Positions 1 to 64,000 of a DNA stretch of 64,000 bases are shown here, piece by piece. The notes beneath the pieces were generated by a model. That model did no database searches and was not told the origin of the DNA. It saw only the letters and a list, made by a program, of their open reading frames with translations. The number at the start of each line of letters is the position of its first letter. The first letter of the stretch is position 1. This stretch comes from Lactobacillus sp. LL6. GTDB taxonomy: Bacteria; Bacillota; Bacilli; Lactobacillales; Lactobacillaceae. The stretch spans positions 1 to 64,000 of the forward strand of contig NZ_VLLR01000001.1 of assembly GCF_007570935.1 (NCBI RefSeq), given 5' to 3'. A program made the position numbers and the translations under genes.

Positions 1-1365
1 TTGTTCGACAAAGATGATTTTTGGCAACATTTTAATAACGAAATGCGTGTCCGTTTTAATGAAGTTGCCTATAACGCTTGGTTCAAAAATACCAAGCCTA
101 TCTCTTATGATAAAAGTAGCCATGAACTTAAAATCTCAGTTCAAAATCCAGTAGCTAAAGGTTATTGGGAAAAAAACTTATCTTCTCAACTAATACAATC
201 TGCTTATGGATACTCAGGAATTGAGATTTTACCTACTTTTGAAATTGAAGGAAATACAAGTCCAGAACGACTAGTTACACCTGACTCGACACCAACACAT
301 CAAAACAGAATATCACCTTCTGAAATCGACGAATTTTCCCAAAATTTCAAATTAAACGATAAATATACTTTTGAAAATTTTGTCCAAGGTGAAGGTAATA
401 AACTAGCTGCTGGAGCAGCTTTAGCTGTTGCAGATAATCCTGGTAGTTTCTATAATCCATTATTTATTTTTGGTGGAGTTGGCCTTGGTAAAACCCACCT
501 AATGCAAGCTATTGGGCATCAAATGCTTGCAGAAAAGCCGAATGCTAAAATTGTTTACATTCAGAGTGAAACATTCGTTAATGACTTTATTAACTCTATT
601 AAAAATAAAACACAGGATCAATTTAGAGAAAAATATCGAACCTGTGATTTATTGTTAGTAGATGATATTCAATTCTTTGCAAAAAAGGAAGGAATCCAAG
701 AAGAGTTTTTCCATACTTTTGAAACTCTATATAATGATCAAAAACAAATTGTTATGACAAGTGATCGTTTGCCCACAGAGATTCCTGATTTATCTGAACG
801 ATTAGTTTCACGCTTTACTTGGGGACTTCAAGTAGAAATAACACCACCAGACTTAGAAACACGAATTGCCATTCTAAGAAAAAAAGCCGAGTCAGAAGGT
901 TTAAGTGTCAATGAAAGTACTCTTGACTATATCGCTTCACAAATCGATACTAATATTCGTGAATTAGAAGGCGCATTAGTAAAGGTTCAAGCTCATGCAA
1001 CAATAGAAAAAGAGGATATTAATGTTCCTTTAGCTCAAGAAGCGTTGACAGATTTAAAGCTTGTGCAAAAAACTCGTGGATTGCAAATTCCCAAGATTCA
1101 AGAAGTGGTCGCTAATTATTTCCAAACTTCAACTGCAGAATTAAAAGGAAAAAAACGAGTTCGCCAAATAGTGATTCCAAGACAAATTGCAATGTATTTG
1201 GCTCGTGAATTAACTGACTCCAGCTTACCTAAGATTGGTCAAGCATTTGGAGGAAAAGATCATACAACAGTTATGCACGCCTGTGAAAAAATAAAACAGC
1301 AAATAAAAACTGATGCTGAAATAAAAAATGCTGTTTTTGATTTAAAACAAATTCTTGACCATTAA
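1..1365 (+). CDS. dnaA: Chromosomal replication initiator protein DnaA
   Basis: DnaA is the AAA+ ATPase that binds DnaA boxes and melts oriC. The 454-residue protein has full family length. Domain I is N-terminal and followed by a variable linker (about residues 85-115). The Walker A motif GGVGLGKTH lies near residue 158 and Walker B LLLVDDIQFF near 218. The C-terminal DNA-binding signature GGKDHTTVMHA lies near 417. The start is TTG at base 1 of the window, so the upstream promoter and any upstream DnaA boxes cannot be seen. dnaN follows after the origin spacer. The identification is secure. Confidence 0.98.
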   Translation: MFDKDDFWQHFNNEMRVRFNEVAYNAWFKNTKPISYDKSSHELKISVQNPVAKGYWEKNLSSQLIQSAYGYSGIEILPTFEIEGNTSPERLVTPDSTPTHQNRISPSEIDEFSQNFKLNDKYTFENFVQGEGNKLAAGAALAVADNPGSFYNPLFIFGGVGLGKTHLMQAIGHQMLAEKPNAKIVYIQSETFVNDFINSIKNKTQDQFREKYRTCDLLLVDDIQFFAKKEGIQEEFFHTFETLYNDQKQIVMTSDRLPTEIPDLSERLVSRFTWGLQVEITPPDLETRIAILRKKAESEGLSVNESTLDYIASQIDTNIRELEGALVKVQAHATIEKEDINVPLAQEALTDLKLVQKTRGLQIPKIQEVVANYFQTSTAELKGKKRVRQIVIPRQIAMYLARELTDSSLPKIGQAFGGKDHTTVMHACEKIKQQIKTDAEIKNAVFDLKQILDH

Positions 1366-1535
1366 TTTTGACATGTGGAAAAGTACCCAAGTTTTACACA
1401 AAGTTTTCAACCGCAACAATTGCGTTCTTACAAGGGTTTAGATGAGTTATCAACAGAATTCACAGGCCCTACTACTACTAAGTTAATTAATAATAAATAA
1501 AGAAAAAGAAAAACCTAATTCTTCAGGAGGTTAAA
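1366..1535 (+). other. oriC unwinding region between dnaA and dnaN
   Basis: This spacer holds DnaA-box-like 9-mers. A perfect TTTTCCACA lies on the minus strand at 1374-1382, TTTTACACA at 1392-1400 and TTATCAACA at 1447-1455. The last box is followed by a short GC-rich stretch (ACAGGCCC), then by TACTACTACTAAG at 1470-1482, then by an AT-only tract at about 1483-1510. Box, GC-rich spacer, trinucleotide repeats and AT-rich tract in this order match the DnaA-trio basal unwinding system described for Bacillus subtilis. The dnaN ribosome binding site (AGGAGG) ends the region. That unwinding starts here is inferred from this layout. Confidence 0.8.
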
Positions 1536-2666
1536 ATGCAATTTACAATTAATCGTAACTTGTTTATTGAAAATTTGAACAACGCAATGAGAGCTATCTC
1601 ATCCAGAGCCACTATTCCAATTCTTAGTGGTATTAAGCTAGTTTTAACTGATGATAGTTTGATTTTGACAGGAAGTGATACTGATATTTCAATCAAAATC
1701 AAAATTCCAGTTAGTGATGATTTACAAGTGATTTCTACTGGATCAATTGTGTTACCTGCGCGCTTTTTTAGCGAAATCATTAAAAAGCTTCCAGGAAAGG
1801 ACTTTTCTTTTGAAGTTAAAGAAAGTTTTCAAACTAAAATCGTCTCAGAAAATAGTGAATTCACAATTAACGGTTTAGATGCAAATAATTATCCACGTTT
1901 ACCTGAAATTTCAGATGACTCTTCGTTTACAATTTCTGGTAAAACTTTTAGAGAAATTATCAACGAAACACAGTTTGCTGTAGCTACTCAAGAAAGCCGT
2001 TTAGTTTTAACAGGAGTTCATTTTACTTTTAATCCTAATATGATTAAGGCGGTTGCTACAGACTCTCACCGTTTGTCTGAAAGAACAATTAGTTTAGAAA
2101 ATGGTCCGCAAAAAGAAACTGATTTGATTATTCCTGGAAAAAGTTTATTAGAATTAGCTCGTATTATTGGGGAAACTGATCCACAAGTGCGTATCTGTCC
2201 TGGGGATAACCAAGTTTTATTTGAAATTGGCAATATTTTATTCTATTCACGTCTTTTAGAAGGAAGTTATCCTGATACAGACCGACTTTTACCCAAAGAT
2301 AGTTCAACTAGCGTTGAGTTTGAACTATCAGAATTATCAAGTGCACTTGATCGTGCTAGTTTGGTTACTCATGCTGGTAGAAATAATGTGGTTAAACTTA
2401 ACTTAGATGTTCAAAACCAAATTGTAAAACTATCTGGAGAATCAGCAGAAATAGGGAATGTTGAAGAAGATGTTAGCTTCAAGAATTTAGAAGGGGAAAA
2501 CTTAGAAATTTCATTTAATCCAGATTACTTACGCGATGCTCTTCGTGCATCAATCACTGATGCTATTGTGATGAAATTTACTCAACCACTTCGTCCTTTC
2601 ACTGTAACGCCTGATAGAGATGATGTGAACTTTGTTCAATTGATTACACCAGTTAGAACATTTTAA
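1536..2666 (+). CDS. dnaN: DNA polymerase III sliding clamp (beta subunit)
   Basis: DnaN forms the ring-shaped processivity clamp of the replisome. The 376-residue product begins with the typical MQFTINRNLFIENL and ends with the conserved ITPVRTF-type tail that forms part of the clamp-partner pocket. The three repeated clamp folds have normal length. AGGAGG lies 7 bases before the ATG. A hairpin terminator follows the stop, so dnaN may be partly separated from the yaaA-recF genes. Confidence 0.98.
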   Translation: MQFTINRNLFIENLNNAMRAISSRATIPILSGIKLVLTDDSLILTGSDTDISIKIKIPVSDDLQVISTGSIVLPARFFSEIIKKLPGKDFSFEVKESFQTKIVSENSEFTINGLDANNYPRLPEISDDSSFTISGKTFREIINETQFAVATQESRLVLTGVHFTFNPNMIKAVATDSHRLSERTISLENGPQKETDLIIPGKSLLELARIIGETDPQVRICPGDNQVLFEIGNILFYSRLLEGSYPDTDRLLPKDSSTSVEFELSELSSALDRASLVTHAGRNNVVKLNLDVQNQIVKLSGESAEIGNVEEDVSFKNLEGENLEISFNPDYLRDALRASITDAIVMKFTQPLRPFTVTPDRDDVNFVQLITPVRTF

Positions 2667-2686
2667 GGAAAAATATTAATTAAGTT

Positions 2687-2714
2687 AAAGTCATCAATTT
2701 GATGGCTTTTTTTA
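2687..2714 (+). terminator. Intrinsic terminator after dnaN
   Basis: A stem AAGTCATCAA/TTGATGGCTT (one G-U pair) with a tiny loop is followed by a run of T. It lies about 20 bases after the dnaN stop. The rest of the gap to yaaA (2715-2880) is AT-rich and holds one weak hairpin (2799-2828); no other gene is seen in it. Confidence 0.8.
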
Positions 2715-2880
2715 TACGTATTTTTTCTATAAGGGTGTAAAAGTGGGGAAATTTTATTTTTGCATATAAAGACTATGACTAGGTTATATTAAATAAAAAA
2801 CGCTCATAGCCCCTATAAATGCGTTTTACGTTTGTAATTTATGTTATTAACGAATATAATTATATTAGTATCAAAGTGTA

Positions 2881-3102
2881 TTGAAGGTGAGTATTATCAA
2901 GGAGTTCAAAGTTAGAGGGGAATATATAACCCTAAGTCAGTTTTTGAAAGAAGAAAGTATTATTTCTTCCGGTGGCCAAGCCAAATGGTATCTTCAAGAT
3001 AACCCTGTGAAGCTTAATGGCGAAAGTGAAAATCGTCGAGGAAAAAAACTTCACCCAGGTGATCAATTAGAAGTTGCTGGAGAAAAATACGTATTTCGGT
3101 AA
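2881..3102 (+). CDS. yaaA: S4-domain RNA-binding protein YaaA
   Basis: This small protein has a single S4-like RNA-binding fold and is found between dnaN and recF throughout the Firmicutes. Its exact role is unsettled; a link to ribosome assembly or to RecF has been suggested for the family. The 73 residues contain the S4 pattern [21 protein letters not shown] followed by [20 protein letters not shown]. The start is uncertain. TTG at 2881 and GTG at 2887 are both in frame and neither has a strong ribosome binding site. The stop is 5 bases before recF, so the two genes are co-transcribed. Confidence 0.9.
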
Positions 3103-3107
3103 AGCTA

Positions 3108-4235
3108 ATGTATCTGAGTCAGTTCAGTGTGCAAGACTTTAGAAATTTGCACAAGCTTGAAGTGAATTTTGATTCGAATGTAAATATTTTTATTGGAAAA
3201 AATGCCCAAGGTAAGACTAACCTACTTGAGGCAATTTATTTTTTAGCATTAACTCGTTCGCACCGCACTAGTAGTGATAGTGAACTGATTAATTTTGCTA
3301 AAGAATATGCGAATTTATCCGGAAAGATTCATAAAAGTCAAGTTGAGATTGATTTACGAGTTTTAATTACCAACAAGGGGAAAAAGGTGTGGATAAATCG
3401 ACTTGAGCAACCTAAACTGTCAAAATATGTCGGTCAATTAAATGCTATATTATTTTCCCCGGAAGATTTGGAACTAATAAAGGGTGCACCAGCACTTAGA
3501 AGACGGTTTATGGATCAAGAGTTTGGACAAATAAATGCCGAATATCTGTATTTTGCAAGTAAATATCGTCAAGTGCTAAACCAAAAAAATAATTACCTCA
3601 AACAGTTAGCTAAAGGAAAAGTACAGGATACCTTGTTTTTGGATGTATTATCCGACCAATTAGCAGGAATTGCAGCGGAGATTATTATTCGAAGATATAA
3701 GTTCTTAAATGATTTAAGCCGATATGCGCAAGATGCCTATGAACATCTCAGTTTAGCTAGTGAAAAATTAACAATAGAATATAAGCCTTCTGTAAGTGAA
3801 GTAACATCGCAGGATTCTACTGAGGAGATTTATCACAAGGTCTTGAGTAACTTCAAAAAAATGAAAACTGCTGAATTAAAACGTGGTACTACTTTATCAG
3901 GTCCACATCGCGATGATATTGTTTTTAAGTTAGATGGTAAAAATGCTCACTTGTATGCCTCTCAAGGGCAGCAACGCAGTATTGCACTAAGTATAAAGTT
4001 AGCTGAGATACAGTTAGTACATGATTTAACTAATGAGTACCCATTATTACTTTTAGATGACGTAATGAGTGAACTGGATCATGGTCGCCAGAGTGCACTT
4101 TTGAATTATATTCATGGTAAAACACAGACTTTTATTACAACTACAGATTTGGAAGGTATTTCCTGGGAAATAATTAAAAAGCCAAGAGTTTATCATGTTC
4201 AAGATGGTAAAGTTAGTTTGGAAAAGGAGAATTAA
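3108..4235 (+). CDS. recF: DNA replication and repair protein RecF
   Basis: RecF is an SMC-like ATPase that helps load RecA onto gapped DNA. The 375 residues include Walker [14 protein letters not shown] near residue 35, the signature region LSGPHRDD near 263, and Walker [14 protein letters not shown] near 305. The length is normal for the family. The gene follows yaaA by 5 bases and abuts the gyrB ATG, with the gyrB ribosome binding site (AAAAGGAG) inside its last codons. This is a classic recF-gyrB operon. Confidence 0.97.
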
Positions 4236-6200
4236 ATGGCTGATAACAAGAAAGAAAATCTTGAAAAAGTCAAAAAATATGAAAAGGAAGCTGAAAAGTA
4301 TAATGCTAGCCAAATTCAAGTTTTAGGTGGACTTGAAGCGGTTCGTAAGCGTCCGGGGATGTATATTGGCTCAACTAGTTCTCAAGGCTTGCACCACTTA
4401 GTGTGGGAAGTTATTGATAATAGTATTGATGAGCGGTTAGCAGGGTTTGCTACTAAGATTGAAATCACTGTAAATGAAGACGGTAGTGTTACTGTCCAAG
4501 ATGATGGTCGTGGAATTCCTGTGGATATTCAAGAAAAGACTGGTCGCCCAGCCTTAGAAACTGTATTTACAGTTCTTCACGCCGGAGGAAAATTTGGCGG
4601 TGGAGGATACAAAGTATCTGGTGGTCTTCACGGTGTAGGTGCTTCAGTTGTTAATGCCCTTTCAACTAAACTTGATGTCACCGTTATGCGTGATGGTAAG
4701 AAATACTTTATTGATTTTGATCATGGTCGCGTTAAGGATGAAATGAAGCAGATTGGAACTGTACCTCTTTCAGAACATGGTACAATTGTTCATTTCTATC
4801 CTGATCCAGATATTTTTACGGAAACTACAACCTTTGATGATAAAATTTTAAAAAATCGTATTCGTGAGTTAGCGTTTTTGAATAAGGGATTAAAACTAAC
4901 CTTTACTGATAAACGTAAAGATACAGCAGAAACTGATGTTTATCATTTTGAAGGTGGAATCAAAGAGTATGTTGCATTCTTAAATCATGATAGTGAAACC
5001 TTATTTGATGAACCAATTTATGTTGAAGGTGACTATGAAGGAATTAATGTTGAAGTTGCTCTTCAATACACTAACGGCTATAAAACAACATTAATGACTT
5101 TTGCTAATAACATCCATACTTATGAAGGTGGGATGCATGAAGCCGGTTTTAAGACTGCACTTACACGTGTAGTTAACGATTATGCACATAAATCTAAAAT
5201 CTTAAAAGATAAGGATGACAATCTTTCTGGTGAAGATATTCGTGAAGGAATTACTGCGGTAGTTTCAGTTAAGCACCCTAATCCACAATTTGAAGGTCAG
5301 ACTAAGACAAAACTTGGTAATTCTGATGCAAGAAAAGCTGTGGATAAAGCTTTTTCAGAAGCATTTACAAGATTTTTAATGGAAAATCCAAGTGTAGGAC
5401 GCAAAATTGTGGAAAAAGCACAATTAGCTGAACGTGCTCGTAATGCTGCTAAGCGTGCTCGTGAAGTAACACGTAAAAAGTCTGGTTTGGAAATTGCCAA
5501 TTTACCGGGTAAGCTTGCTGATAATACTAGTAATGACCCAAGTATTTCAGAATTATTTATTGTCGAAGGTAATTCCGCTGGAGGAAGTGCTAAACAAGGT
5601 CGTTCCCGTCTTACGCAGGCAATTTTGCCAATTCGAGGAAAAATCCTCAATGTGGAAAAAGCTTCAATGGATCGTATCTTAGCAAATCAAGAAATTAGAT
5701 CTTTATTCACAGCTTTAGGCACTGGCTTTGGTGCAGATTTTGATGTTTCAAAAGCACGCTATCATAAATTGATTATTATGACTGATGCCGATGTGGATGG
5801 TGCGCATATTCGTACACTTCTTTTGACGCTATTTTATAACTATATGCGTCCAATGATTGAAAAAGGATATGTATATATTGCTCGTCCACCTCTATATCAA
5901 GTTCGTCAAGGAAAAGTAATTAAATATCTTGACACCGACGAAGAATTACATGATTATCTTGGAAGCCTTCAACCAAGTCCTAAGCCAATTGTTCAGCGTT
6001 ATAAGGGACTTGGGGAAATGGATCCAGAACAGCTCTGGGAGACTACTATGAATCCAGAAAATCGTCGTCTTGATCGTGTAAGTCCAGAGTATGCAAAAGA
6101 TGCTGATGAAATTTTTGAACTTTTGATGGGAAATGAAGTAGCTCCAAGACGTGACTTTATCCAAAAGAACGCTAAATATGTTGAAAACTTGGATGCTTAG
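4236..6200 (+). CDS. gyrB: DNA gyrase subunit B
   Basis: GyrB supplies the ATPase of gyrase, which introduces negative supercoils. The 654-residue product has the GHKL ATPase domain ([13 protein letters not shown], then DDGRGIPV and [14 protein letters not shown]). It also has a TOPRIM domain with [13 protein letters not shown] and the metal-binding [14 protein letters not shown]. The C-terminal [14 protein letters not shown] motif is present as [17 protein letters not shown] charged leader of about 25 residues precedes the ATPase core. It is translationally coupled to recF upstream and 12 bases from gyrA. Confidence 0.98.
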
Positions 6201-6212
6201 GAGGAGTTAAAT

Positions 6213-8684
6213 TTGGATAACGATAATCAAACTCAAGATCGCAGAATAAGAAATGTTGACTTGACAAGCACTATGCGTAGCTCCTTCTTAGACTATGCAA
6301 TGTCAGTTATTGTAGCGCGTGCACTTCCGGATGTTCGTGATGGATTAAAGCCAGTACAAAGACGTATTTTATATGGAATGAGTGAATTAGGTGTTACACC
6401 TGATAAGCCATATAAAAAATCTGCCAGAATAGTCGGAGAAGTTATGGGTAAGTTTCACCCTCATGGTGATTCATCTATTTACTTGGCAATGGCTCATATG
6501 GCTCAAGATTTTTCATATCGATATATGCTTGTGGATGGTCACGGAAACTTTGGGTCTGTTGATGGTGATGAGCCAGCTGCAATGCGTTATACCGAAGCTC
6601 GAATGAGTAAAATTGCTCTTGAAATGCTTCGTGATATTAATAAAAATACGATTGATTGGCAACGTAATTATGATGATACCGAAAATGAACCCGTAGTTCT
6701 TCCGGCTAGAATTCCTAATTTATTAGTTAATGGTGCTAACGGTATTGCTGTTGGTATGACAACTAATATTCCGCCTCATAATTTGACTGAGGTCATCAAA
6801 GGGTTACATATGTTAATGAACGATCCTGATGTAACTACTAAGGATTTAATGAAAGTAATACCAGGTCCTGATTTTCCAACTGGTGGAATTATTATGGGAC
6901 GCGGTGGAATTTATCGTGCCTATGAAAATGGTAAAGGAAATATTGTTGTACGTGCTAAAACCAGCATTGAAACCGAAAAAACTGGTCGTGAACGTATCAT
7001 TGTTACAGAATTGCCATACATGGTAAATAAGGCTGAGCTTGTTAAGAAAATTGCAGATTTAGCTAGAGAAAAAACTATAGATGGAATTACTGGTGTAAGA
7101 GACGAATCTGACCAATCTGGTATGCGAATCACAATTGATATTCGTAGGGATGCAAGTGCAAGTGTGGTTTTAAATAATTTATTTAAAGAAACACAAATGC
7201 AGGCTAACTTTGGGATGAACATGGTTGCTATTGTTGATGGTGCTCCACACTTTTTAACTTTGAAGCAAATGCTTCAATACTATCTCGATCACCAAGAAGA
7301 TGTTGTAACTCGCCGTACTAAATTTGAACTTGCTAAAGCTGAAGCTCGTGCTCACATTTTAGAAGGTTTAAGAATTGCACTGGATCACATTGACGAAATT
7401 GTAAAGATAATTCGTAGCAGTCAATCAAGTGACTTAGCTAAAGCTGCTCTTATTAGTCGTTTTGGTTTAGATGATAAGCAATCTCAAGCAATTTTAGATA
7501 TGCGCTTGGTTCGCCTTACTGGACTTGAACGTGATAAAGTTGAAGCTGAATATCAAGATTTGCAAGAAAAAATTGCAGACTTCAGAGATATTTTGGCAAA
7601 GCCTGAAAGAATTGATAAATTGATTTATGATGAACTTCTTGATATTCAAAAGCGCTATGGCGATGATCGTCGTACTGAAATTGGTGCTAGTGAAGTTGTA
7701 TCAATTGAAGATGAAGATTTGATTGAAAGACAAAACGTTCTTTTGACTCTAACTCATCGAGGCTACATTAAGAGAATGCCTATTACTGAATTTAAGACTC
7801 AGAATCGTGGTGGTAAGGGCGTTAAAGGAATGGGTGTTCAAGATGATGACTTTACTGAGAATTTAATTTATTCAAGCACTCATGATATGCTTTTATTCTT
7901 TACTAACAAGGGTAAAGTCTACTCTAAGAAGGCCTATGAAATTCCTGAATATGGTAGAACTGCTAAGGGATTACCAATTGTTAATCTCCTTCAACTAGAT
8001 AAAGGTGAAAAAATCCAAACTGTTGTAAATATTCCAGAAGGAGCAGATGATAACTATCTCTTCTTTATCACTAAGATGGGTACTGTTAAGCGTACACGTG
8101 TCAGTGAGTTTGAAAATATTCGAAATAGTGGTTTGATTGCTTTAACTCTTAAAGATGGTGATGAATTGAATAATGTTTTGACTACTGATGGTAAACAAAA
8201 TATTATGATTGGAACTCATCTAGGCTATGCAGTAACTTTCAATGAAGGTGATGTTCGTCCAATGGGTAGAACTGCTGCTGGAGTTCGTGGTATCAATTTA
8301 CGTGATAATGATTACGTAGTAGGTTCTGAAGTTATTAAACCAACTGATGAAGTTCTTGTTATTTCTGAAAAGGGTTATGGTAAACGTACTGCTGCTAGTG
8401 AATATCCAATCAAAGGCCGTGGTGGTAAGGGGATCAAGACCGCTAATATCACAGAAAAGAACGGTCCACTTGCTGGTGTAACTGTAGTTGATGGCAGTAA
8501 AGATATTATGGTTATTACCACTGATGGGATTATGATTCGCTTTAAGCTTGAAGATGTTTCTCAAACTGGACGTAGCACAATGGGTGTTCGTTTAATCAAG
8601 GTTGATGGCGATAGTAAGGTATCAAGTTTAGCAACTGTACCAACTGAAGAAGATCAAGAAGTTACAGACGATAACGAAGAATAA
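6213..8684 (+). CDS. gyrA: DNA gyrase subunit A
   Basis: GyrA is the DNA-breaking and religating subunit of gyrase. The 823-residue protein starts at TTG with GGAGG 8 bases upstream. The catalytic tyrosine is Y126 in [12 protein letters not shown]. Six C-terminal beta-pinwheel blades include the GyrA box QNRGGKG near 530. The quinolone-resistance region reads [17 protein letters not shown]. The residue equivalent to E. coli Asp87 is Leu91, not the usual acidic residue, while the Ser83 equivalent is kept as Ser87. Confidence 0.98.
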
Positions 8685-8689
8685 AAATA

Positions 8690-8771
8690 AAAATTACTAA
8701 ATGATTTTGCGTATTTATGTTTGAAAGGCAAAAACTTTCAAGATCACGTGAAAACCGTTTGGTAATTTTTT
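8690..8771 (+). terminator. Long hairpin terminator after gyrA
   Basis: The arms at 8690-8708 and 8750-8770 (AAATTACTAAATGATTTT against AAAACCGTTTGGTAATTT) pair over about 18 positions with several G-U pairs. A smaller hairpin (TTGAAAG/CTTTCAA) sits in the loop and T residues follow. The 3' arm overlaps the -35 element of the rpsF promoter. Confidence 0.7.
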
Positions 8772-8787
8772 TATTTTATGCTAGAAT
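8759..8787 (+). promoter_or_regulatory. Promoter of the rpsF-ssb-rpsR operon
   Basis: TTGGTA and TAGAAT are separated by 17 bases, and a TG lies just upstream of the -10. The transcript would have a leader of about 75 bases with a stem GAGTAAT/ATTACTC (8798-8819) and a second small stem. In other bacteria rpsF leaders bind the S6:S18 complex; no clear S6:S18 motif was recognised here. Confidence 0.7.
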
Positions 8788-8871
8788 TAGAACTTGCGAG
8801 TAATATTTTTGATTACTCCTTGTTCTTACTTTAAAGAGAACCATTTAGTCCAAGAGGAGGTGCAATAGTTT

Positions 8872-9168
8872 ATGGCAACTACTAAGTACGAAGTAACTTA
8901 CATCATCAAGCCTGACATCGATGAAGAATCAAAGAAGGCATTGGTTGAAAACTACGATAAGGTTATCGCAGATAACAACGGTACTATGGTTGAATCCAAA
9001 GACTGGGGCAAGCGCCGTTTTGCATATGAAATCGATAAGTATCGTGAAGGTACTTACCACATCATGACTTTCACTGCAGACGATGCTGAAGCAGTTAATG
9101 AATTCGCACGTTTGTCAAAGATTGACAACGCCATTTTACGTTCAATGACTGTTAAGTTAGACAAGTAA
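8872..9168 (+). CDS. rpsF: 30S ribosomal protein S6
   Basis: S6 is a small-subunit protein that binds together with S18. The 98-residue product has the family pattern [14 protein letters not shown] and the conserved [11 protein letters not shown]...GTYHIM. AGGAGG lies before the ATG. It is followed by ssb and rpsR, the conserved gene order of this operon. Confidence 0.98.
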
Positions 9169-9207
9169 TTTATTATCTATTGAATTTTGGAAAGGAAGAA
9201 CCTCAAT

Positions 9208-9735
9208 ATGATCAATCGAGTTGTACTTGTTGGTCGGTTAACACGTGATCCTGAATTACGTACTACTGGAAGCGGAATTTCTGTAGCTACGTTTACTCTT
9301 GCCGTTGATCGTCAATATACTAATGCTCAAGGTGAAAGAGGCGCAGACTTTATTAGTTGCGTAATTTGGAGAAAAGCCGCTGAGAATTTCACTAACTTTA
9401 CTTCTAAAGGCTCACTTGTTGGTATTGATGGTCGCATCCAGACTCGTTCATATGATGATAAAGACGGGAAGAGAGTATATGTAACTGAAGTGGTCGTTGA
9501 TAACTTCTCATTGCTTGAATCACGCAGAGACCGTGAAGCCCGTAATCAAAACGGTGGCTATAACAACCAACAAGGTAGTTATACACCAAACAATAGTGGA
9601 AATACTGCACCAAGCAATAATTTCCAAAACAATGGAAATAATCAAGCTGCAAATACCAATAATAATGCTACTCAAGATCCATTTGCAGGATCTGGTGACA
9701 CTATTGATATTTCAGATGATGATCTTCCATTTTAA
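9208..9735 (+). CDS. ssb: Single-stranded DNA-binding protein
   Basis: SSB coats single-stranded DNA in replication and repair. It starts at ATG 9208 ([16 protein letters not shown]), preceded by GGAAAGGAAG. An upstream in-frame start at 9187 lacks a site. The OB fold covers residues 1-110. An Asn/Gln-rich disordered linker follows, and the C-terminus is the acidic tip DISDDDLPF that recruits partner proteins. There are 175 residues in all. It lies between rpsF and rpsR as usual. Confidence 0.97.
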
Positions 9736-9766
9736 TTAAAAGAATTTAAAGAAAGGACCAAGTGAA

Positions 9767-10003
9767 ATGGCTCAACAAAGAAGAGGCGGCCGTCGTCGTC
9801 GTAAGGTTGACTACATTGCAGCTAACCACATCGAATACGTTGATTACAAAGACGTTGACTTGTTGAAACGTTTTATCTCAGAAAGAGGTAAGATTTTACC
9901 ACGTCGTGTCACTGGCACTAGCGCAAAGAACCAACGTAAAGTAGCAAATGCTATTAAGAGAGCTCGTATCATGGGCTTGTTACCATTTGTTGCTGAAGAC
10001 TAA
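9767..10003 (+). CDS. rpsR: 30S ribosomal protein S18
   Basis: S18 is a basic small-subunit protein that partners S6. The 78 residues begin [17 protein letters not shown] and carry the family motif [27 protein letters not shown] precedes the ATG. A strong terminator follows, closing the operon. Confidence 0.98.
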
Positions 10004-10018
10004 TTTTAGTTTTCAATA

Positions 10019-10061
10019 AAAAAGAAGCGAACAACTTTTTATTAGGTGTTCGCTTCTTTTT
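10019..10061 (+). terminator. Terminator after rpsR
   Basis: AAAGAAGCGAACA pairs with TGTTCGCTTCTTT around a 13-base loop, followed by T. The stem is nearly perfect. Confidence 0.9.
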
Positions 10062-10153
10062 GTTTTGTCTAGGTTTCTGATGTTGATTGGATAAGGTATA
10101 ATAATTAATGAGAGGGAAAATTACGTTAATTTAAGAAAGGATCTTTTTATTAA

Positions 10154-12175
10154 ATGAAAGATTTTTTACGTAAGCTTGAATTGCCTGCTTTTATTAAAGA
10201 TTCACGGTTAACAGCTTCCGTATTGATTATACTTGGATTGTCATTATTAGGCAGCATTATTGCAATGATTATGAATCCGTTACTGGGTTTGGCTCTAGTA
10301 TTGATTTTTTTATTAACCGTTGCTATTACCATTTATGGGACATATGTTTTAGCTGGAAATGCTAATAATTTTGCAGTGAATCTTTCTTATCGCATAAAGC
10401 GTAGTGAGCAAGAGGCAATGATTAAGATGCCACTTGGGATTTTGCTTTATGATAAAGATCATCAAATTCAATGGGTCAATCCATACTTACAGCTTTATTT
10501 AAAAGATAGTGATTTAGTTGGACATACAATAGAATCAATTGATCCAGAGTTAAATAGATTACTCAATGAAGCTTTAGAAGCAAAAACTGCAGAAAATCAT
10601 GTGGTAAATTGGGATGATCATCAATTTGAAATGGTTGTTCAAGATAACTTAGGAGTAATTTATTTATTAGACATAACTCGTTATGCTAAGATTGAGGATA
10701 AGTATAAAGCTGAACAATTAGCGATTGGACAAATCTTTATTGATAATTATGATGAGTTAAGCGAAGCTATGCATGATCAAGAACTTACTAGTATGAGTTC
10801 TTATGTACAAAATACTTTGAGTGAATATGCTAAAAAGTTTAATGCATATCTTAAGAGAATTGATGAAGATCATTTCTTGCTTTTGATTCATATGCACGAT
10901 TTGATCAATATGGAAAAAGATAAGTTTTCTGTATTAGATAAAGTCCGTCAAGAAACTAGTCGCAATAATACTCCACTGACACTTTCTATTGGGATTGCCT
11001 TTGGTAGTGATTCAATTACTGAAGTGGCTGATCAAGCGCAATCGAATTTAGACTTGGCCTTAGGTCGAGGAGGAGATCAAGTAGTTCTTCGTGAGCCTGG
11101 TAAAGACGCCCGTTTTTATGGTGGAAAATCTAATCCGATGGAAAAAAGAACTAGAGTGCGTGCGAGGATGGTTTCTCAAGCAATTAGTGAATTATTCAAA
11201 GATGCAGATCGTGTATTTGTTGTAGGACATACTCGTCCGGACATGGATTCTGTTGGAAGTGGAATAGGTGTAGTAAAATTAGCTCGTTTACACGGTGTTA
11301 AGGCTAATTTTGTATTAGATACTGATAAAACTAATTACGATGTTAGTCGTTTGGTAGCTCGTCTGCAGCAACAAAAAGAAGATAACGATTTATTTGTTGA
11401 TCCTAAAGTTGCCTTGGAGGAGGTTACTGACCGTTCAATGCTTGTGATGGTTGACCACTCAAAATATTCAATTACATATTCAAAAGAATTGTATGATCGC
11501 TTGAAGAATCGAATAATAGTAATTGATCACCATAGACGGGGAGAAGAATTTCCTGAAAATCCAATGCTCACATATGTTGAGCCATATGCATCATCTGCTT
11601 GTGAGTTAGTAACAGAGATGATTGAATATCAACAACCCGCAGGTGGTAAACGTGTCTTGACGGATTTAGAAGCAACTGCTATGCTTGCAGGAATAGTGGT
11701 TGATTCAAAAGAATTCTCACTTAGAACGGGAACTAGAACTTTTGATGCAGCCAGTTATCTCAGATCAATTGGAGCAGATTCTTCAGTTGTAACTGAATTG
11801 TTGAAAGAAGATATTGATAGTTTCTTAGAACGTACTCATTTAGTAGCAACTCTTAAGATGGTGAAGCCAGGGATGGCAGTTTTGGCAGGACCAGATGATA
11901 AAATTATTGATCCAATCGTTACTGCCCAAGCAGCCGATACTGCACTTGATTTAGAGAATGTGGACGCAAGTTTTGCTGTTACAAGGCGAACTAAGGATAC
12001 TATTGGTATTTCTGCCAGATCAATGGGCAAAATCAACGTTCAAATTATTATGGAGAAATTGGGCGGTGGCGGTCACTTGTCTAATGCAGCAACTCAAATT
12101 AAAGGAGTAACTGTTGCTGAAGCTCGTGAAAAGTTACTAGCTGCAATTGATGAATACGTTGAAGAAAATAAGTAA
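10154..12175 (+). CDS. gdpP: Cyclic-di-AMP phosphodiesterase GdpP (DHH family)
   Basis: GdpP degrades the second messenger c-di-AMP at the membrane and so affects osmotic balance, the cell wall and beta-lactam tolerance. The 673-residue protein has two N-terminal membrane helices (about residues 20-75), a PAS-like domain and a degenerate GGDEF domain (about 170-310). The DHH domain carries [10 protein letters not shown] and the DHHRRGEEF motif. The DHHA1 domain ends with [18 protein letters not shown] lies before the ATG. rplI follows after 11 bases, the usual Firmicute order. Confidence 0.96.
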
Positions 12176-12186
12176 AGGAGAAAACT

Positions 12187-12642
12187 ATGAAAGTTATTTT
12201 TACTCAAGATGTTAGAGGTCGCGGTAAGCGTGGAGATGTTAAAAATGTTCCAGATGGTTATGCACAAAACTACTTAATCAAGCGTGGTTTGGCAAAGCCT
12301 GCAACTAAAGGGAACATGAACACTTTAGAACGTGTTGCTGCTAATGAAAAAGCAGCTTATGAAGCAGAAAAGGCTGAAGCTGAAAAAATTAAAGCAATTT
12401 TGGATAAAGACGAAACTGTTGTTAACTTTAAATCTAAGGCTGGAACTGATGCTAGATTGTTTGGTTCAATTTCAGGTAAGAAGATTGTAGAAGGTTTAGA
12501 AGATCAATATGGTATTAAGATCGATAAGCGTAAATTAAACTTACCAGAACCAATTAAAGCATTAGGTTATACTAATGTTTCAGTTAAGTTGTTTAAAGGT
12601 GTAGAAGGCACAATTCGAGTTCACATTACTGAACAAGATTAG
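12187..12642 (+). CDS. rplI: 50S ribosomal protein L9
   Basis: L9 is a two-domain large-subunit protein joined by a long helix. The 151 residues begin [17 protein letters not shown], with the conserved [18 protein letters not shown]. The connecting helix is Glu/Ala-rich (about 50-75). AAAGGAG lies before the ATG. It sits between gdpP and dnaB and is probably co-transcribed with both. Confidence 0.98.
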
Positions 12643-12661
12643 TAAAGAAGTGTAGGGGTTA

Positions 12662-14068
12662 ATGGATAATATTGTATCGCAACAGATTCCGCACGATGCA
12701 GAAGCAGAAAAGGCAGTCTTGGGTGCGATTTTTATCAATCCTGAAGCTGTTGCTGAAGCAAGTACGGTAGTACAGCCAGATGATTTTTATGAGCGGGCTA
12801 ATCGTTTAATTTATCAGGGGATGCTTGAGTTATCCGATGATGAAAGAGCAATTGATCCGTTAACGCTTAAGGATGTACTAGAACAAAAAAATCAATTAGA
12901 AGATAGTGGCGGAGTAGCATATTTATCAGAGTTGGCAGTTGCAACTCCAACAGCAGCTCACGTTACATATTATGCACAAATTGTCCACAGAAAGGCGCTG
13001 TTAAGGCGCCTTATTTCTGCTAGTCAGAAGATTATTGCAAATGCAATGCAGGATTCTGATGATGTTACAAATATCTTGGATAATGCAGAAAGCGAAATTA
13101 TGAATGTTTCTTCAGAAAATAGTACTGGGGGCTTTCGGCGAATCAAGGATATTGTGAATAATGCTGTGGATGAAATCAATAATATTCCTGAAGATGGGAA
13201 TATGGTTACAGGTTTACCCACTGGGTTTCAAGAATTAGATAAGATGACAACTGGATTTCATGATGATGAACTAATTATTATTGCTGCTCGTCCTGGTGTT
13301 GGTAAAACTTCTTTTGCAATGAATGTAGCTCAGTTTGTTGGACTTCATACGGATAAGAATGTTGCTGTATTTTCTCTAGAAATGAGTGGTGAACAGCTTG
13401 TTCAAAGAATGATTGCGTCTGTAGGACTCATTGATTCACAACACCTTAGGACAGGTCAGCTTAATGATGAAGAATGGGAAAAACTTGTAATGGCAGCTGG
13501 TTCTTTAGCTGAGGCTAAGCTTTATATTGATGACACTCCGGGTATTAAAATGAGTGAAATTAGAGCAAAATCTCGGCGTTTGGCTAAAGAAACAGGAAAT
13601 CTTGGTTTGATTGTAATTGATTATTTACAATTGATTGAAGGTCCAAGAAGTGAATCAAGACAACAAGAAGTATCCGCAATTTCAAGACAATTGAAAAAAC
13701 TTGCTAAGGAACTTCATGTTCCTGTAATTGCATTGTCTCAATTATCTCGTTCAGTTGAACAACGGCAAGATAAGCGACCTGTTTTATCTGATATTCGTGA
13801 ATCAGGATCAATTGAACAGGATGCTGATATCGTATCTTTTCTTTATCGTGATGACTATTATCGTGATGAAGAAAGCGGTGAAGATGGTGAAAGTGCAGAA
13901 GTAGGCTCAGAAGCCGATAATGGTGAAGTAGAGGTAATTATCGAGAAAAACCGTTCAGGAAGCCGAGGGACCGTTAAATTAATGTTCTCAAAGCCATATA
14001 ATAGATTTTCTAACTTAGATTATGGTCATGATGCCCCACTTGGTCCCCCGCCACCACCAATGAATTAG
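12662..14068 (+). CDS. dnaB: Replicative DNA helicase DnaB
   Basis: DnaB is the hexameric helicase that unwinds DNA at the fork. The 468 residues have the N-terminal primase-interaction domain (IPHDAEAEKAVLGAIF) and the RecA-like motor. Walker A is ARPGVGKTSFAMN near residue 213, Walker B LIVIDYLQL near 317, and SDIRESGSIEQDAD near 377. The tail (PLGPPPPPMN) is proline-rich. A terminator follows directly. Confidence 0.97.
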   Translation: MDNIVSQQIPHDAEAEKAVLGAIFINPEAVAEASTVVQPDDFYERANRLIYQGMLELSDDERAIDPLTLKDVLEQKNQLEDSGGVAYLSELAVATPTAAHVTYYAQIVHRKALLRRLISASQKIIANAMQDSDDVTNILDNAESEIMNVSSENSTGGFRRIKDIVNNAVDEINNIPEDGNMVTGLPTGFQELDKMTTGFHDDELIIIAARPGVGKTSFAMNVAQFVGLHTDKNVAVFSLEMSGEQLVQRMIASVGLIDSQHLRTGQLNDEEWEKLVMAAGSLAEAKLYIDDTPGIKMSEIRAKSRRLAKETGNLGLIVIDYLQLIEGPRSESRQQEVSAISRQLKKLAKELHVPVIALSQLSRSVEQRQDKRPVLSDIRESGSIEQDADIVSFLYRDDYYRDEESGEDGESAEVGSEADNGEVEVIIEKNRSGSRGTVKLMFSKPYNRFSNLDYGHDAPLGPPPPPMN

Positions 14069-14079
14069 AATAACGTTTA

Positions 14080-14104
14080 AAAAGCTCCGAAAGGAGCTTT
14101 TTTA
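14080..14104 (+). terminator. Terminator after dnaB
   Basis: AAAGCTCC/GGAGCTTT with a four-base loop and a T run, 12 bases after the dnaB stop. Confidence 0.9.
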
Positions 14105-14266
14105 TTTTGCAAGATAATAAAAAATTCTATAAATAAGTTAATTTATTTTGGAAATATTTATCTATAATTACATACTGTAAGCCTTTACACAATCATGAAT
14201 TACCTATATAATATTTTTCAGCATATAAAATATGGAGTTAAATTTAAAACGAAAAGGATGATAAAT

Positions 14267-15151
14267 ATGACAGAAAATAAATATGTAGGTAGTATTGAAG
14301 CTGGTGGAACTAAGTTTATCTTAGCTGTACAAGATATTGAAAGTGGTGAAGTAATTGCAAAAGACCGTATTCCAACCACAACTGCTGAAGAAACTTTACA
14401 AAAGAGTGCAGATTTCTTTAAGAAAAATGAAGTTGATGCACTTGGAATTGGTACTTTTGGTCCAATTGATATTAACCCTAACTCTCGTACATTTGGTTAT
14501 ATTTTAGATACCCCAAAACGTGGTTGGTCTGGAACTGATGTTAAGGGATTTTTTGAACGTGAATTAAACATTCCAGTTGTAATGACTACTGATGTAAATG
14601 CATCTGGATATGGTGAATACATTGCTCGTGGACGCGATAATTCTAAGAGTTACTTCTATGTAACAATTGGTACTGGAGTTGGAGCAGGTATTGTCCAAGC
14701 AGGCAAGTTTGTAGGTCTTAATAATCACCCTGAAATGGGACATATGCTTGTTAGACGCTATCCAGGGGATGATTATGAAGGTAACTGTCCATTCCATGGC
14801 GACAAGTGTGTAGAAGGAATGGCAGCTGGTCCGACTCTTGAAGGTAGAACTGGTATTCCAGGAGAAAAATTAAGTCGTGATAACAAGGTATTTACTTATG
14901 TAGCTTATTATGTAGCTCAACTTCTTTACAATGTTTATATGGCAAGCCGTCCGGACGTGATGGTAGTGGGTGGTTCTGTTTTGAATGATAAGGACCTTGA
15001 AAAAGTACGTGAATTCTTTGATAAGTTTAACAATAATTACGTTGCAACCCCAGATTTAGATAAGTTAATTGTACGTCCCGCTGTTGAAAATAATGGTTCA
15101 GCAACCTTAGGTGATTTTGAACTTGCTAAGGAATTGTTAGAAAATAACTAA
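14267..15151 (+). CDS. ROK-family sugar kinase, probable fructokinase
   Basis: ROK kinases phosphorylate free sugars with ATP. The start chosen is ATG 14267 (MTENKYVGSIEAGGTKF), which has AAAAGGATG upstream; the longer in-frame extension has no site. The 294 residues have the ATP-binding EAGGTKF and the catalytic GTFGPIDIN region. The zinc motif NCPFHGDKCVEG has the H/C spacing typical of ROK fructokinases (ScrK/GmuE-like). There is no sugar transporter next to it. Fructose is the likeliest substrate, but mannose or glucose cannot be excluded. Confidence 0.88.
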   Translation: MTENKYVGSIEAGGTKFILAVQDIESGEVIAKDRIPTTTAEETLQKSADFFKKNEVDALGIGTFGPIDINPNSRTFGYILDTPKRGWSGTDVKGFFERELNIPVVMTTDVNASGYGEYIARGRDNSKSYFYVTIGTGVGAGIVQAGKFVGLNNHPEMGHMLVRRYPGDDYEGNCPFHGDKCVEGMAAGPTLEGRTGIPGEKLSRDNKVFTYVAYYVAQLLYNVYMASRPDVMVVGGSVLNDKDLEKVREFFDKFNNNYVATPDLDKLIVRPAVENNGSATLGDFELAKELLENN

Positions 15152-15170
15152 ACTACAAAAAAACAAGAAA

Positions 15171-15213
15171 AATGCTCAATTTATTAACAAAAGTTTAAGT
15201 TGAGTATTTTTTT
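15171..15213 (+). terminator. Terminator after the ROK kinase
   Basis: AATGCTCAA pairs with TTGAGTATT (one G-U), followed by a T tract. Confidence 0.75.
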
Positions 15214-15220
15214 AGCTTAT

Positions 15221-15241
15221 TTAGTGACAATGTGTCACTAA
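15221..15241 (+). promoter_or_regulatory. Perfect palindromic operator GTGACA-N3-TGTCAC
   Basis: A perfect 21-base palindrome with nine-base arms (TTAGTGACA and TGTCACTAA) around ATG. Its right half TGTCAC sits 17 bases before TATAAC (15256-15261), so it would overlap the -35 region of the CsbD-GlsB promoter. The same core occurs at 63105-63119, upstream of another GlsB-like gene. The binding protein is unknown. Confidence 0.75.
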
Positions 15242-15288
15242 GTGTGTAAGATTAGTATAACGATTAAAATATAGAAAGGAAGAGCTTT

Positions 15289-15474
15289 ATGAATAAAGAA
15301 TCAGGTCTTAAAGATAAAGTAATCGGCAAGATTAAAGAAGTCGAAGGTAAAGTTACCAAAGACAAATTACGCGAGGCCGAAGGCAAAGCCCAAAAGAAAA
15401 AGGGTGAAGTCGTTGATCGCGTAAATGAAATCAAAAAGAATGCCGAAGAAAAGATAAGTAACGAGGTGACCTAA
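15289..15474 (+). CDS. CsbD-family stress protein
   Basis: CsbD-like proteins are small, abundant, highly charged stress proteins (sigma-B dependent in Bacillus). Their molecular role is unknown. The 61 residues are mostly Lys/Glu, with the family pattern SGLKDKVIGKIKEVEGKVT and a second similar helix. AAAGGAAGAG precedes the ATG. The stop overlaps the ribosome binding site of the next gene, so the two genes form one unit behind the palindromic operator. Confidence 0.9.
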   Translation: MNKESGLKDKVIGKIKEVEGKVTKDKLREAEGKAQKKKGEVVDRVNEIKKNAEEKISNEVT

Positions 15475-15475
15475 T

Positions 15476-15736
15476 ATGTTACATTGGTTATGGGTATTGA
15501 TCGTAGGTGGAGTAATTGGCTTAATTGCAGGCGCAATTACTGGCAGAGGCCAATCAATGGGCTGGATTGCTAATATTTTAGCTGGACTTGTGGGATCAAG
15601 TTTAGGACAAGCACTTCTTGGTGCATGGGGACCACAAGTAGCTGGTATGGCAATTGTTCCCTCGATACTTGGAGCAGTTATCCTAGTATTGATTGTTTCA
15701 TTTATTTTGGGAATGACACGTCGTAGTCCAGAATAA
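15476..15736 (+). CDS. GlsB/YeaQ/YmgE-family small membrane protein
   Basis: This family (formerly transglycosylase-associated) consists of Gly-rich integral membrane proteins linked to envelope stress. The biochemical function is not known. The 86 residues form three hydrophobic segments with the repeated glycine pattern GGVIGLIAGAITGRGQSMGW and ANILAGLVGSSLGQALLG. It is coupled to the CsbD gene upstream (GAGGTGA before the ATG). A second family member lies at 63252. Confidence 0.9.
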   Translation: MLHWLWVLIVGGVIGLIAGAITGRGQSMGWIANILAGLVGSSLGQALLGAWGPQVAGMAIVPSILGAVILVLIVSFILGMTRRSPE

Positions 15737-15756
15737 GTCCATTAAGAAAGTGATAT

Positions 15757-15786
15757 AAAAACAGCACTCCTTGCGAGTGCTGTTTG
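15757..15786. terminator. Bidirectional terminator between GlsB and the DUF2974 gene
   Basis: AACAGCACT/AGTGCTGTT stem with a short loop. A-rich and T-rich flanks mean it can serve both converging transcripts. Confidence 0.85.
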
Positions 15787-15802
15787 CGTTTCATGTGAAA
15801 CT
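15787..15802. promoter_or_regulatory. parS-like chromosome-segregation site
   Basis: GTTTCATGTGAAAC is the core of the ParB-binding consensus TGTTTCACGTGAAACA, with T in place of C at the centre and one end base changed on each side. It lies in a convergent gene end about 16 kb from dnaA, within the range where parS sites cluster. A second site with the same central substitution lies at 61272. Confidence 0.6.
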
Positions 15803-17028
15803 CATTTTCTACTTTCATGATGGTGTTTATGGTGCTTTTTAACAATTGGACTCATAGGTACCATTACTTTGGGATGTTTTTTAGAATAAAATTCATAAAA
15901 AATTGGTCCCTTTTTTGAATCATTGCACTTAGGATAAAAGCGTACTTTGCCTTCGGTAAATGGTAAATTAAGATTGTTTCTATAAGTAGTCCAAACATCG
16001 TTAAACATGCTGGTGATGATTTTTCTCATATCGGGCTCTAGAGACATAATTACTCGACCTAAGCGATAAGTTCCAATAATCTTATGAGTTGTAAGTTGAT
16101 TAACATCATTAATGTCAGAATTTTCAAAAGCATCAAATAATGCAGAAAACATTTCACTACGCTTAGCATCAGGAATAGAATGATTGAAATGGATTAATGA
16201 ATGGCGCAAAACTCTAGCCCCAGTAGTCAATCCTTCAGCTAAAACAAAACTATCACGCCCCACGCTCCATCTTCTTGGATCATGCTGGTCTTTCATTGGA
16301 GCGTCGCTTTTTATAATTAAAACTCGTTCAGGGTGGTCAAGCATCGTGCCAATAATTGAACTTTCAGGTAAGTAAGTTTTCATTTTGTATTTGCTGCGTT
16401 TAAACCCATCTGTAGAATATACTTGATGGAAAAAACCGGGTCCGTCAAAACTAATAGCTTGAATTATTCTATTTTGCAATTCAATAGGGCTATTACTTAG
16501 TGCAAATTGAGCAAAGTTACCACCTTTGGAATGTCCAACAAGATAAATTTCATCATAAGGAAACTTTTCAGCAATTGTTTGAAGATATTTAGATGCAACA
16601 GTTTGTCCATAAATTTCTGGCATGTAATTCATATTCATATCTTCATTCCAACCAATCATAGAGCTATCAGTTCCTCGATAAGAAATTAATATTGTATGGT
16701 CGTTTAATCGAAAAGTAGCTGCGGTAAATTGCAAAGGAGCAGGTTTTGTATCCATTCGATTGGTCCAGTTTAGAATTTTAACATTTCCAAGACGAGGACT
16801 TTCAGGCAGAAGCAAAACCTCGGCACCTGTTTCATCGTGCATTTGATGTTGAAATGATGGCAAAGTACGTAATCGTTGTGCAACTTCGCTTAAAGTATGA
16901 CCTGCAGCGGATTTATCAACTGGCAGGTAAATTAAAGAGGCAAAAAGTGAAGCATCGACACTGTTAAAAGGAGCTTGCTCAAAAGTAAAATCTCCACGCC
17001 AACGCAAATAATCAAGTGGTCCTGCCAT
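15802..17028 (-). CDS. DUF2974 (Mbeg1-like) alpha/beta-hydrolase
   Basis: This is a predicted lipase-like hydrolase of the DUF2974 family, common in lactobacilli and without a defined substrate. The 408 residues contain the nucleophile elbow GHSKGGNFAQF, with Ser near residue 169, preceded by RGTDSSMIGWNEDMNM. The C-terminus is His/Lys-rich. AGGAAG lies before the ATG. It has no signal peptide. It is convergent with the GlsB gene and divergent from nothing in the near vicinity. Confidence 0.85.
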   Translation of the reverse strand: MAGPLDYLRWRGDFTFEQAPFNSVDASLFASLIYLPVDKSAAGHTLSEVAQRLRTLPSFQHQMHDETGAEVLLLPESPRLGNVKILNWTNRMDTKPAPLQFTAATFRLNDHTILISYRGTDSSMIGWNEDMNMNYMPEIYGQTVASKYLQTIAEKFPYDEIYLVGHSKGGNFAQFALSNSPIELQNRIIQAISFDGPGFFHQVYSTDGFKRSKYKMKTYLPESSIIGTMLDHPERVLIIKSDAPMKDQHDPRRWSVGRDSFVLAEGLTTGARVLRHSLIHFNHSIPDAKRSEMFSALFDAFENSDINDVNQLTTHKIIGTYRLGRVIMSLEPDMRKIITSMFNDVWTTYRNNLNLPFTEGKVRFYPKCNDSKKGPIFYEFYSKKHPKVMVPMSPIVKKHHKHHHESRK

Positions 17029-17119
17029 AATAATCTTCCTTTCTTCTTAACAGTCCTATTTTAACAATAATTTAGCTAAATAGAAGAAAAGAAAGCTTGC
17101 TCATATAGTTAATTAAAAA

Positions 17120-17827
17120 TTATTGCCCTCCTCGGGTATAGCTAATGCGAGTAATATCAGGGTATTTTTTCAAAGCTAGAATAATATCATTTTCGTCTTT
17201 TTTATTATTGATAATTCCATCAACATTGAAGATGATTTTTTCCTCGCTGACGTCTAAGATTTTTACTGAAATATTTTCAACTTGATTATCTCGTAGTTCT
17301 TGTTCTATTTTTGATAAAACATTGTGTTGATTTAAGGCTTCTATTTGAATATCAAAGCGAACATGGACAATTATTTTATTAATTAGAGTATCATCATGGA
17401 ATAAAATTTGAACGGCAAATAAGAATACTGTTGAAAGAATCCCGATAAAGTATAGTCCAGCACCAACCGCCATACCGATAGCAGCTGTTGCCCAAACACC
17501 TGCTGCAGTGGTAAGACCAGAGATTTGATCACGTCTAACTAAAATTGTACCTGCTCCAATAAATGAAATTCCGGTTACGATTTGAGCAGCGATTCTTGAT
17601 GGATCAAGAGCAATTCCATGCATATTAAGTAAATCAGTGAAGCCGTATTTTGAAACAATCATAAAAAGCGCAGAAGCAATTGCGACAACGATGTGAGTTC
17701 TAACACCAGCACTTTTTCGCTGAATAGCACGCTCATATCCAATAATAGCCCCACAAAAAGCTGCTACAACAATTCTAAGTAACCAATCCCATTCAATTTG
17801 AATGGAAGCAAGATTTGCTAAATACAC
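17120..17827 (-). CDS. MgtC/SapB-family membrane protein
   Basis: MgtC-like proteins are inner-membrane proteins linked to growth under low magnesium or acid. The 235 residues begin with about four hydrophobic helices and the signature GAIIGYERAIQRKSAGVRTH, then TGISFIGAGTI. A soluble ACT-like C-terminal domain follows (about 140-235). The start is GTG with AGGAGGG upstream. Its own promoter would lie in the gap before the tRNA. Confidence 0.93.
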   Translation of the reverse strand: MYLANLASIQIEWDWLLRIVVAAFCGAIIGYERAIQRKSAGVRTHIVVAIASALFMIVSKYGFTDLLNMHGIALDPSRIAAQIVTGISFIGAGTILVRRDQISGLTTAAGVWATAAIGMAVGAGLYFIGILSTVFLFAVQILFHDDTLINKIIVHVRFDIQIEALNQHNVLSKIEQELRDNQVENISVKILDVSEEKIIFNVDGIINNKKDENDIILALKKYPDITRISYTRGGQ

Positions 17828-17926
17828 GAAAAAACCCCCTCCTGCAAAAATATCAATATCTAATTCTTATTCTACATTAACTAAAATTATTTAACGAAAT
17901 AAAAAATAATTTTTTACAAAAAAGGC

Positions 17927-17955
17927 TTGCATAAAATTGAATTAAATGGTTTAAT
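17927..17955 (+). promoter_or_regulatory. Promoter of the first tRNA-Thr gene
   Basis: TTGCAT and TTTAAT are separated by 17 bases, about 30 bases before the tRNA. The context AAAAGGCTTGC is shared with the promoter of the second tRNA-Thr copy. Confidence 0.7.
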
Positions 17956-17986
17956 AAATGATGTCGTCAGTTGACGATGAGAAGTT

Positions 17987-18059
17987 GCTGACTTAGCTCA
18001 GTTGGCAGAGCACGTCACTAGTAATGATGAGGTCGGAGGTTCGAATCCTCTAGTCAGCA
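17987..18059 (+). tRNA. tRNA-Thr, anticodon AGT (copy 1)
   Basis: A 73-base cloverleaf. The acceptor GCTGACT pairs with AGTCAGC. The D-stem is GCTC/GAGC, the anticodon stem CGTCA/TGATG with loop CTAGTAA, and the T-arm GGAGG-TTCGAAT-CCTCT. The anticodon AGT (A34) would read ACU and, if deaminated to inosine, ACC and ACA. CCA is not encoded. Its 3' end is the apparent attachment site of the following island. Confidence 0.95.
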
Positions 18060-18073
18060 TATTTTAACTTATG

Positions 18074-18120
18074 AAAGCTTGTTATAGTAGCGTTTAACGT
18101 TGTTATAACAAGCTTTTCTT
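18074..18120 (+). terminator. Large inverted repeat near the left island end
   Basis: AAAGCTTGTTATA pairs perfectly with TATAACAAGCTTT, with T residues after. It can end the tRNA transcript now that the original terminator is displaced. A second bidirectional hairpin (AGGTACTAC/GTAGTACCT plus T run) lies at 18251-18295. No gene is seen in 18061-18437. Confidence 0.7.
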
Positions 18121-18437
18121 TTGCACTTTTTGATAACCATTTAACACGTTTCTTAACACGCTTGTGGTTGACGGAAGCTTTTTAAATTCTTAGTTTGCTA
18201 GATTGCTTGGTATGACTAACTTAAGGTGTGATAAAAACGTGTTAAGCAAGAAAAGGTACTACACCTCGTGATTAGCGAAGCGTAGTACCTTTTTTAGCCT
18301 TGATTGTAATTAGTACCAGGCTTGTTTTTTATGAAGTGTGGTACTTGAGAAATACCTTAGTAATTATGACCGTAATTGCTCCTGTAATGCCCATAGTGAC
18401 AGCCTACACTTAATTAGCAGAAGTCGTGTATAAAAAA

Positions 18438-19340
18438 CTAATTTACAATATTATCATCCACATCTTTTATAAAGTTCTCAACATTTTTGGAAGAATGCAA
18501 AGAATAAACGATTCCCCATGGAACTGTGTAATGCCAGTTAACAGGTACAGTTTTTAATGAAGGATGTGCATTTAGCCACATGTCAACTGTCAAAATAAGT
18601 TTATTATCAGTGACCACGCGATTAAAAGTATCAATATCATACGGTGGCACTGTTTTGATTTTAATATCTGGATAATCCTTTTCCAGTTGATGGCGGACCA
18701 CATCAATATATTGAGTACTGTTCGGTTCAACCATAAATAAGGTCGTGTTTTGCAAATCACTAAGTTCCAATTGTTTCTTATTGGCTAAATCTTTATTACG
18801 TGGTACAGCAATCCTTAGAGGAAGATCAGCCAATTTGAGACCTTGACAAGAATGGTTCCACATATCAGATGGAAAAATACCGGCAAAAATATCAATTTGG
18901 TTACCCAACATATTAACTGGGCTGTTTTGTGTATCTGTGGAATTAGAAATAGAAACTACTTGTAACTGCAACTGGGGATTTTGATTTAAAATTGGTAATA
19001 ACTGATCAAAAAGTGGCTGACTAGGATAAAGTAATGAATTGCCAACTTTAATGGAATTATTGCTAGTGGTTTCTTGGCTTTTAGCTGATGCAATTGCCTG
19101 ATTGGAAAGTGCAATAATTTGTTTTGCTGCCTTAAAAACCGTCTCGCCAGCAGGAGTCAATGTGATTCCTGTCGGCGTCCGGTTAAATAGTGTTATATCT
19201 AAATCTTCTTCTAACTTATTGATATGCTTAATAAAAGCAGCTGGTGATAAAAATAATTTTTTACTGGCTTTAGTGAAACTACCTTCTTCCACTGCCAGAA
19301 TAAAATAGTTTAATTGAGAATTATACAACAACGAAAACAC
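18438..19340 (-). CDS. LysR-family transcriptional regulator
   Basis: LysR regulators bind DNA through an N-terminal winged helix and sense a small molecule with a periplasmic-binding-like domain. The 300 residues show the HTH YFILAVEEGSFTKASKKLF with DITLFNRTPTGITLTPAGE, then a co-inducer domain. It is transcribed away from the flavin monooxygenase operon. A striking palindrome lies in the shared promoter region, so this is the probable regulator of that operon. The effector is unknown. Confidence 0.9.
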   Translation of the reverse strand: MFSLLYNSQLNYFILAVEEGSFTKASKKLFLSPAAFIKHINKLEEDLDITLFNRTPTGITLTPAGETVFKAAKQIIALSNQAIASAKSQETTSNNSIKVGNSLLYPSQPLFDQLLPILNQNPQLQLQVVSISNSTDTQNSPVNMLGNQIDIFAGIFPSDMWNHSCQGLKLADLPLRIAVPRNKDLANKKQLELSDLQNTTLFMVEPNSTQYIDVVRHQLEKDYPDIKIKTVPPYDIDTFNRVVTDNKLILTVDMWLNAHPSLKTVPVNWHYTVPWGIVYSLHSSKNVENFIKDVDDNIVN

Positions 19341-19343
19341 CTC

Positions 19344-19375
19344 TAATAGTATTAACCTTTTAGTTAATACTATTA
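19344..19375. promoter_or_regulatory. Divergent operator palindrome for the LysR regulator
   Basis: TAATAGTATTAAC and GTTAATACTATTA are perfect 13-base inverted arms around a 6-base spacer. It lies immediately upstream of the LysR start and 75 bases before the monooxygenase gene. Confidence 0.65.
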
Positions 19376-19449
19376 TACTATTTTGAGAATTCCACGGATC
19401 AATTTCTCCAGATATACTAAAACCGACAATTAAAATTGGAGGGATTTAT

Positions 19450-20532
19450 ATGAGTCAAGTAAAATCAGCAATTGTTGTTGGTGGTTCGCTTGCTGGAATG
19501 ATGGCAGCTTTAGCTTTATCACAAAAAGGTATTTCATCAACTATTTTAGAGAGAGCACCAAAGCAAGACCGTCGTGGTGCGGTTTTATCTGTTCATGCCG
19601 GTGCTCGTGATCAATCGTCATTAGCGCACTTTTTAAGGGCTGTTGCGGCAGGAGATGGTCGTGGAATCGAGTCTTGGCGAATGATTCACCAACGTCTTCA
19701 ACGTGCCGTAGAACAAGATCCAAATATTCAAATCAAATATGATGTTCGTGTTAAGAAAGTTTCTCAAAATGGGACATCTGCAACCGCAATTACAGATAAT
19801 GAAAAATATACTGCAGATCTGTTAGTTGGTGCAGATGGTGGTCACAGTCAAGTGCGGAAGTACGTTAATCCCGAACAACCTACGGCAGAATTTGCTGGGT
19901 ATCAACTATGGGTAGGGATTGTAGAAGAAGACCGTTTGCCAGAAAATTTGTGGTTAGATCAAAATACCCCAGACTTTATGCAATATGATGGCGAAAGAGG
20001 AGATTTTCTTTTTGCTTTAGTTACTCCTGGTATGGATGGCAGCACGCAACGAGGACATCGCCAGTTAGGAATTGCTTGGTATGATAATAGTCGCAATGAG
20101 TACCTATATCAGTCTGGTGCTGTGAAGAAAAATCAAGTAATTCACTCTTTAAATGGTGCTAGTTTTCCAAATGAATTAAAAAATGAATTGCGTAAGGAAG
20201 CTAAACATTGTTTTCCAGCTAGCTATGCTAAAGCAGTTGAAATTGCTTTGGAAAACAATTTTATGGTAGGCACCCCAATTAGTGAATATGTTGCCACCAA
20301 AATATCACGTGGTCCGATTACTTTGGTGGGGGATGCTGCACATGCTTTAACTCCAATGACAGCTAATGGGTTTAATACTTCGCTAGATGATGCAGCAATC
20401 TTAGCCGAACTTACCGATAAGTATGATAATGGTAGTGAAATTATGGTTGAGTTTGAAAATGAACGCTTGCCAATTATTCGCAGAGTAGTGCAAGCTGGCC
20501 AGTCATTTAGTCGTAGCTATGCTGGTAGATGA
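19450..20532 (+). CDS. FAD-dependent monooxygenase
   Basis: Group A flavin monooxygenases use NAD(P)H and FAD to hydroxylate aromatic or related substrates. The 360 residues show the dinucleotide fold VVGGSLAGMMAA near residue 10 and the GADGGHSQVRK (DG) motif near 129. GDAAHALTPMTANGFNTSLDDA (FAD ribityl contact) lies near 295. GGAGGG lies before the ATG. It heads a run of five same-strand genes with small gaps or overlaps. The substrate cannot be told from sequence. Confidence 0.88.
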   Translation: MSQVKSAIVVGGSLAGMMAALALSQKGISSTILERAPKQDRRGAVLSVHAGARDQSSLAHFLRAVAAGDGRGIESWRMIHQRLQRAVEQDPNIQIKYDVRVKKVSQNGTSATAITDNEKYTADLLVGADGGHSQVRKYVNPEQPTAEFAGYQLWVGIVEEDRLPENLWLDQNTPDFMQYDGERGDFLFALVTPGMDGSTQRGHRQLGIAWYDNSRNEYLYQSGAVKKNQVIHSLNGASFPNELKNELRKEAKHCFPASYAKAVEIALENNFMVGTPISEYVATKISRGPITLVGDAAHALTPMTANGFNTSLDDAAILAELTDKYDNGSEIMVEFENERLPIIRRVVQAGQSFSRSYAGR

Positions 20533-20550
20533 TAGAAGGTGAAGATAATT

Positions 20551-20919
20551 ATGAATGATATTAAATCAATTTTGCCGCAATTATTGAATCAATTAACAAA
20601 ATTAAATCAATTGGGCGAAGAAGAGAATAATCCAGAATTGGTAAGACAGAGTAAGATTGCTAAAAATCAAATTCAAGAACAAATTCAATATTTTGATTTG
20701 CAAAGTGATATTCAAGATATTCAAGGTACTTTAGGTCAAACTTTAATTGCAACTATTAAAAACTTACGAGACTTAGAAAAACAATATTCTGCGATAGCAG
20801 CTAATGAGGAAATTAATAATTTTCTCCAAAATGATCGTCGCTTGTTTTGGAAATTTCAAGGCTACTTAAATTACTCTCCTGATGTTGATCCAGACGGAGA
20901 ACAGCTATTTATCCCATAA
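20551..20919 (+). CDS. Hypothetical alpha-helical protein in the redox operon
   Basis: Not recognised. The start chosen is ATG 20551 with GAAGGTGAAG upstream. The 122 residues are Gln/Asn/Leu-rich and predicted to be almost entirely helical up to about residue 95, with no signal peptide or membrane segment. It ends 12 bases before the aldo-keto reductase, so it is part of the operon. It could be a small partner or stability protein, but nothing in it shows this. Confidence 0.7.
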   Translation: MNDIKSILPQLLNQLTKLNQLGEEENNPELVRQSKIAKNQIQEQIQYFDLQSDIQDIQGTLGQTLIATIKNLRDLEKQYSAIAANEEINNFLQNDRRLFWKFQGYLNYSPDVDPDGEQLFIP

Positions 20920-20931
20920 GGAGGAAGAATA

Positions 20932-21774
20932 ATGGAATACGTAACATTAAACAATGGTGTTAAAATGCCTAAATTAGGCTTTGGAGTTTATCAAGTTGAA
21001 GACCAAGATGAATGTGAACAAAGCGTCTTATCGGCATTAAATGCTGGTTATAGATTGTTAGATACTTCAGCAGCCTATTTCAATGAAGAAGCCGTTGGAA
21101 ACGCAATTAAGAAAAGTAACGTTGCTCGTGAAGATTTATTTATTACTACCAAGTTATGGATTCAAGATGCTAGTTATGAAAGAGCAAAGAAAGCATTTGA
21201 AACTTCTTTGAAAAAATTGCAATTAGATTATCTTGATTTATATTTAATCCATCAACCATTTGGGGATTACTATGGTGCTTGGCATGCGATGGAAGAATTG
21301 TATAAAGAAGGAAAAATTAGAGCAATTGGAGTATCAAATTTTGGTAGTGATCGATTGGTTGATTTGATTTTAAATAATGAAGTTACACCAGCTATTAATC
21401 AAATCGAATACCATCCATACTTTCAACAAAAAGATGCTATAAAAGTTATGAAAGATGAAAATGTACAACCAGAGGCCTGGAGTCCATTAGGTCATGGTGG
21501 TCAAATTTTGAAAAATCCAATCTTGGCAGAAATTGCAGAGAAATATCATAAATCAATTGCTCAAGTGATTTTGCGTTGGGATCTACAAAGTAAGGTTGTT
21601 ACAATTCCTAAGTCAGTTCATCAAGAAAGAATTGAAAGTAATTTTGATATTTTTGATTTTGAGTTGACCAAAGTTGAAATGGACATCATTTCTTCGTTAG
21701 ATCGGAATGAATTCATTGCTGATCTGCATGATGTGGATTTAGTTAAACAATTAAATGAATTGAAGGTTCGCTAA
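20932..21774 (+). CDS. Aldo/keto reductase
   Basis: NADPH-dependent carbonyl reductase of the 2,5-diketo-gluconate reductase-like group. The 280 residues carry LLDTSAAYFNEEAVG (catalytic Asp and Tyr), LDYLDLYLIHQPFGDYYG (His) and the cofactor motif VVTIPKSVHQERI. AAGGAGG lies before the ATG. Its stop codon overlaps the start of the next gene (TAATG). It is a distant paralogue of the reductase at 54892. Confidence 0.95.
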   Translation: MEYVTLNNGVKMPKLGFGVYQVEDQDECEQSVLSALNAGYRLLDTSAAYFNEEAVGNAIKKSNVAREDLFITTKLWIQDASYERAKKAFETSLKKLQLDYLDLYLIHQPFGDYYGAWHAMEELYKEGKIRAIGVSNFGSDRLVDLILNNEVTPAINQIEYHPYFQQKDAIKVMKDENVQPEAWSPLGHGGQILKNPILAEIAEKYHKSIAQVILRWDLQSKVVTIPKSVHQERIESNFDIFDFELTKVEMDIISSLDRNEFIADLHDVDLVKQLNELKVR

Positions 21775-22121
21775 TGCAAAAGCTTATAATTGAAAGCAAT
21801 AGTTATCAAATCAACTTATATCATAATCAAACTGCCCTTAGCCTTTTAAAGAAATTACCACTCCAAATTAATTATCAACCTTTTTCTAATATTGAAATTT
21901 ATGGTCAGATTTCTAGCTTAAATTATGATGAAACAGCTACTAGTCGCTCTGCTATTGCAGGTCAATTGAAATATTGCTTGGAATATAATTCTTTAGTGCT
22001 AGTCTGTCAAAATCATCAGGATATTTTTGATGAAGTTGATTTAGGAACTGTTGAAATAAGTCTTAATGAATTACAGCATTTAGCACACACTAGTGGAAGT
22101 TTTGAGATAAAAAACGATTAG
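21774..22121 (+). CDS. Cyclophilin-like fold protein
   Basis: The 115 residues resemble the bacterial Cyclophil_like group: small beta-barrel proteins of unknown activity, often found beside reductases. The visible pattern is LSLLKKLPLQINYQPF followed by a Gly/acid-containing region (LVLVCQNH, DLGTVEIS). It is translationally coupled to the aldo/keto reductase. The family assignment is from memory of the pattern and moderate. Confidence 0.55.
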   Translation: MQKLIIESNSYQINLYHNQTALSLLKKLPLQINYQPFSNIEIYGQISSLNYDETATSRSAIAGQLKYCLEYNSLVLVCQNHQDIFDEVDLGTVEISLNELQHLAHTSGSFEIKND

Positions 22122-22131
22122 GATAAAAAAG

Positions 22132-22854
22132 ATGAAGAAAGTTTTTATTACAGGTTCAACTACCGGTTTAGGATTTTTAGCGGGTAAAAAATTAATTGAA
22201 GATGGTAATGAAGTTTATCTTCATGCTAGAAACCATGCTAAAGCAGTTAAATTAAGCAAACAATTACCAGGTATTAAAGGGATTGCAATAGGTGATCTTA
22301 GTAAGCCTGATGAAGTTAAAAAAATTGCTGAACAAGTTAATTCATGGGGAAAATTTGATGCAATTATTCATAATGCCGGAGTATATACTAGTGACTCTAA
22401 TTTAACTTATCGGGTTAATGTTGCAGCACCATATGTATTGACTTGTTTAATCCATAGACCACAGCGATTAATTTATGTTGCTTCAGGGATGCATATTGGA
22501 GCACAATTAGATATTGATCATATAGAAGATAGTCTTGATTATTCTGCTTCTAAACTAGCTGTAATGTTGTTAATGAAAAGGTTTGCACGTGCTTTTGATA
22601 ATACTGCTGTAAATGCCGTTGACCCTGGTTGGGTGCCGACAAGAATGGGCGGCAGTGCAGCCAATGATGATCTAGAGGAAGGGTATTTAGGTCAAGTTTG
22701 GTTGAGTCAAAGTGATGATTCATTAACGCAAGAATCTGGAAATTGTTTTTATCATCGTCAACTTGAAAAATATGATCAACGAGTAGATGATAAAAAGCTT
22801 CAAGATGACTTATGTGAGAAATTGGCTGTGCTAACCAAAATTAAGCTTAAATAA
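22132..22854 (+). CDS. Short-chain dehydrogenase/reductase
   Basis: An NAD(P)-dependent oxidoreductase of the SDR superfamily. The 240 residues show the Rossmann motif TGSTTGLGFLAG near residue 7 and IIHNAG near 81. The catalytic Ser is in the YVASGMHIG region and YSASKLAV gives Tyr and Lys. VDPGWVPTRMGG follows. It is the last gene of the island operon. Together with the monooxygenase and reductase it suggests conversion of a hydroxylated or carbonyl compound. Confidence 0.9.
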   Translation: MKKVFITGSTTGLGFLAGKKLIEDGNEVYLHARNHAKAVKLSKQLPGIKGIAIGDLSKPDEVKKIAEQVNSWGKFDAIIHNAGVYTSDSNLTYRVNVAAPYVLTCLIHRPQRLIYVASGMHIGAQLDIDHIEDSLDYSASKLAVMLLMKRFARAFDNTAVNAVDPGWVPTRMGGSAANDDLEEGYLGQVWLSQSDDSLTQESGNCFYHRQLEKYDQRVDDKKLQDDLCEKLAVLTKIKLK

Positions 22855-23473
22855 TGGCAGGACGAATAATGACTTCATAATTAGAATTTATAGTAAAGAA
22901 CATCTAAGAGTAATTTGATTCTTGGGTGTTTTTTCGGTACTACGTCAAGACTTTTAATACTGGATATAGGTGTAATGGATCGTTGCTTGTCGATGTAACA
23001 ATTTAATAAATGCTTTCGGTGCAATAAATAAGTTATCGGTGCAAAATTGGTTGATTTTGCACTGATAATAGGCAACTATGTTAATTATTTGAAATAAAAT
23101 AAAAATAGCGACAACCGAAAGTAGTGTCATACTATAATTTAAATGCAACAAAGATGAAGAGTACTTAAGCACAGTGGTTTAGTCATCACAGCTCGAAAAG
23201 CTTTAAGTACTTTAACTGATTTAGGTCTCTTAGAACGTTTATGCTACATCTTCAACTTCGCCTAAAACCTATTACACTATAAAGAACAAAAACAGTAAGA
23301 TATAGAGTTACGAATAGTAGTTTATAGTGTGGTATATCATAGATTGGCATCATGGATAAATCCTTGTTGTGATGCCATTTGAACAAAGTTTTTGACCAAA
23401 AATCAACACGAATCTTAACACGTTTTGATAAGAACCTAGTCATACCAATGCTTTGATTACTCTAAAAATGCGA
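22855..23473. other. Gene-poor decayed stretch at the right end of the island
   Basis: No intact gene. A run near 23172-23250 reads as a winged-helix or Fic-type fragment (TARKALSTLTDLGLLER) with no start and an early stop. This indicates a decayed gene. The AACACG motifs near 23406 face similar ones at the left end. The rest is AT-rich without clear coding signal. Confidence 0.4.
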
Positions 23474-23486
23474 CTCTAGTCAGCAT
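23474..23486 (+). repeat. att-like copy of the tRNA-Thr 3' end
   Basis: CTCTAGTCAGCAT is identical to the last 12 bases of the tRNA plus one following base at 18048-18060. No other part of a tRNA is present, so this is a duplicated attachment core, not a broken tRNA. Confidence 0.75.
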
Positions 23487-23528
23487 AAAGTAAGACTCAA
23501 CCAGAAGGTTGGGTCTTTTTTGTTGTAA
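23485..23528 (+). terminator. tRNA-Thr terminator, left copy of a 44-bp direct repeat
   Basis: A hairpin GACTCAACC/GGTTGGGTC and a T6 run. The 44-base block is identical to 26814-26857. It directly follows the att-like repeat, as expected if it was the original terminator of tRNA copy 1. Confidence 0.8.
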
Positions 23529-23595
23529 TAAAGTAGTTTAAACTAAATATAAAAACATATACTTTAATATGTTTAGTTTGTTTATATAAAATTTT

Positions 23596-23700
23596 TTAGT
23601 ATAAAATATTGACTATCTGTTCAACTTCTAAACGAAATAAATCGTTAATTTTTTCAAGGTTAAATAGAGCAGAAGCAATATTTTTGATAAAATCATTCAT
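23596..23700 (-). CDS. Small ORF divergent from the Rgg regulator (doubtful)
   Basis: A 34-residue reading frame (MNDFIKNIASALFNLEKIND...) on the strand opposite to the adjacent Rgg gene, in the position where Rgg systems often encode their pheromone. AAGAAGAG lies about 10 bases before the ATG. It is amphipathic, not strongly hydrophobic, so it does not look like a normal SHP. It may equally be the remnant of a bacteriocin or immunity gene. Confidence 0.35.
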   Translation of the reverse strand: MNDFIKNIASALFNLEKINDLFRLEVEQIVNILY

Positions 23701-23853
23701 GACGGAATTCTCTTCTTTCTGTAGATGCTTTTGGTTTAAATCAATCGTACAGGAGGAGAAGTCCTTTTTTAATATCAAAATTAATTATCTAAAGTTAATA
23801 ATATAAAATTTGTATTATTTTTATTGAGATAATCCAAATTTTAGGAAGAGAAA

Positions 23854-24669
23854 ATGTATATGAAAATTAATGAAGCTTTGAAGGATTTGAGAACAGAATT
23901 AGGTTTAACACAAAAAGAAATGATTGAAAAAACAAATATTACTGTAACTCATTATTCTAAGATGGAAAAAGGACAGAATAGAATATTTGTTGAAGATTTA
24001 ATTGAGATTCTAGATAGACGACATATTTCAATAAATTATTTTTTTGGTAAATATTTTAAAGATAACGAAAAAAATCTTAATATTTCAGAAAAATTAAATG
24101 AAGCATTTTATGAAAAAAATTTGGTTAAAGTTAAAAGAATAAAAGAACAAATTTTTGCCGATAGAACTTCTAGTAATGAATTAAAAGATAGGGCTATTTT
24201 AATTATTAATATATTAAGCCCTAATGAGGCTCCTCTGGCTATTGATAAGGCAATGAAAGATTTTTTTAAATATAAAAATTGGACACAAAATGATAATGCA
24301 ATTACTATTTTAAGTAATTCAATAAGACAGAATAATTTATCTAGTATCAAATCATTAGTATTAAAATTGATAAAATCATATCCAAATTTAAGTGAATGTA
24401 CTGTATCTAAACAAAGAAAATTGATTACAGTAGGAATTAATTATTTATATAATTCGAGAAAATCACATATTAACTTAAATAATGATGTAACTATTCAAAT
24501 ATTAAATTGGTTAAAAAGTATGTCAAATATTCCAGAATTAGGTATTCTAAAAGAATTATATATGTACTTTTTGGCATTATACACTGGTCATAATAAAATT
24601 GCTGAAAACATAAAAGAAGTATTAAAAATTACAGGATTTGAAAATATAAGTGAACAGTTACCCAACTAA
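23854..24669 (+). CDS. Rgg/GadR/MutR-family transcriptional regulator
   Basis: Rgg proteins join an N-terminal XRE helix-turn-helix to a helical repeat domain that binds a short peptide. The 271 residues show the HTH LRTELGLTQKEMIEKTNITVTHYSKMEKGQ (residues about 11-42) and a helical C-terminal region. AGGAAGAG lies before the first ATG. A second ATG two codons on is also possible. Downstream genes are ABC-transporter parts. Rgg genes commonly control adjacent bacteriocin or peptide loci, so this may be the regulator of a decayed bacteriocin locus. Confidence 0.85.
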   Translation: MYMKINEALKDLRTELGLTQKEMIEKTNITVTHYSKMEKGQNRIFVEDLIEILDRRHISINYFFGKYFKDNEKNLNISEKLNEAFYEKNLVKVKRIKEQIFADRTSSNELKDRAILIINILSPNEAPLAIDKAMKDFFKYKNWTQNDNAITILSNSIRQNNLSSIKSLVLKLIKSYPNLSECTVSKQRKLITVGINYLYNSRKSHINLNNDVTIQILNWLKSMSNIPELGILKELYMYFLALYTGHNKIAENIKEVLKITGFENISEQLPN

Positions 24670-24683
24670 TCCCCAATGAGGGG

Positions 24684-25034
24684 ATTTTTAAGTATTTTAA
24701 AAATAAATATTTTATATTATCAAAAATTGGACTAACTTCTTTTTCAAAAAATAAATTAAATGATATACAACTTGAAAAAGATGGAATTTCAATTTCTGGA
24801 GGACAGAAACAAAAAATAGAATTAGCCAGAGCGCTTTATTCAAATAAAACATTGATTTTAGCGGATGAAATTACAGCCAATTTAGATAAAAAAAATGCAG
24901 AAAAAATTAGAACATTGCTCTTTAATATGGATAATCCTGTTGTAGAAGTAGCTCATCATTTTAATATTAAAGATAAAAGATACACTAAAATTTTCATATT
25001 AAATAATAACGGCAATTTGGAAAGAGTAAAGTGA
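24684..25034 (+). pseudogene. Remnant of an ABC exporter ATP-binding domain
   Basis: Only the last third of an ATP-binding domain remains: signature ISISGGQKQKIELARAL, Walker B TLILADEITANLD, and the H-loop VVEVAHHF. There is no start codon, Walker A or membrane domain upstream; the preceding bases are the end of the Rgg gene. The closest type is the ATPase of a bacteriocin or peptide exporter such as the one at 56964. A reading frame from ATG 24852 has no ribosome binding site. The stop overlaps the next gene's GTG. Confidence 0.8.
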
Positions 25035-25918
25035 GTAATTTTATGGAAAAGACATTATTAAAGGTTTGTAATTTGAAAAAATATTATGGTAAAAAATTAA
25101 TTTTAAATAATATTTCTTGTTCGATTAATCAAGGAGAGATAGTAGGATTAATAGGTCATAATGGAGTAGGAAAAACGACCCTTATGAAATGTATTTTAGG
25201 AACGACTAATTATGATTATGGAAGTCGTATTTTTGATAATAATAAAATTAAAAATAAAGAATGTTTGCAAAATACAGGAGCATTAATTGAACATCCGGGT
25301 ATATATCCTTTTTTAACAGGAAAAGAAAATATTGAGTTGTTAAATAGTGTATATTCTACCCGAAAACTTACATATTTGCTAAATAAATTTCAAATGGAAT
25401 CTTTTATTAATCAAAAAGTATCATCTTATTCTTTGGGAATGCAACAAAAATTAGGAATTATAGAGGCTTTTTTGTCAGGAAGTAAACTTGTAATTTTAGA
25501 TGAACCTATCAATGCCCTAGATCCAATGTCCGTAAAAAAATTTAGAGAAGCCATTGAATATTTTAAAAATAAAGGAATTACATTTCTAATATCTACTCAT
25601 ATAATTGATGAAATTTCTAAAGTAGCAGATAAATTATGGATTCTAAATAAAAAGGAGTTAACAGAATTAAATAATAAAAGAAATACAATACATATCGTTA
25701 CAGTAGATACATCTAATAATGCTAAGCTAAAACAAATTTTAAAGGTCAAAAATATAAAATATCACAATAAAGAAGATAAAGTGGTGATTAAGTGTAATTC
25801 ATCGTTTGAAGTAGGAGAATGGATTACAACTATAGTAAAAAATAAACTTAATATTGATTATTTGGATATAAATAAGAATGATTTAGAAGATGAAGTATTG
25901 AAGATTATGGAGAGATAA
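25031..25918 (+). CDS. ABC transporter ATP-binding protein (LanF/BcrA-like)
   Basis: The ATPase of a two-component efflux pump of the bacitracin/lantibiotic-immunity type. The 295 residues include Walker A GHNGVGKTTLMK near 45, signature SYSLGMQQKLGI near 135, Walker B LVILDEPINALDP near 157 and the switch His in STHIID. A C-terminal extension of about 80 residues follows. The start GTG 25031 overlaps the remnant's stop; ATG 25043 is the alternative. The permease gene follows without a gap. Both have low GC compared with the flanks. Self-immunity or peptide efflux is the probable role. Confidence 0.85.
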   Translation: MSNFMEKTLLKVCNLKKYYGKKLILNNISCSINQGEIVGLIGHNGVGKTTLMKCILGTTNYDYGSRIFDNNKIKNKECLQNTGALIEHPGIYPFLTGKENIELLNSVYSTRKLTYLLNKFQMESFINQKVSSYSLGMQQKLGIIEAFLSGSKLVILDEPINALDPMSVKKFREAIEYFKNKGITFLISTHIIDEISKVADKLWILNKKELTELNNKRNTIHIVTVDTSNNAKLKQILKVKNIKYHNKEDKVVIKCNSSFEVGEWITTIVKNKLNIDYLDINKNDLEDEVLKIMER

Positions 25919-26641
25919 ATGGACAAACTTATAAAAATTGAACTTAAAAAAATTTTTAAAAGAACGCAAACTCAATTAATACTTATTTTATTATTATTTT
26001 TATATGTGTTTATGATAATAATTACAAAATTATTTCACATTTTTAATGTGAACTTTGTAATAGAAAATAGTTTTTCTACACTTCAGTTTTTTCCATTAGC
26101 TCTAATAATTTTTACAACATCGAGTGTAGCTATAGAATATCAAACTGGCGCAATAAAAAATTTAGTATGTACTATTCAGAAAAGATATAAAATAGTTATT
26201 TCTAAATTTATAGCTTTAGTGATTACTAGTTTTTTTATGTATGTAAGCATTTTAGTTTTGAATTTTTTAACTGCGAAATTTATTTTTTTAGCTCCTAATA
26301 AGATAATTAGGTATTCTTGTTTATGGACAATCGGTTCTAGTATTGAAAGTATATACTTGATAAGTTTTTCGTTAGTTTTAGCCTTTATTTTTTATAATCA
26401 AGCAATTTCTGTTTCACTCAGTGTTCTTACTTATTTTTTAGCTAATTTAATAGACGGGAGTATATTCTCAATGATAAAACACTTTGAAATAATAAAATAT
26501 AATCCCATTAATCTGTTTAATTTTAAAATGGAATTAGTAGATTCTTCGTTTATTAAACAAACTCATTTAAGTATGAGTGATTTTTTATATTTATTTATAA
26601 TTTATATTTGTGTAAATATAATTTTTAGCATATTTTTTTAA
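25919..26641 (+). CDS. ABC-2 type permease (LanE/LanG-like)
   Basis: The membrane partner of the preceding ATPase. The 240 residues show about six hydrophobic helices and the typical start LIKIELKKIFKRTQTQLILILL, with SVAIEYQTGAIKNLVCT after the second helix. This pattern is seen in lantibiotic-immunity and bacitracin-type permeases. The C-terminus ends within a hydrophobic helix (IIFSIFF), so the gene could be slightly truncated. The gap 26642-26813 after it contains no recognisable gene. Confidence 0.8.
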   Translation: MDKLIKIELKKIFKRTQTQLILILLLFLYVFMIIITKLFHIFNVNFVIENSFSTLQFFPLALIIFTTSSVAIEYQTGAIKNLVCTIQKRYKIVISKFIALVITSFFMYVSILVLNFLTAKFIFLAPNKIIRYSCLWTIGSSIESIYLISFSLVLAFIFYNQAISVSLSVLTYFLANLIDGSIFSMIKHFEIIKYNPINLFNFKMELVDSSFIKQTHLSMSDFLYLFIIYICVNIIFSIFF

Positions 26642-26813
26642 ATATAAAAGATCTTTAAAATGTCTTCTGTATTCTTTTATATTGGGACTAGAAGAGCTAC
26701 ATACTTTTTCTTTTTATTTGTTAAAAGAAATGGATAAGGCTTCATCGGATTTGCCATTCTTCTAATTAAATGGTCAGCTTATCTTGAATTTTATTTAAAG
26801 TAAAAAATCGCAT

Positions 26814-26857
26814 ATAAAGTAAGACTCAACCAGAAGGTTGGGTCTTTTTTGTTGTAA
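26814..26857 (+). terminator. Right copy of the 44-bp terminator repeat
   Basis: Identical to 23485-23528. The two copies bracket the Rgg-ABC block (3.3 kb), so a recombination event between them would remove it cleanly. Confidence 0.8.
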
Positions 26858-26885
26858 AATTAATGAATTTTTTATTCAAAAAGGC

Positions 26886-26913
26886 TTGCTTTTTTTAGCA
26901 TATTTGGTAAGAT
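26886..26913 (+). promoter_or_regulatory. Promoter of the second tRNA-Thr gene
   Basis: TTGCTT and TAAGAT with a 16-base spacer, 12 bases before the tRNA. It shares AAAAGGCTTGC with the first copy's promoter, but the rest differs. Confidence 0.6.
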
Positions 26914-26925
26914 ATTAATTGTATT

Positions 26926-26998
26926 GCTGACTTAGCTCAGTTGGCAGAGCACGTCACTAGTAATGATGAGGTCGGAGGTTCGAATCCTCTAGTCAGCA
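26926..26998 (+). tRNA. tRNA-Thr, anticodon AGT (copy 2)
   Basis: Identical over all 73 bases to the gene at 17987. It is followed directly by its own terminator. The two copies delimit the accessory region. Confidence 0.95.
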
Positions 26999-27004
26999 TG
27001 AAGC

Positions 27005-27034
27005 AAGACCCAACCGGAAGGTTGGGTCTTTTTT
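27005..27034 (+). terminator. Terminator after tRNA-Thr copy 2
   Basis: AGACCCAACC/GGTTGGGTCT stem and T run. It is a diverged relative of the 44-bp repeat hairpins. Confidence 0.85.
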
Positions 27035-27086
27035 GTTGTTATAACAAAACCCAAATTGTATCAAATATGACACAATTTTGGCTATT

Positions 27087-27806
27087 TTAATTTCTACTAT
27101 AATTTCTCTGAATGATTTTAGTTGCAAATATGCAAACAATCCACCATAGTAATAATTTCCCGATAATAATTAATAAATCGTAATTTAGAATATCCTTATC
27201 TAATATCCAGTCTAAGATATTGCTAATAGGGAAAAGTGTAGCAAAAATCTTCAACCAAGTAGGATATTGGGCTACTGGAATAATTACTCCCGATAACAAA
27301 ACTAAAGATGCACTAATGAAGTTGGTAAGCCAATATGGATTTTCTTTTTTAATACCTAAGATGCTGCCGAAATATCCGAGTAAAGCCAAAGTTATAACGA
27401 CTAAAGGCAGGCTCAGAATTAATTTTCCAAGTAAGTGAATCTCTTTAAGAGCAAATAATCCAATTATTCCTAAGACTAAAATTTCGCAACTTGCCGTAAC
27501 GCCAGCAATAATGAACTTCGGCAGCCAATATCTTCTAAAAGAAGGTCTGATGGAAAAGACTTCATCAGTCATTGCGATGTTTTGATCATAGACACTTGAA
27601 GCAGATATAACGCCGATTCCTGTTGCAATGGCAGTTGTAATAATCGTTCCAAGCAAAATACGACTATAATCTTGAGTTGAATTAAATGCAATCAGCAAAA
27701 ACATTACCAGGGAAATAATAGGCATTAAAAAATAGTCTACTAGGATAGTTTGAAAACTATCAAAATTTGCAACTGAACGCAAAGTTACACGATAAGTTGA
27801 ACTCAA
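27087..27806 (-). CDS. ABC-2 type permease, second subunit
   Basis: The 239 residues contain six predicted membrane helices and fit an ABC-2 permease. It overlaps the upstream permease by 4 bases (ATGA-type coupling) and is the last gene of a three-gene minus-strand operon. The transported substrate is unknown; drug or peptide efflux is the usual role of this arrangement. Confidence 0.8.
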   Translation of the reverse strand: MSSTYRVTLRSVANFDSFQTILVDYFLMPIISLVMFLLIAFNSTQDYSRILLGTIITTAIATGIGVISASSVYDQNIAMTDEVFSIRPSFRRYWLPKFIIAGVTASCEILVLGIIGLFALKEIHLLGKLILSLPLVVITLALLGYFGSILGIKKENPYWLTNFISASLVLLSGVIIPVAQYPTWLKIFATLFPISNILDWILDKDILNYDLLIIIGKLLLWWIVCIFATKIIQRNYSRN

Positions 27807-28537
27807 AATACATTCAGCCTCCCTTCTTTGAATGCTCGCTGAACGACATAATTAGTTAGGGCTTTTCCTAAAATAAAGAGCAGTCCTAATATTAAAATAT
27901 AAGAAATAATCCAGTTCGTTGAAATTGTTTGATGGTAAATAATCCTAATTGGCAAGCTGAGTGGGCTTAATAATTGAAATGGCTGAATTACTTTTTCAAA
28001 AGCAGCCGGAATTGTTAGCATTCCTGATAATAATAAAATTGGTAAAAGAACTAATTCTTCATATTGCATGGCATTCTTAGTTAATAAGAAGAATAAGCTA
28101 ATTAAGTAGCTTAGAATTACGGATGCAAGCCAAAATAATAGAACTCCAATTATTAATTGTAAATCTAAGTACTTCAATGGCATTCCTAAAACCAAGGCTT
28201 CAATTCCAGCTAAGGGAAAAGCAATAAGTCCATAAATTGCAGCAGGGGATAGTGTAGCAATTAGAACTTCTTCTCGTGAAATTCCTGTGTTCAATAAATA
28301 CATCAACGTTCCTTGAAATCTCTGATAGCCTAATGCTCCCGCACTAGTTGTACAAGAAGCCCAAGTTCCCATGATTCCCGCGATTAGCCATTCACTTCCT
28401 GTGTAATCTTTAGTAACGTAATGGGCTAAATATTCGTATAAAAGCATCATTGTTGTTTCAACTAAAACTAAATTTATAAAATAAGAATTTTTGACGTAGA
28501 GTTTTAATTGAAAAAGTGTCAGTTTTAAAAATCTCAT
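27803..28537 (-). CDS. ABC-2 type permease, first subunit
   Basis: The 244 residues have about six hydrophobic helices and the start LKLTLFQLKLYVKNSYFINLVLV seen in ABC-2 export permeases. It lies 5 bases after the ATPase gene and overlaps the second permease, giving a probable heterodimeric channel. Confidence 0.8.
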   Translation of the reverse strand: MRFLKLTLFQLKLYVKNSYFINLVLVETTMMLLYEYLAHYVTKDYTGSEWLIAGIMGTWASCTTSAGALGYQRFQGTLMYLLNTGISREEVLIATLSPAAIYGLIAFPLAGIEALVLGMPLKYLDLQLIIGVLLFWLASVILSYLISLFFLLTKNAMQYEELVLLPILLLSGMLTIPAAFEKVIQPFQLLSPLSLPIRIIYHQTISTNWIISYILILGLLFILGKALTNYVVQRAFKEGRLNVF

Positions 28538-28542
28538 ACTTG

Positions 28543-29313
28543 TTACTTTCGCTTTAATTCATCACTGATTGCCAAATAAGCATCAGCTAGACTAGCATTA
28601 TTATCAACTTTGGCAAATTGCTTTACTCCCTCAAGACTTCCTTCATAGTGAATTTTTCCTCCACCAATTAAGAAGATTTTGTCAGCTAAAGTCTCAATGT
28701 CATTCATGTTGTGGCTAGTGAGAATAATTCCGCAGCCGCTGTCAGCTAGTTTTTTAACTAAATCACGAATTGCAATAACTGATTCAATATCAAGACCAAC
28801 AGTTGGCTCATCAAGCATTAATATTTGTGGCTTGTTCACTAGACCTCTAGCAATGTGAAGCCGCTGGAGCATTCCTTTAGAATAGGTGCTGGCGTTTTTG
28901 TCAGCGACATCAAGTAAGTTAACTGTTTCTAAAGCTTCTGAAACGTTATGTTTAATGTCTTTTTCTTTAACATCAAGTAATCTTGCAAAAAACTCTAAAT
29001 TATCACGAGCAGATGCATTATTATAAAACCCTCTGTCTCCCCCAAAGACTACGCCTAAATTTTGACGTGCTTTTTTAGGATGATGAAGTAAGTTAATTCC
29101 CATAATTTCAACAGTGCCAGACGTTGGCACAAGATAATTTGAAATAGATTTAAGCAAGGTCGTTTTTCCAGCGCCATTAGGTCCAACAAAGGACACAACT
29201 TCTCCTTGATGAACAGAAAAAGAAATATCTTCTATGGCATGAAAGCTTTCTTTAGTTTTTTCATCAGTATAATAGCGCGAAATATTATTTGCTTTGAGTA
29301 CGGTGTTTTGCAT
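28543..29313 (-). CDS. ABC transporter ATP-binding protein
   Basis: The 256-residue ATPase of the preceding permeases. It shows Walker A GPNGAGKTTLLK near 40, signature TYSKGMLQRLHIARGL near 143, Walker B ILMLDEPTVGLD near 164 and the H-loop TSHNMNDIE. It is the first gene of the operon. The upstream gap to 29494 is AT-rich with promoter-like sequence and no other gene. Confidence 0.93.
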   Translation of the reverse strand: MQNTVLKANNISRYYTDEKTKESFHAIEDISFSVHQGEVVSFVGPNGAGKTTLLKSISNYLVPTSGTVEIMGINLLHHPKKARQNLGVVFGGDRGFYNNASARDNLEFFARLLDVKEKDIKHNVSEALETVNLLDVADKNASTYSKGMLQRLHIARGLVNKPQILMLDEPTVGLDIESVIAIRDLVKKLADSGCGIILTSHNMNDIETLADKIFLIGGGKIHYEGSLEGVKQFAKVDNNASLADAYLAISDELKRK

Positions 29314-29493
29314 GGCGATAGTGTGAAAACTCCTTAATGTGATTATTTTTTAATATTTTTATTATAAAATATTAAAAAAGCAAGTCAATGCTAATTTTAA
29401 ATTAATTAAAATAACAATGATATGCAAAAAGATAACTATAGAAAACTTAGAATGCTAAAATAATTCTAAAAACATACCAAAGGAGATATTAAT

Positions 29494-30516
29494 ATGAACC
29501 AAAATAATGATGCTGTAACTGGCGCTTCAAAAAAAGAATTAAATGAATTAAAAAAGGCAGAATCAAAAGAAATTAAGAGTCCTTGGCCAGGTCCTAAAGG
29601 CATGATTCCAGTAACTAGTGGTCAGGCAGACGATGCCAACGTTCACAATCGGGCATATTTAGATAACTTGCTGGTTGAAATGCGTGTTATTGACAGTATT
29701 GAACCAGATTTAACTACTACACTTTTTGGTAAAAAATATTCTTCACCATTAACTTTAGCAGCACTATCTCACCTTAATAAGGTATTAGATGATAAGACAC
29801 GCAAGCCAATGCAAGAAAAGGCTGCCGCAGCTAAGAACATGAATCTTCTTAATTGGATTGGTATGGAGACCAATGAAGAATACAAGGAGATTGTTCAAGC
29901 AGGTGCAGATACTGTCAGAATTATTAAGCCATTTGCTGACCATAGTAAGATTTTAGAAGAAATCAAGGTCGCTGAAGAGACTGGTGCAGTGGCTGTTGGA
30001 ATTGATATTGATCATGTCCCGGGAAATAATGGTAAGTATGATGTAGTTGACGGTATTCCTTTAGGACCAATTACACAAGAAGATTTAAGTAGTTATGTAG
30101 CAAGTACCAAGTTGCCCTTTGTTGCAAAAGGTGTCTTGTCAGTGCGTGATGCAGTAAAAGCAAGAGATGCAGGTTGCAAGGCAATTGTTGTATCACACCA
30201 TCATGGTCGCCTTCCTTTTGGTGTTCCGCCACTAGAAGTTTTACCTGCAATTAAAGAAGCTTTGGCAGATAGCGATATGACCATTTTTGTAGATGGTTCA
30301 TTAATGTCAGGTTATGATGCTTATAAAGCCTTAGCAATGGGAGCAGATAGTGTGCTTATTGGTCGCGGAATTTTACCAGAATTGCTTGATGGTGGAACTA
30401 AAGCTGTAGAAGAAAAGCTAGAAAAAATGAATCAGCAACTTTCTGAACTAATGATGTATACTGGCGTTAGAAATATGAATACTTTTGATGAGAGTGTAAT
30501 TCACAATAATAATTAA
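29494..30516 (+). CDS. FMN-dependent alpha-hydroxy-acid oxidoreductase
   Basis: A member of the lactate oxidase/glycolate oxidase family of FMN barrels, which oxidise L-2-hydroxy acids. The 340 residues include LPFVAKGVLSVRDAVKA (Lys), the catalytic His and Arg in VSHHHGRLP, and the phosphate-binding FVDGSLMSGYDAYKALAMGADSVLIGRG. The active-site block reads SHHHGR instead of the usual SNHGGR. The protein is shorter than typical lactate oxidases (about 370). The substrate is uncertain. AAAGGAG lies before the ATG. Confidence 0.85.
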   Translation: MNQNNDAVTGASKKELNELKKAESKEIKSPWPGPKGMIPVTSGQADDANVHNRAYLDNLLVEMRVIDSIEPDLTTTLFGKKYSSPLTLAALSHLNKVLDDKTRKPMQEKAAAAKNMNLLNWIGMETNEEYKEIVQAGADTVRIIKPFADHSKILEEIKVAEETGAVAVGIDIDHVPGNNGKYDVVDGIPLGPITQEDLSSYVASTKLPFVAKGVLSVRDAVKARDAGCKAIVVSHHHGRLPFGVPPLEVLPAIKEALADSDMTIFVDGSLMSGYDAYKALAMGADSVLIGRGILPELLDGGTKAVEEKLEKMNQQLSELMMYTGVRNMNTFDESVIHNNN

Positions 30517-30678
30517 CAAATTTATATATTGTGCTAGGATGTAAATGAAGATATTTATGAAATTATTAATGAAAAGAAGTGTAGATTGCTGAAAGTAATT
30601 GTAATGAATTGCTAGTAGTTAAAAACTATTTTTAGAGTGGTTTAATTTTAGTTGATGATTAGTTTTTAGGAGATAAAA

Positions 30679-31314
30679 ATGAGACTGAAAAAAATATTCA
30701 GTGGGTTAGTATTGGTAATATCAGCATTAGGAATCATTAGTTTCCATACAAATAAAGTTGAAGCTAAAACTTCAGATAGTGAACCTACAGTTACTGTAAC
30801 TAAAACGAAACTAAATAAAGAAGGGTACATTTTAAGGATTTTAAATAAACATATTAATAATAAAATCTATGTTGGTAAAAAGTCCTACAATAAAGCTTTA
30901 AAAACGGCAGTACCTTTCAAAGGAAAGACAATTAGTCCTAAAAAAGTTCAAAAGATAAAATTTAGAATTGAAAAAACAACCATTCCACCTAAAGGTGCAG
31001 TTTCCTACACTCCAATGTATTTAGTTGCTTCTAAAAATAAAAAATATTCTGCATGGCTAACACAGGCAAGTTTGCAATATTATTATCTTAATGATAAATC
31101 AATGCATAATGTAACTAAGTTCTTAAAGAAAATAGTTAATAGAAATAATACTAAGCTTTCTGCTGCTGATAAAAAAGATTTAAGATCTGCAATCACTCAA
31201 GCTAAAAAGCTGAAAGGCAGTCAGCGCAAATTTGTTTTGAAATCTCTTAATCAAATAAAGAAATCTGACACTATTGAAAATCAAGGTGAAAGTATATTAT
31301 TATTTGGTTTTTAA
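30679..31314 (+). CDS. Secreted SLAP-like cell-surface protein
   Basis: The signal peptide is MRLKKIFSGLVLVISALGI with cleavage after KVEA (about residue 29). The mature part is Lys-rich with short beta-like repeats (GYILRILNKHINNKIYVGKK; then SAWLTQASLQYYY), resembling lactobacillar SLAP/bacterial cell-wall-binding modules. It has no sortase motif. There are 211 residues in total. AGGAG lies before the ATG. The exact function is unknown; its high charge suggests non-covalent wall attachment. Confidence 0.7.
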   Translation: MRLKKIFSGLVLVISALGIISFHTNKVEAKTSDSEPTVTVTKTKLNKEGYILRILNKHINNKIYVGKKSYNKALKTAVPFKGKTISPKKVQKIKFRIEKTTIPPKGAVSYTPMYLVASKNKKYSAWLTQASLQYYYLNDKSMHNVTKFLKKIVNRNNTKLSAADKKDLRSAITQAKKLKGSQRKFVLKSLNQIKKSDTIENQGESILLFGF

Positions 31315-31326
31315 TCAATGTTAATT

Positions 31327-31361
31327 AAAAAGATGATATCTTAAACAGATACCATCTTTTT
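31327..31361 (+). terminator. Terminator after the secreted protein gene
   Basis: AAAAAGATGATATCT and AGATACCATCTTTTT pair with one interruption. The rest of 31362-31543 contains a possible promoter near 31400 and a doubtful 19-codon frame near 31456, but no supported gene. Confidence 0.75.
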
Positions 31362-31543
31362 CTTTACCATTTCGTAACCTTTTTAACTAAAAATCTTCAC
31401 ATTTAATGCTTATTATATAGATAATCTAATTAAGTTGAATCCCCCAGAAAGGAAGTTGATAATAGTTAAGTTAAATTTTAGCCTTTCAAAATTAACACTT
31501 ATTTTCCTCAATTGAAAACAAAATACAATTTTCTCATACATAG

Positions 31544-31578
31544 AAAAAACGACTCTCTAAAACTTGAGGGTCGTTTTT
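31544..31578. terminator. Bidirectional terminator after steT
   Basis: AAAAACGACTCTC/GAGGGTCGTTTTT stem, immediately after the permease stop on the minus strand. Confidence 0.85.
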
Positions 31579-31582
31579 TGTA

Positions 31583-32911
31583 TTATTTAAGACGTTTTCC
31601 GTCTAGCTTTTTAACTAAGTAAAGAACAGGAAGTCCTACAATAACAATTCCAATAAAGAGAATTACGCCAGCTGGGTCATTTATTAATTCACTAACTAAA
31701 ACAAAAATTCCACCAGCAATTGCAATTATTGGAACAAATGGATAAAGAGGAGTTGAAAAAGGGCGCTTAGTATTTTTCTTTCTTAAAATAAAAATTCCAA
31801 AAAATGCTAGAACATAGAAGCAATAAATTGTAAATACACAAAGGTCGGATAAACGATCTGGATCAAAAAATAGCATCATGATAGTAGCTAATACAACAAT
31901 AAAAAGTGTAGCAGTGATTGGAGATTTTCCTTTTGGCGTTACATATGAAAGAAAACGTGAAAATGGTAAATCTCCCCGCTTAGCCATTGCATAAATAATA
32001 CGTGGGAAAGTGATGATTTTTCCATTTAATGTACCCATCATTGAAACAATAATTCCAATAGAAAGTAGTTTTCCGCCGATATGACCAAAAGCCTTAGTAG
32101 CTAAGTAAGAAGTAGCATTTTCTCCAAGTGCATGAAGAGTAGCTGCAGGAATAAAACGTAAAATTCCAATGGTAATTAAGGTATAAATAATTAAAACGGT
32201 GCTAATACCAACAATGATGGCTTTAGGTAAAAGTTTTTGAGGATTTTTCATTTCACCACCAAGGTTAGCAATTAAAATCCAACCATCATACCCAAATAAA
32301 GTGGCTAGTACTGCAACACCAAAGCCACCAGTTGAACGATTAACTTCAGAGAGTGTTTGACCAAAGGCATCTTGGTGTCCCCAAATAATTCCAAAGATAA
32401 TGATAGCGGCAATTGGAATCATCTTTCCAATAGTAGTAATAACTGAAAAAGCAGCTCCGACTTTATTTTCAAAAAAGTTTAGTCCACCAATAAATAAAAT
32501 TGTAATTAATGCAAGAGGCACTCGCCATTTAGCATCTAGTCCAAAAAGATTAGTCATCATAATACTCATAAAACCAGCAACTGATGCAATAATAGCAGGT
32601 CCATAGATAATAACTTGCATCCATCCCGCTAAAAATCCGGGAAGACGACCATAAAGGTTTTCAATATAAACATAAAGTCCACCAGTATATGGCATTTGAG
32701 CACCGATTTCAGCAATTGTTAATCCAGCAGCTAGTGTAATTAATCCACCAAATACCCATGCGACAATTGCCATGGTAGAAGAGCCAGCATTATCTAAAAT
32801 AGAAGCTTGTTTGAAAAAAATTCCTGAACCTATAATGGTTCCAATAACTATTGAAATAGCACTTCCAAAGCCTAAAGTACGTTTTAAGTCATTGTTTTGC
32901 TGCTTATCCAT
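31583..32911 (-). CDS. steT: Amino-acid permease, SteT-like serine/threonine exchanger
   Basis: An APC-superfamily (LAT-type) membrane transporter with 12 predicted helices. The 442 residues closely follow the pattern I remember for Bacillus subtilis SteT: VIGTIIGSGIFFK near the N-terminus, IIYGPAIIASV, ATLFGYDGWILIANLGGEMK and LGENATSYLATKAFG. SteT exchanges serine and threonine. The start is ATG 32911 with AGGAGG at 32918-32923; a longer frame to 32941 would run through the terminator. The leader upstream holds a nine-serine-codon peptide and an attenuator, which independently supports serine as substrate. Confidence 0.88.
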   Translation of the reverse strand: MDKQQNNDLKRTLGFGSAISIVIGTIIGSGIFFKQASILDNAGSSTMAIVAWVFGGLITLAAGLTIAEIGAQMPYTGGLYVYIENLYGRLPGFLAGWMQVIIYGPAIIASVAGFMSIMMTNLFGLDAKWRVPLALITILFIGGLNFFENKVGAAFSVITTIGKMIPIAAIIIFGIIWGHQDAFGQTLSEVNRSTGGFGVAVLATLFGYDGWILIANLGGEMKNPQKLLPKAIIVGISTVLIIYTLITIGILRFIPAATLHALGENATSYLATKAFGHIGGKLLSIGIIVSMMGTLNGKIITFPRIIYAMAKRGDLPFSRFLSYVTPKGKSPITATLFIVVLATIMMLFFDPDRLSDLCVFTIYCFYVLAFFGIFILRKKNTKRPFSTPLYPFVPIIAIAGGIFVLVSELINDPAGVILFIGIVIVGLPVLYLVKKLDGKRLK

Positions 32912-32923
32912 AAAAAACCTCCT

Positions 32924-32969
32924 AAAAAAAGCCGAACCCACAAAATCTGTTGATTAAGTGAATTCGGCT
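32924..32969 (-). terminator. Attenuator terminator in the steT leader
   Basis: Arms AGCCGAATTCAC and GTGGGTTCGGCT pair over 12 positions (two G-U pairs) and are followed by T7. It ends 6 bases before the steT ribosome binding site, so transcription must pass it to reach the gene. Its 5' arm (32954-32967) can instead pair with 32993-33006, an anti-terminator with 13 of 14 positions paired. Confidence 0.85.
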
Positions 32970-32988
32970 TAAGCGTGTATTATTTTTG

Positions 32989-33052
32989 CATACCAAAATC
33001 ACTCAAGTTAACTAGAACTTGAGGAGGAACTTGATGAAAATTGCATGGTATG
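32989..33052 (-). promoter_or_regulatory. Mutually exclusive leader hairpins upstream of steT
   Basis: CATACC inside the leader peptide (33047-33052) pairs with GGTATG (32989-32994). CTCAAGTT over the serine codons (33016-33023) pairs with AACTTGAG (33002-33009). Both 3' partners overlap 32993-33006, the strand that can pair with the terminator 5' arm. A ribosome stalled on the serine codons would free this strand and allow anti-termination. A ribosome at the stop codon would cover it. This is inferred from base pairing. Confidence 0.75.
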
Positions 33053-33064
33053 TAAAATAAACAT
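33008..33064 (-). CDS. Serine-rich leader peptide of steT
   Basis: An 18-codon frame MFILHTMQFSSSSSSSSS followed by TAA. The nine consecutive Ser codons use both codon boxes (TCA, TCA, AGT, TCC, TCC, TCA, AGT, TCT, AGT). AAGGAG at 33071-33076 lies 6 bases before the ATG. It ends inside the regulatory hairpin that precedes the terminator. Mixed codon use argues against a simple repeat expansion and for selection for serine. The peptide itself probably has no function beyond its translation. Confidence 0.85.
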   Translation of the reverse strand: MFILHTMQFSSSSSSSSS

Positions 33065-33181
33065 AACTGTCTCCTTGTAAAATTATTTTTAATTAGAATA
33101 TCATTAATTAATTTTTCGTGCAAGAAAAAATTATTACACTTATAATGTTATGTAAGTATTTCCTAGGAAATGAGGTTTTTT

Positions 33182-34222
33182 ATGGATACAGCTTGGCAAA
33201 GATTTAAGAAAAACGTACCGTTTCGACGTTTTGTAGTGCTATTTTTGATTATTGCGGTTCTTTATGAAATGCGCGCAATGATGAATACGATTTTGCTCAC
33301 TTTTATTTTTACTTATATTGTTGTGCATTTGATTCGATTAGTACAAAAGCATTTTCCAAAAGCACCGTCAAAATTAATAGTAATAATTACATATTTAATA
33401 ATATTGATTTTACTTTATTTTGTAATTACGATTTATATTCCAATGCTTGCTAGTCAAATTAGCAAAATAGCGCAATCTGTTGTGACTTTTTATCAAAGTA
33501 ATAAAATGGATGGCGTTATGGATTATGTTAATCGTTATGTTAATAAAACTGAACTTGTCTCACAAGCTAAAAATGTCGGTACAATCATGGTTCATGCAGT
33601 TACTAGTATTGGTACTCTAACTGTGGCAACCTTTATGTCATTAATTTTGAGCTTCTTTTATACTATTGAATTAAAGCAAATGAATGAATTTTCACGTTTA
33701 TTTACAGAAAGTGGATATTTTAAGTGGTTATTTGAGGATATTAGATATTTTGGTAAAAAATTTGTTAATACCTTTGGAGTTGTTTTAGAAGCGCAATTTT
33801 TTATTGCAATTTGTAATACCATTTTAACTATGATTTGTTTAGCGGTTATGCGAATGCCACAAATAATTGCCTTGGGATTAATGGTATTTATCTTAAGTTT
33901 AATTCCAGTAGCTGGTGTAATTATTTCACTAATTCCATTAAGTATCATTGCTTATTCAGTTGGTGGAATTCGCTATGTGATTTATATTTTTGTGATTATT
34001 ATGATTATTCATGCCTTAGAAGCCTATGTTTTAAATCCTAAATTTATGGCAAGTAAAACAGAACTTCCGATTTTTTATACATTTTTAGTTTTGTTGGTTG
34101 CAGAGCACTTCTGGGGAACCTGGGGATTAATTGTTGGTGTTCCTATTTTTACATTTTTATTAGATGTAATGGACATTAAGCAAACTAAGAAGGAAAAATA
34201 TGAAGATTCTTCTAACCGGTGA
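33182..34222 (+). CDS. AI-2E-family transporter (YdbI/YhhT-like)
   Basis: Members of this family are multi-helix membrane proteins; some act as Na+/H+ antiporters, and AI-2 export is claimed for one. The start chosen is ATG 33182 with TGAGG upstream; an ATG at 33170 overlaps that site. The 346 residues have about seven helices, with a loop around 100-140. The conserved segment VPIFTFLLDVM lies near the C-terminus. Its end overlaps the next gene by 23 bases. Confidence 0.85.
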   Translation: MDTAWQRFKKNVPFRRFVVLFLIIAVLYEMRAMMNTILLTFIFTYIVVHLIRLVQKHFPKAPSKLIVIITYLIILILLYFVITIYIPMLASQISKIAQSVVTFYQSNKMDGVMDYVNRYVNKTELVSQAKNVGTIMVHAVTSIGTLTVATFMSLILSFFYTIELKQMNEFSRLFTESGYFKWLFEDIRYFGKKFVNTFGVVLEAQFFIAICNTILTMICLAVMRMPQIIALGLMVFILSLIPVAGVIISLIPLSIIAYSVGGIRYVIYIFVIIMIIHALEAYVLNPKFMASKTELPIFYTFLVLLVAEHFWGTWGLIVGVPIFTFLLDVMDIKQTKKEKYEDSSNR

Positions 34223-34778
34223 TAGCATAATTGCACGTCATGAAGGGTTAAATGAACCCCGAATTAATTATGAATTAAAGAGAAGATTAGGAAATATTGA
34301 ATTAGTTAATACAGCTGTTTCTGGGATAAATTCTGGAGCCTTTTTTGCAAGACTTAGTGAATCAGTGTTAAAAGCACCAACTTGTGATAAAATCGTGATT
34401 TTACTAGGAACTAATGACTTAGCTACGCATAAACAAGTTCCAATAAAACAATTTAAAAGAAATATGGAGCTAATTGCTTCGGGTATTATTTGTTTATATT
34501 GGCCCAAAAATGTAATTCTAGTATCTCCGCCGGCAGTTGATGAAAATAAGCAAAGAGTTAGGAATAATTTTTTGGTTAAACAATATGCAAAAGTTGTAGA
34601 AGAAGTTGCTCAGGAATATAAATTTAATTATCTTGATTTAGCTCAAGAAATGATTAAGCATGGTAATTTAGAAAATCTTTGTCATGGTATAAAAAACGAC
34701 GGACTTCATTTTGGTAAAGAAGGGTATAAGTTGTTGGCTGAGTTGATTATGAAGGGTATAGACAATGTGGAAAATTAA
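34200..34778 (+). CDS. SGNH/GDSL-type esterase
   Basis: A small cytoplasmic hydrolase (192 residues) of the SGNH family. Block I is ILLTGDSIIARH (Ser near residue 8), block III LLGTNDLATH, and block V DGLHFGKEGYKLLAE (Asp and His). The substrate is unknown; lipids, acetylated sugars and thioesters are options. It overlaps its neighbours at both ends (23 bases upstream, 14 downstream), so the three genes are one unit. Confidence 0.9.
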   Translation: MKILLTGDSIIARHEGLNEPRINYELKRRLGNIELVNTAVSGINSGAFFARLSESVLKAPTCDKIVILLGTNDLATHKQVPIKQFKRNMELIASGIICLYWPKNVILVSPPAVDENKQRVRNNFLVKQYAKVVEEVAQEYKFNYLDLAQEMIKHGNLENLCHGIKNDGLHFGKEGYKLLAELIMKGIDNVEN

Positions 34779-35205
34779 AACTTTTAATGAATTAAATACT
34801 CATGAACTCTATAAAATATTAGCTCTTAGACAAGAGGTCTTTACGATTGAACAAAAGCGCTTGTATCAAGATTTAGATAAGAATGATTTTGATGCAATTC
34901 ATGTTTTTAATTACGAAAATAATGAAGTGATTGCATATGCTAGAGTATTTTTAGAAGATAATGATGTTGTTACTTTTGGTCGTGTAGTGATAAAAAAATC
35001 GCATAGAGGTAAAGGACTGGGTAATCCTTTAATGGATAAAATCATGCAGGCGATTCGAGATTATTTTCCTGAAAAAGAAATTGAAATTGAAGCTCAAGTA
35101 CCTGTTAAGGGTTATTATGAAAAGTATAATTTTAGGACAATAGGTAAAGAATTCATACTTGCTGGGAGTCCCCACATTAAAATGATTCATGAAAAAATAA
35201 ATTAA
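34765..35205 (+). CDS. GNAT-family acetyltransferase (ElaA-like)
   Basis: The 146 residues match ElaA-type GNAT proteins: LYKILALRQEVFTIEQKRLYQDLD near the start, then FGRVVIKKSHRGKGLGNPLMDKI, the acetyl-CoA binding R-G-K-G-L-G loop. It is coupled to the SGNH hydrolase. The acceptor substrate is unknown. Confidence 0.9.
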   Translation: MWKIKTFNELNTHELYKILALRQEVFTIEQKRLYQDLDKNDFDAIHVFNYENNEVIAYARVFLEDNDVVTFGRVVIKKSHRGKGLGNPLMDKIMQAIRDYFPEKEIEIEAQVPVKGYYEKYNFRTIGKEFILAGSPHIKMIHEKIN

Positions 35206-35234
35206 AAACGGACACTTGAACGGTCCGTTTTTTC
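35204..35234. terminator. Bidirectional terminator after the GNAT gene
   Basis: AAACGGAC/GTCCGTTT stem with flanking A and T runs, between converging genes. Confidence 0.85.
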
Positions 35235-35235
35235 C

Positions 35236-35418
35236 TTAACTAATTATCGCGAATAATAATCCACCAACAAATAAGATTGCGATAAGTGGAATTACTAAAT
35301 ATGCAAAAAATACGAATGTTAATCCGATAGCAACAAGTGCAATCAGAATTTTAATAAATCCAATTCCTAATTTGAACAAGAACCAAATTAGGAATAATGC
35401 TAATAATAGTGAAAGCAT
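35236..35418 (-). CDS. Small two-helix membrane protein
   Basis: A 60-residue, nearly wholly hydrophobic protein (LLLALFLIWFLFKLGIGFIK, then two further hydrophobic stretches). GGAGG stands 8 bases before the ATG, so translation is likely. It resembles small envelope-stress membrane proteins with a Gly-rich core, but the family is not recognised. It lies alone between terminators. Confidence 0.65.
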   Translation of the reverse strand: MLSLLLALFLIWFLFKLGIGFIKILIALVAIGLTFVFFAYLVIPLIAILFVGGLLFAIIS

Positions 35419-35476
35419 TTTTTATACCTCCGAAATTGAAAATTATTATACACCAAAATTATTAAGAAATAACAAA

Positions 35477-35510
35477 AATCAGACATTCTCATAGAATGCC
35501 TGATTTCTTT
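35477..35510. terminator. Terminator between the small membrane gene and the SLAP-like gene
   Basis: AAATCAG.CATTCT and AGAATG.CTGATTT stem with A and T flanks. Confidence 0.75.
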
Positions 35511-35541
35511 TTATAGATCGAAAAGTATTTAATTTTGTAAA

Positions 35542-35895
35542 TTAATCCTTTACAACATCCTTAGTGCTAAGCCATTGACTCTTGTTAATCTTAACGATCT
35601 TCTTACCATGAACTTTCTTAACATCTTTTGCAGTGTAAGTTGAACCCATCTTTACAGTCTTTGAAGTCTTCTTAGCATCCTTGTTGTAAACTGCTACTGT
35701 TTGCTTCTTAGTGTCCTTGATAGTAACAAAGATCTTTTCACCTTTTTGAATGCTTGGGTTAGTTGGCATCTCTTGTGCAATACCTAGCTTTGGAGCTTCG
35801 AAACTAGCAGCTTGAGCAGTAGAAGCAACACCCATAAGACTCATACCAACAACAACACTAGAAACAACTTTTACAAAACCTTTAACGTTCATCAT
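35542..35895 (-). CDS. Secreted SLAP-like small protein (paralogue A)
   Basis: The start chosen is ATG 35895 with GAAGGT upstream; the longer frame lacks a site. The 117 residues have a signal peptide ending AQA (about residue 29), then EMPTNPSIQKGEKIFVTIKD and KQTVAVYNKDAKKTSKTVK, a single SLAP-like beta module. It is a close paralogue of the protein at 39359, with a matching promoter (TTGCAT, 16 bases, TATAAT). It is probably released or bound loosely to the wall. Confidence 0.75.
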   Translation of the reverse strand: MMNVKGFVKVVSSVVVGMSLMGVASTAQAASFEAPKLGIAQEMPTNPSIQKGEKIFVTIKDTKKQTVAVYNKDAKKTSKTVKMGSTYTAKDVKKVHGKKIVKINKSQWLSTKDVVKD

Positions 35896-36146
35896 TTTAA
35901 ATACCTTCGATTCTATTAACTCTTCATTTCCTCTTGACAATTCTATTATATAACATTAGTTATTAAATGCAAGTATTTTTTATAAAAAGTTTTAAGAGAC
36001 GAAGTCTTACTCCTGCAAGGGATAAGGGGTTAAAAGTGCCAAAAAACAATAACAAAAAATAAAAATAATTTTGTTATTAATAACGTTTTTTAACAAAAAA
36101 TTGCATGGAGCAATTTCCATGCAATAGTTATTATTAGTTGTTATTT

Positions 36147-37322
36147 TTAGTGAAGCATTCCATGTAATACTGGCAAGAACCAAATCCAGAAAATACAACT
36201 GGCTGCAAAGACTACAGTAGAAATGGCAACAGAACTAGCACCTTCTTTGACATAAATGTTATAACGACTAGAAATAATAATTCCAGAAAATGCAGGTGGT
36301 AAACCAGTAGCCAAGCAAAGCATTGAAATTTTCATTGGATCACTACCCATTCCGCAGATATAAGCAGCAGCTACAATTACGGCTGGAGTGAAGAATAAAC
36401 GATAGAAAGTATTCCAAATACCTTCTTTATCAATTGTGAATTTAACTGTTGATAGTGCAAGACCAGCAGCTAAAACTGCAACTCCGGCATTTGCTTTAGC
36501 AATTAAATCGAAAGTTGGTGCCCATGAATTTGGAATGTGAATTCCAATTAAAACAAAGATAACTGCAAGAAGAGGAGCCGCTGCAACTGGTTGTTTAACC
36601 GCATTTAAAATAGCTCTCAAAGTAGGATTCATCTTTTTAGCTTTATTATTTTCGCCAGCATGATCATGCATTTCAGCTCGAACTAAGTCAATTTCACGAT
36701 CAAGTCCTTTTTCGCCGAGTGCTTTTGCTTCTTCATCTGTAACAGGCACGCCGTCAGGAATATCGCGTGAAATAGCTTTTTCTCCGGGTTTTCTTCCGGG
36801 AATTGTGACAGTGGTAGTTTTAGTGGATGTATTTTTAGCTACTTCATGACGTGTTTTTTCTTGTCCTTTTTCAACTAATGCAAGTCCAATTGGAATAGTA
36901 ATAGCATTAACTACAATAGAAACTATTCCTATAACTAGGTTGGTGGTGGTATTGTTACCATAGATTGGGTCAAGTACCGCAAATCCTAAAAATCCAATAG
37001 TAGGTGAACCAGCAATCAACGCACAAACAGCAGCTTCTTGAGTATTACGGTGGAACATTTTTCTATCAAGAAAATAGCTTAGCATGAACAATCCTGTTAC
37101 ACCAAATACAGAAATTAAAGTTAAGACTATATCTTGTGCAAACATTGAGCGTGTAGCCTTTACAATAGAGATAAACAACGCAGCAGGAAGGGCAATATTT
37201 AGAACTAATTTATTTAACCCTTGCCTTTGGTCATTATCAAAGAAACGAAATTTACCGCACAGATATCCTAAAATCATAATGACAAGGATTGGAACGATGT
37301 CATTGATAAGTATGCTAGTCAT
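36147..37322 (-). CDS. AEC-family transporter (auxin efflux carrier/malate permease type)
   Basis: AEC proteins carry organic acids such as malate. The start chosen is ATG 37322 with AAGGAG upstream. The 391 residues form about ten helices. A charged cytoplasmic loop of about 70 residues (about 160-235) is long for the family. It is divergent from oxc, which suggests a role in oxalate or another dicarboxylate; this rests on position only. The gap 35896-36146 downstream shows no gene. Confidence 0.85.
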   Translation of the reverse strand: MTSILINDIVPILVIMILGYLCGKFRFFDNDQRQGLNKLVLNIALPAALFISIVKATRSMFAQDIVLTLISVFGVTGLFMLSYFLDRKMFHRNTQEAAVCALIAGSPTIGFLGFAVLDPIYGNNTTTNLVIGIVSIVVNAITIPIGLALVEKGQEKTRHEVAKNTSTKTTTVTIPGRKPGEKAISRDIPDGVPVTDEEAKALGEKGLDREIDLVRAEMHDHAGENNKAKKMNPTLRAILNAVKQPVAAAPLLAVIFVLIGIHIPNSWAPTFDLIAKANAGVAVLAAGLALSTVKFTIDKEGIWNTFYRLFFTPAVIVAAAYICGMGSDPMKISMLCLATGLPPAFSGIIISSRYNIYVKEGASSVAISTVVFAASCIFWIWFLPVLHGMLH

Positions 37323-37561
37323 AATTATCTCCTTATCAAACAATACAGTTCCTTAGACTTAATAAGTATTGAAATAATGCCATTAAGCTTATAGAGCTAA
37401 TATAAAATAAACCTATTCATGCTAACCATAGTCTCATTTATAAGGGAATACAAATAAAATGAATTACAAGTGCAAAGGCTTGAAAAGCATTTTTAAAAAG
37501 ATTACAGTAGCGTTGAAGTAGTGGCTATATTTTATCGTGTATTATTGAAAGAAGGATTATT

Positions 37562-39262
37562 ATGGCCGATGAAACCAAATTTTCAGGGGCAGATTTACTT
37601 ATTGATGCTTTGCAAGCAAATGGTTTGCACAATATCTATGGTGTTGTAGGTATTCCTGTAACTGACTTTGCAAGACTAGCTCAAATTAAGGGAATGAAAT
37701 ATTACGGCTTTAGACGTGAAGACTCCGCTGTTGATGCTGCAGCTGCAGCTGGTTTTTTAACTGGAAAGCCTGGCTTGGCATTGACAGTTTCTGCGCCAGG
37801 GTTTTTAAATGGGATTGCCGCATTAGCTCAAGCAACTGAAAACTGTTTTCCATTAATTATGATTTCAGGTTCTTCTGATCGTCACATTATTGATTTAAAT
37901 AGGGGCGATTATGAAGGTATGGATCAATACAACATTGCAAAACCATTTTGTAAGGCTGCTTACCGAGTTGACCGCGCACAAGATATGGGATTAGCTGTAG
38001 CTCGTGCAATTAGAACTGCAGTAAGTGGTCGTCCCGGCGGTGTATATTTGGACTTGCCGGCTGCAACTATTACTGATATGGCGACAAAAGAAGAAACCGG
38101 AATTTATAAATTAGTTGACCCAGCTCCAAAACAATTACCTTCTGATGAAGCAATCAATCGTGCTGTTAAACTTTTGAAGAACGCTAAGCGTCCTTTGATT
38201 TTACTTGGAAAAGGTGCCGCATATGCTAGAAGTGAAGATGAGATTAAGGAATTAGTTGAAGAAACTGGTATTCCATTTTTACCAATGTCTATGGCTAAGG
38301 GATTGCTTCCTGATACTCATAAATCTTCTGCAGTTGCTGCAAGATCACTTTCACTTAATAATGCAGATGTAGTCTTATTAGTTGGGGCAAGACTTAACTG
38401 GATGCTTTCAAATGGGGAATCACCATTATTTGCAGAAGATGTAAAGTTCATTCAAGTAGATATTGATGCTACTGAATTTGATTCAAACCGTAAAATCTCA
38501 GCTCCGCTTCAAGGAGATATTAAGTCAGTATTAGAAAAATTAGTTCCGGCTGTTAAAAAAGCTGGTGTTCAAGCTCCACAAGATTGGCTTGATAGAATTG
38601 AACAAGATGTTGAGAAAAATGATGCCAAATTCTCAGCTAGAATTGAAGCATCCTTTACTGCTCCGAAATTTGGTTATTATGGAACAATCGAGCCGATTAA
38701 TCAATTATTCCAAAAACACCCAGATACATACTTAGTAAGTGAAGGGGCAAATACTTTGGATATCGGTCGTGACCTTATTAATATGAACTTACCACGCCAT
38801 AGAATTGATACTGGTACTTGGGGCGTGATGGGAATTGGCTTAGGCTATGCGATTGCTGCAGCTGTTGAAACTGGAAAGCATGTAATTGCACTTGATGGTG
38901 ATAGTGCTTTTGGTTTTGATGGAATGGAAATGAGTACAATTTGTCGTTATAATTTGCCAATTACTGTTGTAGTTGTTAATAATGGCGGAATCTACAATGG
39001 AATTGACCAAGTGGTTCCAGATCAGCCAGGTCCAACGCAATTGAATGATAATGCTCATTATGAGTATCTTTCTAAGGCTTTTGGTGGAAATAGTTACTTT
39101 GTAACTAATCACGATGAAATGATTAAAGCATTAAATGAAGCTTATGAAAGTGGCAAACCAAGCCTTATTAATGCACAAATTGCTCCTACAATGGGGAAAG
39201 AATCTGGTCATATTGGTAATTTGAATCCAAAACTTGATTTAAATCCAAAAGATAATTTGTAA
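37562..39262 (+). CDS. oxc: Oxalyl-CoA decarboxylase
   Basis: Oxc is a thiamine-diphosphate enzyme that converts oxalyl-CoA to formyl-CoA and CO2, giving acid tolerance and oxalate use. The 566 residues show the family start YGVVGIPVTDFARL, the catalytic Glu in GFRREDSAVDAAA and PGFLNGIAALAQATENCFP. The ThDP/Mg motif is GDSAFGFDGMEMSTICRYNLP with NNGGIYNG. It matches the Oxalobacter enzyme over its whole length from memory. The partner gene frc (formyl-CoA transferase) is not adjacent or elsewhere in the window. Confidence 0.93.
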   Translation: MADETKFSGADLLIDALQANGLHNIYGVVGIPVTDFARLAQIKGMKYYGFRREDSAVDAAAAAGFLTGKPGLALTVSAPGFLNGIAALAQATENCFPLIMISGSSDRHIIDLNRGDYEGMDQYNIAKPFCKAAYRVDRAQDMGLAVARAIRTAVSGRPGGVYLDLPAATITDMATKEETGIYKLVDPAPKQLPSDEAINRAVKLLKNAKRPLILLGKGAAYARSEDEIKELVEETGIPFLPMSMAKGLLPDTHKSSAVAARSLSLNNADVVLLVGARLNWMLSNGESPLFAEDVKFIQVDIDATEFDSNRKISAPLQGDIKSVLEKLVPAVKKAGVQAPQDWLDRIEQDVEKNDAKFSARIEASFTAPKFGYYGTIEPINQLFQKHPDTYLVSEGANTLDIGRDLINMNLPRHRIDTGTWGVMGIGLGYAIAAAVETGKHVIALDGDSAFGFDGMEMSTICRYNLPITVVVVNNGGIYNGIDQVVPDQPGPTQLNDNAHYEYLSKAFGGNSYFVTNHDEMIKALNEAYESGKPSLINAQIAPTMGKESGHIGNLNPKLDLNPKDNL

Positions 39263-39283
39263 CTAAAAATGAAATTTAAGGTA

Positions 39284-39319
39284 AAAAAAGAAGCATTTCA
39301 TGTCGAAATGCTTCTTTTT
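39284..39319 (+). terminator. Terminator after oxc
   Basis: AAGAAGCATTTC/GAAATGCTTCTT stem plus T run. Confidence 0.9.
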
Positions 39320-39358
39320 CTTTCCCTAGTCCTTATGATGAATGGTTATGAGATAGAA

Positions 39359-39715
39359 TTAGTCCTTAACGAGGTCTTTTGCATTAAGCCATTCAGATTT
39401 GTTAACGCGAACTAATTTCTTTCCGTTGACTTTCTTAGTGGCTTTAGCAGTCCAGGTAGTCCCCATCTTGATAGTTTTTGAAGTTTTTTTAGCATCTTTA
39501 TTGTAAACAGAAACAGTTTGCTTCTTAGTATCTTGAACAACTACGAAAACTTTATCACCTTTTTGAATAGCAGGGTTAGTTGGCATATCTTCTGCTTGAG
39601 TAAGCTTAGGAGCTGGTGCTAAAGTAGCAGCACTAACTTCAACTGTGCTTGAAGCTAAACTTAAACCAAGAACCAAACCTGAAACTACTGTGATAACTTT
39701 CTTCATGTTCAACAT
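39359..39715 (-). CDS. Secreted SLAP-like small protein (paralogue B)
   Basis: The 118 residues have a signal peptide (cleavage near VSAA) and one SLAP-like module, DMPTNPAIQKGDKVFVVVQD and VYNKDAKKTSKTIKMGTTW, ending SEWLNAKDLVKD. GAGGT lies before the ATG. It is nearly identical in layout to the protein at 35542. The two copies flank the AEC-oxc pair, on the same strand as each other. Confidence 0.75.
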   Translation of the reverse strand: MLNMKKVITVVSGLVLGLSLASSTVEVSAATLAPAPKLTQAEDMPTNPAIQKGDKVFVVVQDTKKQTVSVYNKDAKKTSKTIKMGTTWTAKATKKVNGKKLVRVNKSEWLNAKDLVKD

Positions 39716-39831
39716 AATAATAACCTCGTCTTTCTATCTCATTCACCTGACAACTATATTATATAACTTTAGTTATTTAATGCAAGGGAAAATCCCGAAA
39801 AAATAAAGATTATTTTTAAAAACAGTGTTTT

Positions 39832-40590
39832 TTAATCGCTAAAGTATTGAAGGATATCGTCTTCAGTTAATTTTTCCTTTTCGGAATTTTTAACATCTAA
39901 AACTATTTTTCCGTTATTTAAAATAATGATTCGATTGCCATATTTTAAAGCATCTTTTAACTGATGTGTTATCATTATGCAAGTTAAATGTTGCTGGGTT
40001 ACAGTTTTGTTGGTTAATTCTAATAATTGATGGCTAGTGTTAGGATCAAGGGCTGCAGTATGTTCATCGAGCAAAAGAAGTTTTGGCTTTTTAATAGTTG
40101 CCATTAAAAAACTGAGCGTTTGTCGTTGACCTCCTGAAAGACTGCCGACAAAAGTATTAAGTCTATCACTTAAACCGTTAGGCAATTGAGCAGTCTCTTT
40201 TTTTAATTCATTTAAGTGTTTTTCTAAACCTCTCAAACGCAAACGGCGCTTTTGCCCACGTTGAGTAGCTAGAAGTAAGTTCTCTGCTACTGTCATTCTA
40301 GGAGCAGTTCCCATTTTAGGATCTTGAAAAACTTGTGAGATATATTTTGCTCGTTTAACTTCTGATAAGTGGGTAATATCTTGATTATCTAATAAGACTT
40401 TTCCACTAGTTGGAAAAAGTGAACCATTAATAATATTAAGCAAAGTAGATTTTCCAGCACCATTTGTTCCAAGTAAAGTTACAAAATCGCCGTCCTCAAG
40501 ATTTAGGTTAATGTTTTTTAAAATCTTTTTTTCTTCACTGGTTCCCACATTAACTGTAGTAGTAATATTTTGCAGGTTTAATGTACTCAT
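39832..40590 (-). CDS. ABC transporter ATP-binding protein (TrpZ-type)
   Basis: The ATPase of a three-gene importer-like system. The 252 residues show Walker A GTNGAGKSTLLN near 43, signature SLSGGQRQTLSF near 148, Walker B LLLLDEHTAALDP near 170 and an H-loop. It overlaps the permease gene by 4 bases. The system resembles the putative tryptophan transporter TrpXYZ of streptococci (PF04392 type). Confidence 0.9.
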   Translation of the reverse strand: MSTLNLQNITTTVNVGTSEEKKILKNINLNLEDGDFVTLLGTNGAGKSTLLNIINGSLFPTSGKVLLDNQDITHLSEVKRAKYISQVFQDPKMGTAPRMTVAENLLLATQRGQKRRLRLRGLEKHLNELKKETAQLPNGLSDRLNTFVGSLSGGQRQTLSFLMATIKKPKLLLLDEHTAALDPNTSHQLLELTNKTVTQQHLTCIMITHQLKDALKYGNRIIILNNGKIVLDVKNSEKEKLTEDDILQYFSD

Positions 40591-41486
40591 GGTTTTTCAA
40601 TTCCTTTCTTAAGTAGTTTTTTTAAATGAAATTTTTGCTGGAGTAAAGGAAGCATCATACAAATTGCTAAAATAATTGCTGAAATAAGTTTGAAATCATT
40701 AGTACTAAATCCGAGTTGTAATACTAAAAGTAAAACTAAGCGATAAAGGATACTTCCAATAACGACTGCGACTAATCGGGCAGTTAAAGTTAAATTCTTT
40801 CCGTACACAACTTCCCCAATAATTATTGCAGCCAGACCAATAACCATTGTTCCAATTCCCATGTTAACGTCAGCGTAACCGCCATTTTGTGCAAGAAGAC
40901 CGCCTGCTAATCCAATCAAACCATTTGATACCATTAATCCTAAGATTTTCATATTATCAGTATTAATACCAATTGAACGCGCCATCTTTTCATTATCACC
41001 AGTTGCAATAAAAGCTTGTCCTAAATCTGTATTAAGAAAAATTGCCAGCAAAATAACGATAATAACTGCAAAAATTAAACCAATCATAATAGTAGGAAAA
41101 TTCGTTGGTAATTTGTCTAAAAACTTTTCATTTAATACTGTAGCTTGATTAAGTAGTCCAACGTTAGCCTTTCCTAATATACGCAAGTTCACTGAATAAA
41201 CACCAGTCATGGTTAAAATACCAGCTAAAAGAACAGGAATCTTTCCTTTTGTATAAAGTAATCCTGTTACACTTCCAGTAATCATCCCAGCAATAAAAGA
41301 AAGCAAGGTAGCAAGCCATGGATTAACACCATGAACAATAGAACTTACGCAAATAGCAGCCCCAAATGGGAATGTTCCTTCTACAGTCATATCTGGGAAG
41401 TTAAGAATTCTAAAAGATAAGTAAAGACCTAATGCAAGGATTCCCCATAATAATCCTTGACCGATAGTAGATGTAACTAGATTCAT
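40587..41486 (-). CDS. ABC transporter permease (TrpY-type, branched-chain-like)
   Basis: The 299 residues have about eight to nine helices with the start GQGLLWGILALGLYLSFRIL, typical for permeases of the branched-chain amino acid superfamily that partner PF04392 binding proteins. It overlaps both neighbours by 4 bases, indicating coupled translation of all three. Confidence 0.88.
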   Translation of the reverse strand: MNLVTSTIGQGLLWGILALGLYLSFRILNFPDMTVEGTFPFGAAICVSSIVHGVNPWLATLLSFIAGMITGSVTGLLYTKGKIPVLLAGILTMTGVYSVNLRILGKANVGLLNQATVLNEKFLDKLPTNFPTIMIGLIFAVIIVILLAIFLNTDLGQAFIATGDNEKMARSIGINTDNMKILGLMVSNGLIGLAGGLLAQNGGYADVNMGIGTMVIGLAAIIIGEVVYGKNLTLTARLVAVVIGSILYRLVLLLVLQLGFSTNDFKLISAIILAICMMLPLLQQKFHLKKLLKKGIEKP

Positions 41487-42475
41487 TTAATAATACTTCC
41501 TTTCTTTTTAGCAGCTTTTAAAATTGAATCTGGAATACTAATTCCTAATTCTTTAGCAGTTTTTAAATTTATAACAGTTTCATATTGATGAACAGTTTGA
41601 ATAGGCATGTTTTCAGGCTTTTTGCCTTTGAGAATTTCAGCGGTCATTTTTCCAGTTAAAACTCCCATATCGAATTGACTGACTGCTCTTGTTGCTAGTC
41701 CTCCAGATTTAACCATCGTATCAGCTGCTGGAAAAACTGGAATCTTGGCATTATTAGTTGCTTTAAGTAGAGTAGAAATGGCAGAAGCAACTGTATTGTC
41801 AGTTGGAATATACACAGCTTGTACTTTGCCAGCCATAGTTTGAGCAACTTGTTCGATATCGTTAGTAGAAGTAATAGTGTAAGGTTTAACTGTTAGGCCT
41901 TGTTTTTGAGCTAGTTTTTTAAATTCACGCGCTTCTCCAGTTGATGAATCATCACTTGAGGTATAAATTATGCCGATATTTTTTAAATTTGGCATGATTT
42001 CTTGGATAAGTTTTAATTGTTCAGATAAAGGTTGCTGGTCTTTGACACCGGTAATTTTTCCGCCGGGATATTTTAAGCTTTTGACAAGACCAGTTCCAAC
42101 TGGGTCACTTACTCCTCCCATAATTACAGGAGTAGAGCCACTTTCATTAGCTAAAGATTGAACAGCAGGTGTAGCAATTCCAATGACGGCTTGAGCATTT
42201 TTATTTTGAAATTGGTCACTCATTGACTTTAAATTGCTTTGGTCATTTTGAGCATTTTGAAAAATAATATGCAAATTTTTTCCATTGATATAGCCTTCAT
42301 CTTTTAAGCCTTGAACTATTCCGTCATGAATCTGATCCAGTGCTGGGTGGCTCATTGTCTGCAAGATTCCGACAGTAGGGGTAGCAGCTTCTTGATTTTT
42401 TTTATTGATTTCACTGACAAAAGCCACGATTAAAAAAGCAAAAAGCCCGATAATTGTTGCAATTAGTCGTTTCAT
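41483..42475 (-). CDS. ABC transporter substrate-binding protein (TrpX-type)
   Basis: A secreted or membrane-anchored binding protein, probably for tryptophan or a related compound. The start chosen is ATG 42475 (MKRLIATIIGLFAFLIVAF) with GGGAGGA upstream; the longer frame runs into a terminator hairpin. The 330 residues have an uncleaved-looking signal helix, then VGILQTMSHPALDQI and GTGLVKSLKYPGGKITGV, features of PF04392. There is no lipobox cysteine. The leader upstream holds two terminators and alternative hairpins. Confidence 0.88.
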   Translation of the reverse strand: MKRLIATIIGLFAFLIVAFVSEINKKNQEAATPTVGILQTMSHPALDQIHDGIVQGLKDEGYINGKNLHIIFQNAQNDQSNLKSMSDQFQNKNAQAVIGIATPAVQSLANESGSTPVIMGGVSDPVGTGLVKSLKYPGGKITGVKDQQPLSEQLKLIQEIMPNLKNIGIIYTSSDDSSTGEAREFKKLAQKQGLTVKPYTITSTNDIEQVAQTMAGKVQAVYIPTDNTVASAISTLLKATNNAKIPVFPAADTMVKSGGLATRAVSQFDMGVLTGKMTAEILKGKKPENMPIQTVHQYETVINLKTAKELGISIPDSILKAAKKKGSIIK

Positions 42476-42492
42476 AGTTTTCCTCCCAAAAC

Positions 42493-42557
42493 AAAAAGGC
42501 AAGTTCTGTGTGCAGAACTTGCCTAAAACAAAACCCGCACTAAGTAGTTGTGCGGGT
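42493..42557 (-). terminator. Tandem terminators in the trpX-type leader
   Basis: The first terminator on the minus strand is CCCGCAC (42550-42556)/GTGCGGG (42534-42540) with TTTTGTTTT. The second is AGGCAAGTTCTG/CAGAACTTGCCT (42497-42524), a perfect 12-base stem with T5. Both lie between the leader and the gene start, so they act as attenuators. Confidence 0.85.
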
Positions 42558-42578
42558 AAATTATGATGGAAATTTTTA

Positions 42579-42644
42579 CCAGCACAGATTGCGAACTAAA
42601 GAGGTCGAATCTGTGCCAAAGACATAGTTTCAACCTAGTGCTGG
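42579..42644 (-). promoter_or_regulatory. Alternative RNA structures in the trpX-type leader
   Basis: GCACAGATT (42608-42616) pairs with AATCTGTGC (42582-42590). CCAGCAC (42638-42644), at the end of the small leader frame, pairs with GTGCTGG (42579-42585). The two pairings exclude each other. The same 3' strand can also pair with the 5' arm of the first terminator (TGTGC.GGTAAA against TTTACC.GCACA, one mismatch). No T-box sequence is present. Confidence 0.7.
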
Positions 42645-42679
42645 AATTGCCAACGTTTGTTAATAGTAAAACTAATCAT
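42635..42679 (-). CDS. Possible leader peptide of the trpX-type operon
   Basis: The 14-codon frame MISFTINKRWQFQH ends in TAG inside the regulatory hairpin. AAAGGA lies 10 bases before the ATG. It holds one Trp codon, five codons before the stop. This would suit tryptophan-dependent stalling, but one codon is weak evidence. It may be a chance frame in an RNA sensed in another way. Confidence 0.5.
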   Translation of the reverse strand: MISFTINKRWQFQH

Positions 42680-42759
42680 AGTAAAAATTTCCTTTCGTAT
42701 CTGATAGTTTAGATTTTATAGATTGTTGAATTAGATGTCAACAAGAAATTATAAGAAAA

Positions 42760-42789
42760 AACGATTCAGGAATGAATTTCTGAATCGTT
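42760..42789 (-). terminator. Terminator after the 226-residue secreted protein gene
   Basis: AACGATTCAG/CTGAATCGTT stem; T-rich on the minus strand. Confidence 0.85.
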
Positions 42790-42800
42790 GAGTTGTGTTT

Positions 42801-43481
42801 TTAATTATAGCGAAGTATGCGAGATGTAACCATATGAGAAGGTCTAGGGTAGGATTTTAAGTCTTGCGCCGATATCCAATAATCTGTTCCCTTGACTCGA
42901 TAAGAATAGGTATTTTGGTTTGGTAAAATATTTGTATCATTAATGATTAGTTTTTGTCCACTTTTATATGTTTTAGTAGTTTGTTCACCTAATTTGTTCC
43001 AAGTGCGAGCTACTTTTTCTATACGTGGCTTTATTGTTACAGTTGCTTCGGTAGACATTAAACTATAACCATCAATTGTTTTCACATTAACACATTTTAT
43101 GTATCCTTTGTTACCGATACTGTAATAATAATCATTGTTTATTTTTTTATATGTTAACCAGTAAGCAGGTCGATTACCATTTTCAAGTTTTCCATAAAAG
43201 TAATATCTTTTTGCTTTTTGAATAGGCTCTATTTTACCTTTTATTGTTAACTTCTGGGATTTTTTTATAAGGGCTTTTTTGCCTTTATATTTCTTTAGCC
43301 TTTTTCCATTTTTATCATAGACATAGGAGTTATGATTCAAGCGCAATTTAACGGTAGTTTCTTTAGTGCTTGCAGCAGAAGCAGAAACGTAGTTAGAGTT
43401 GTTAGTGTTAATTGCAACTACGGATAAGCTTCCTAGGGCAAGTGCCGTTGCTCCGATGATGATTTTTTTATTTAATTTCAT
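42801..43481 (-). CDS. Secreted SLAP-like protein
   Basis: The signal peptide MKLNKKIIIGATALALGSL ends near SASA (about residue 36). The mature 190 residues are basic and contain LNHNSYVYDKNGKRLKKYKG and later YSYRVKGTDYWISAQDLK, typical of SLAP-domain repeats (PF03217) that bind cell-wall polymers. GGAACAACA before the ATG gives a weak site. It stands alone between terminators. Confidence 0.8.
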   Translation of the reverse strand: MKLNKKIIIGATALALGSLSVVAINTNNSNYVSASAASTKETTVKLRLNHNSYVYDKNGKRLKKYKGKKALIKKSQKLTIKGKIEPIQKAKRYYFYGKLENGNRPAYWLTYKKINNDYYYSIGNKGYIKCVNVKTIDGYSLMSTEATVTIKPRIEKVARTWNKLGEQTTKTYKSGQKLIINDTNILPNQNTYSYRVKGTDYWISAQDLKSYPRPSHMVTSRILRYN

Positions 43482-43714
43482 TGTTGTTCCTCTTAAAGGT
43501 TACTACCATAACAAATATTAATACTTTTTTGACTATACTGTCATTATACAACGACTTTGTGAACTTTATGAGACGTTTATGTTAACGTTTTCTAAAGATG
43601 GGTAAATAAGCTTTAACTTCTAAGAAATATTAACCTGCTTAATCTCAGCTAGTTTTTTCTATTATTGTTATAATTTAGTTTTGAGAAATGACGAATAAGA
43701 AGGGAGATCATTTA

Positions 43715-44422
43715 GTGAAATATAAACAGATAATTTTTGATGTTGATGATACTTTAATTGATTTTGCTGCAACAGAGGATTATGCACTTCATAGTTTATT
43801 TAATAAGAATCGCTGGCAATTAACACCTGAGCTTCAACGCCAATATCATGCCTATAATCAAGGTTTGTGGCGTCAACTTGAACAAGGTGAAATTACTTAT
43901 GAAGAATTAAGTGAAAAAACATTCCATGATTTTATTAAAGAAAACTTTGACTTAGAAATAGATGGATTAAAAGCGATGGAAGAATATCGTTCATATTTTG
44001 GTGAAGCACATAAGCTTCTACCGGGAGTTGAAGATACCTTGAAGTTTGCTAAGAAGCAAGGATATAAATTGACTGTGCTTAGCAACGGGGAAAAGTTTAT
44101 GCAGCGACATCGCTTAGAGCTTGCAGGGATTAAAGATTACTTTGACTTAATTGTGACTTCTGAAGAAGCGCATTATTCTAAGCCTGATGAACATGCTTTT
44201 GATTATTTCTTTAGCAGAACAGAGATTAGTCCCGATCAGACGATCTTTTTTGGAGATGGTCTTCAATCGGATATTTTAGGTGCAGAAAAGTATGGCTTTG
44301 ATAGTGTTTGGTATAATCATCGCCATCGTAAAAACACATTAAACTTGCATCCCTTATTTGAAGTAGAAAATTATCCGCAATTTGTTAAGTTAATGCAAAA
44401 TGACTTTGAAAAGAAGTATTAG
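43715..44422 (+). CDS. HAD-family phosphatase (YjjG-like)
   Basis: A HAD hydrolase of the YjjG/YfnB group, which removes phosphate from nucleotides. The start chosen is GTG 43715 with AGGGAG upstream; ATG 43688 has no site. The 235 residues show motif I IFDVDDTLIDF, motif II LTVLSNG, and motif IV FFGDGLQSDILGA. The last 30 bases (up to the TAT before the stop) recur at 51591-51620, at the far end of the next island. Confidence 0.92.
   Translation: MKYKQIIFDVDDTLIDFAATEDYALHSLFNKNRWQLTPELQRQYHAYNQGLWRQLEQGEITYEELSEKTFHDFIKENFDLEIDGLKAMEEYRSYFGEAHKLLPGVEDTLKFAKKQGYKLTVLSNGEKFMQRHRLELAGIKDYFDLIVTSEEAHYSKPDEHAFDYFFSRTEISPDQTIFFGDGLQSDILGAEKYGFDSVWYNHRHRKNTLNLHPLFEVENYPQFVKLMQNDFEKKY
44390..44419 (+). 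repeat. 30-bp direct repeat, left end of the NRPS-like island
   Basis: The end of the HAD gene, 29 of 30 bases identical to 51591-51620. It includes TGACTTTGAAAAGAAGTAT. Confidence 0.8.
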
Positions 44423-44454
44423 ATAATATTATAGAAATACATTTATATTGAAAA

Positions 44455-44504
44455 AAATCATTGATAATCTAGATTATATTGAATCTTGATATATCAATGA
44501 TTTT
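44455..44504. terminator. Bidirectional terminator between HAD and MFS genes
   Basis: AAAATCATTGATA/TATCAATGATTTT stem with T-rich flanks on both strands. Confidence 0.8.
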
Positions 44505-44512
44505 ATTTTTAT

Positions 44513-45763
44513 TCAAAATTTGCCTTTTTTAGCTACTTCTTTTATTTGCTTTGCCTTTTGGTAATTTAGCTTTAATAAGACCATAAAGGAAATTGCTAAA
44601 ATTATTATTGCTATACCTATAAATGCAAAATTTAATGAAGCTTTAGTATTAAGAATAATAGAGAATACTGTTGTTCCGATTGGCATAAAAAGTACAGCAA
44701 TTGTAAAAATAATTCCAAAAACTCGACCTAGGTATTTATTACTTACTTCTTTTTGAATAAGTGAAAAAAACTGAATATTAAAAATGGTAAGAAATAAGTT
44801 AAACATCATTAACATAAAGGCTAAAGCAAAATAATTTTTAAATAAATAATAAATAAAAGGAGTAAGTGTAAGCAGTAGCCCTGATAATCCAAGATAAAGG
44901 GTTAAAGTATAGATAGATAATTTTTTATTTATTAAATTACTAAAAATTGATCCAATTATGCCACCAATAGCTATAGAGGATAAAAATATAGCGTATAAAT
45001 CAACAGAAAATATTGGAAACATTTTATTACTGTAAGGTAATAATAAATTATATGCGGCTAAAAAGAAATTAACTAGAGCGGAAAGAATTATTAATAAAAA
45101 AATTTTTTTATGATTCATAAGGTATTTAATACCATCAACTAAATCCAGAAAAATATTTTTAAATTTTAAATCCTTATTTCTATCGTTCTCTTCTATATTT
45201 CTTTCTTTAGTAAAAGACAGTAATAATGAAGCAAGTAAAAAAGATAATCCATCTAATATTAATGCTCCTTGAATTCCTAATAATTTATAGAACACAACAG
45301 AAATTATTGGAAATAATACTTTGATAATTGTACTACCAGTTTCTAAGTAAGAATTTAGTTGAGTAATTTTATTAATTTCGACTATTTCTTTTGTATATGC
45401 TTTATAAGCGGGGCTAGAAAAAGAATTCATAACTGCTAAAAATATATTTACCAATATAATTGCGTAAATTAGAATGTTATTTTGAGTAATTAGGGAAGAT
45501 AGAATGCAAGCTATTCCACTAAGCAAATTACCTAAAACAATTATTTTCTTTCTTCTGAAATTATCGGCGATTACTCCACCAAACATATTAAATAATATTC
45601 CTACAATGCTTTCACTAGCTTGATAGATTCCCACTAATGAGATAGACTTTGCTCCTAATCCAGCAAGAAAACTGTTGTTAGCAAAGTCAAACATAATATC
45701 ACCGACTTGAGAAATACATTTACTACTAATAGCTAAAATAATGTTTTTGTTTTGTTTTTTCAT
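44513..45763 (-). CDS. MFS transporter, probable product exporter
   Basis: A 416-residue major facilitator with 12 predicted helices. The loop 2-3 motif GGVIADNFRRKKIIVLGN corresponds to the conserved G-D-R-x-G-R-R of drug exporters. It resembles the MFS type often attached to non-ribosomal peptide or siderophore loci. It lies 25 bases after the NRPS-like gene in the same direction, so it probably exports or protects from that product. Confidence 0.85.
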   Translation of the reverse strand: MKKQNKNIILAISSKCISQVGDIMFDFANNSFLAGLGAKSISLVGIYQASESIVGILFNMFGGVIADNFRRKKIIVLGNLLSGIACILSSLITQNNILIYAIILVNIFLAVMNSFSSPAYKAYTKEIVEINKITQLNSYLETGSTIIKVLFPIISVVFYKLLGIQGALILDGLSFLLASLLLSFTKERNIEENDRNKDLKFKNIFLDLVDGIKYLMNHKKIFLLIILSALVNFFLAAYNLLLPYSNKMFPIFSVDLYAIFLSSIAIGGIIGSIFSNLINKKLSIYTLTLYLGLSGLLLTLTPFIYYLFKNYFALAFMLMMFNLFLTIFNIQFFSLIQKEVSNKYLGRVFGIIFTIAVLFMPIGTTVFSIILNTKASLNFAFIGIAIIILAISFMVLLKLNYQKAKQIKEVAKKGKF

Positions 45764-45788
45764 TGGACGACCACTTGTATAGAAAAAA

Positions 45789-48700
45789 TTATAAACATTT
45801 TGATAATATAAGTTTTAAAGTATTATCGACAATATAAGCAGTAATATTAAGCTTATTACTATTAAGCTTATTTATTTCGCGATTAGTATGCTTAATATTT
45901 TTTTTGATTTTTTTGAAATCATCAGCCGAAACTATTCCTAAGTAATCAATAGAGACATATACTGTATCATCAAAACATTTTATAATTTTTTTCTCGTTTG
46001 AATTCATGTTAGGAAAATGTTTGTAACCAATAGCTTTAGGATTAAACATTTTATTTTTATATTGTAAAATTAAATTGTCTAATTCCTTTGCAACATCAAT
46101 ATCTTTTTTTAGTAAGTAAGTTAATCCAATATGTAAATCACCTATTGTTGAAGAATAATCAATATTGTTATCAAATTTTCTAATATTGAAAATAAGATTA
46201 ACCTTTAATTTGTCTATATCATAGGCTTCTAAAAGTTTATTTTTTAGAAAGATTAATATTTCTGAATAAATATTTTTTGTTTTAGTATCTAAAAAATGTA
46301 AATTAACGAAACTGATCTTATTTTCTAAGTTAGATAAAATTTTTAGTACTTTTGTATTGTTTTGGGTATTAAAAGTATCTAGTTCTTTTAATACATTTGT
46401 TAGTGTATTATGTTTAAATACTTCGTTAATATATTTTGAGTAGTTGGTTGATTCATCATAAACACCTAAAATATATCGCTCTAATGCATCTAAAGATCCT
46501 GTATCACAAATACTATGATCGATGGAATAGTATAAAATAGCTTCATTTTCATCTTCTAAATAAACAAATTTGTATAATAAGCCATGCCTATTAATACTTA
46601 AATCTACGGCATTTTTTAATTTATCTTTTAAATTTGTACGAGCTTTATTAACTTGGAATTTTGAAATGTTAATAGGTGTATCTAATACTTCAAAAGTACT
46701 TAAGTCTTTTGAAAGAATTGTTTTAAAAACTTCTACTTTAGAAAGTTTATGATAAATTTCTTCATAGCTAATTCGGTGTTTACCTAAAAATATTCTCCCA
46801 TATAATTTACTATTAAAGTTTAATGAATGATAAATTTTAGCATAAAAATATGCAGGAAATGTATATTCTATTTTTTGATTTATAGGAATATTTTTAATTT
46901 GAATGTTTGAAGAATTATTAGTTTGAGATTTAGTTTTTGAACTAGAAAGTATCTTAGTATTTTCAATAAATGAAGTAATTTTATTTATTGAAGGATAAGA
47001 ATATAAATTTAAATTATCTAAATTAATATTAAGTTGTTGTTCTAAACTCAATATTAATTCAATAGAATTCAACGAATCTAATCCTGAGTTTAAAAGATTA
47101 TCATTAGGTTCAATTGATTGATTTAATATTGTTTCAGTTGATTTTTTTACAATATTAAATATTTGAGAATTATTAGTAGATAAGGATAGAGAATCTACAG
47201 GTTTCATAAAAGTAGTACTAGTTAATTTTTTTCTATCAATTTTTCCACTACTGGTTAAAGGAAAGCTGGGTAAATTTATATATCTAGTAGGAATTTTATA
47301 AGAAACTATATGTTGTTCTAACTTTTTTCGTAAATTTGGTATTAATTTTCCAGTATAGTACAGTGTCAAAATTTTATTTTCATATGTAACTTCTAGTTCA
47401 CGAGAGGAATCATTAATAACCTTAGAAATTAAAGAACGAATATCGCCTAATTCAACTCTAATTCCATAAATTTGAATTTGATTATCTTTTCTATCTAAAT
47501 ATATAATGTTATGATTTTCTTTCTTTACTATATCTCCAGTATGATAAAAAAGTTGATTATTTATTTTTTCAAAAGCTTGCTTAGTTTTTTGTGAATCATT
47601 GAAGTATCCTAAAGAAACTCCTTCTCCTCCAATAAGTAATTCATTATTTTGTATTAATACTTTTACACCTGGAAGTGGACTACCAATTGGAACCCTTTGA
47701 GCATTAGAAGAAGTTTTTCGAACATTAAAACTAGTAGCATACACAGTTGTTTCCGTGGGTCCATAGACATTCAAAATATTAACTTTAAATAATTTTTTGT
47801 TTACTTGTTCTAGTAGTTCTGTTTTAAATTCTTCTCCTGCAACTATTAAATATTTTAATTTATCAATTATATTAAGTGAGTCTTTATTATTGTATTTTAG
47901 TAACATACTTAAAACAGAAGGAGATAAGGCTATATGTGTAATATGATATTGTTCAATAGCTTGTGGTAATCGTTTATAAAAGTCTTTGCTTTTTACTGAG
48001 TATACAAAAGCAGATCCACCAGAATATAGGAAACTGAACATTTCCGTAATAGATACATCAAAAGTATTTCTTGTTGAGAATAAATAACAGTCATTTTTAG
48101 AAATAGGAGCAATTGTTTGACAAGCATTTAAAATATAATTTAAGTTTTTTCTACTAATACATACTCCTTTAGGTTGTCCTGTAGTACCAGATGTGTGAAT
48201 AATGTAAGCAATTTCGTTTTGGAGGTAATCTATTATTTGATGAGGTAAGTTTATAGTTTTGGTAATAGGTACATCAGAAAATGTATCGCTTAAATAAATG
48301 TAATTATTAAACTTCTTTTTAATATTATTAATCTCTAAATTAGAGCTAGTATAATCTACAGGAATATAAACTTTTCCTGCTTTTAAAATCCCATATACAA
48401 TTGGTATTAATTCAAAACTATGTGGGTAATTAACAATTACATATTTTGAATTGAATTTTAATAAGGCTTTAGCTATATTATCAGACATTATATCTAAATC
48501 TTTATAAGTTAAATTTCTTTCTGAAGAAAATACTGCTATTTTATAAGGATGAGTAATAACATTTTTTTTCAATAGTTTAATAAAAGTATCGGTAGATTTA
48601 TGTTGATAAAATCTATTAAAAAGTTCGTGAAGAACTCGTGGTGTATAGCCCCAGTATTTTTTATAATTTTTGTTAACTTGAAAAATTTTTATAAAATCAG

Positions 48701-49151
48701 AAAAAGTTTTTCCACCTAGTGATTTAAATTTTTGTAATACTGTTTTCCATGCAACATCGCTAAGCTTATTATAAATTCCGTTATCATCAAAAACTTTAGT
48801 TTTAGTAGTAAAAATATTGACAATTAATCTATCAACTGCTTCGGGGTATCGAGTGTTTAAATCCACTATTGGGTTTTGTTTAGGATAATTTCTTATTGCA
48901 TGAAGTATTTTATTTTTACTTAAAATAAGTTTATCTTCATATTTAACTTCTTCATCAAGTATTAGACCATTTTGTAAAAGAAAGTTTTTATAACGAATAT
49001 AAAAGTTCTTATCTACTTTCTGTTCTGTTATAATACAACAATCTACATCTTTAGAGTCTAAATTATCTTCAATACAACTTCCATAAAAAATTCTAGTCCC
49101 TTGAAGCTTTTCGCTGTCAAAGAAATTATTTACTAACTCTATTTTATTCAT
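45789..49151 (-). CDS. NRPS-like enzyme: nucleotidyltransferase-A-PCP-condensation-like
   Basis: A 1120-residue multidomain enzyme. The N-terminal part (about 1-175) resembles a nucleotidyltransferase (GSCIEDNLDSKDVDCCII near 28). The adenylation domain (about 195-645) has IIHTSGTTGQPKGV, NVYGPTETTVYAT, YHTGDIV, DRKDNQIQIYGIRVELGDI and the catalytic Lys in GKIDRKKL. The carrier domain (about 665-735) has the phosphopantetheine serine in GLDSLNSIE near 697. The C-terminal part (about 755-1120) looks like a condensation/acyltransferase domain with DHSICDTG near 882. There is no thioesterase. The start is ATG 49151 with GGAGGA upstream. Product unknown. Confidence 0.85.
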   Translation of the reverse strand: MNKIELVNNFFDSEKLQGTRIFYGSCIEDNLDSKDVDCCIITEQKVDKNFYIRYKNFLLQNGLILDEEVKYEDKLILSKNKILHAIRNYPKQNPIVDLNTRYPEAVDRLIVNIFTTKTKVFDDNGIYNKLSDVAWKTVLQKFKSLGGKTFSDFIKIFQVNKNYKKYWGYTPRVLHELFNRFYQHKSTDTFIKLLKKNVITHPYKIAVFSSERNLTYKDLDIMSDNIAKALLKFNSKYVIVNYPHSFELIPIVYGILKAGKVYIPVDYTSSNLEINNIKKKFNNYIYLSDTFSDVPITKTINLPHQIIDYLQNEIAYIIHTSGTTGQPKGVCISRKNLNYILNACQTIAPISKNDCYLFSTRNTFDVSITEMFSFLYSGGSAFVYSVKSKDFYKRLPQAIEQYHITHIALSPSVLSMLLKYNNKDSLNIIDKLKYLIVAGEEFKTELLEQVNKKLFKVNILNVYGPTETTVYATSFNVRKTSSNAQRVPIGSPLPGVKVLIQNNELLIGGEGVSLGYFNDSQKTKQAFEKINNQLFYHTGDIVKKENHNIIYLDRKDNQIQIYGIRVELGDIRSLISKVINDSSRELEVTYENKILTLYYTGKLIPNLRKKLEQHIVSYKIPTRYINLPSFPLTSSGKIDRKKLTSTTFMKPVDSLSLSTNNSQIFNIVKKSTETILNQSIEPNDNLLNSGLDSLNSIELILSLEQQLNINLDNLNLYSYPSINKITSFIENTKILSSSKTKSQTNNSSNIQIKNIPINQKIEYTFPAYFYAKIYHSLNFNSKLYGRIFLGKHRISYEEIYHKLSKVEVFKTILSKDLSTFEVLDTPINISKFQVNKARTNLKDKLKNAVDLSINRHGLLYKFVYLEDENEAILYYSIDHSICDTGSLDALERYILGVYDESTNYSKYINEVFKHNTLTNVLKELDTFNTQNNTKVLKILSNLENKISFVNLHFLDTKTKNIYSEILIFLKNKLLEAYDIDKLKVNLIFNIRKFDNNIDYSSTIGDLHIGLTYLLKKDIDVAKELDNLILQYKNKMFNPKAIGYKHFPNMNSNEKKIIKCFDDTVYVSIDYLGIVSADDFKKIKKNIKHTNREINKLNSNKLNITAYIVDNTLKLILSKCL

Positions 49152-50571
49152 AATTTCCTCCAATTTTAAGTCCTAATTGTTTAATATAATTTATAGCTAA
49201 ACTTAAATCTTGTTTTTGAAGAGTTGTGTTTCCACTGTTGTAGCGTAAGACAAATTTATTCACTCCATTAACATTTATTTTAAAGCCATGAAAATAGTAC
49301 TTTCCTTCTTCCAACATAGTTTTATATAGGTATTGATTTAATTTGTTTTTTTGTCGATTTGTCATATTTCCAGAGGGTGAATATTGAAATATGACAGAAA
49401 ATAATATTTCGTTATTTTCTACAGTAAAAGAATTATTTTGACTAAGTAATTTATAAAATTTTTTAGCATTTTCAATTCTCTTATTAACCATTTCACCAAT
49501 TCTTTTGGTTCCAATTGTTTTAATAACCATCCAAAGTTTTAAACTATCGTAAGATTTGCTTCCAATAAATGGAGTGGTTCGTCCAAAAGATAATGGATCA
49601 TCCATAATTAATGAATTTCCTCGTGAAAGTTTTTGAAAATCACTAGTATTTTTCATTAAAACAGCACTTAATGTGTAAGGAAGCCATAAAACTTTGTGTG
49701 GATCCATAGTGCAACTATCGAAATATTTTAAGTATTTGACTTTAGATTTATATTTTGAAGAAAAGTTTAATACAAATCCATGACATGCATCACAATGTAG
49801 CTACAAATTTAAGTTTGATTTATTTACTAAATCATAAATCTTATTTAAGTCTTCACAAGTAGAAGTCATAGAATCACACGCATAAACACCAATGAATAAA
49901 ATTTTATGGTTATATTTCTGTAAAAGATATTTTAAATGTGATAATGACATTTTATAATTGATAGTTTTACAGTAAATAATTTTTGTATTTAAATTTAGCC
50001 AATCTGTTGCATAGCTTAGAGAATAATGACCAATATTATCTGGTAAAATTACGATATTTTTATCTGGATATTTTTCTTTTGCAGCCATAAGAGCGTATGT
50101 GTTTGACATAACACCTCCGGTAGTAATAGCTCCTCCTAGTTCAGCAACATCTTTTATAGTATTGGTATAAGAGTAGCCTATAATTTGCCGAAGCCATGAA
50201 ATAACAGTGGCTTCTATTTTTGTACCTATAGGGGAGCAGATTTCTTTATTAATTAAATTTTGTTGTAAAAACACTTCAACAATTGCAGCTATTAAACCAG
50301 CCATTGAATTTCCAGTATCTGGGAAGCCCATAAATCGTTTGCTAGAAAAGTTTATATTATTATTTAATGAGCTTAAAATCTCATTGATGGTAGTGTGCAA
50401 ATCATTACCGTTCGTGGGTAATTCTTCAGTGAAAATAGAAGAATCTGTAGCTTGTGGACTATGAACTTTAGAATTGTCAATTTTCCAATCAATAAGTTGA
50501 TTTAGAGCTTGAGATAATTCTTTTATGAAAAATTCTTTGTTGTTAGAAGTTAATAATTCTAAATTATTCAT
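49144..50571 (-). pseudogene. PLP-dependent amino-acid decarboxylase interrupted by an in-frame amber codon
   Basis: A group II (aromatic amino acid/glutamate-type) decarboxylase of 475 codons. The first part (50571-49801) holds GGAITTGGVMSNTYALMAAKE and ends at TAG. The frame continues without shift into LHCDACHGFVLNF, the PLP-contact Asp region, and then CTMDPHKVLWLPY, with the PLP-binding Lys. Relatives usually have Trp just before the H-x-D motif (WLHVDA), so TGG to TAG is the simplest explanation. The stop overlaps the NRPS-like gene start. The enzyme probably supplied an amine. It may be inactive in this strain, or a sequencing error. Confidence 0.88.
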
Positions 50572-50624
50572 CTGTTTCTCCAGTCTATGTTATAAATAAG
50601 TAATCACTTAACAACAGTGATTTA

Positions 50625-50696
50625 CTAAGAATTCATAATAATAATGATGTTAGTAATCATTACTAATACTGAAATGTATTTTTTAATATCTTTCAT
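50625..50696 (-). CDS. Short hydrophobic peptide (SHP-like pheromone precursor)
   Basis: A 23-codon frame starting MKDIKKYISVLVM and ending in the very hydrophobic TNIIIIMNS. GGAG lies 6 bases before the ATG. It is divergent from an Rgg gene whose start is 65 bases away. A positively charged start, hydrophobic core and position next to Rgg are the marks of streptococcal SHP pheromones. It precedes the decarboxylase and NRPS-like genes on the same strand; a small hairpin (AATCACT/AGTGATT) lies between. Peptide activity is inferred. Confidence 0.7.
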   Translation of the reverse strand: MKDIKKYISVLVMITNIIIIMNS

Positions 50697-50761
50697 TTTT
50701 TCTCCAATCTTTCTTTAATTTCTGATTTATATTTTATTTGTTGCAAAAATGGGAATTTATT

Positions 50762-51604
50762 ATGAAACAAAATTTGGGAAAAATATTTAGACAAATACGA
50801 CAAAGTAAGCAGATTACTATTACTTCATTAGCTGATGAAAATTTGTCTAAGTCGCAAATTTCTAGATTTGAACGTGAAGAGTCAGAAATTTCATGTAATA
50901 AACTTATAAATTTGTTAAATAAACTTCATATTTCTTTGGATGAGTATATTCTTTTATGTGGAATGAATTCTGATAATTCTTTCATCAAATTGGAAAAATA
51001 TATTGGTGAAAAACATAGAGAAAAAGATTTTGATAGTATTAAAAGGCTACTTAAAAGTTCCCCGTATAAGTTGAATTCTTTAGAAAAAACTATGTTAAAG
51101 TCAATTATATATTCTCTAGATAAATCAATATATCCTAATGAAGAAGAAATGATTGAATTGACAGACTATCTGTTTAAAGTAGAAAAATGGGGATATTATG
51201 AAATAGTTTTATTGGGGAATTGTATGCGGACAATAAGTTATCAAACTCTTTTTACATTAACTAAAGAAATGATTAATAGTTATGTGTATAGTTCAACTAA
51301 TAAAACTAATAAAAAATTAGTAGTGCAACTTGCTATTAATTGTTTATTAGTAAGTATAGATAGAAAAGAATTTAATGATTGTGAATATCTTATTGAAGAA
51401 ATTGATAAGATATTAAATAATGAATTCTTTTATTATGAAAAGACAGTTTTTCTGTATGCACAAGGATATTTAGAATATAAAAGAAAAAATAAATTTGGAA
51501 AAATTAAGATGAATGAAGCAATTCAAATATTTAAAATTTTAGGTGAATCTACAATGGTAGATTATTATGGTGAGCATTATAAAAATGTGATTAATACAAA
51601 ATGA
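50762..51604 (+). CDS. Rgg-family transcriptional regulator
   Basis: The 280 residues have an N-terminal XRE helix-turn-helix (IFRQIRQSKQITITSLADEN, then SQISRFEREES) and a helical C-terminal domain like Rgg/MutR. The start chosen is ATG 50762 with TGGGA upstream. It is divergent from the SHP-like peptide and the biosynthetic genes, so it probably senses the peptide and controls them. Its last codons and stop lie inside the 30-bp island repeat. Confidence 0.88.
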   Translation: MKQNLGKIFRQIRQSKQITITSLADENLSKSQISRFEREESEISCNKLINLLNKLHISLDEYILLCGMNSDNSFIKLEKYIGEKHREKDFDSIKRLLKSSPYKLNSLEKTMLKSIIYSLDKSIYPNEEEMIELTDYLFKVEKWGYYEIVLLGNCMRTISYQTLFTLTKEMINSYVYSSTNKTNKKLVVQLAINCLLVSIDRKEFNDCEYLIEEIDKILNNEFFYYEKTVFLYAQGYLEYKRKNKFGKIKMNEAIQIFKILGESTMVDYYGEHYKNVINTK

Positions 51605-51620
51605 CTTTGAAAAGAAGTAT
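51591..51620 (+). repeat. 30-bp direct repeat, right end of the NRPS-like island
   Basis: Matches the end of the HAD gene (44390-44419) at 29 of 30 bases. Confidence 0.8.
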
Positions 51621-51653
51621 AAAAAAACTCCACTTTTTTGTGGAGCTTTTTTA
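51621..51653. terminator. Terminator at the island right end
   Basis: AAAACTCCAC/GTGGAGCTTTTT stem with T run. It directly follows the repeat and is probably the displaced terminator of the HAD gene. It also serves the converging SirTM gene. Confidence 0.85.
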
Positions 51654-52526
51654 TTTAACTAAATCGTTCAATACATCATTAATGTCTGCTTCAACACTTA
51701 TTGATTTTGGAGCAATTTCTTCGGGATAAAAAGGTTTTTGCGTATCAATTGTAATGAAATGCGCTTGTGGATTATTATAAGTGAATTTCCAGAAAGGATA
51801 TTTAATAATACCAGGTGTATTCATTCCAACACCAATCTCAAAATAAACAACTTTTTTGTCTGAATTATCTTCAAGAAAATGCTGGTAATTTTGAGCAGCT
51901 TGATGCCAACCATCATCTTCTAAGAAGTTGTCATCTTCGCGGAGATTTTTGATATATTGATTTGCTTCTATAGCTAATTTAGAAGAAATTTTTGTTTTTA
52001 TACCGTTTTTAGGGATAATTAGTTCATTATTCTGACCAATTTCAAATCCTTGAGATAAAATCATCTGTTTTACTAGACTATAATTATCGTAAGTTTTTCC
52101 ATCGTTATTTTTCTTTTGAAATAAACCGTAATCCCCTTGAGTATAAAATAGTCGATTTTTTGAAAAACCCGCTTTTTGAAATTGATGGTCAACATTGGTA
52201 GTGATGACAAAGTAGTTTTTATCTTTTACTAATTGTAATAGTTTGCGATAAGTATCTTTAGGAGCTGGAATGTAGCGGTTGACCCAGATATTGCGGCTCC
52301 AGTAGGCCCAATAAGTTTCTGTGTTTTCAAATGGATAAAATCCACCACTATACATATCAGTAATACCGTATTTTTTAGCAAAATCTGGAAAATATTTTTC
52401 AAATCTAGCCCCAGAATATGTCATTCCAGCTGCGGTAGATAGTCCTGACCCTGCTCCAATGACAATACTGTCTGAATTAGTAAGCAAGTTATGGATATTA
52501 GTTATTTTGGTTGAGTAATTGTTCAT
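51651..52526 (-). CDS. SirTM-type sirtuin (protein ADP-ribosyltransferase)
   Basis: Class M sirtuins transfer ADP-ribose to a lipoylated carrier protein and respond to oxidative stress. The start chosen is ATG 52526 with AAGGA upstream. The 291 residues show the NAD site VIGAGSGLSTAAGMTYSG. TTNVDHQFQKAGF and FYTQGDYG carry Gln where deacetylases have the catalytic His. The zinc cysteines are absent. It overlaps the macrodomain gene by 29 bases, the known SirTM-macrodomain pairing. The usual lipoyl carrier (GcvH-L) and ligase genes are not beside it. Confidence 0.88.
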   Translation of the reverse strand: MNNYSTKITNIHNLLTNSDSIVIGAGSGLSTAAGMTYSGARFEKYFPDFAKKYGITDMYSGGFYPFENTETYWAYWSRNIWVNRYIPAPKDTYRKLLQLVKDKNYFVITTNVDHQFQKAGFSKNRLFYTQGDYGLFQKKNNDGKTYDNYSLVKQMILSQGFEIGQNNELIIPKNGIKTKISSKLAIEANQYIKNLREDDNFLEDDGWHQAAQNYQHFLEDNSDKKVVYFEIGVGMNTPGIIKYPFWKFTYNNPQAHFITIDTQKPFYPEEIAPKSISVEADINDVLNDLVK

Positions 52527-53277
52527 AGATTTTTTTATCCTTTTCTTTAAATACATTAAAGATTACTTTTTTAATAGATGTTTGGGAATTTTTGTTTAAA
52601 TAATCTTTTACAGTTCTTACTGCAATTTGTGCTGCCAATTCATTTGGAAAATGAAATACTCCAGTTGAAATACATGGAAAAGCAATACTGCTTAAATTAT
52701 ATTCATCTGCCAAAATTAAAGAATTTAGGTAGCAGTTAGTTAATTGTTGTTTTTCTTCATTAGTTACTTTTTCTTCTACTATTGGTCCTACTGTATGGAT
52801 TATATATTTGCTGGGCAAATTATAAGCAGGGGTAATTTTAGCTTGACCTGTTTCTTCTGGATGACCTTGTTCAAACATTAATTGTGCACAATAGTTTCTT
52901 AATTCAATTCCAGAAAAAGTATGAATAGCATTATCGATACAATTATGATTAGGTAAGTAACATCCAGTCATTCCACTGTTTGCGGCGTTGACAATTGCAT
53001 CCACTTCTAAGCGGGTGATGTCTCCTTGCCAAACTGATAAACCGTTAGAAAATGTAGTAGCTTTAACAATTCCTTTTTTAATGGCTTCTTCTTTTAAATA
53101 TTCATCTTGAACTTTTTGAAATTCAGGACTGATTTTAGCGGGTTCTCGGACATTCATAAGAGATCGCAGTAATAATTTTTGTTGAAAAGAATCTTCAGGA
53201 ATTGTAACTTTGGCAGCATCTTTATATTCAGATAATAATTGTTTAATTAAAAATTTTCGACGTTCTGTTTGGTTCAT
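52498..53277 (-). CDS. Macrodomain ADP-ribose hydrolase
   Basis: It removes ADP-ribose from modified targets and so opposes the SirTM partner. The start chosen is ATG 53277 with AAGGAGGG upstream. The 259 residues have a helical N-terminal part and a macrodomain with ITRLEVDAIVNAANSGMTGC, then YIIHTVGP and CISTGVFHFPNELAAQIA. This matches zinc-type SirTM-linked macrodomains by its C-x-x-H-C-like segment LPNHNCIDNAIH. Confidence 0.9.
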   Translation of the reverse strand: MNQTERRKFLIKQLLSEYKDAAKVTIPEDSFQQKLLLRSLMNVREPAKISPEFQKVQDEYLKEEAIKKGIVKATTFSNGLSVWQGDITRLEVDAIVNAANSGMTGCYLPNHNCIDNAIHTFSGIELRNYCAQLMFEQGHPEETGQAKITPAYNLPSKYIIHTVGPIVEEKVTNEEKQQLTNCYLNSLILADEYNLSSIAFPCISTGVFHFPNELAAQIAVRTVKDYLNKNSQTSIKKVIFNVFKEKDKKIYEQLLNQNN

Positions 53278-53411
53278 ACTTCCCTCCTTATGTTTATTTA
53301 TTTTTAACAAGTATAAGGTAACAATTATTTTATACTAAGTCAAATATATTGATAGTAGCTCTTGCTATATAAGAAAAAAACAGAAAATTCTAAAAATAAT
53401 AGAAAAAGATG

Positions 53412-53439
53412 TTGACAAAAAATCAACACGTGATATCAT
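53412..53439 (+). promoter_or_regulatory. Promoter of the NmrA-like reductase gene
   Basis: TTGACA and TATCAT are separated by 16 bases, with an imperfect inverted repeat TTGACAAAAAATCAA over the -35. The adjacent Rrf2 or another redox regulator could bind there; this is inferred. Confidence 0.6.
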
Positions 53440-53487
53440 AATACTTGTAAATTATAAATGAACAAGTTAACAAAGGAGAGATATATT

Positions 53488-54339
53488 ATGAAATACGCTG
53501 TTACTGCTGCTGCTGGTCGTTTTGGTCAAGGTGCTGTTAAAGTACTTAATGAATTAGTTGGTGCTGAAAATGTAGTAGTTATTGACCGTAATCTTGAAAA
53601 GGCTCAAGGCTTATATCCAAATAATGAAGTTCGTGTTGGTAACTATGATGAAGTTGCATCAATGGAAGCAGCTTTAAAGGGCATTGATAAAGTTTTATTT
53701 ATTTCTTCACAACCAGGTGGAAAGGTTGACCGTGCTACTGCTCAAAAGAATGTAGTAGATGCAATGAAAAAGAATGGCGTTAAGTTTGTAGCTTATACAA
53801 GCTTCCCTCATGCACAAACTTCTAAGAGTGCATTAGCAGAAGACCATAGAATTACCGAAAATGCTATTAAAGATGCAGGAATTGCTCACTCATTCTTACG
53901 TGACAATTGGTATCTTGAAAATGAAATTGGTTTCTTAAAGAGTGGTGTTGCGGATCAACCTGCACTTTATTGGGCAAACAATAAAGCAGGTTGGGCACTT
54001 GAAGGTGACTATTCAGAAGCTGCTGCTAAAGTTTTAGCTTCTGAAAATTCTAAAGAAATTTATGAATTAGCAGGTGCTAGCCGTAGCTATGAAGAATTGG
54101 GAGAAGCATTGAAGAAGGCTACTGGCAATGATTTTGAAATAAAGCAAGTATCTGAAGATGAATACATTAAATATTTAGAAAAGACTGGTCTTGATTCAGC
54201 TACTGCTGCAATGTTTGCGTCATTCCAAGCTCCAATTAATGACGGTTCTCTTGAAGAAAACACCAATGATTTAGCTGAAGCTTTAGGTCGTCCAGTAACT
54301 CCAATTGTAGAATCAATTAAAGAAGTTCTTGCTCATTAA
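53488..54339 (+). CDS. NmrA-like NAD(P)-binding quinone reductase
   Basis: An atypical SDR of the NmrA/QorB type that reduces quinones or senses the redox ratio. The start chosen is ATG 53488 with AAAGGAGAG upstream. The 283 residues start MKYAVTAAAGRFGQGAV (dinucleotide motif) and contain YTSFPHAQTSKSALAEDHR and LRDNWYLEN. A Rrf2 regulator gene follows after 24 bases, so the pair is probably a redox-responsive unit. Confidence 0.9.
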   Translation: MKYAVTAAAGRFGQGAVKVLNELVGAENVVVIDRNLEKAQGLYPNNEVRVGNYDEVASMEAALKGIDKVLFISSQPGGKVDRATAQKNVVDAMKKNGVKFVAYTSFPHAQTSKSALAEDHRITENAIKDAGIAHSFLRDNWYLENEIGFLKSGVADQPALYWANNKAGWALEGDYSEAAAKVLASENSKEIYELAGASRSYEELGEALKKATGNDFEIKQVSEDEYIKYLEKTGLDSATAAMFASFQAPINDGSLEENTNDLAEALGRPVTPIVESIKEVLAH

Positions 54340-54363
54340 TGAGTATCAGCTTACAATGGTGAT

Positions 54364-54804
54364 ATGAAGTACTCTTATAAATTAAGTGATGCAATTCATT
54401 TGCTTAGCTATCTTGATATTTATAAAGATGGAGATCTTTCAAGTAGGGCAATTGCATCTAGTATAGAATCTAATCCAAGTATAGTTCGTCAGTTAATGTC
54501 GGATTTACGTAAAGCAAATATTATTGAAACTCAAAAGGGGAAAGTTGCCCCAAAATTAGCCAAAAATCCAAAAGATATTAGTTTGTATGATGTTTATCAA
54601 GCTATTAATATGGATCATAACTTATTGCATATTGATCCAAAAACTAATCCTCAATGTATTGTAGGAAATAACATCCAAGATACTCTTACTCATTACTATA
54701 ATGAAATTGAAGATTTGGCTTATATGCGAATGAAACAGATAACATTGGCTGATATTATTGGAGATATTTTGGAAAGAGAAAAAAGCAAAAAAGTTGGAGA
54801 TTAA
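54364..54804 (+). CDS. Rrf2-family transcriptional regulator
   Basis: The 146 residues have the Rrf2 winged helix (SSRAIASSIESNPSIVRQLMSDLRKANIIET). No three-cysteine iron-sulfur motif is seen; only one Cys is present (near 99), as in the YwnA/quinone-sensing type. It probably regulates the upstream reductase gene and perhaps the aldo/keto reductase. Confidence 0.9.
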   Translation: MKYSYKLSDAIHLLSYLDIYKDGDLSSRAIASSIESNPSIVRQLMSDLRKANIIETQKGKVAPKLAKNPKDISLYDVYQAINMDHNLLHIDPKTNPQCIVGNNIQDTLTHYYNEIEDLAYMRMKQITLADIIGDILEREKSKKVGD

Positions 54805-54820
54805 AACTCCAGCTTTTTTT
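54790..54820 (+). terminator. Terminator after the Rrf2 gene
   Basis: AAAGTTGGAG/CTCCAGCTTT stem and a T run; it overlaps the gene end. Confidence 0.85.
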
Positions 54821-54891
54821 AGTTATCTTCACAAAAACGCCACATTTATTTGCTAACATTAAGTAAGCAAGTAAAATAAAAGGAGGAAATT

Positions 54892-55749
54892 ATGGAATTT
54901 AATTCACTTACAGATACTTATAAGTTAAATAATGGTGTTGAAATCCCGGTTATGGGTTTTGGAACTTGGCAAACACCTAGCGGTGAAGTTGCAGAAGAGT
55001 CAGTATTAGCAGCACTTAACTCTGGATACCGTCATATTGATACTGCTGCAGCTTATGGCAATGAAGAAAGTGTCGGTCGTGCAATTACAAAAAGTGGTGT
55101 AAATCGTCATGATTTATTTGTTACTACTAAACTTTGGAATAGTGATCACGGTTATCAAGCTGCTAAAAAGGCAATTGATACTAGCTTAATGAAATTAGGA
55201 CTGGATTATTTAGATCTTTACTTGATTCACTGGCCAAATCCTGCTGCAATGCGTGACAATTGGGCTGAAATGAATGCCGAAAGCTGGCAAGCTATGGAAG
55301 AAGCAGTTAAGGCTGGGAAAATTCGTGCAATTGGTATTTCTAATTTTAGAAAAAAGCATATTGATGAACTATTAAAGACTGCAGAAATTAAGCCTGCTGT
55401 TAACCAAAACTACTTAAATCCAAGTGACATGCAAGAAGAGCTTGTGAAATATAATGATGAACTTGGAATCTTGAACGAAGCTTATAGTCCTCTTGGAACC
55501 GGTGGCTTACTTGGAAATGAAACTGTAAAAGAAATTGGCGCACATTATGGTAAGTCTCCTGCTCAAGTATTAATTCGCTGGTCACTTCAACATGGATTTT
55601 TGCCATTGCCAAAATCTGTTCACCCAGAATACATTAAGGCAAATAGTGATGTCTTTGATTTTGAAATTAGTCCAGAAGATATGAAGAGGTTGGACAATCT
55701 TCATGGTGTTGCAAAGACTGCACAAGATCCTGATAAGGCGGAGTTTTAG
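54892..55749 (+). CDS. Aldo/keto reductase (complete copy)
   Basis: The 285 residues show IDTAAAYGNEESVG (Asp, Tyr), LDYLDLYLIHWPNPAAM (His) and LPLPKSVHPEYIKANS (cofactor). AAAGGAGGA lies before the ATG. Its last 584 bases recur almost unchanged at 58690-59273. The bacteriocin locus lies between, and the terminator that belonged to this gene is now behind the second copy. The product is intact. Confidence 0.95.
   Translation: MEFNSLTDTYKLNNGVEIPVMGFGTWQTPSGEVAEESVLAALNSGYRHIDTAAAYGNEESVGRAITKSGVNRHDLFVTTKLWNSDHGYQAAKKAIDTSLMKLGLDYLDLYLIHWPNPAAMRDNWAEMNAESWQAMEEAVKAGKIRAIGISNFRKKHIDELLKTAEIKPAVNQNYLNPSDMQEELVKYNDELGILNEAYSPLGTGGLLGNETVKEIGAHYGKSPAQVLIRWSLQHGFLPLPKSVHPEYIKANSDVFDFEISPEDMKRLDNLHGVAKTAQDPDKAEF
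55165..55748 (+). repeat. 584-bp direct repeat, left copy
   Basis: The 3' two-thirds of the aldo/keto reductase. The other copy at 58690-59273 differs at a few bases (for example Ile to Leu in AGKIRAIG and Arg to Ser in MKRLDNL). The pair brackets the bacteriocin locus. Confidence 0.9.
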
Positions 55750-55781
55750 TTAAAAAAGGTACTTTATTTTAATTTTTTGTA

Positions 55782-55809
55782 TTGATTTATATTTAAAATA
55801 AGATAAAAT
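55782..55809 (+). promoter_or_regulatory. Probable promoter of the bacteriocin peptide genes
   Basis: TTGATT and TAAAAT with a 16-base spacer, 46 bases before the first peptide start. Confidence 0.55.
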
Positions 55810-55855
55810 GTACTAAGATGTATTAATTGGTTAACATATAGAAGGAGATATGAAA

Positions 55856-55960
55856 GTGGGAGCAATTGCAAAAGCAGGCGTTAAATGGGCTATTAAAGGC
55901 TTAGCTGGTGGAGCAATAGGTGGTTTTACCTATGGAGGCTTGAAAAAATTCTTTGGCTAA
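55856..55960 (+). CDS. Leaderless bacteriocin peptide 1 (GakB/AurB-like)
   Basis: A 34-residue cationic peptide beginning with fMet-GAIAKAGVKWAIKG and ending IGGFTYGGLKKFFG. It has no leader. It resembles GakB of garvicin KS and AurB of aureocin A70, which end GGATYGGLKKIFG/GGATYAGLKKIFG (from memory). GTG is chosen because AAGGAG stands 8 bases before it, while the in-frame ATG two codons earlier would be only 2 bases from the site. GTG also gives the family start Met-Gly-Ala. Such peptides act on target membranes without processing. Confidence 0.85.
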   Translation: MGAIAKAGVKWAIKGLAGGAIGGFTYGGLKKFFG

Positions 55961-55990
55961 TGTTAAAAAGAAAAGAAAGGAAATGGCTAC

Positions 55991-56080
55991 ATGGGAAAAT
56001 TCATAAAATTTGGCAAAAAAATTGCTGGTTGGATTCCTGAATCAATTGGCTGGGATCTTGGCAAAAAGCTTTGGAAGTAA
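55991..56080 (+). CDS. Leaderless bacteriocin peptide 2 (GakA-like)
   Basis: A 29-residue peptide starting MGKFIKFGKKIAGWIPES and ending IGWDLGKKLWK. The C-terminus matches the WNVGEKIWK end of GakA (from memory), and the MGK start resembles AurA. Net charge is about +6. AAAGAAAGGAA precedes the ATG. It lies 30 bases after peptide 1. Pro within the helix is unusual for the family. Confidence 0.82.
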   Translation: MGKFIKFGKKIAGWIPESIGWDLGKKLWK

Positions 56081-56094
56081 GAGAGGAATAATAA

Positions 56095-56196
56095 ATGGGA
56101 GCAGTTGTAAAAGCAGGCTTAAAGTTCATTGGAAAATCAGCCGCCGCTGGTGGTGCTGGTTGGGCCGCTCATAAAATTTTTGGCTGGGACTTTTAA
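56095..56196 (+). CDS. Leaderless bacteriocin peptide 3 (GakC/AurC-like)
   Basis: A 33-residue peptide starting MGAVVKAGLKFIGKSAAAGG and ending WAAHKIFGWDF. It is like GakC (WLAEKLFGGK end) and AurC (IGHKILGK). GAGAGGAA lies before the ATG, 14 bases after peptide 2. A strong terminator follows. The three peptides probably act together, as in garvicin KS. Confidence 0.85.
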   Translation: MGAVVKAGLKFIGKSAAAGGAGWAAHKIFGWDF

Positions 56197-56197
56197 A

Positions 56198-56246
56198 TAT
56201 AATAAAAGCTGGTAATCAACATAGTCAAGATTACCAGCTTTTATTA
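56198..56246. terminator. Bidirectional terminator between peptides and immunity gene
   Basis: A perfect 17-base stem AATAAAAGCTGGTAATC/GATTACCAGCTTTTATT serves both converging transcripts. Confidence 0.9.
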
Positions 56247-56249
56247 TAT

Positions 56250-56687
56250 TTAATGATGATTAATTAGCTTTATCCATATGAATAATAAAATTATAGTAAG
56301 TATTACGATAATAACATCTATGAGTAAGAAAGTAGCTATTACTATAGTAAGAGAATAAAAATTAAAGTTATTATTTAATAAATATAAAATTATACCTAGA
56401 CCATTAATACTTAATAATCCCTCACTAATATTGATGACTTTATGTTTAATATCATTTTTATCCTCTACGTCAGGTAGTAATGTACCAGAGATATAAAAAT
56501 CTAAACATGCATATATTACTGTAATAAGCATTATAAAAAAGATTGCTAAATTAGGTGAGATAGAGCTTATTAAGATATTTTTTCCATAAAATAAAATAAA
56601 ACCTAATAGGAGCAAGTTTAAAACAATAAATGATCTAATAATTACTTCTTTATCCTTATTTTCTAATCTTTCATCTTTAATTTTCAT
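56250..56687 (-). CDS. DUF2975-like membrane protein, probable bacteriocin immunity
   Basis: The 145 residues have four predicted helices after a charged start (MKIKDERLENKDKEVIIRSF). The start is ATG 56687, 8 bases after GGAG; upstream ATG and GTG codons are too close to the site. It overlaps the HTH gene by 11 bases. In the aureocin A70 locus a similar pair (AurR regulator, AurI immunity) is found, so immunity is inferred. Confidence 0.75.
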   Translation of the reverse strand: MKIKDERLENKDKEVIIRSFIVLNLLLLGFILFYGKNILISSISPNLAIFFIMLITVIYACLDFYISGTLLPDVEDKNDIKHKVINISEGLLSINGLGIILYLLNNNFNFYSLTIVIATFLLIDVIIVILTIILLFIWIKLINHH

Positions 56688-56880
56688 AGTCATCACTCCA
56701 AAATAATGTATTTAAATCTGTATGTAAGCTTTTAGCTAATAAGACACAAAGTTTCAATGTAGGATTATATTTTCCAACTTCAATTAATGAAATAGTTTGC
56801 CTAGTTACACCGATTTCTTTTGCCACTTCTTTTTGACTTTTATTAAGTTTTTCTCTAAATAGTTTAACTTTATTGTACAT
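56677..56880 (-). CDS. XRE-family regulator (AurR-like)
   Basis: A 67-residue Cro/CI-type repressor: KVKLFREKLNKSQKEVAKEIGVTRQTISLIEVGKYNP... fills nearly the whole protein. The start is ATG 56880 with TAGGAG upstream. Such YozG/AurR regulators pair with DUF2975 proteins. The 18-base palindrome 47 bases upstream is its probable operator and also lies before the exporter gene. Confidence 0.88.
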   Translation of the reverse strand: MYNKVKLFREKLNKSQKEVAKEIGVTRQTISLIEVGKYNPTLKLCVLLAKSLHTDLNTLFWSDDYEN

Positions 56881-56926
56881 AATTCTCCTAACGATATTAA
56901 AAATTATACATAATAACATTTAATAA

Positions 56927-56944
56927 TGCAATATATATATTGCA
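56927..56944. promoter_or_regulatory. Operator palindrome between regulator and exporter
   Basis: TGCAATATATATATTGCA is a perfect 18-base palindrome in the short divergent promoter region of the XRE gene and the exporter. Confidence 0.65.
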
Positions 56945-56963
56945 AAAATAGAAAGGTTAAATT

Positions 56964-58703
56964 GTGATTGATAATATAAGAAATATTTTAAAAATAGTAA
57001 AGATAGATAAGGTAATGTTAAGCATAGGTATATTGTTTAGTTTGTTGAGTACGATTGCATCATTATCATTTCCCATTTTATTAAAAAATATAATTAATGA
57101 TATAACTAAAAATAACTTTACACCTATGTCTATATTCATGTTGATTTTAATTGCTTTGTTAGATTTACTATTTACGGGAATTTCAATGTATTTATTAGCG
57201 CGAGTTGGAGAACTTGTGGTTCTAAACTTAAGAGAAAAATTATGGAAAAAAATATTAAATGCAAAATTTGGATTCTTTGAAAAAAATAGTAATGGGGAAA
57301 TTATATCTCGTTTAATGAATGACACAAATTTATTGAACGAGATATTTTCGACAGAAGTAGCAGAATTTATTACAGGAATATTTACAGTTATAGGTACAAT
57401 ATTTATTTTGATAAAATTGGACGCATTATTAACATTATTAATTGCTGTTAATATTCCATTTATAACAATAATAATATATCCTTTGGGAAAGTTTCTATTT
57501 AAAAATTCTAAAGAAGTACAAAAAGCTAATGCTAATACTTCTAATTATATACTTGATAAATTAAATAATATTCGTTTAATAAAAACTAGTAGTACGCTAA
57601 CGAGTGAGATAATTGGTGGAAATAATCAATTTAAGAAAATATATAATTTTGATATGAAAAGAAATATGGTACAGTCAATTATTACACCTATAATAATGTT
57701 GATTTTTGTATCTACAATAATCGGTATGATATTTTTTGGTGCATATAGAGTTATTAAGGGAATTATTACACCAGGTAATTTATTTGCATTTATTGTATAT
57801 ATTATTCAATTAATGCCATCTTTAATAACAATAGTTACATTTTGGAATAAAATAAGTGTTGCAAGTGGAGCAAGTAGCAGAATTTACGATATTTTAAACT
57901 TCGAAGATGAAGGTAAAAATATAATTAACTTTCATACTAATAAAAATATTTCAAGCCTAATACTAAAAAATATAGTATTTTCTAAAAATGGTGAAAAAAT
58001 AATTGATGATTTTTCTTTTAACTTTAAAATCAATAATTTTTACAATATTGTAGGATTTAGTGGAGCTGGAAAAAGTACTATTTTTAATATAATTTGTAAA
58101 TTTATTATTCCAACTTCTGGATCTTTAAGTATAAATAATGATTCTAATTACAGTACCTATGATTGGAGAAATAATATTGCGTATATTTCCCAAAGTATAA
58201 ATATGTTTGAAGATACTTTGAGAATGAATATATTATATGGAGTTAAGGAAAAGTATACGGATGATGAAATATTAAATTATTTATCAAAAATAGGATTAAA
58301 AAATATTGTAAATAAACTTCCTAAAGGACTAGATACTAAAATATCTCGTGATTCTTCAATACTTTCAGGTGGAGAAAAACAAAGGATAGCATTATTACGT
58401 GGAGTTTTATCTAAAAAAACAATTTTATTAATTGATGAGGTTTCATCAAATGTAGATTCAAAAAATGATTATATGATTTATTCTTTTTTGAAAGAAAATA
58501 ATTCTGGACGAATAATTTTAAATATTACTCATAAATTATCAAATTTTCAAAATGATGATAATATTGTAGTTATCGATAAAGGAAAAATAGAATCCTATGG
58601 AACAGAAAATCAACTAATGGTTACTAGTCCAATTTATAAAAAACTAAAAAAATTTTATAATGGAAAAGTAAATAAAGGCTACTTAAATAAAAAAGGCAAT
58701 TGA
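56964..58703 (+). CDS. ABC exporter, membrane plus ATPase domains (AurT-like)
   Basis: A 579-residue half-transporter with six helices (about 15-300) and an ATPase. Walker A is GFSGAGKSTIFN near 364, the signature ILSGGEKQRIALLRG near 470, Walker B ILLIDEVSSN near 490, and the H-loop NITHKLS. It lacks a C39 peptidase domain, as suits leaderless peptides. The start GTG has GAAAGG upstream. Its last few codons (after GYLNK) lie in the repeated reductase DNA, so its original 3' end may have been replaced. Confidence 0.88.
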   Translation: MIDNIRNILKIVKIDKVMLSIGILFSLLSTIASLSFPILLKNIINDITKNNFTPMSIFMLILIALLDLLFTGISMYLLARVGELVVLNLREKLWKKILNAKFGFFEKNSNGEIISRLMNDTNLLNEIFSTEVAEFITGIFTVIGTIFILIKLDALLTLLIAVNIPFITIIIYPLGKFLFKNSKEVQKANANTSNYILDKLNNIRLIKTSSTLTSEIIGGNNQFKKIYNFDMKRNMVQSIITPIIMLIFVSTIIGMIFFGAYRVIKGIITPGNLFAFIVYIIQLMPSLITIVTFWNKISVASGASSRIYDILNFEDEGKNIINFHTNKNISSLILKNIVFSKNGEKIIDDFSFNFKINNFYNIVGFSGAGKSTIFNIICKFIIPTSGSLSINNDSNYSTYDWRNNIAYISQSINMFEDTLRMNILYGVKEKYTDDEILNYLSKIGLKNIVNKLPKGLDTKISRDSSILSGGEKQRIALLRGVLSKKTILLIDEVSSNVDSKNDYMIYSFLKENNSGRIILNITHKLSNFQNDDNIVVIDKGKIESYGTENQLMVTSPIYKKLKKFYNGKVNKGYLNKKGN

Positions 58704-59274
58704 TACTAGCTTAATGAAATTAGGACTGGATTATTTAGATCTTTACTTGATTCACTGGCCAAATCCTGCCGCAATGCGTGACAATTGGGCTGAAATGAAT
58801 GCTGAAAGCTGGCAAGCTATGGAAGAAGCGGTTAAGGCTGGCAAATTGCGTGCAATTGGTATTTCTAATTTTAGAAAAAAGCACATTGATGAACTATTAA
58901 AGACTGCAGAAATTAAGCCTGCTGTTAACCAAAACTACTTAAACCCAAGTGACATGCAAGAAGAGCTTGTGAAATATAATGATGAACTTGGAATCTTGAA
59001 CGAAGCTTATAGTCCTCTTGGAACTGGTGGCTTACTTGGAAATGAAACTGTAAAAGAAATTGGCGCACATTATGGTAAGTCTCCTGCTCAAGTATTAATT
59101 CGCTGGTCACTTCAACATGGATTTTTGCCATTGCCAAAATCTGTTCACCCAGAATACATTAAGGCAAATAGTGATGTCTTTGATTTTGAAATTAGTCCAG
59201 AAGATATGAAGAGTTTGGACAATCTTCATGGTGTTGCAAAGACTGCACAAGATCCTGATAAGGCGGAGTTTTAA
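58690..59274 (+). pseudogene. 5'-truncated duplicate of the aldo/keto reductase
   Basis: The last 194 codons of the reductase at 54892, nearly identical. The N-terminal third with the catalytic Asp and Tyr is missing. An in-frame ATG at 58714 has no ribosome binding site. It lies directly behind the exporter stop and cannot give an active enzyme. Confidence 0.92.
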
Positions 59275-59286
59275 AAAATAATCATT

Positions 59287-59321
59287 AAAAGTCGTAGGTT
59301 GATATAGCCTACGACTTTTTT
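59287..59321 (+). terminator. Original terminator of the aldo/keto reductase gene
   Basis: AAAAGTCGTAGG/CCTACGACTTTT stem and T run; it now follows the truncated copy. Confidence 0.9.
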
Positions 59322-59352
59322 AGCGTAAAATTATAATAACGAGGTGAAAATA

Positions 59353-61266
59353 ATGAAACAACTTACAGCAGGAATTATTACTCATGTAGATGCTGGCAAG
59401 ACTACCTTATCAGAGGCAATGATGTATAAATCTGGTAACTTAAGAAAACTGGGCCGAGTAGACAATGGGGATGCATTTCTTGATTCGGATAACTTAGAGA
59501 AAAAACGTGGGATTACGATTTTTTCTCATGAAGCAAAAATCACTACTGATAATATGGAAATTACTCTCCTTGATACACCGGGACACGTGGACTTTGGTGC
59601 TCAAACTGAAAATGTCTTGAGTGTATTAGATTATGCAATTCTAGTAATTTCAGCAAGCGATAGAGTGACTAGTTACACAAGACAGCTTTGGCGAATGCTT
59701 GAAAAGCGCAACATTCCAGTTTTCATTTTTGTTAATAAGATGGATATGGCAGGAATAAATAAAGAAGAGGTTTTAGCTGATATACAGAAAAATCTTAATC
59801 AAAATTGTGTTGATTTTGAGGATTCAGATTTTCTTGAAAATGTTGCAGCAAGTGATGAACAGCTTCTTGAAAAATATCTAGATAAGGATAGTTTAGACGA
59901 TATTAATGTGCAAAATGCTATTAAAAATAGAAAAGTTTTTCCAGTATATTTTGGCTCAGCACTTAAGTTAGATGGAGTAAGGAAATTTTTAGCAGGAATA
60001 GATAAGTGGGGACAAGAATCTAAATTCAAAGCTGATTTTTCTGCACGAGTATTTAAAATTACACATGATAAAAAAGGTGAGCGTTTAACATGGTTGCGTA
60101 TTCTTGGCGGCAATTTGAAGGCGAAGAGTGAGTTATTGCCAGAAGAAAAAATTAACCAAATTCGGACTTATAATGGAGAAAGTTATGAAGTAGTTCAAGA
60201 AGCTTCTAGTGGTGAAATAGTTGCGGTAACTGGTATCACTAGTTCTTATCCAGGACAAGGAATAGGAATCAATGATTTAACTGAGACGCAATTAAAGCCA
60301 GTTTTAACGTATAAAGTAATTCCAGAAAATGATGATCTTCATTCATGTTTAACAGCTTTAAAAAAATTAAATGATGAAGATCCACTCTTAAATGTAACTT
60401 GGAATAAAGAATTAGAAGAAATTCAAGTAGAATTAATGGGCGAAATGCAGCTGGAAATTTTAAAGCAATTATTACTTGAACGATTTAATTTAGAAGTTGA
60501 ATTTAATCAAGGTAGTGTTTTATATAAGGAAACCATCACTAAGCCAATTGAAGCAGTGGGACACTTTGAACCATTGAGACATTATTCAGAAGTACATTTT
60601 TTGATGGAGCCTAACGATGGATTGACTTTTGCAAGTAATTGCAGTTTGGAAGTTTTAGATAAAAACTATCAGCACCAAATTATGACAGCTCTTAAAAGTA
60701 AAACACATTTGGGAGTTTTGGCAGGTTTTCCAATTGATAATATAAAAATTACCTTGATTGGAGGGCGAGCAAGTAATGTTCATACTGTGGGAGGAGACTT
60801 TAGAGAAGCAACAAGTCGAGGAGTACGACAAGGCTTGATGGAATTGAATGCACAAAATGCAATTGAAATTCTTGAGCCATGGTATGATTTTCGCTTAGAA
60901 ATCCCAACAAATGAAGTTGGACGAGCAATGACTGACATTCAAAAAATGGCAGGACAGTTTGATACTCCCGAAGATTATGGAACTAGCAGTGTAATTACAG
61001 GGAAAGCTCCGGTTAGTGAAATGCGTGACTATGCAAGTCAGGTGCGGAGTTACACGCATGGTGAGGGAAGTTTGGAGTGCATTTTTGCAGGATATAGAAA
61101 ATGCCACAATTCTGATGAAGTAATTGCTGCACGTGATTATGATCCGATGTCAGATATTGATAATACTCCAAATTCAGTTTTTTGTTCTCATGGTGCAGGT
61201 CACACTGTTGTGTGGGATAAGGTACCAGAGTATGCGCAGTATCCATATCAGTTTCCGTTAAAATAA
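59353..61266 (+). CDS. EF-G-like GTPase of the Tet ribosomal-protection type
   Basis: A translational GTPase related to elongation factor G and Tet(M)/Tet(O)-like ribosome protection proteins. The start chosen is ATG 59353 with GAGGTG upstream. The 637 residues carry G1 THVDAGKTTLSE, G3 DTPGHVDFG and G4 NKMD, then domains II-V. The length (637) fits Tet-type proteins and not EF-G (about 695). Chromosomal copies occur in lactobacilli; whether it gives tetracycline resistance cannot be told. Confidence 0.88.
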   Translation: MKQLTAGIITHVDAGKTTLSEAMMYKSGNLRKLGRVDNGDAFLDSDNLEKKRGITIFSHEAKITTDNMEITLLDTPGHVDFGAQTENVLSVLDYAILVISASDRVTSYTRQLWRMLEKRNIPVFIFVNKMDMAGINKEEVLADIQKNLNQNCVDFEDSDFLENVAASDEQLLEKYLDKDSLDDINVQNAIKNRKVFPVYFGSALKLDGVRKFLAGIDKWGQESKFKADFSARVFKITHDKKGERLTWLRILGGNLKAKSELLPEEKINQIRTYNGESYEVVQEASSGEIVAVTGITSSYPGQGIGINDLTETQLKPVLTYKVIPENDDLHSCLTALKKLNDEDPLLNVTWNKELEEIQVELMGEMQLEILKQLLLERFNLEVEFNQGSVLYKETITKPIEAVGHFEPLRHYSEVHFLMEPNDGLTFASNCSLEVLDKNYQHQIMTALKSKTHLGVLAGFPIDNIKITLIGGRASNVHTVGGDFREATSRGVRQGLMELNAQNAIEILEPWYDFRLEIPTNEVGRAMTDIQKMAGQFDTPEDYGTSSVITGKAPVSEMRDYASQVRSYTHGEGSLECIFAGYRKCHNSDEVIAARDYDPMSDIDNTPNSVFCSHGAGHTVVWDKVPEYAQYPYQFPLK

Positions 61267-61271
61267 AAAAG

Positions 61272-61287
61272 TGTTCCATGTGGAACA
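61272..61287. promoter_or_regulatory. parS-like chromosome-segregation site
   Basis: TGTTCCATGTGGAACA differs by one central base from the palindrome TGTTCCACGTGGAACA and fits the ParB-site consensus well. It starts 6 bases after a stop codon and is not followed by T on the plus strand, so it is not a plus-strand terminator. It shares the CATGTG centre with the site at 15787. Confidence 0.7.
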
Positions 61288-61404
61288 CTGGGAGTTAATT
61301 TAAAAATGGTAATAAATCAATAAATTTCAGCTTAAAGTTTGATATAATATTTAAGAACAGAAAAAGTTAATAGCGGTGGCACTTCTAGAGAGGAGGGTGT
61401 GCTT

Positions 61405-61506
61405 ATGTTTCAAATGAATAAGCACAAAAGAAACCAACTTAAAGGAGGTGCAAACTTTGCTTGGGATGATACTTGCAATTATTACTGCAATGACTATCAT
61501 CTTTGA
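61405..61506 (+). CDS. Possible small leader ORF overlapping the next gene (doubtful)
   Basis: A 33-codon frame with GAGGAGGGTG 6 bases before its ATG. It overlaps the next frame by 50 bases and contains that frame's ribosome binding site (AAAGGAGGT). It could couple translation of the two. The product is not recognised. Confidence 0.4.
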   Translation: MFQMNKHKRNQLKGGANFAWDDTCNYYCNDYHL

Positions 61507-61654
61507 GGCACTGGCTGTGATGGCAAAAGCTCAAATAAAAGCGGTCAGTTATCTCACTGAAGCATTTATTGCTACAGTAGATTTTGCCAAAATCGTATGG
61601 CGATTTTTCCGTACATTAGTACAGAAAATATGCAGATTGCGAAAAAGAAAGTAA
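61457..61654 (+). CDS. Small membrane protein with basic tail
   Basis: A 65-residue protein: one hydrophobic helix (LGMILAIITAMTIIFEALAVM), an amphipathic middle and a very basic end RLRKRK. TTG 61457 is chosen because AAAGGAGGT stands 7 bases before it; the next ATG is too far. The general form recalls small holin-like or type I toxin peptides, but the family is not recognised. A TATAAT at 61343-61348 could start the transcript. Confidence 0.55.
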   Translation: MLGMILAIITAMTIIFEALAVMAKAQIKAVSYLTEAFIATVDFAKIVWRFFRTLVQKICRLRKRK

Positions 61655-61657
61655 AAG

Positions 61658-61698
61658 AAAAAACGCTTTAACTTTTGGTAGAGCATGGAGCGTTTTTT
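61658..61698 (+). terminator. Terminator after the small membrane protein gene
   Basis: AAAAACGCT/AGCGTTTTTT stem around a 20-base loop. A second hairpin GAAAGTACCTT/AAGGTGCTTTC with T run lies at 61743-61777. Confidence 0.75.
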
Positions 61699-61819
61699 AA
61701 TGTTTCGATTTGCCACCGTTTTAACGGTCTGTTTATAATTGAGAAAGTACCTTCTGCAAAAGGTGCTTTCTTTTTTCTATCTATATTTTATTACAAAAAC
61801 TTATTTTTAGCAAAAATAA

Positions 61820-61853
61820 AAATAGCGACTAAGCCTAATGCCTAGTCGCTATT
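61820..61853 (-). terminator. Terminator after the D-lactate dehydrogenase gene
   Basis: AAATAGCGACTA/TAGTCGCTATTT stem; T-rich on the minus strand. Confidence 0.9.
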
Positions 61854-61890
61854 TGTTTATATCCAGTTTTAAAATACGGGCAGGTTGAAA

Positions 61891-62898
<1,008 letters not shown>

Positions 62899-63104
62899 TC
62901 AACCTCCGTAAAAATTAATAGTATGACCTTTTCTTATTATACACTTGAGTTTAAATGTTAAAACACTAAAATTTAGAATTTATCAAAAAAACGTGTATTT
63001 TTTTAAATTTTATTCGTTTTTTAGGCGGTTTCAAAATTTTGAATGTGATTTCAAATAGGCAATAACCGAAATTCTAAACTTTTTATTAAGAGAACCAATA
63101 TTAA

Positions 63105-63119
63105 GTGACATAATGTCAC
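63105..63119 (+). promoter_or_regulatory. Palindromic operator GTGACA-TAA-TGTCAC
   Basis: The same GTGACA-N3-TGTCAC core as at 15224-15238, upstream of another GlsB-like gene. TATATT and TATAAA follow within 20 bases and could serve as the -10. Otherwise 62896-63251 is AT-rich and without a supported gene; an AGGAGG at 63171 precedes only a very short frame. Confidence 0.7.
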
Positions 63120-63251
63120 CGAACTGATATATTATAAACATAGCAGAAATGTTAAAGCGATTTACAAGAAGGAGGAAATGCCTATAGATACAATTTAAAA
63201 GAAATCTTCTTATTCCTTATTATTTACATCTTAATGAAAGGACTTTAGGAA

Positions 63252-63521
63252 ATGCTTACGCTTCAACTTATTTGGATAATTATTATCAGCGCTCTTATCG
63301 GTATTTTTGCTGGAATCATCGTTGAGAAAAATATAAATATTTTTTACATACTCGCAACTACTGTTTCTAGTATTGCCGGCGCCATTTTTACAGAAGCGGT
63401 GTATGGTTTGCTAAGTCCACATTTTTTCACGATTGCACTCATCCCTGGCGTGAGTGGCTCTATCATCCTAGCTGCTAGCGCGTTTTTTCTTATTAAACTT
63501 CGCAATCGTGTCATTAGTTAA
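63252..63521 (+). CDS. GlsB/YeaQ-like small membrane protein
   Basis: The 89 residues form three hydrophobic helices with Gly-containing turns (ISALIGIFAGIIVEKNINIFY; SSIAGAIFTEAVYG; PGVSGSIILAASAFFLI). They follow the same plan as the GlsB-like protein at 15476 but with weaker glycine conservation. AAAGGAC lies before the ATG. The shared palindromic operator supports a common stress response. Confidence 0.65.
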   Translation: MLTLQLIWIIIISALIGIFAGIIVEKNINIFYILATTVSSIAGAIFTEAVYGLLSPHFFTIALIPGVSGSIILAASAFFLIKLRNRVIS

Positions 63522-63574
63522 ACTAATGCAAAAAATTTCTCATTATTCTCATTCAACACAACTCCCTTTTAAAG

Positions 63575-63610
63575 AAAGTTAGTTTAGAAATAATCTATGC
63601 TAACTTTTTT
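63575..63610 (+). terminator. Terminator after the second GlsB-like gene
   Basis: AAAGTTAG/CTAACTTT stem and T6. Confidence 0.8.
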
Positions 63611-63681
63611 CTTTTGCTTTGAAAAATCGTTTATAATTAAGAAAAAAGAACATTTGTACTTAGTGGAGAGATAAATTGATT

Positions 63682-64000
63682 ATGGAAACTATAGGAGAGA
63701 AATTTAGAAGACTTCGAAAAAGTAAAAAATTAACTATAAAAAATTAACTATAAGGAAAGTAGCTGAAAATATAACCTCTCCATCTAGTTTACAAAGATGG
63801 GAAAATGGACAAGGTGAAATGTCTGTTGAAAAAGTAGGAAAACTCTTAAATAAGTTACATATTCAATCAGATGAGCTAATTGATAATTCGAATATATTAG
63901 ACATTTATACAGCAACAATTGAAAAAGCAGTAAAAGACAATGATGAGAAAAGTTTGAAAAAAATAGCTAAAAAACTTATTAACTATTATTATAGGAATCC
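63682..64000 (+). pseudogene. Rgg/XRE regulator broken by a 14-bp tandem duplication (runs off the window)
   Basis: The frame from ATG 63682 (METIGEKFRRLRKSKKLTI) stops after 21 codons. AAAAAATTAACTAT is present twice in tandem (63724-63737, 63738-63751). With one copy removed the frame reads on as IRKVAENITSPSSLQRWENG and a helical Rgg-like domain to the window end. It is either a recent pseudogene or a slippage-controlled gene. The 3' part is outside the window. Confidence 0.85.

Follow-up and report, generated by a model that had tools for sequence, protein, structure and literature searches.

A putative serine-responsive leader-peptide attenuator of an amino acid permease gene in Lactobacillus sp. 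LL6 and a related threonine-coding class in Lactobacillaceae

The window, that is, the whole 64,000-nucleotide stretch of Lactobacillus sp. LL6 DNA analysed here, carries on its minus strand a gene for an APC-superfamily permease that is preceded by a compact leader region (Table 1). All 22 matches of the permease in an NCBIfam scan were below the cut-off, the best of them being to the L-type amino acid transporter (LAT) family. The nearest solved structures are 9h76 (E 2.6e-89) and 6f2g (E 2.7e-89), labelled only as a 'putative amino acid/polyamine transport protein', which we take to be the alanine-serine-cysteine exchanger BasC, and serine is therefore a likely substrate of the permease. 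BasC is described as a bacterial alanine-serine-cysteine exchanger (PMC6472337). The term 'SteT-like', which a preliminary description of the locus had applied to the permease, is reasonable but loose in view of the LAT match and the two structures.

Table 1 Features of the leader region and the regulated gene in the window.
Feature	Position	Strand	Basis or remark
-35 element TTGCAC	33118..33123	-	read directly; consensus match only
-10 element TATTCT, TGA just 5' (extended -10), 17-base spacer	33095..33100	-	read directly
Leader-peptide Shine-Dalgarno AAGGAG	33071..33076	-	read directly
Leader ORF, 18 codons + TAA, peptide MFILHTMQFSSSSSSSSS	33008..33064	-	read directly; related ORFs in relatives
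Outer helix P0, 5' arm CATACC	33047..33052	-	pairs with GGTATG 32989-32994; recurrent, individually weak
Run of nine Ser codons, both TCN and AGY, putative regulatory codons	33011..33037	-	Ser conserved beyond the paired strand despite TCN/AGY changes
Strand 1 (CTCAAGTT), within the Ser codons, P1 5' arm	33016..33023	-	covarying helix; 33023-33016 pairs with AACTTGAG 33009-33002
Strand 2 (AACTTGAGTGATTTTGGTATG)	32989..33009	-	partners: strand 1 in P1, strand 3 in the antiterminator, CATACC in P0
Strand 3 (CCGAATTCACTTAA), terminator 5' arm	32954..32967	-	alternative partner 33006-32993, 13 of 14 pairs
Intrinsic terminator hairpin (-21.7 kcal/mol) and T-run	32924..32969	-	hairpin 32969-32930, T-run to 32924
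Permease Shine-Dalgarno AGGAGG	32918..32923	-	read directly; directly after the T-run
APC-superfamily permease, LAT type, 442 aa, regulated gene	31583..32911	-	NCBIfam scan, solved-structure comparison

The leader peptide consists of MFILHTMQF followed by nine serines, encoded in the order TCA TCA AGT TCC TCC TCA AGT TCT AGT, and a stop codon. The preliminary description had noted this frame with its ribosome binding site, the nine Ser codons of both families and the TAA, the pairing of the antiterminator at 13 of 14 positions and the intrinsic terminator just before the permease ribosome binding site, all of which are borne out by the sequence. Folding of the 169-nt leader region gives -43.7 kcal/mol compared with -28.5 kcal/mol for shuffled sequences (z = -3.9, none of 200 shuffles as stable), and the duplex of strands 2 and 3 gives -18.0 compared with -8.1 kcal/mol for shuffled sequences (p = 0.005). 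Two hairpins had likewise been named, of which P1 is well supported, whereas the outer helix P0 is weaker, with p = 0.085 in the window. Searching the window against Rfam at the gathering score revealed no leader family and no T-box at this leader. Two tRNA genes, at 17987-18059 and 26926-26998, are the only gathering-level matches in the window.

Taken together, the elements very probably constitute a ribosome-mediated transcription attenuator that senses the charging of Ser-tRNA and controls the LAT-type (BasC/SteT-like) permease. The frame, the codons, the helices, the covariation of P1 and the terminator, the position of the stop codon and the gene that follows are established by the sequence and its comparison with relatives, and from them we infer stalling of the ribosome and read-through at low Ser-tRNA. 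With ample Ser-tRNA, the ribosome would cross the Ser run to the stop codon at strand 2 and cover that strand, upon which strand 3 would join the terminator and transcription would end before the permease. With scarce Ser-tRNA, the ribosome would stall on the Ser codons and cover strand 1, P1 would be blocked, and strand 2 would then capture strand 3 in the antiterminator, allowing RNA polymerase to read into the permease gene. When the leader is not translated, P1 would tend to form, with termination as the default outcome.

Related leaders are found before orthologous permeases. A protein search in 75 genomes of the genus gave 25 Lactobacillus orthologues with a readable upstream region (that of a 26th close orthologue, in genome G013, is cut by a contig end), and 22 of these have a Ser-rich leader ORF with a Shine-Dalgarno sequence, as do 17 of the 22 Limosilactobacillus upstreams; a leader ORF with its own Shine-Dalgarno sequence is thus present in 39 of the 47 upstreams together, the start codon and the Shine-Dalgarno sequence being part of the search filter. 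The three Lactobacillus genes without a leader are first copies of tandem pairs, the second copy of which has one, while five Limosilactobacillus orthologues have no Ser leader. In the tandem arrangements (L014, L015 and L019 with L038-L040), leader and terminator lie between both genes and belong to the second copy. At loci of named species the leader is present in 34 of 40, including L. reuteri, L. vaginalis, L. mucosae, L. jensenii and L. hamsteri, and absent from those of L. gorillae, L. pontis, L. timonensis, L. kribbianus, Ca. L. intestinigallinarum and Ligilactobacillus saerimneri. No convincing Ser leader was found in any of 59 upstreams from other genera (protein identity 68% or less). 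Genus g19, the leaders of which were found by RNA covariance models, is an exception among the other genera. Three ORFs in other genera that passed a loose filter (L080, L087 and L120) were judged to be chance occurrences.

For comparison, a set of 36 leaders with distinct DNA was used (19 from Lactobacillus and 17 from Limosilactobacillus), from which L012, L013 and L019 were left out as the same or nearly the same as L011 and L015. Although their DNA is on average 54% identical in pairwise comparison (computed on 37 rows including one duplicate), the leaders retain a reading frame rich in Ser, P1, the pairing of strands 2 and 3 and the terminator. The Ser runs of L018 and L026 are thin, with four Ser per ten codons. 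A TATTCT-like -10 element with TGn is located 5' of 35 of the 36 leaders.

The serine residues appear to be conserved as codons. First, in the 36 leaders 239 of the 763 in-frame codons are Ser codons, compared with 26 and 65 among 727 when the frame is shifted, a count that is by itself partly circular because the leaders were picked for Ser. Stronger evidence comes from three codons immediately preceding strand 1, which are unpaired in P1 and encode Ser in 29, 28 and 31 of 32 sequences compared with means of 20.9, 26.3 and 26.5 in column shuffles, and the observed values were reached in 0, 1.3% and 0.05% of 2000 shuffles, respectively. Finally, two of these three codons keep Ser by alternating between TCN and AGY. 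Most of the leader Ser codons are TCN (210 of 239, counted within the leaders alone), the codon type that is reported to slow ribosomes in serine-starved B. subtilis (PMC3862929).

The RNA helices are likewise conserved. Covariation was counted for P1 and the terminator in an alignment of 32 leaders (A3), which leaves out the near-identical L027, L037, L049 and L057, and the antiterminator was judged by duplex energy only. P1 and the terminator together have 98 cells changed on both sides, compared with 32.8 in shuffled alignments (none of 500 as high), with double changes at 15 of the 20 pairs, and sliding the partner by one column lowers the covariation score from 0.463 to 0.138 or 0.177. 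In this alignment 94.9% of the P1 cells are paired, and P1 reaches p<=0.05 in 34 of the 36 leaders. The mean energy of the duplex between strands 2 and 3 is -19.5 compared with -11.3 kcal/mol, with p<=0.05 in 29 of the 36 leaders and values above this in seven; in L047, where the anchor pattern has no match, the stop codon was used to locate strand 2. A shifted register of the antiterminator, GGCTGAGTGATT with AATCATTTGGC, is found in many leaders of Limosilactobacillus, so that strands 1, 2 and 3 have changed together. An intrinsic terminator lies between the leader ORF and the gene in all 36 leaders (those of L024 and L025 were placed by hand), and the stop codon is found from -11 to +8 nt from the GAG of strand 2 in all 36. 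The alignment that the preliminary description had proposed as a check thus gave both the conserved Ser runs and the covarying stems, and, together with the stop codon at strand 2, these support its reading of the leader as an attenuator of the trp/his type.

Covarying helices and the CTCA of strand 1, invariant in 36 of 36 leaders, would also be expected if RNA structure alone were selected, for example in a protein- or ligand-bound terminator switch, with the Ser run as a by-product of a CTCA/TCC-rich strand. This explanation is, however, highly improbable, as Ser is maintained in frame by changes between TCN and AGY in codons beyond the paired strand, the frame bias is 239 against 26 and 65, and Thr codons are found on a similar scaffold in front of a different permease, as described below; the recurring start codon and Shine-Dalgarno sequence are a weak argument against it because both belonged to the search filter.

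The proposed attenuation was examined in a simple model with ribosomes placed on the leaders. In the mean of the 36 leaders, the modelled antiterminator is 0.53 with the ribosome stalled on the core Ser codons, 0.02 with the ribosome at the stop codon, a value that is partly built in because the ribosome footprint masks strand 2, and 0.14 in the untranslated state, where P1 is 0.60. The corresponding antiterminator values in the window are 0.69, 0.16 and 0.16, and the stalled value exceeds that at the stop codon in 35 of the 36 leaders. The stalled antiterminator is poorly modelled in L054 (0.01), L021 (0.05), L037 (0.10), L024 (0.14) and L027 (0.17), and the antiterminator is already 0.50 or more in the untranslated state in L008, L016, L023, L026, L053 and L065. 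An earlier folding measure, in which every pairing of the terminator arm with upstream sequence was scored, gave mixed signals (0.53 untranslated, 0.40 at the stop, 0.72 at the best stall) and was replaced by this strand-specific one. When the full-length leader is folded at equilibrium, the terminator prevails in almost all states, and the switch would therefore have to work co-transcriptionally. As for the outer helix P0, it recurs with changed letters, such as GCGTC/GACG in L055, and reaches p<=0.05 in 13 of the 36 leaders. In many Limosilactobacillus leaders, GTACAC just 5' of the leader Shine-Dalgarno sequence is complementary to GTGTAC after strand 2; an outer helix would therefore enclose the leader ribosome binding site, a pairing that is weak in individual leaders.

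A second class of leaders was found with covariance models. Model R1, built from the 32 leaders, recovered in the 75 genomes of the genus the same 22 leaders and one orphan at E<=3e-7, the next match being at 0.035. An orphan Ser leader, L242 (Lactobacillus genome G029, VYTIYTNFLELTSSSSYTYWLE, with a GTG start), has no permease directly 3' and is perhaps a remnant after gene loss. When applied to 397 genomes of the family, R1 also matched a second locus, the leaders of which have a CTCAACC/GGTTGAG P1 and a terminator, encode mostly Thr-rich peptides, for example MQIYNDSIIHHLTSTSTTTTITVVE, and stand before an AAT-type permease. For the two of these permeases that were scanned, the best NCBIfam match is the bifunctional threonine/serine transporter ThrP, at 557 and 564 bits against a cut-off of 850, and the remaining permeases were assigned to the ThrP class by a shared sequence motif. 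A second model, R2, matched 62 of the 397 genomes at E<=0.01, a count that includes Ser leaders and spurious matches; 55 model matches were read, comprising a group of 20 (17 leaders, one orphan and two spurious) and a group of 35 (27 leaders and eight spurious). Weak matches without a leader ORF (L244, L245, L302, L303, L305 and L308-L312) were rejected. Among 285 sampled genomes of the order, the only matches outside the family were L323, L325 and L326 (E 0.002-0.003), which are without a Ser- or Thr-rich leader, and the models gave no Thr leader match in the window's own genome.

The codons of these leaders differ with the permease. Thr codons account for 71 of 284 codons in frame compared with 15 and 6 of 272 in the shifted frames of 12 ThrP-class leaders, with a preference for ACC and ACA (43 and 21 of the 71); eight ACC codons are reported in the E. 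coli thr leader (PMC1183508). Of the 34 distinct ThrP-class peptides, which come from seven genera, 32 have more Thr than Ser (with a tie in L306 and the reverse in L298), and all 34 distinct peptides of the LAT class in Lactobacillus and Limosilactobacillus have more Ser than Thr, counts that are no independent trials because the peptides are related by descent; L229, a near copy of L227, was left out of these counts and of alignment A4. In 11 Limosilactobacillus genomes with both leaders, a Ser leader stands at the LAT permease and a Thr/Ser leader at the ThrP-like permease, the latter with more Thr than Ser in ten and a tie in one. Of the eight distinct LAT-class leaders in genus g19, assigned to the class by reading and with two of the proteins scanned, four are Ser-rich, two Thr-rich and two equal. 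At two g19 loci, G434:C45 and G330:C17, convergent genes for a LAT-type and a ThrP-like permease are near neighbours and both have a leader, and G446:C1 and G343:C1 show the same arrangement by match positions only; such neighbours are a possible route for the transfer of leaders between the families.

In 12 modelled Thr-class leaders, the antiterminator is 0.60 when stalled, 0.02 at the stop and 0.11 untranslated, with the stalled value above that at the stop in 11 and poor stalled values in L236 (0.02) and L235 (0.12); the model also counted three of the four g19 LAT leaders of alignment A4, with L232 left out. A 16-leader alignment has 14 double changes compared with 6.1 shuffled (none of 500 as high), and most covariation measures lie above the shuffles. 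The Thr class is nevertheless less well supported than the Ser class, because 131 of 500 shuffles equal that alignment in further pair types and only one of five codons is above chance in the codon-shuffle test. R1 matches Thr leaders down to 2e-7 and R2 matches Ser leaders down to 5e-9, which suggests a common origin of the two. The leader scaffold looks to be shared, with codons that follow the transporter, and the best reading of the sister class is that it senses Thr-tRNA by the same attenuation logic. Leaders that keep the stems and lack the Ser run had been named beforehand as evidence against serine sensing; they occur mainly in this sister class before another permease, with Thr codons in place of Ser, and the codon-sensing reading is thereby strengthened.

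Control at the level of translation, in which the CCUCC of the Ser codons would mask the permease Shine-Dalgarno sequence, would agree with the complementarity of TCCTCC in the Ser run to AGGAGG at 32918-32923, but is even less probable than selection on structure alone, given the terminator that lies between the two in 36 of 36 leaders and the ACCACCACCTCA carried by several Thr-class leaders, without CCTCC there. Least probable of all is nascent-peptide arrest similar to the TnaC and Erm leaders, where exit-tunnel contacts of the Ser-rich peptide would stall the ribosome in response to a small molecule: a short ORF with a Shine-Dalgarno sequence and structured RNA would generally look alike, but the N-terminal residues vary widely, no fixed arrest motif is seen by eye, and what the leader peptides have in common are Ser (or Thr) codons in variable numbers. 

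Extended to both classes, the attenuator would be a modular and recodable device of Lactobacillaceae. On the whole it seems probable that a single RNA scaffold, in which the codons over and before strand 1 alone set the sensed amino acid, has been re-specified between Ser and Thr by single first-base changes (for example TCC to ACC) and has passed between permeases that belong to two different APC subfamilies, and that the mixed Ser/Thr forms sense both amino acids.

The mechanism of attenuation is already known, while the sensing of serine, the Lactobacillaceae lineage and the recodable scaffold appear to be new. In enteric attenuators the leader stop codon lies at strand 2. The enteric trp, his, leu and thr leaders are alike in that clustered regulatory codons of a leader peptide are combined with helices that exclude one another and with an intrinsic terminator before the gene (PMC9413887), whereas here serine would be sensed, the target is a permease, the host belongs to Lactobacillaceae, and no Rfam leader is matched at the gathering score. 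Leader-peptide attenuators are also described in Firmicutes for histidine (PMC2965389, PMC9413887), where, unlike the Ser leader, they control histidine genes, and the histidine genes of Lactobacillales are reported to largely use T-boxes (PMC9413887). The attenuator peptide of S. aureus is similarly a Firmicute leader peptide with regulatory codons, but is leucine-rich, concerns branched-chain amino acid synthesis and belongs to another bacterial family (PMC5794164). The TCN codons of B. subtilis sinR are akin to the Ser leader in that serine starvation is read as slow Ser codons, yet they act inside a coding gene without a dedicated RNA switch and are contrasted with attenuation in PMC3862929. 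A Cys leader is described in Rhodobacterales (PMC8632094). Among the open-access literature matches listed, His and Leu leaders are found in Firmicutes, with no Ser leader and none in lactobacilli.

T-box control of the window permease was considered and rejected, as the window has no T-box at the gathering score. T-box leaders also sense tRNA charging and control amino-acid genes, but they recognise the tRNA itself by direct binding and need no leader peptide, in contrast to the leader described here, which has a leader peptide and no match to RF00230 at the gathering score. Among 20 loci of relatives scanned for a T-box, only L090 has one, which points away from the permease (49-282, minus strand, 112 bits). 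The window genome has 18 RF00230 matches elsewhere, eight of them over the cut-off; those 5' of serS and thrS, at 57.7 and 48.5 bits, respectively, fall short of the gathering score of 93. From these matches we infer that the same genome may read Ser-tRNA by a T-box for the synthetase and by the ribosome for the permease.

If true, the leader would be the first serine-specific leader-peptide attenuator, and its relatives the first such family in Lactobacillaceae, among the open-access matches listed; control of amino-acid genes in this group is commonly attributed to T-boxes. The occurrence of Ser and Thr codons on a common scaffold would amount to a natural codon-swap experiment on codon identity as the attenuator signal. 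Leaders of this kind would be ready reporter parts for serine or threonine, and they may hint at the substrates of poorly annotated permeases in lactobacilli.
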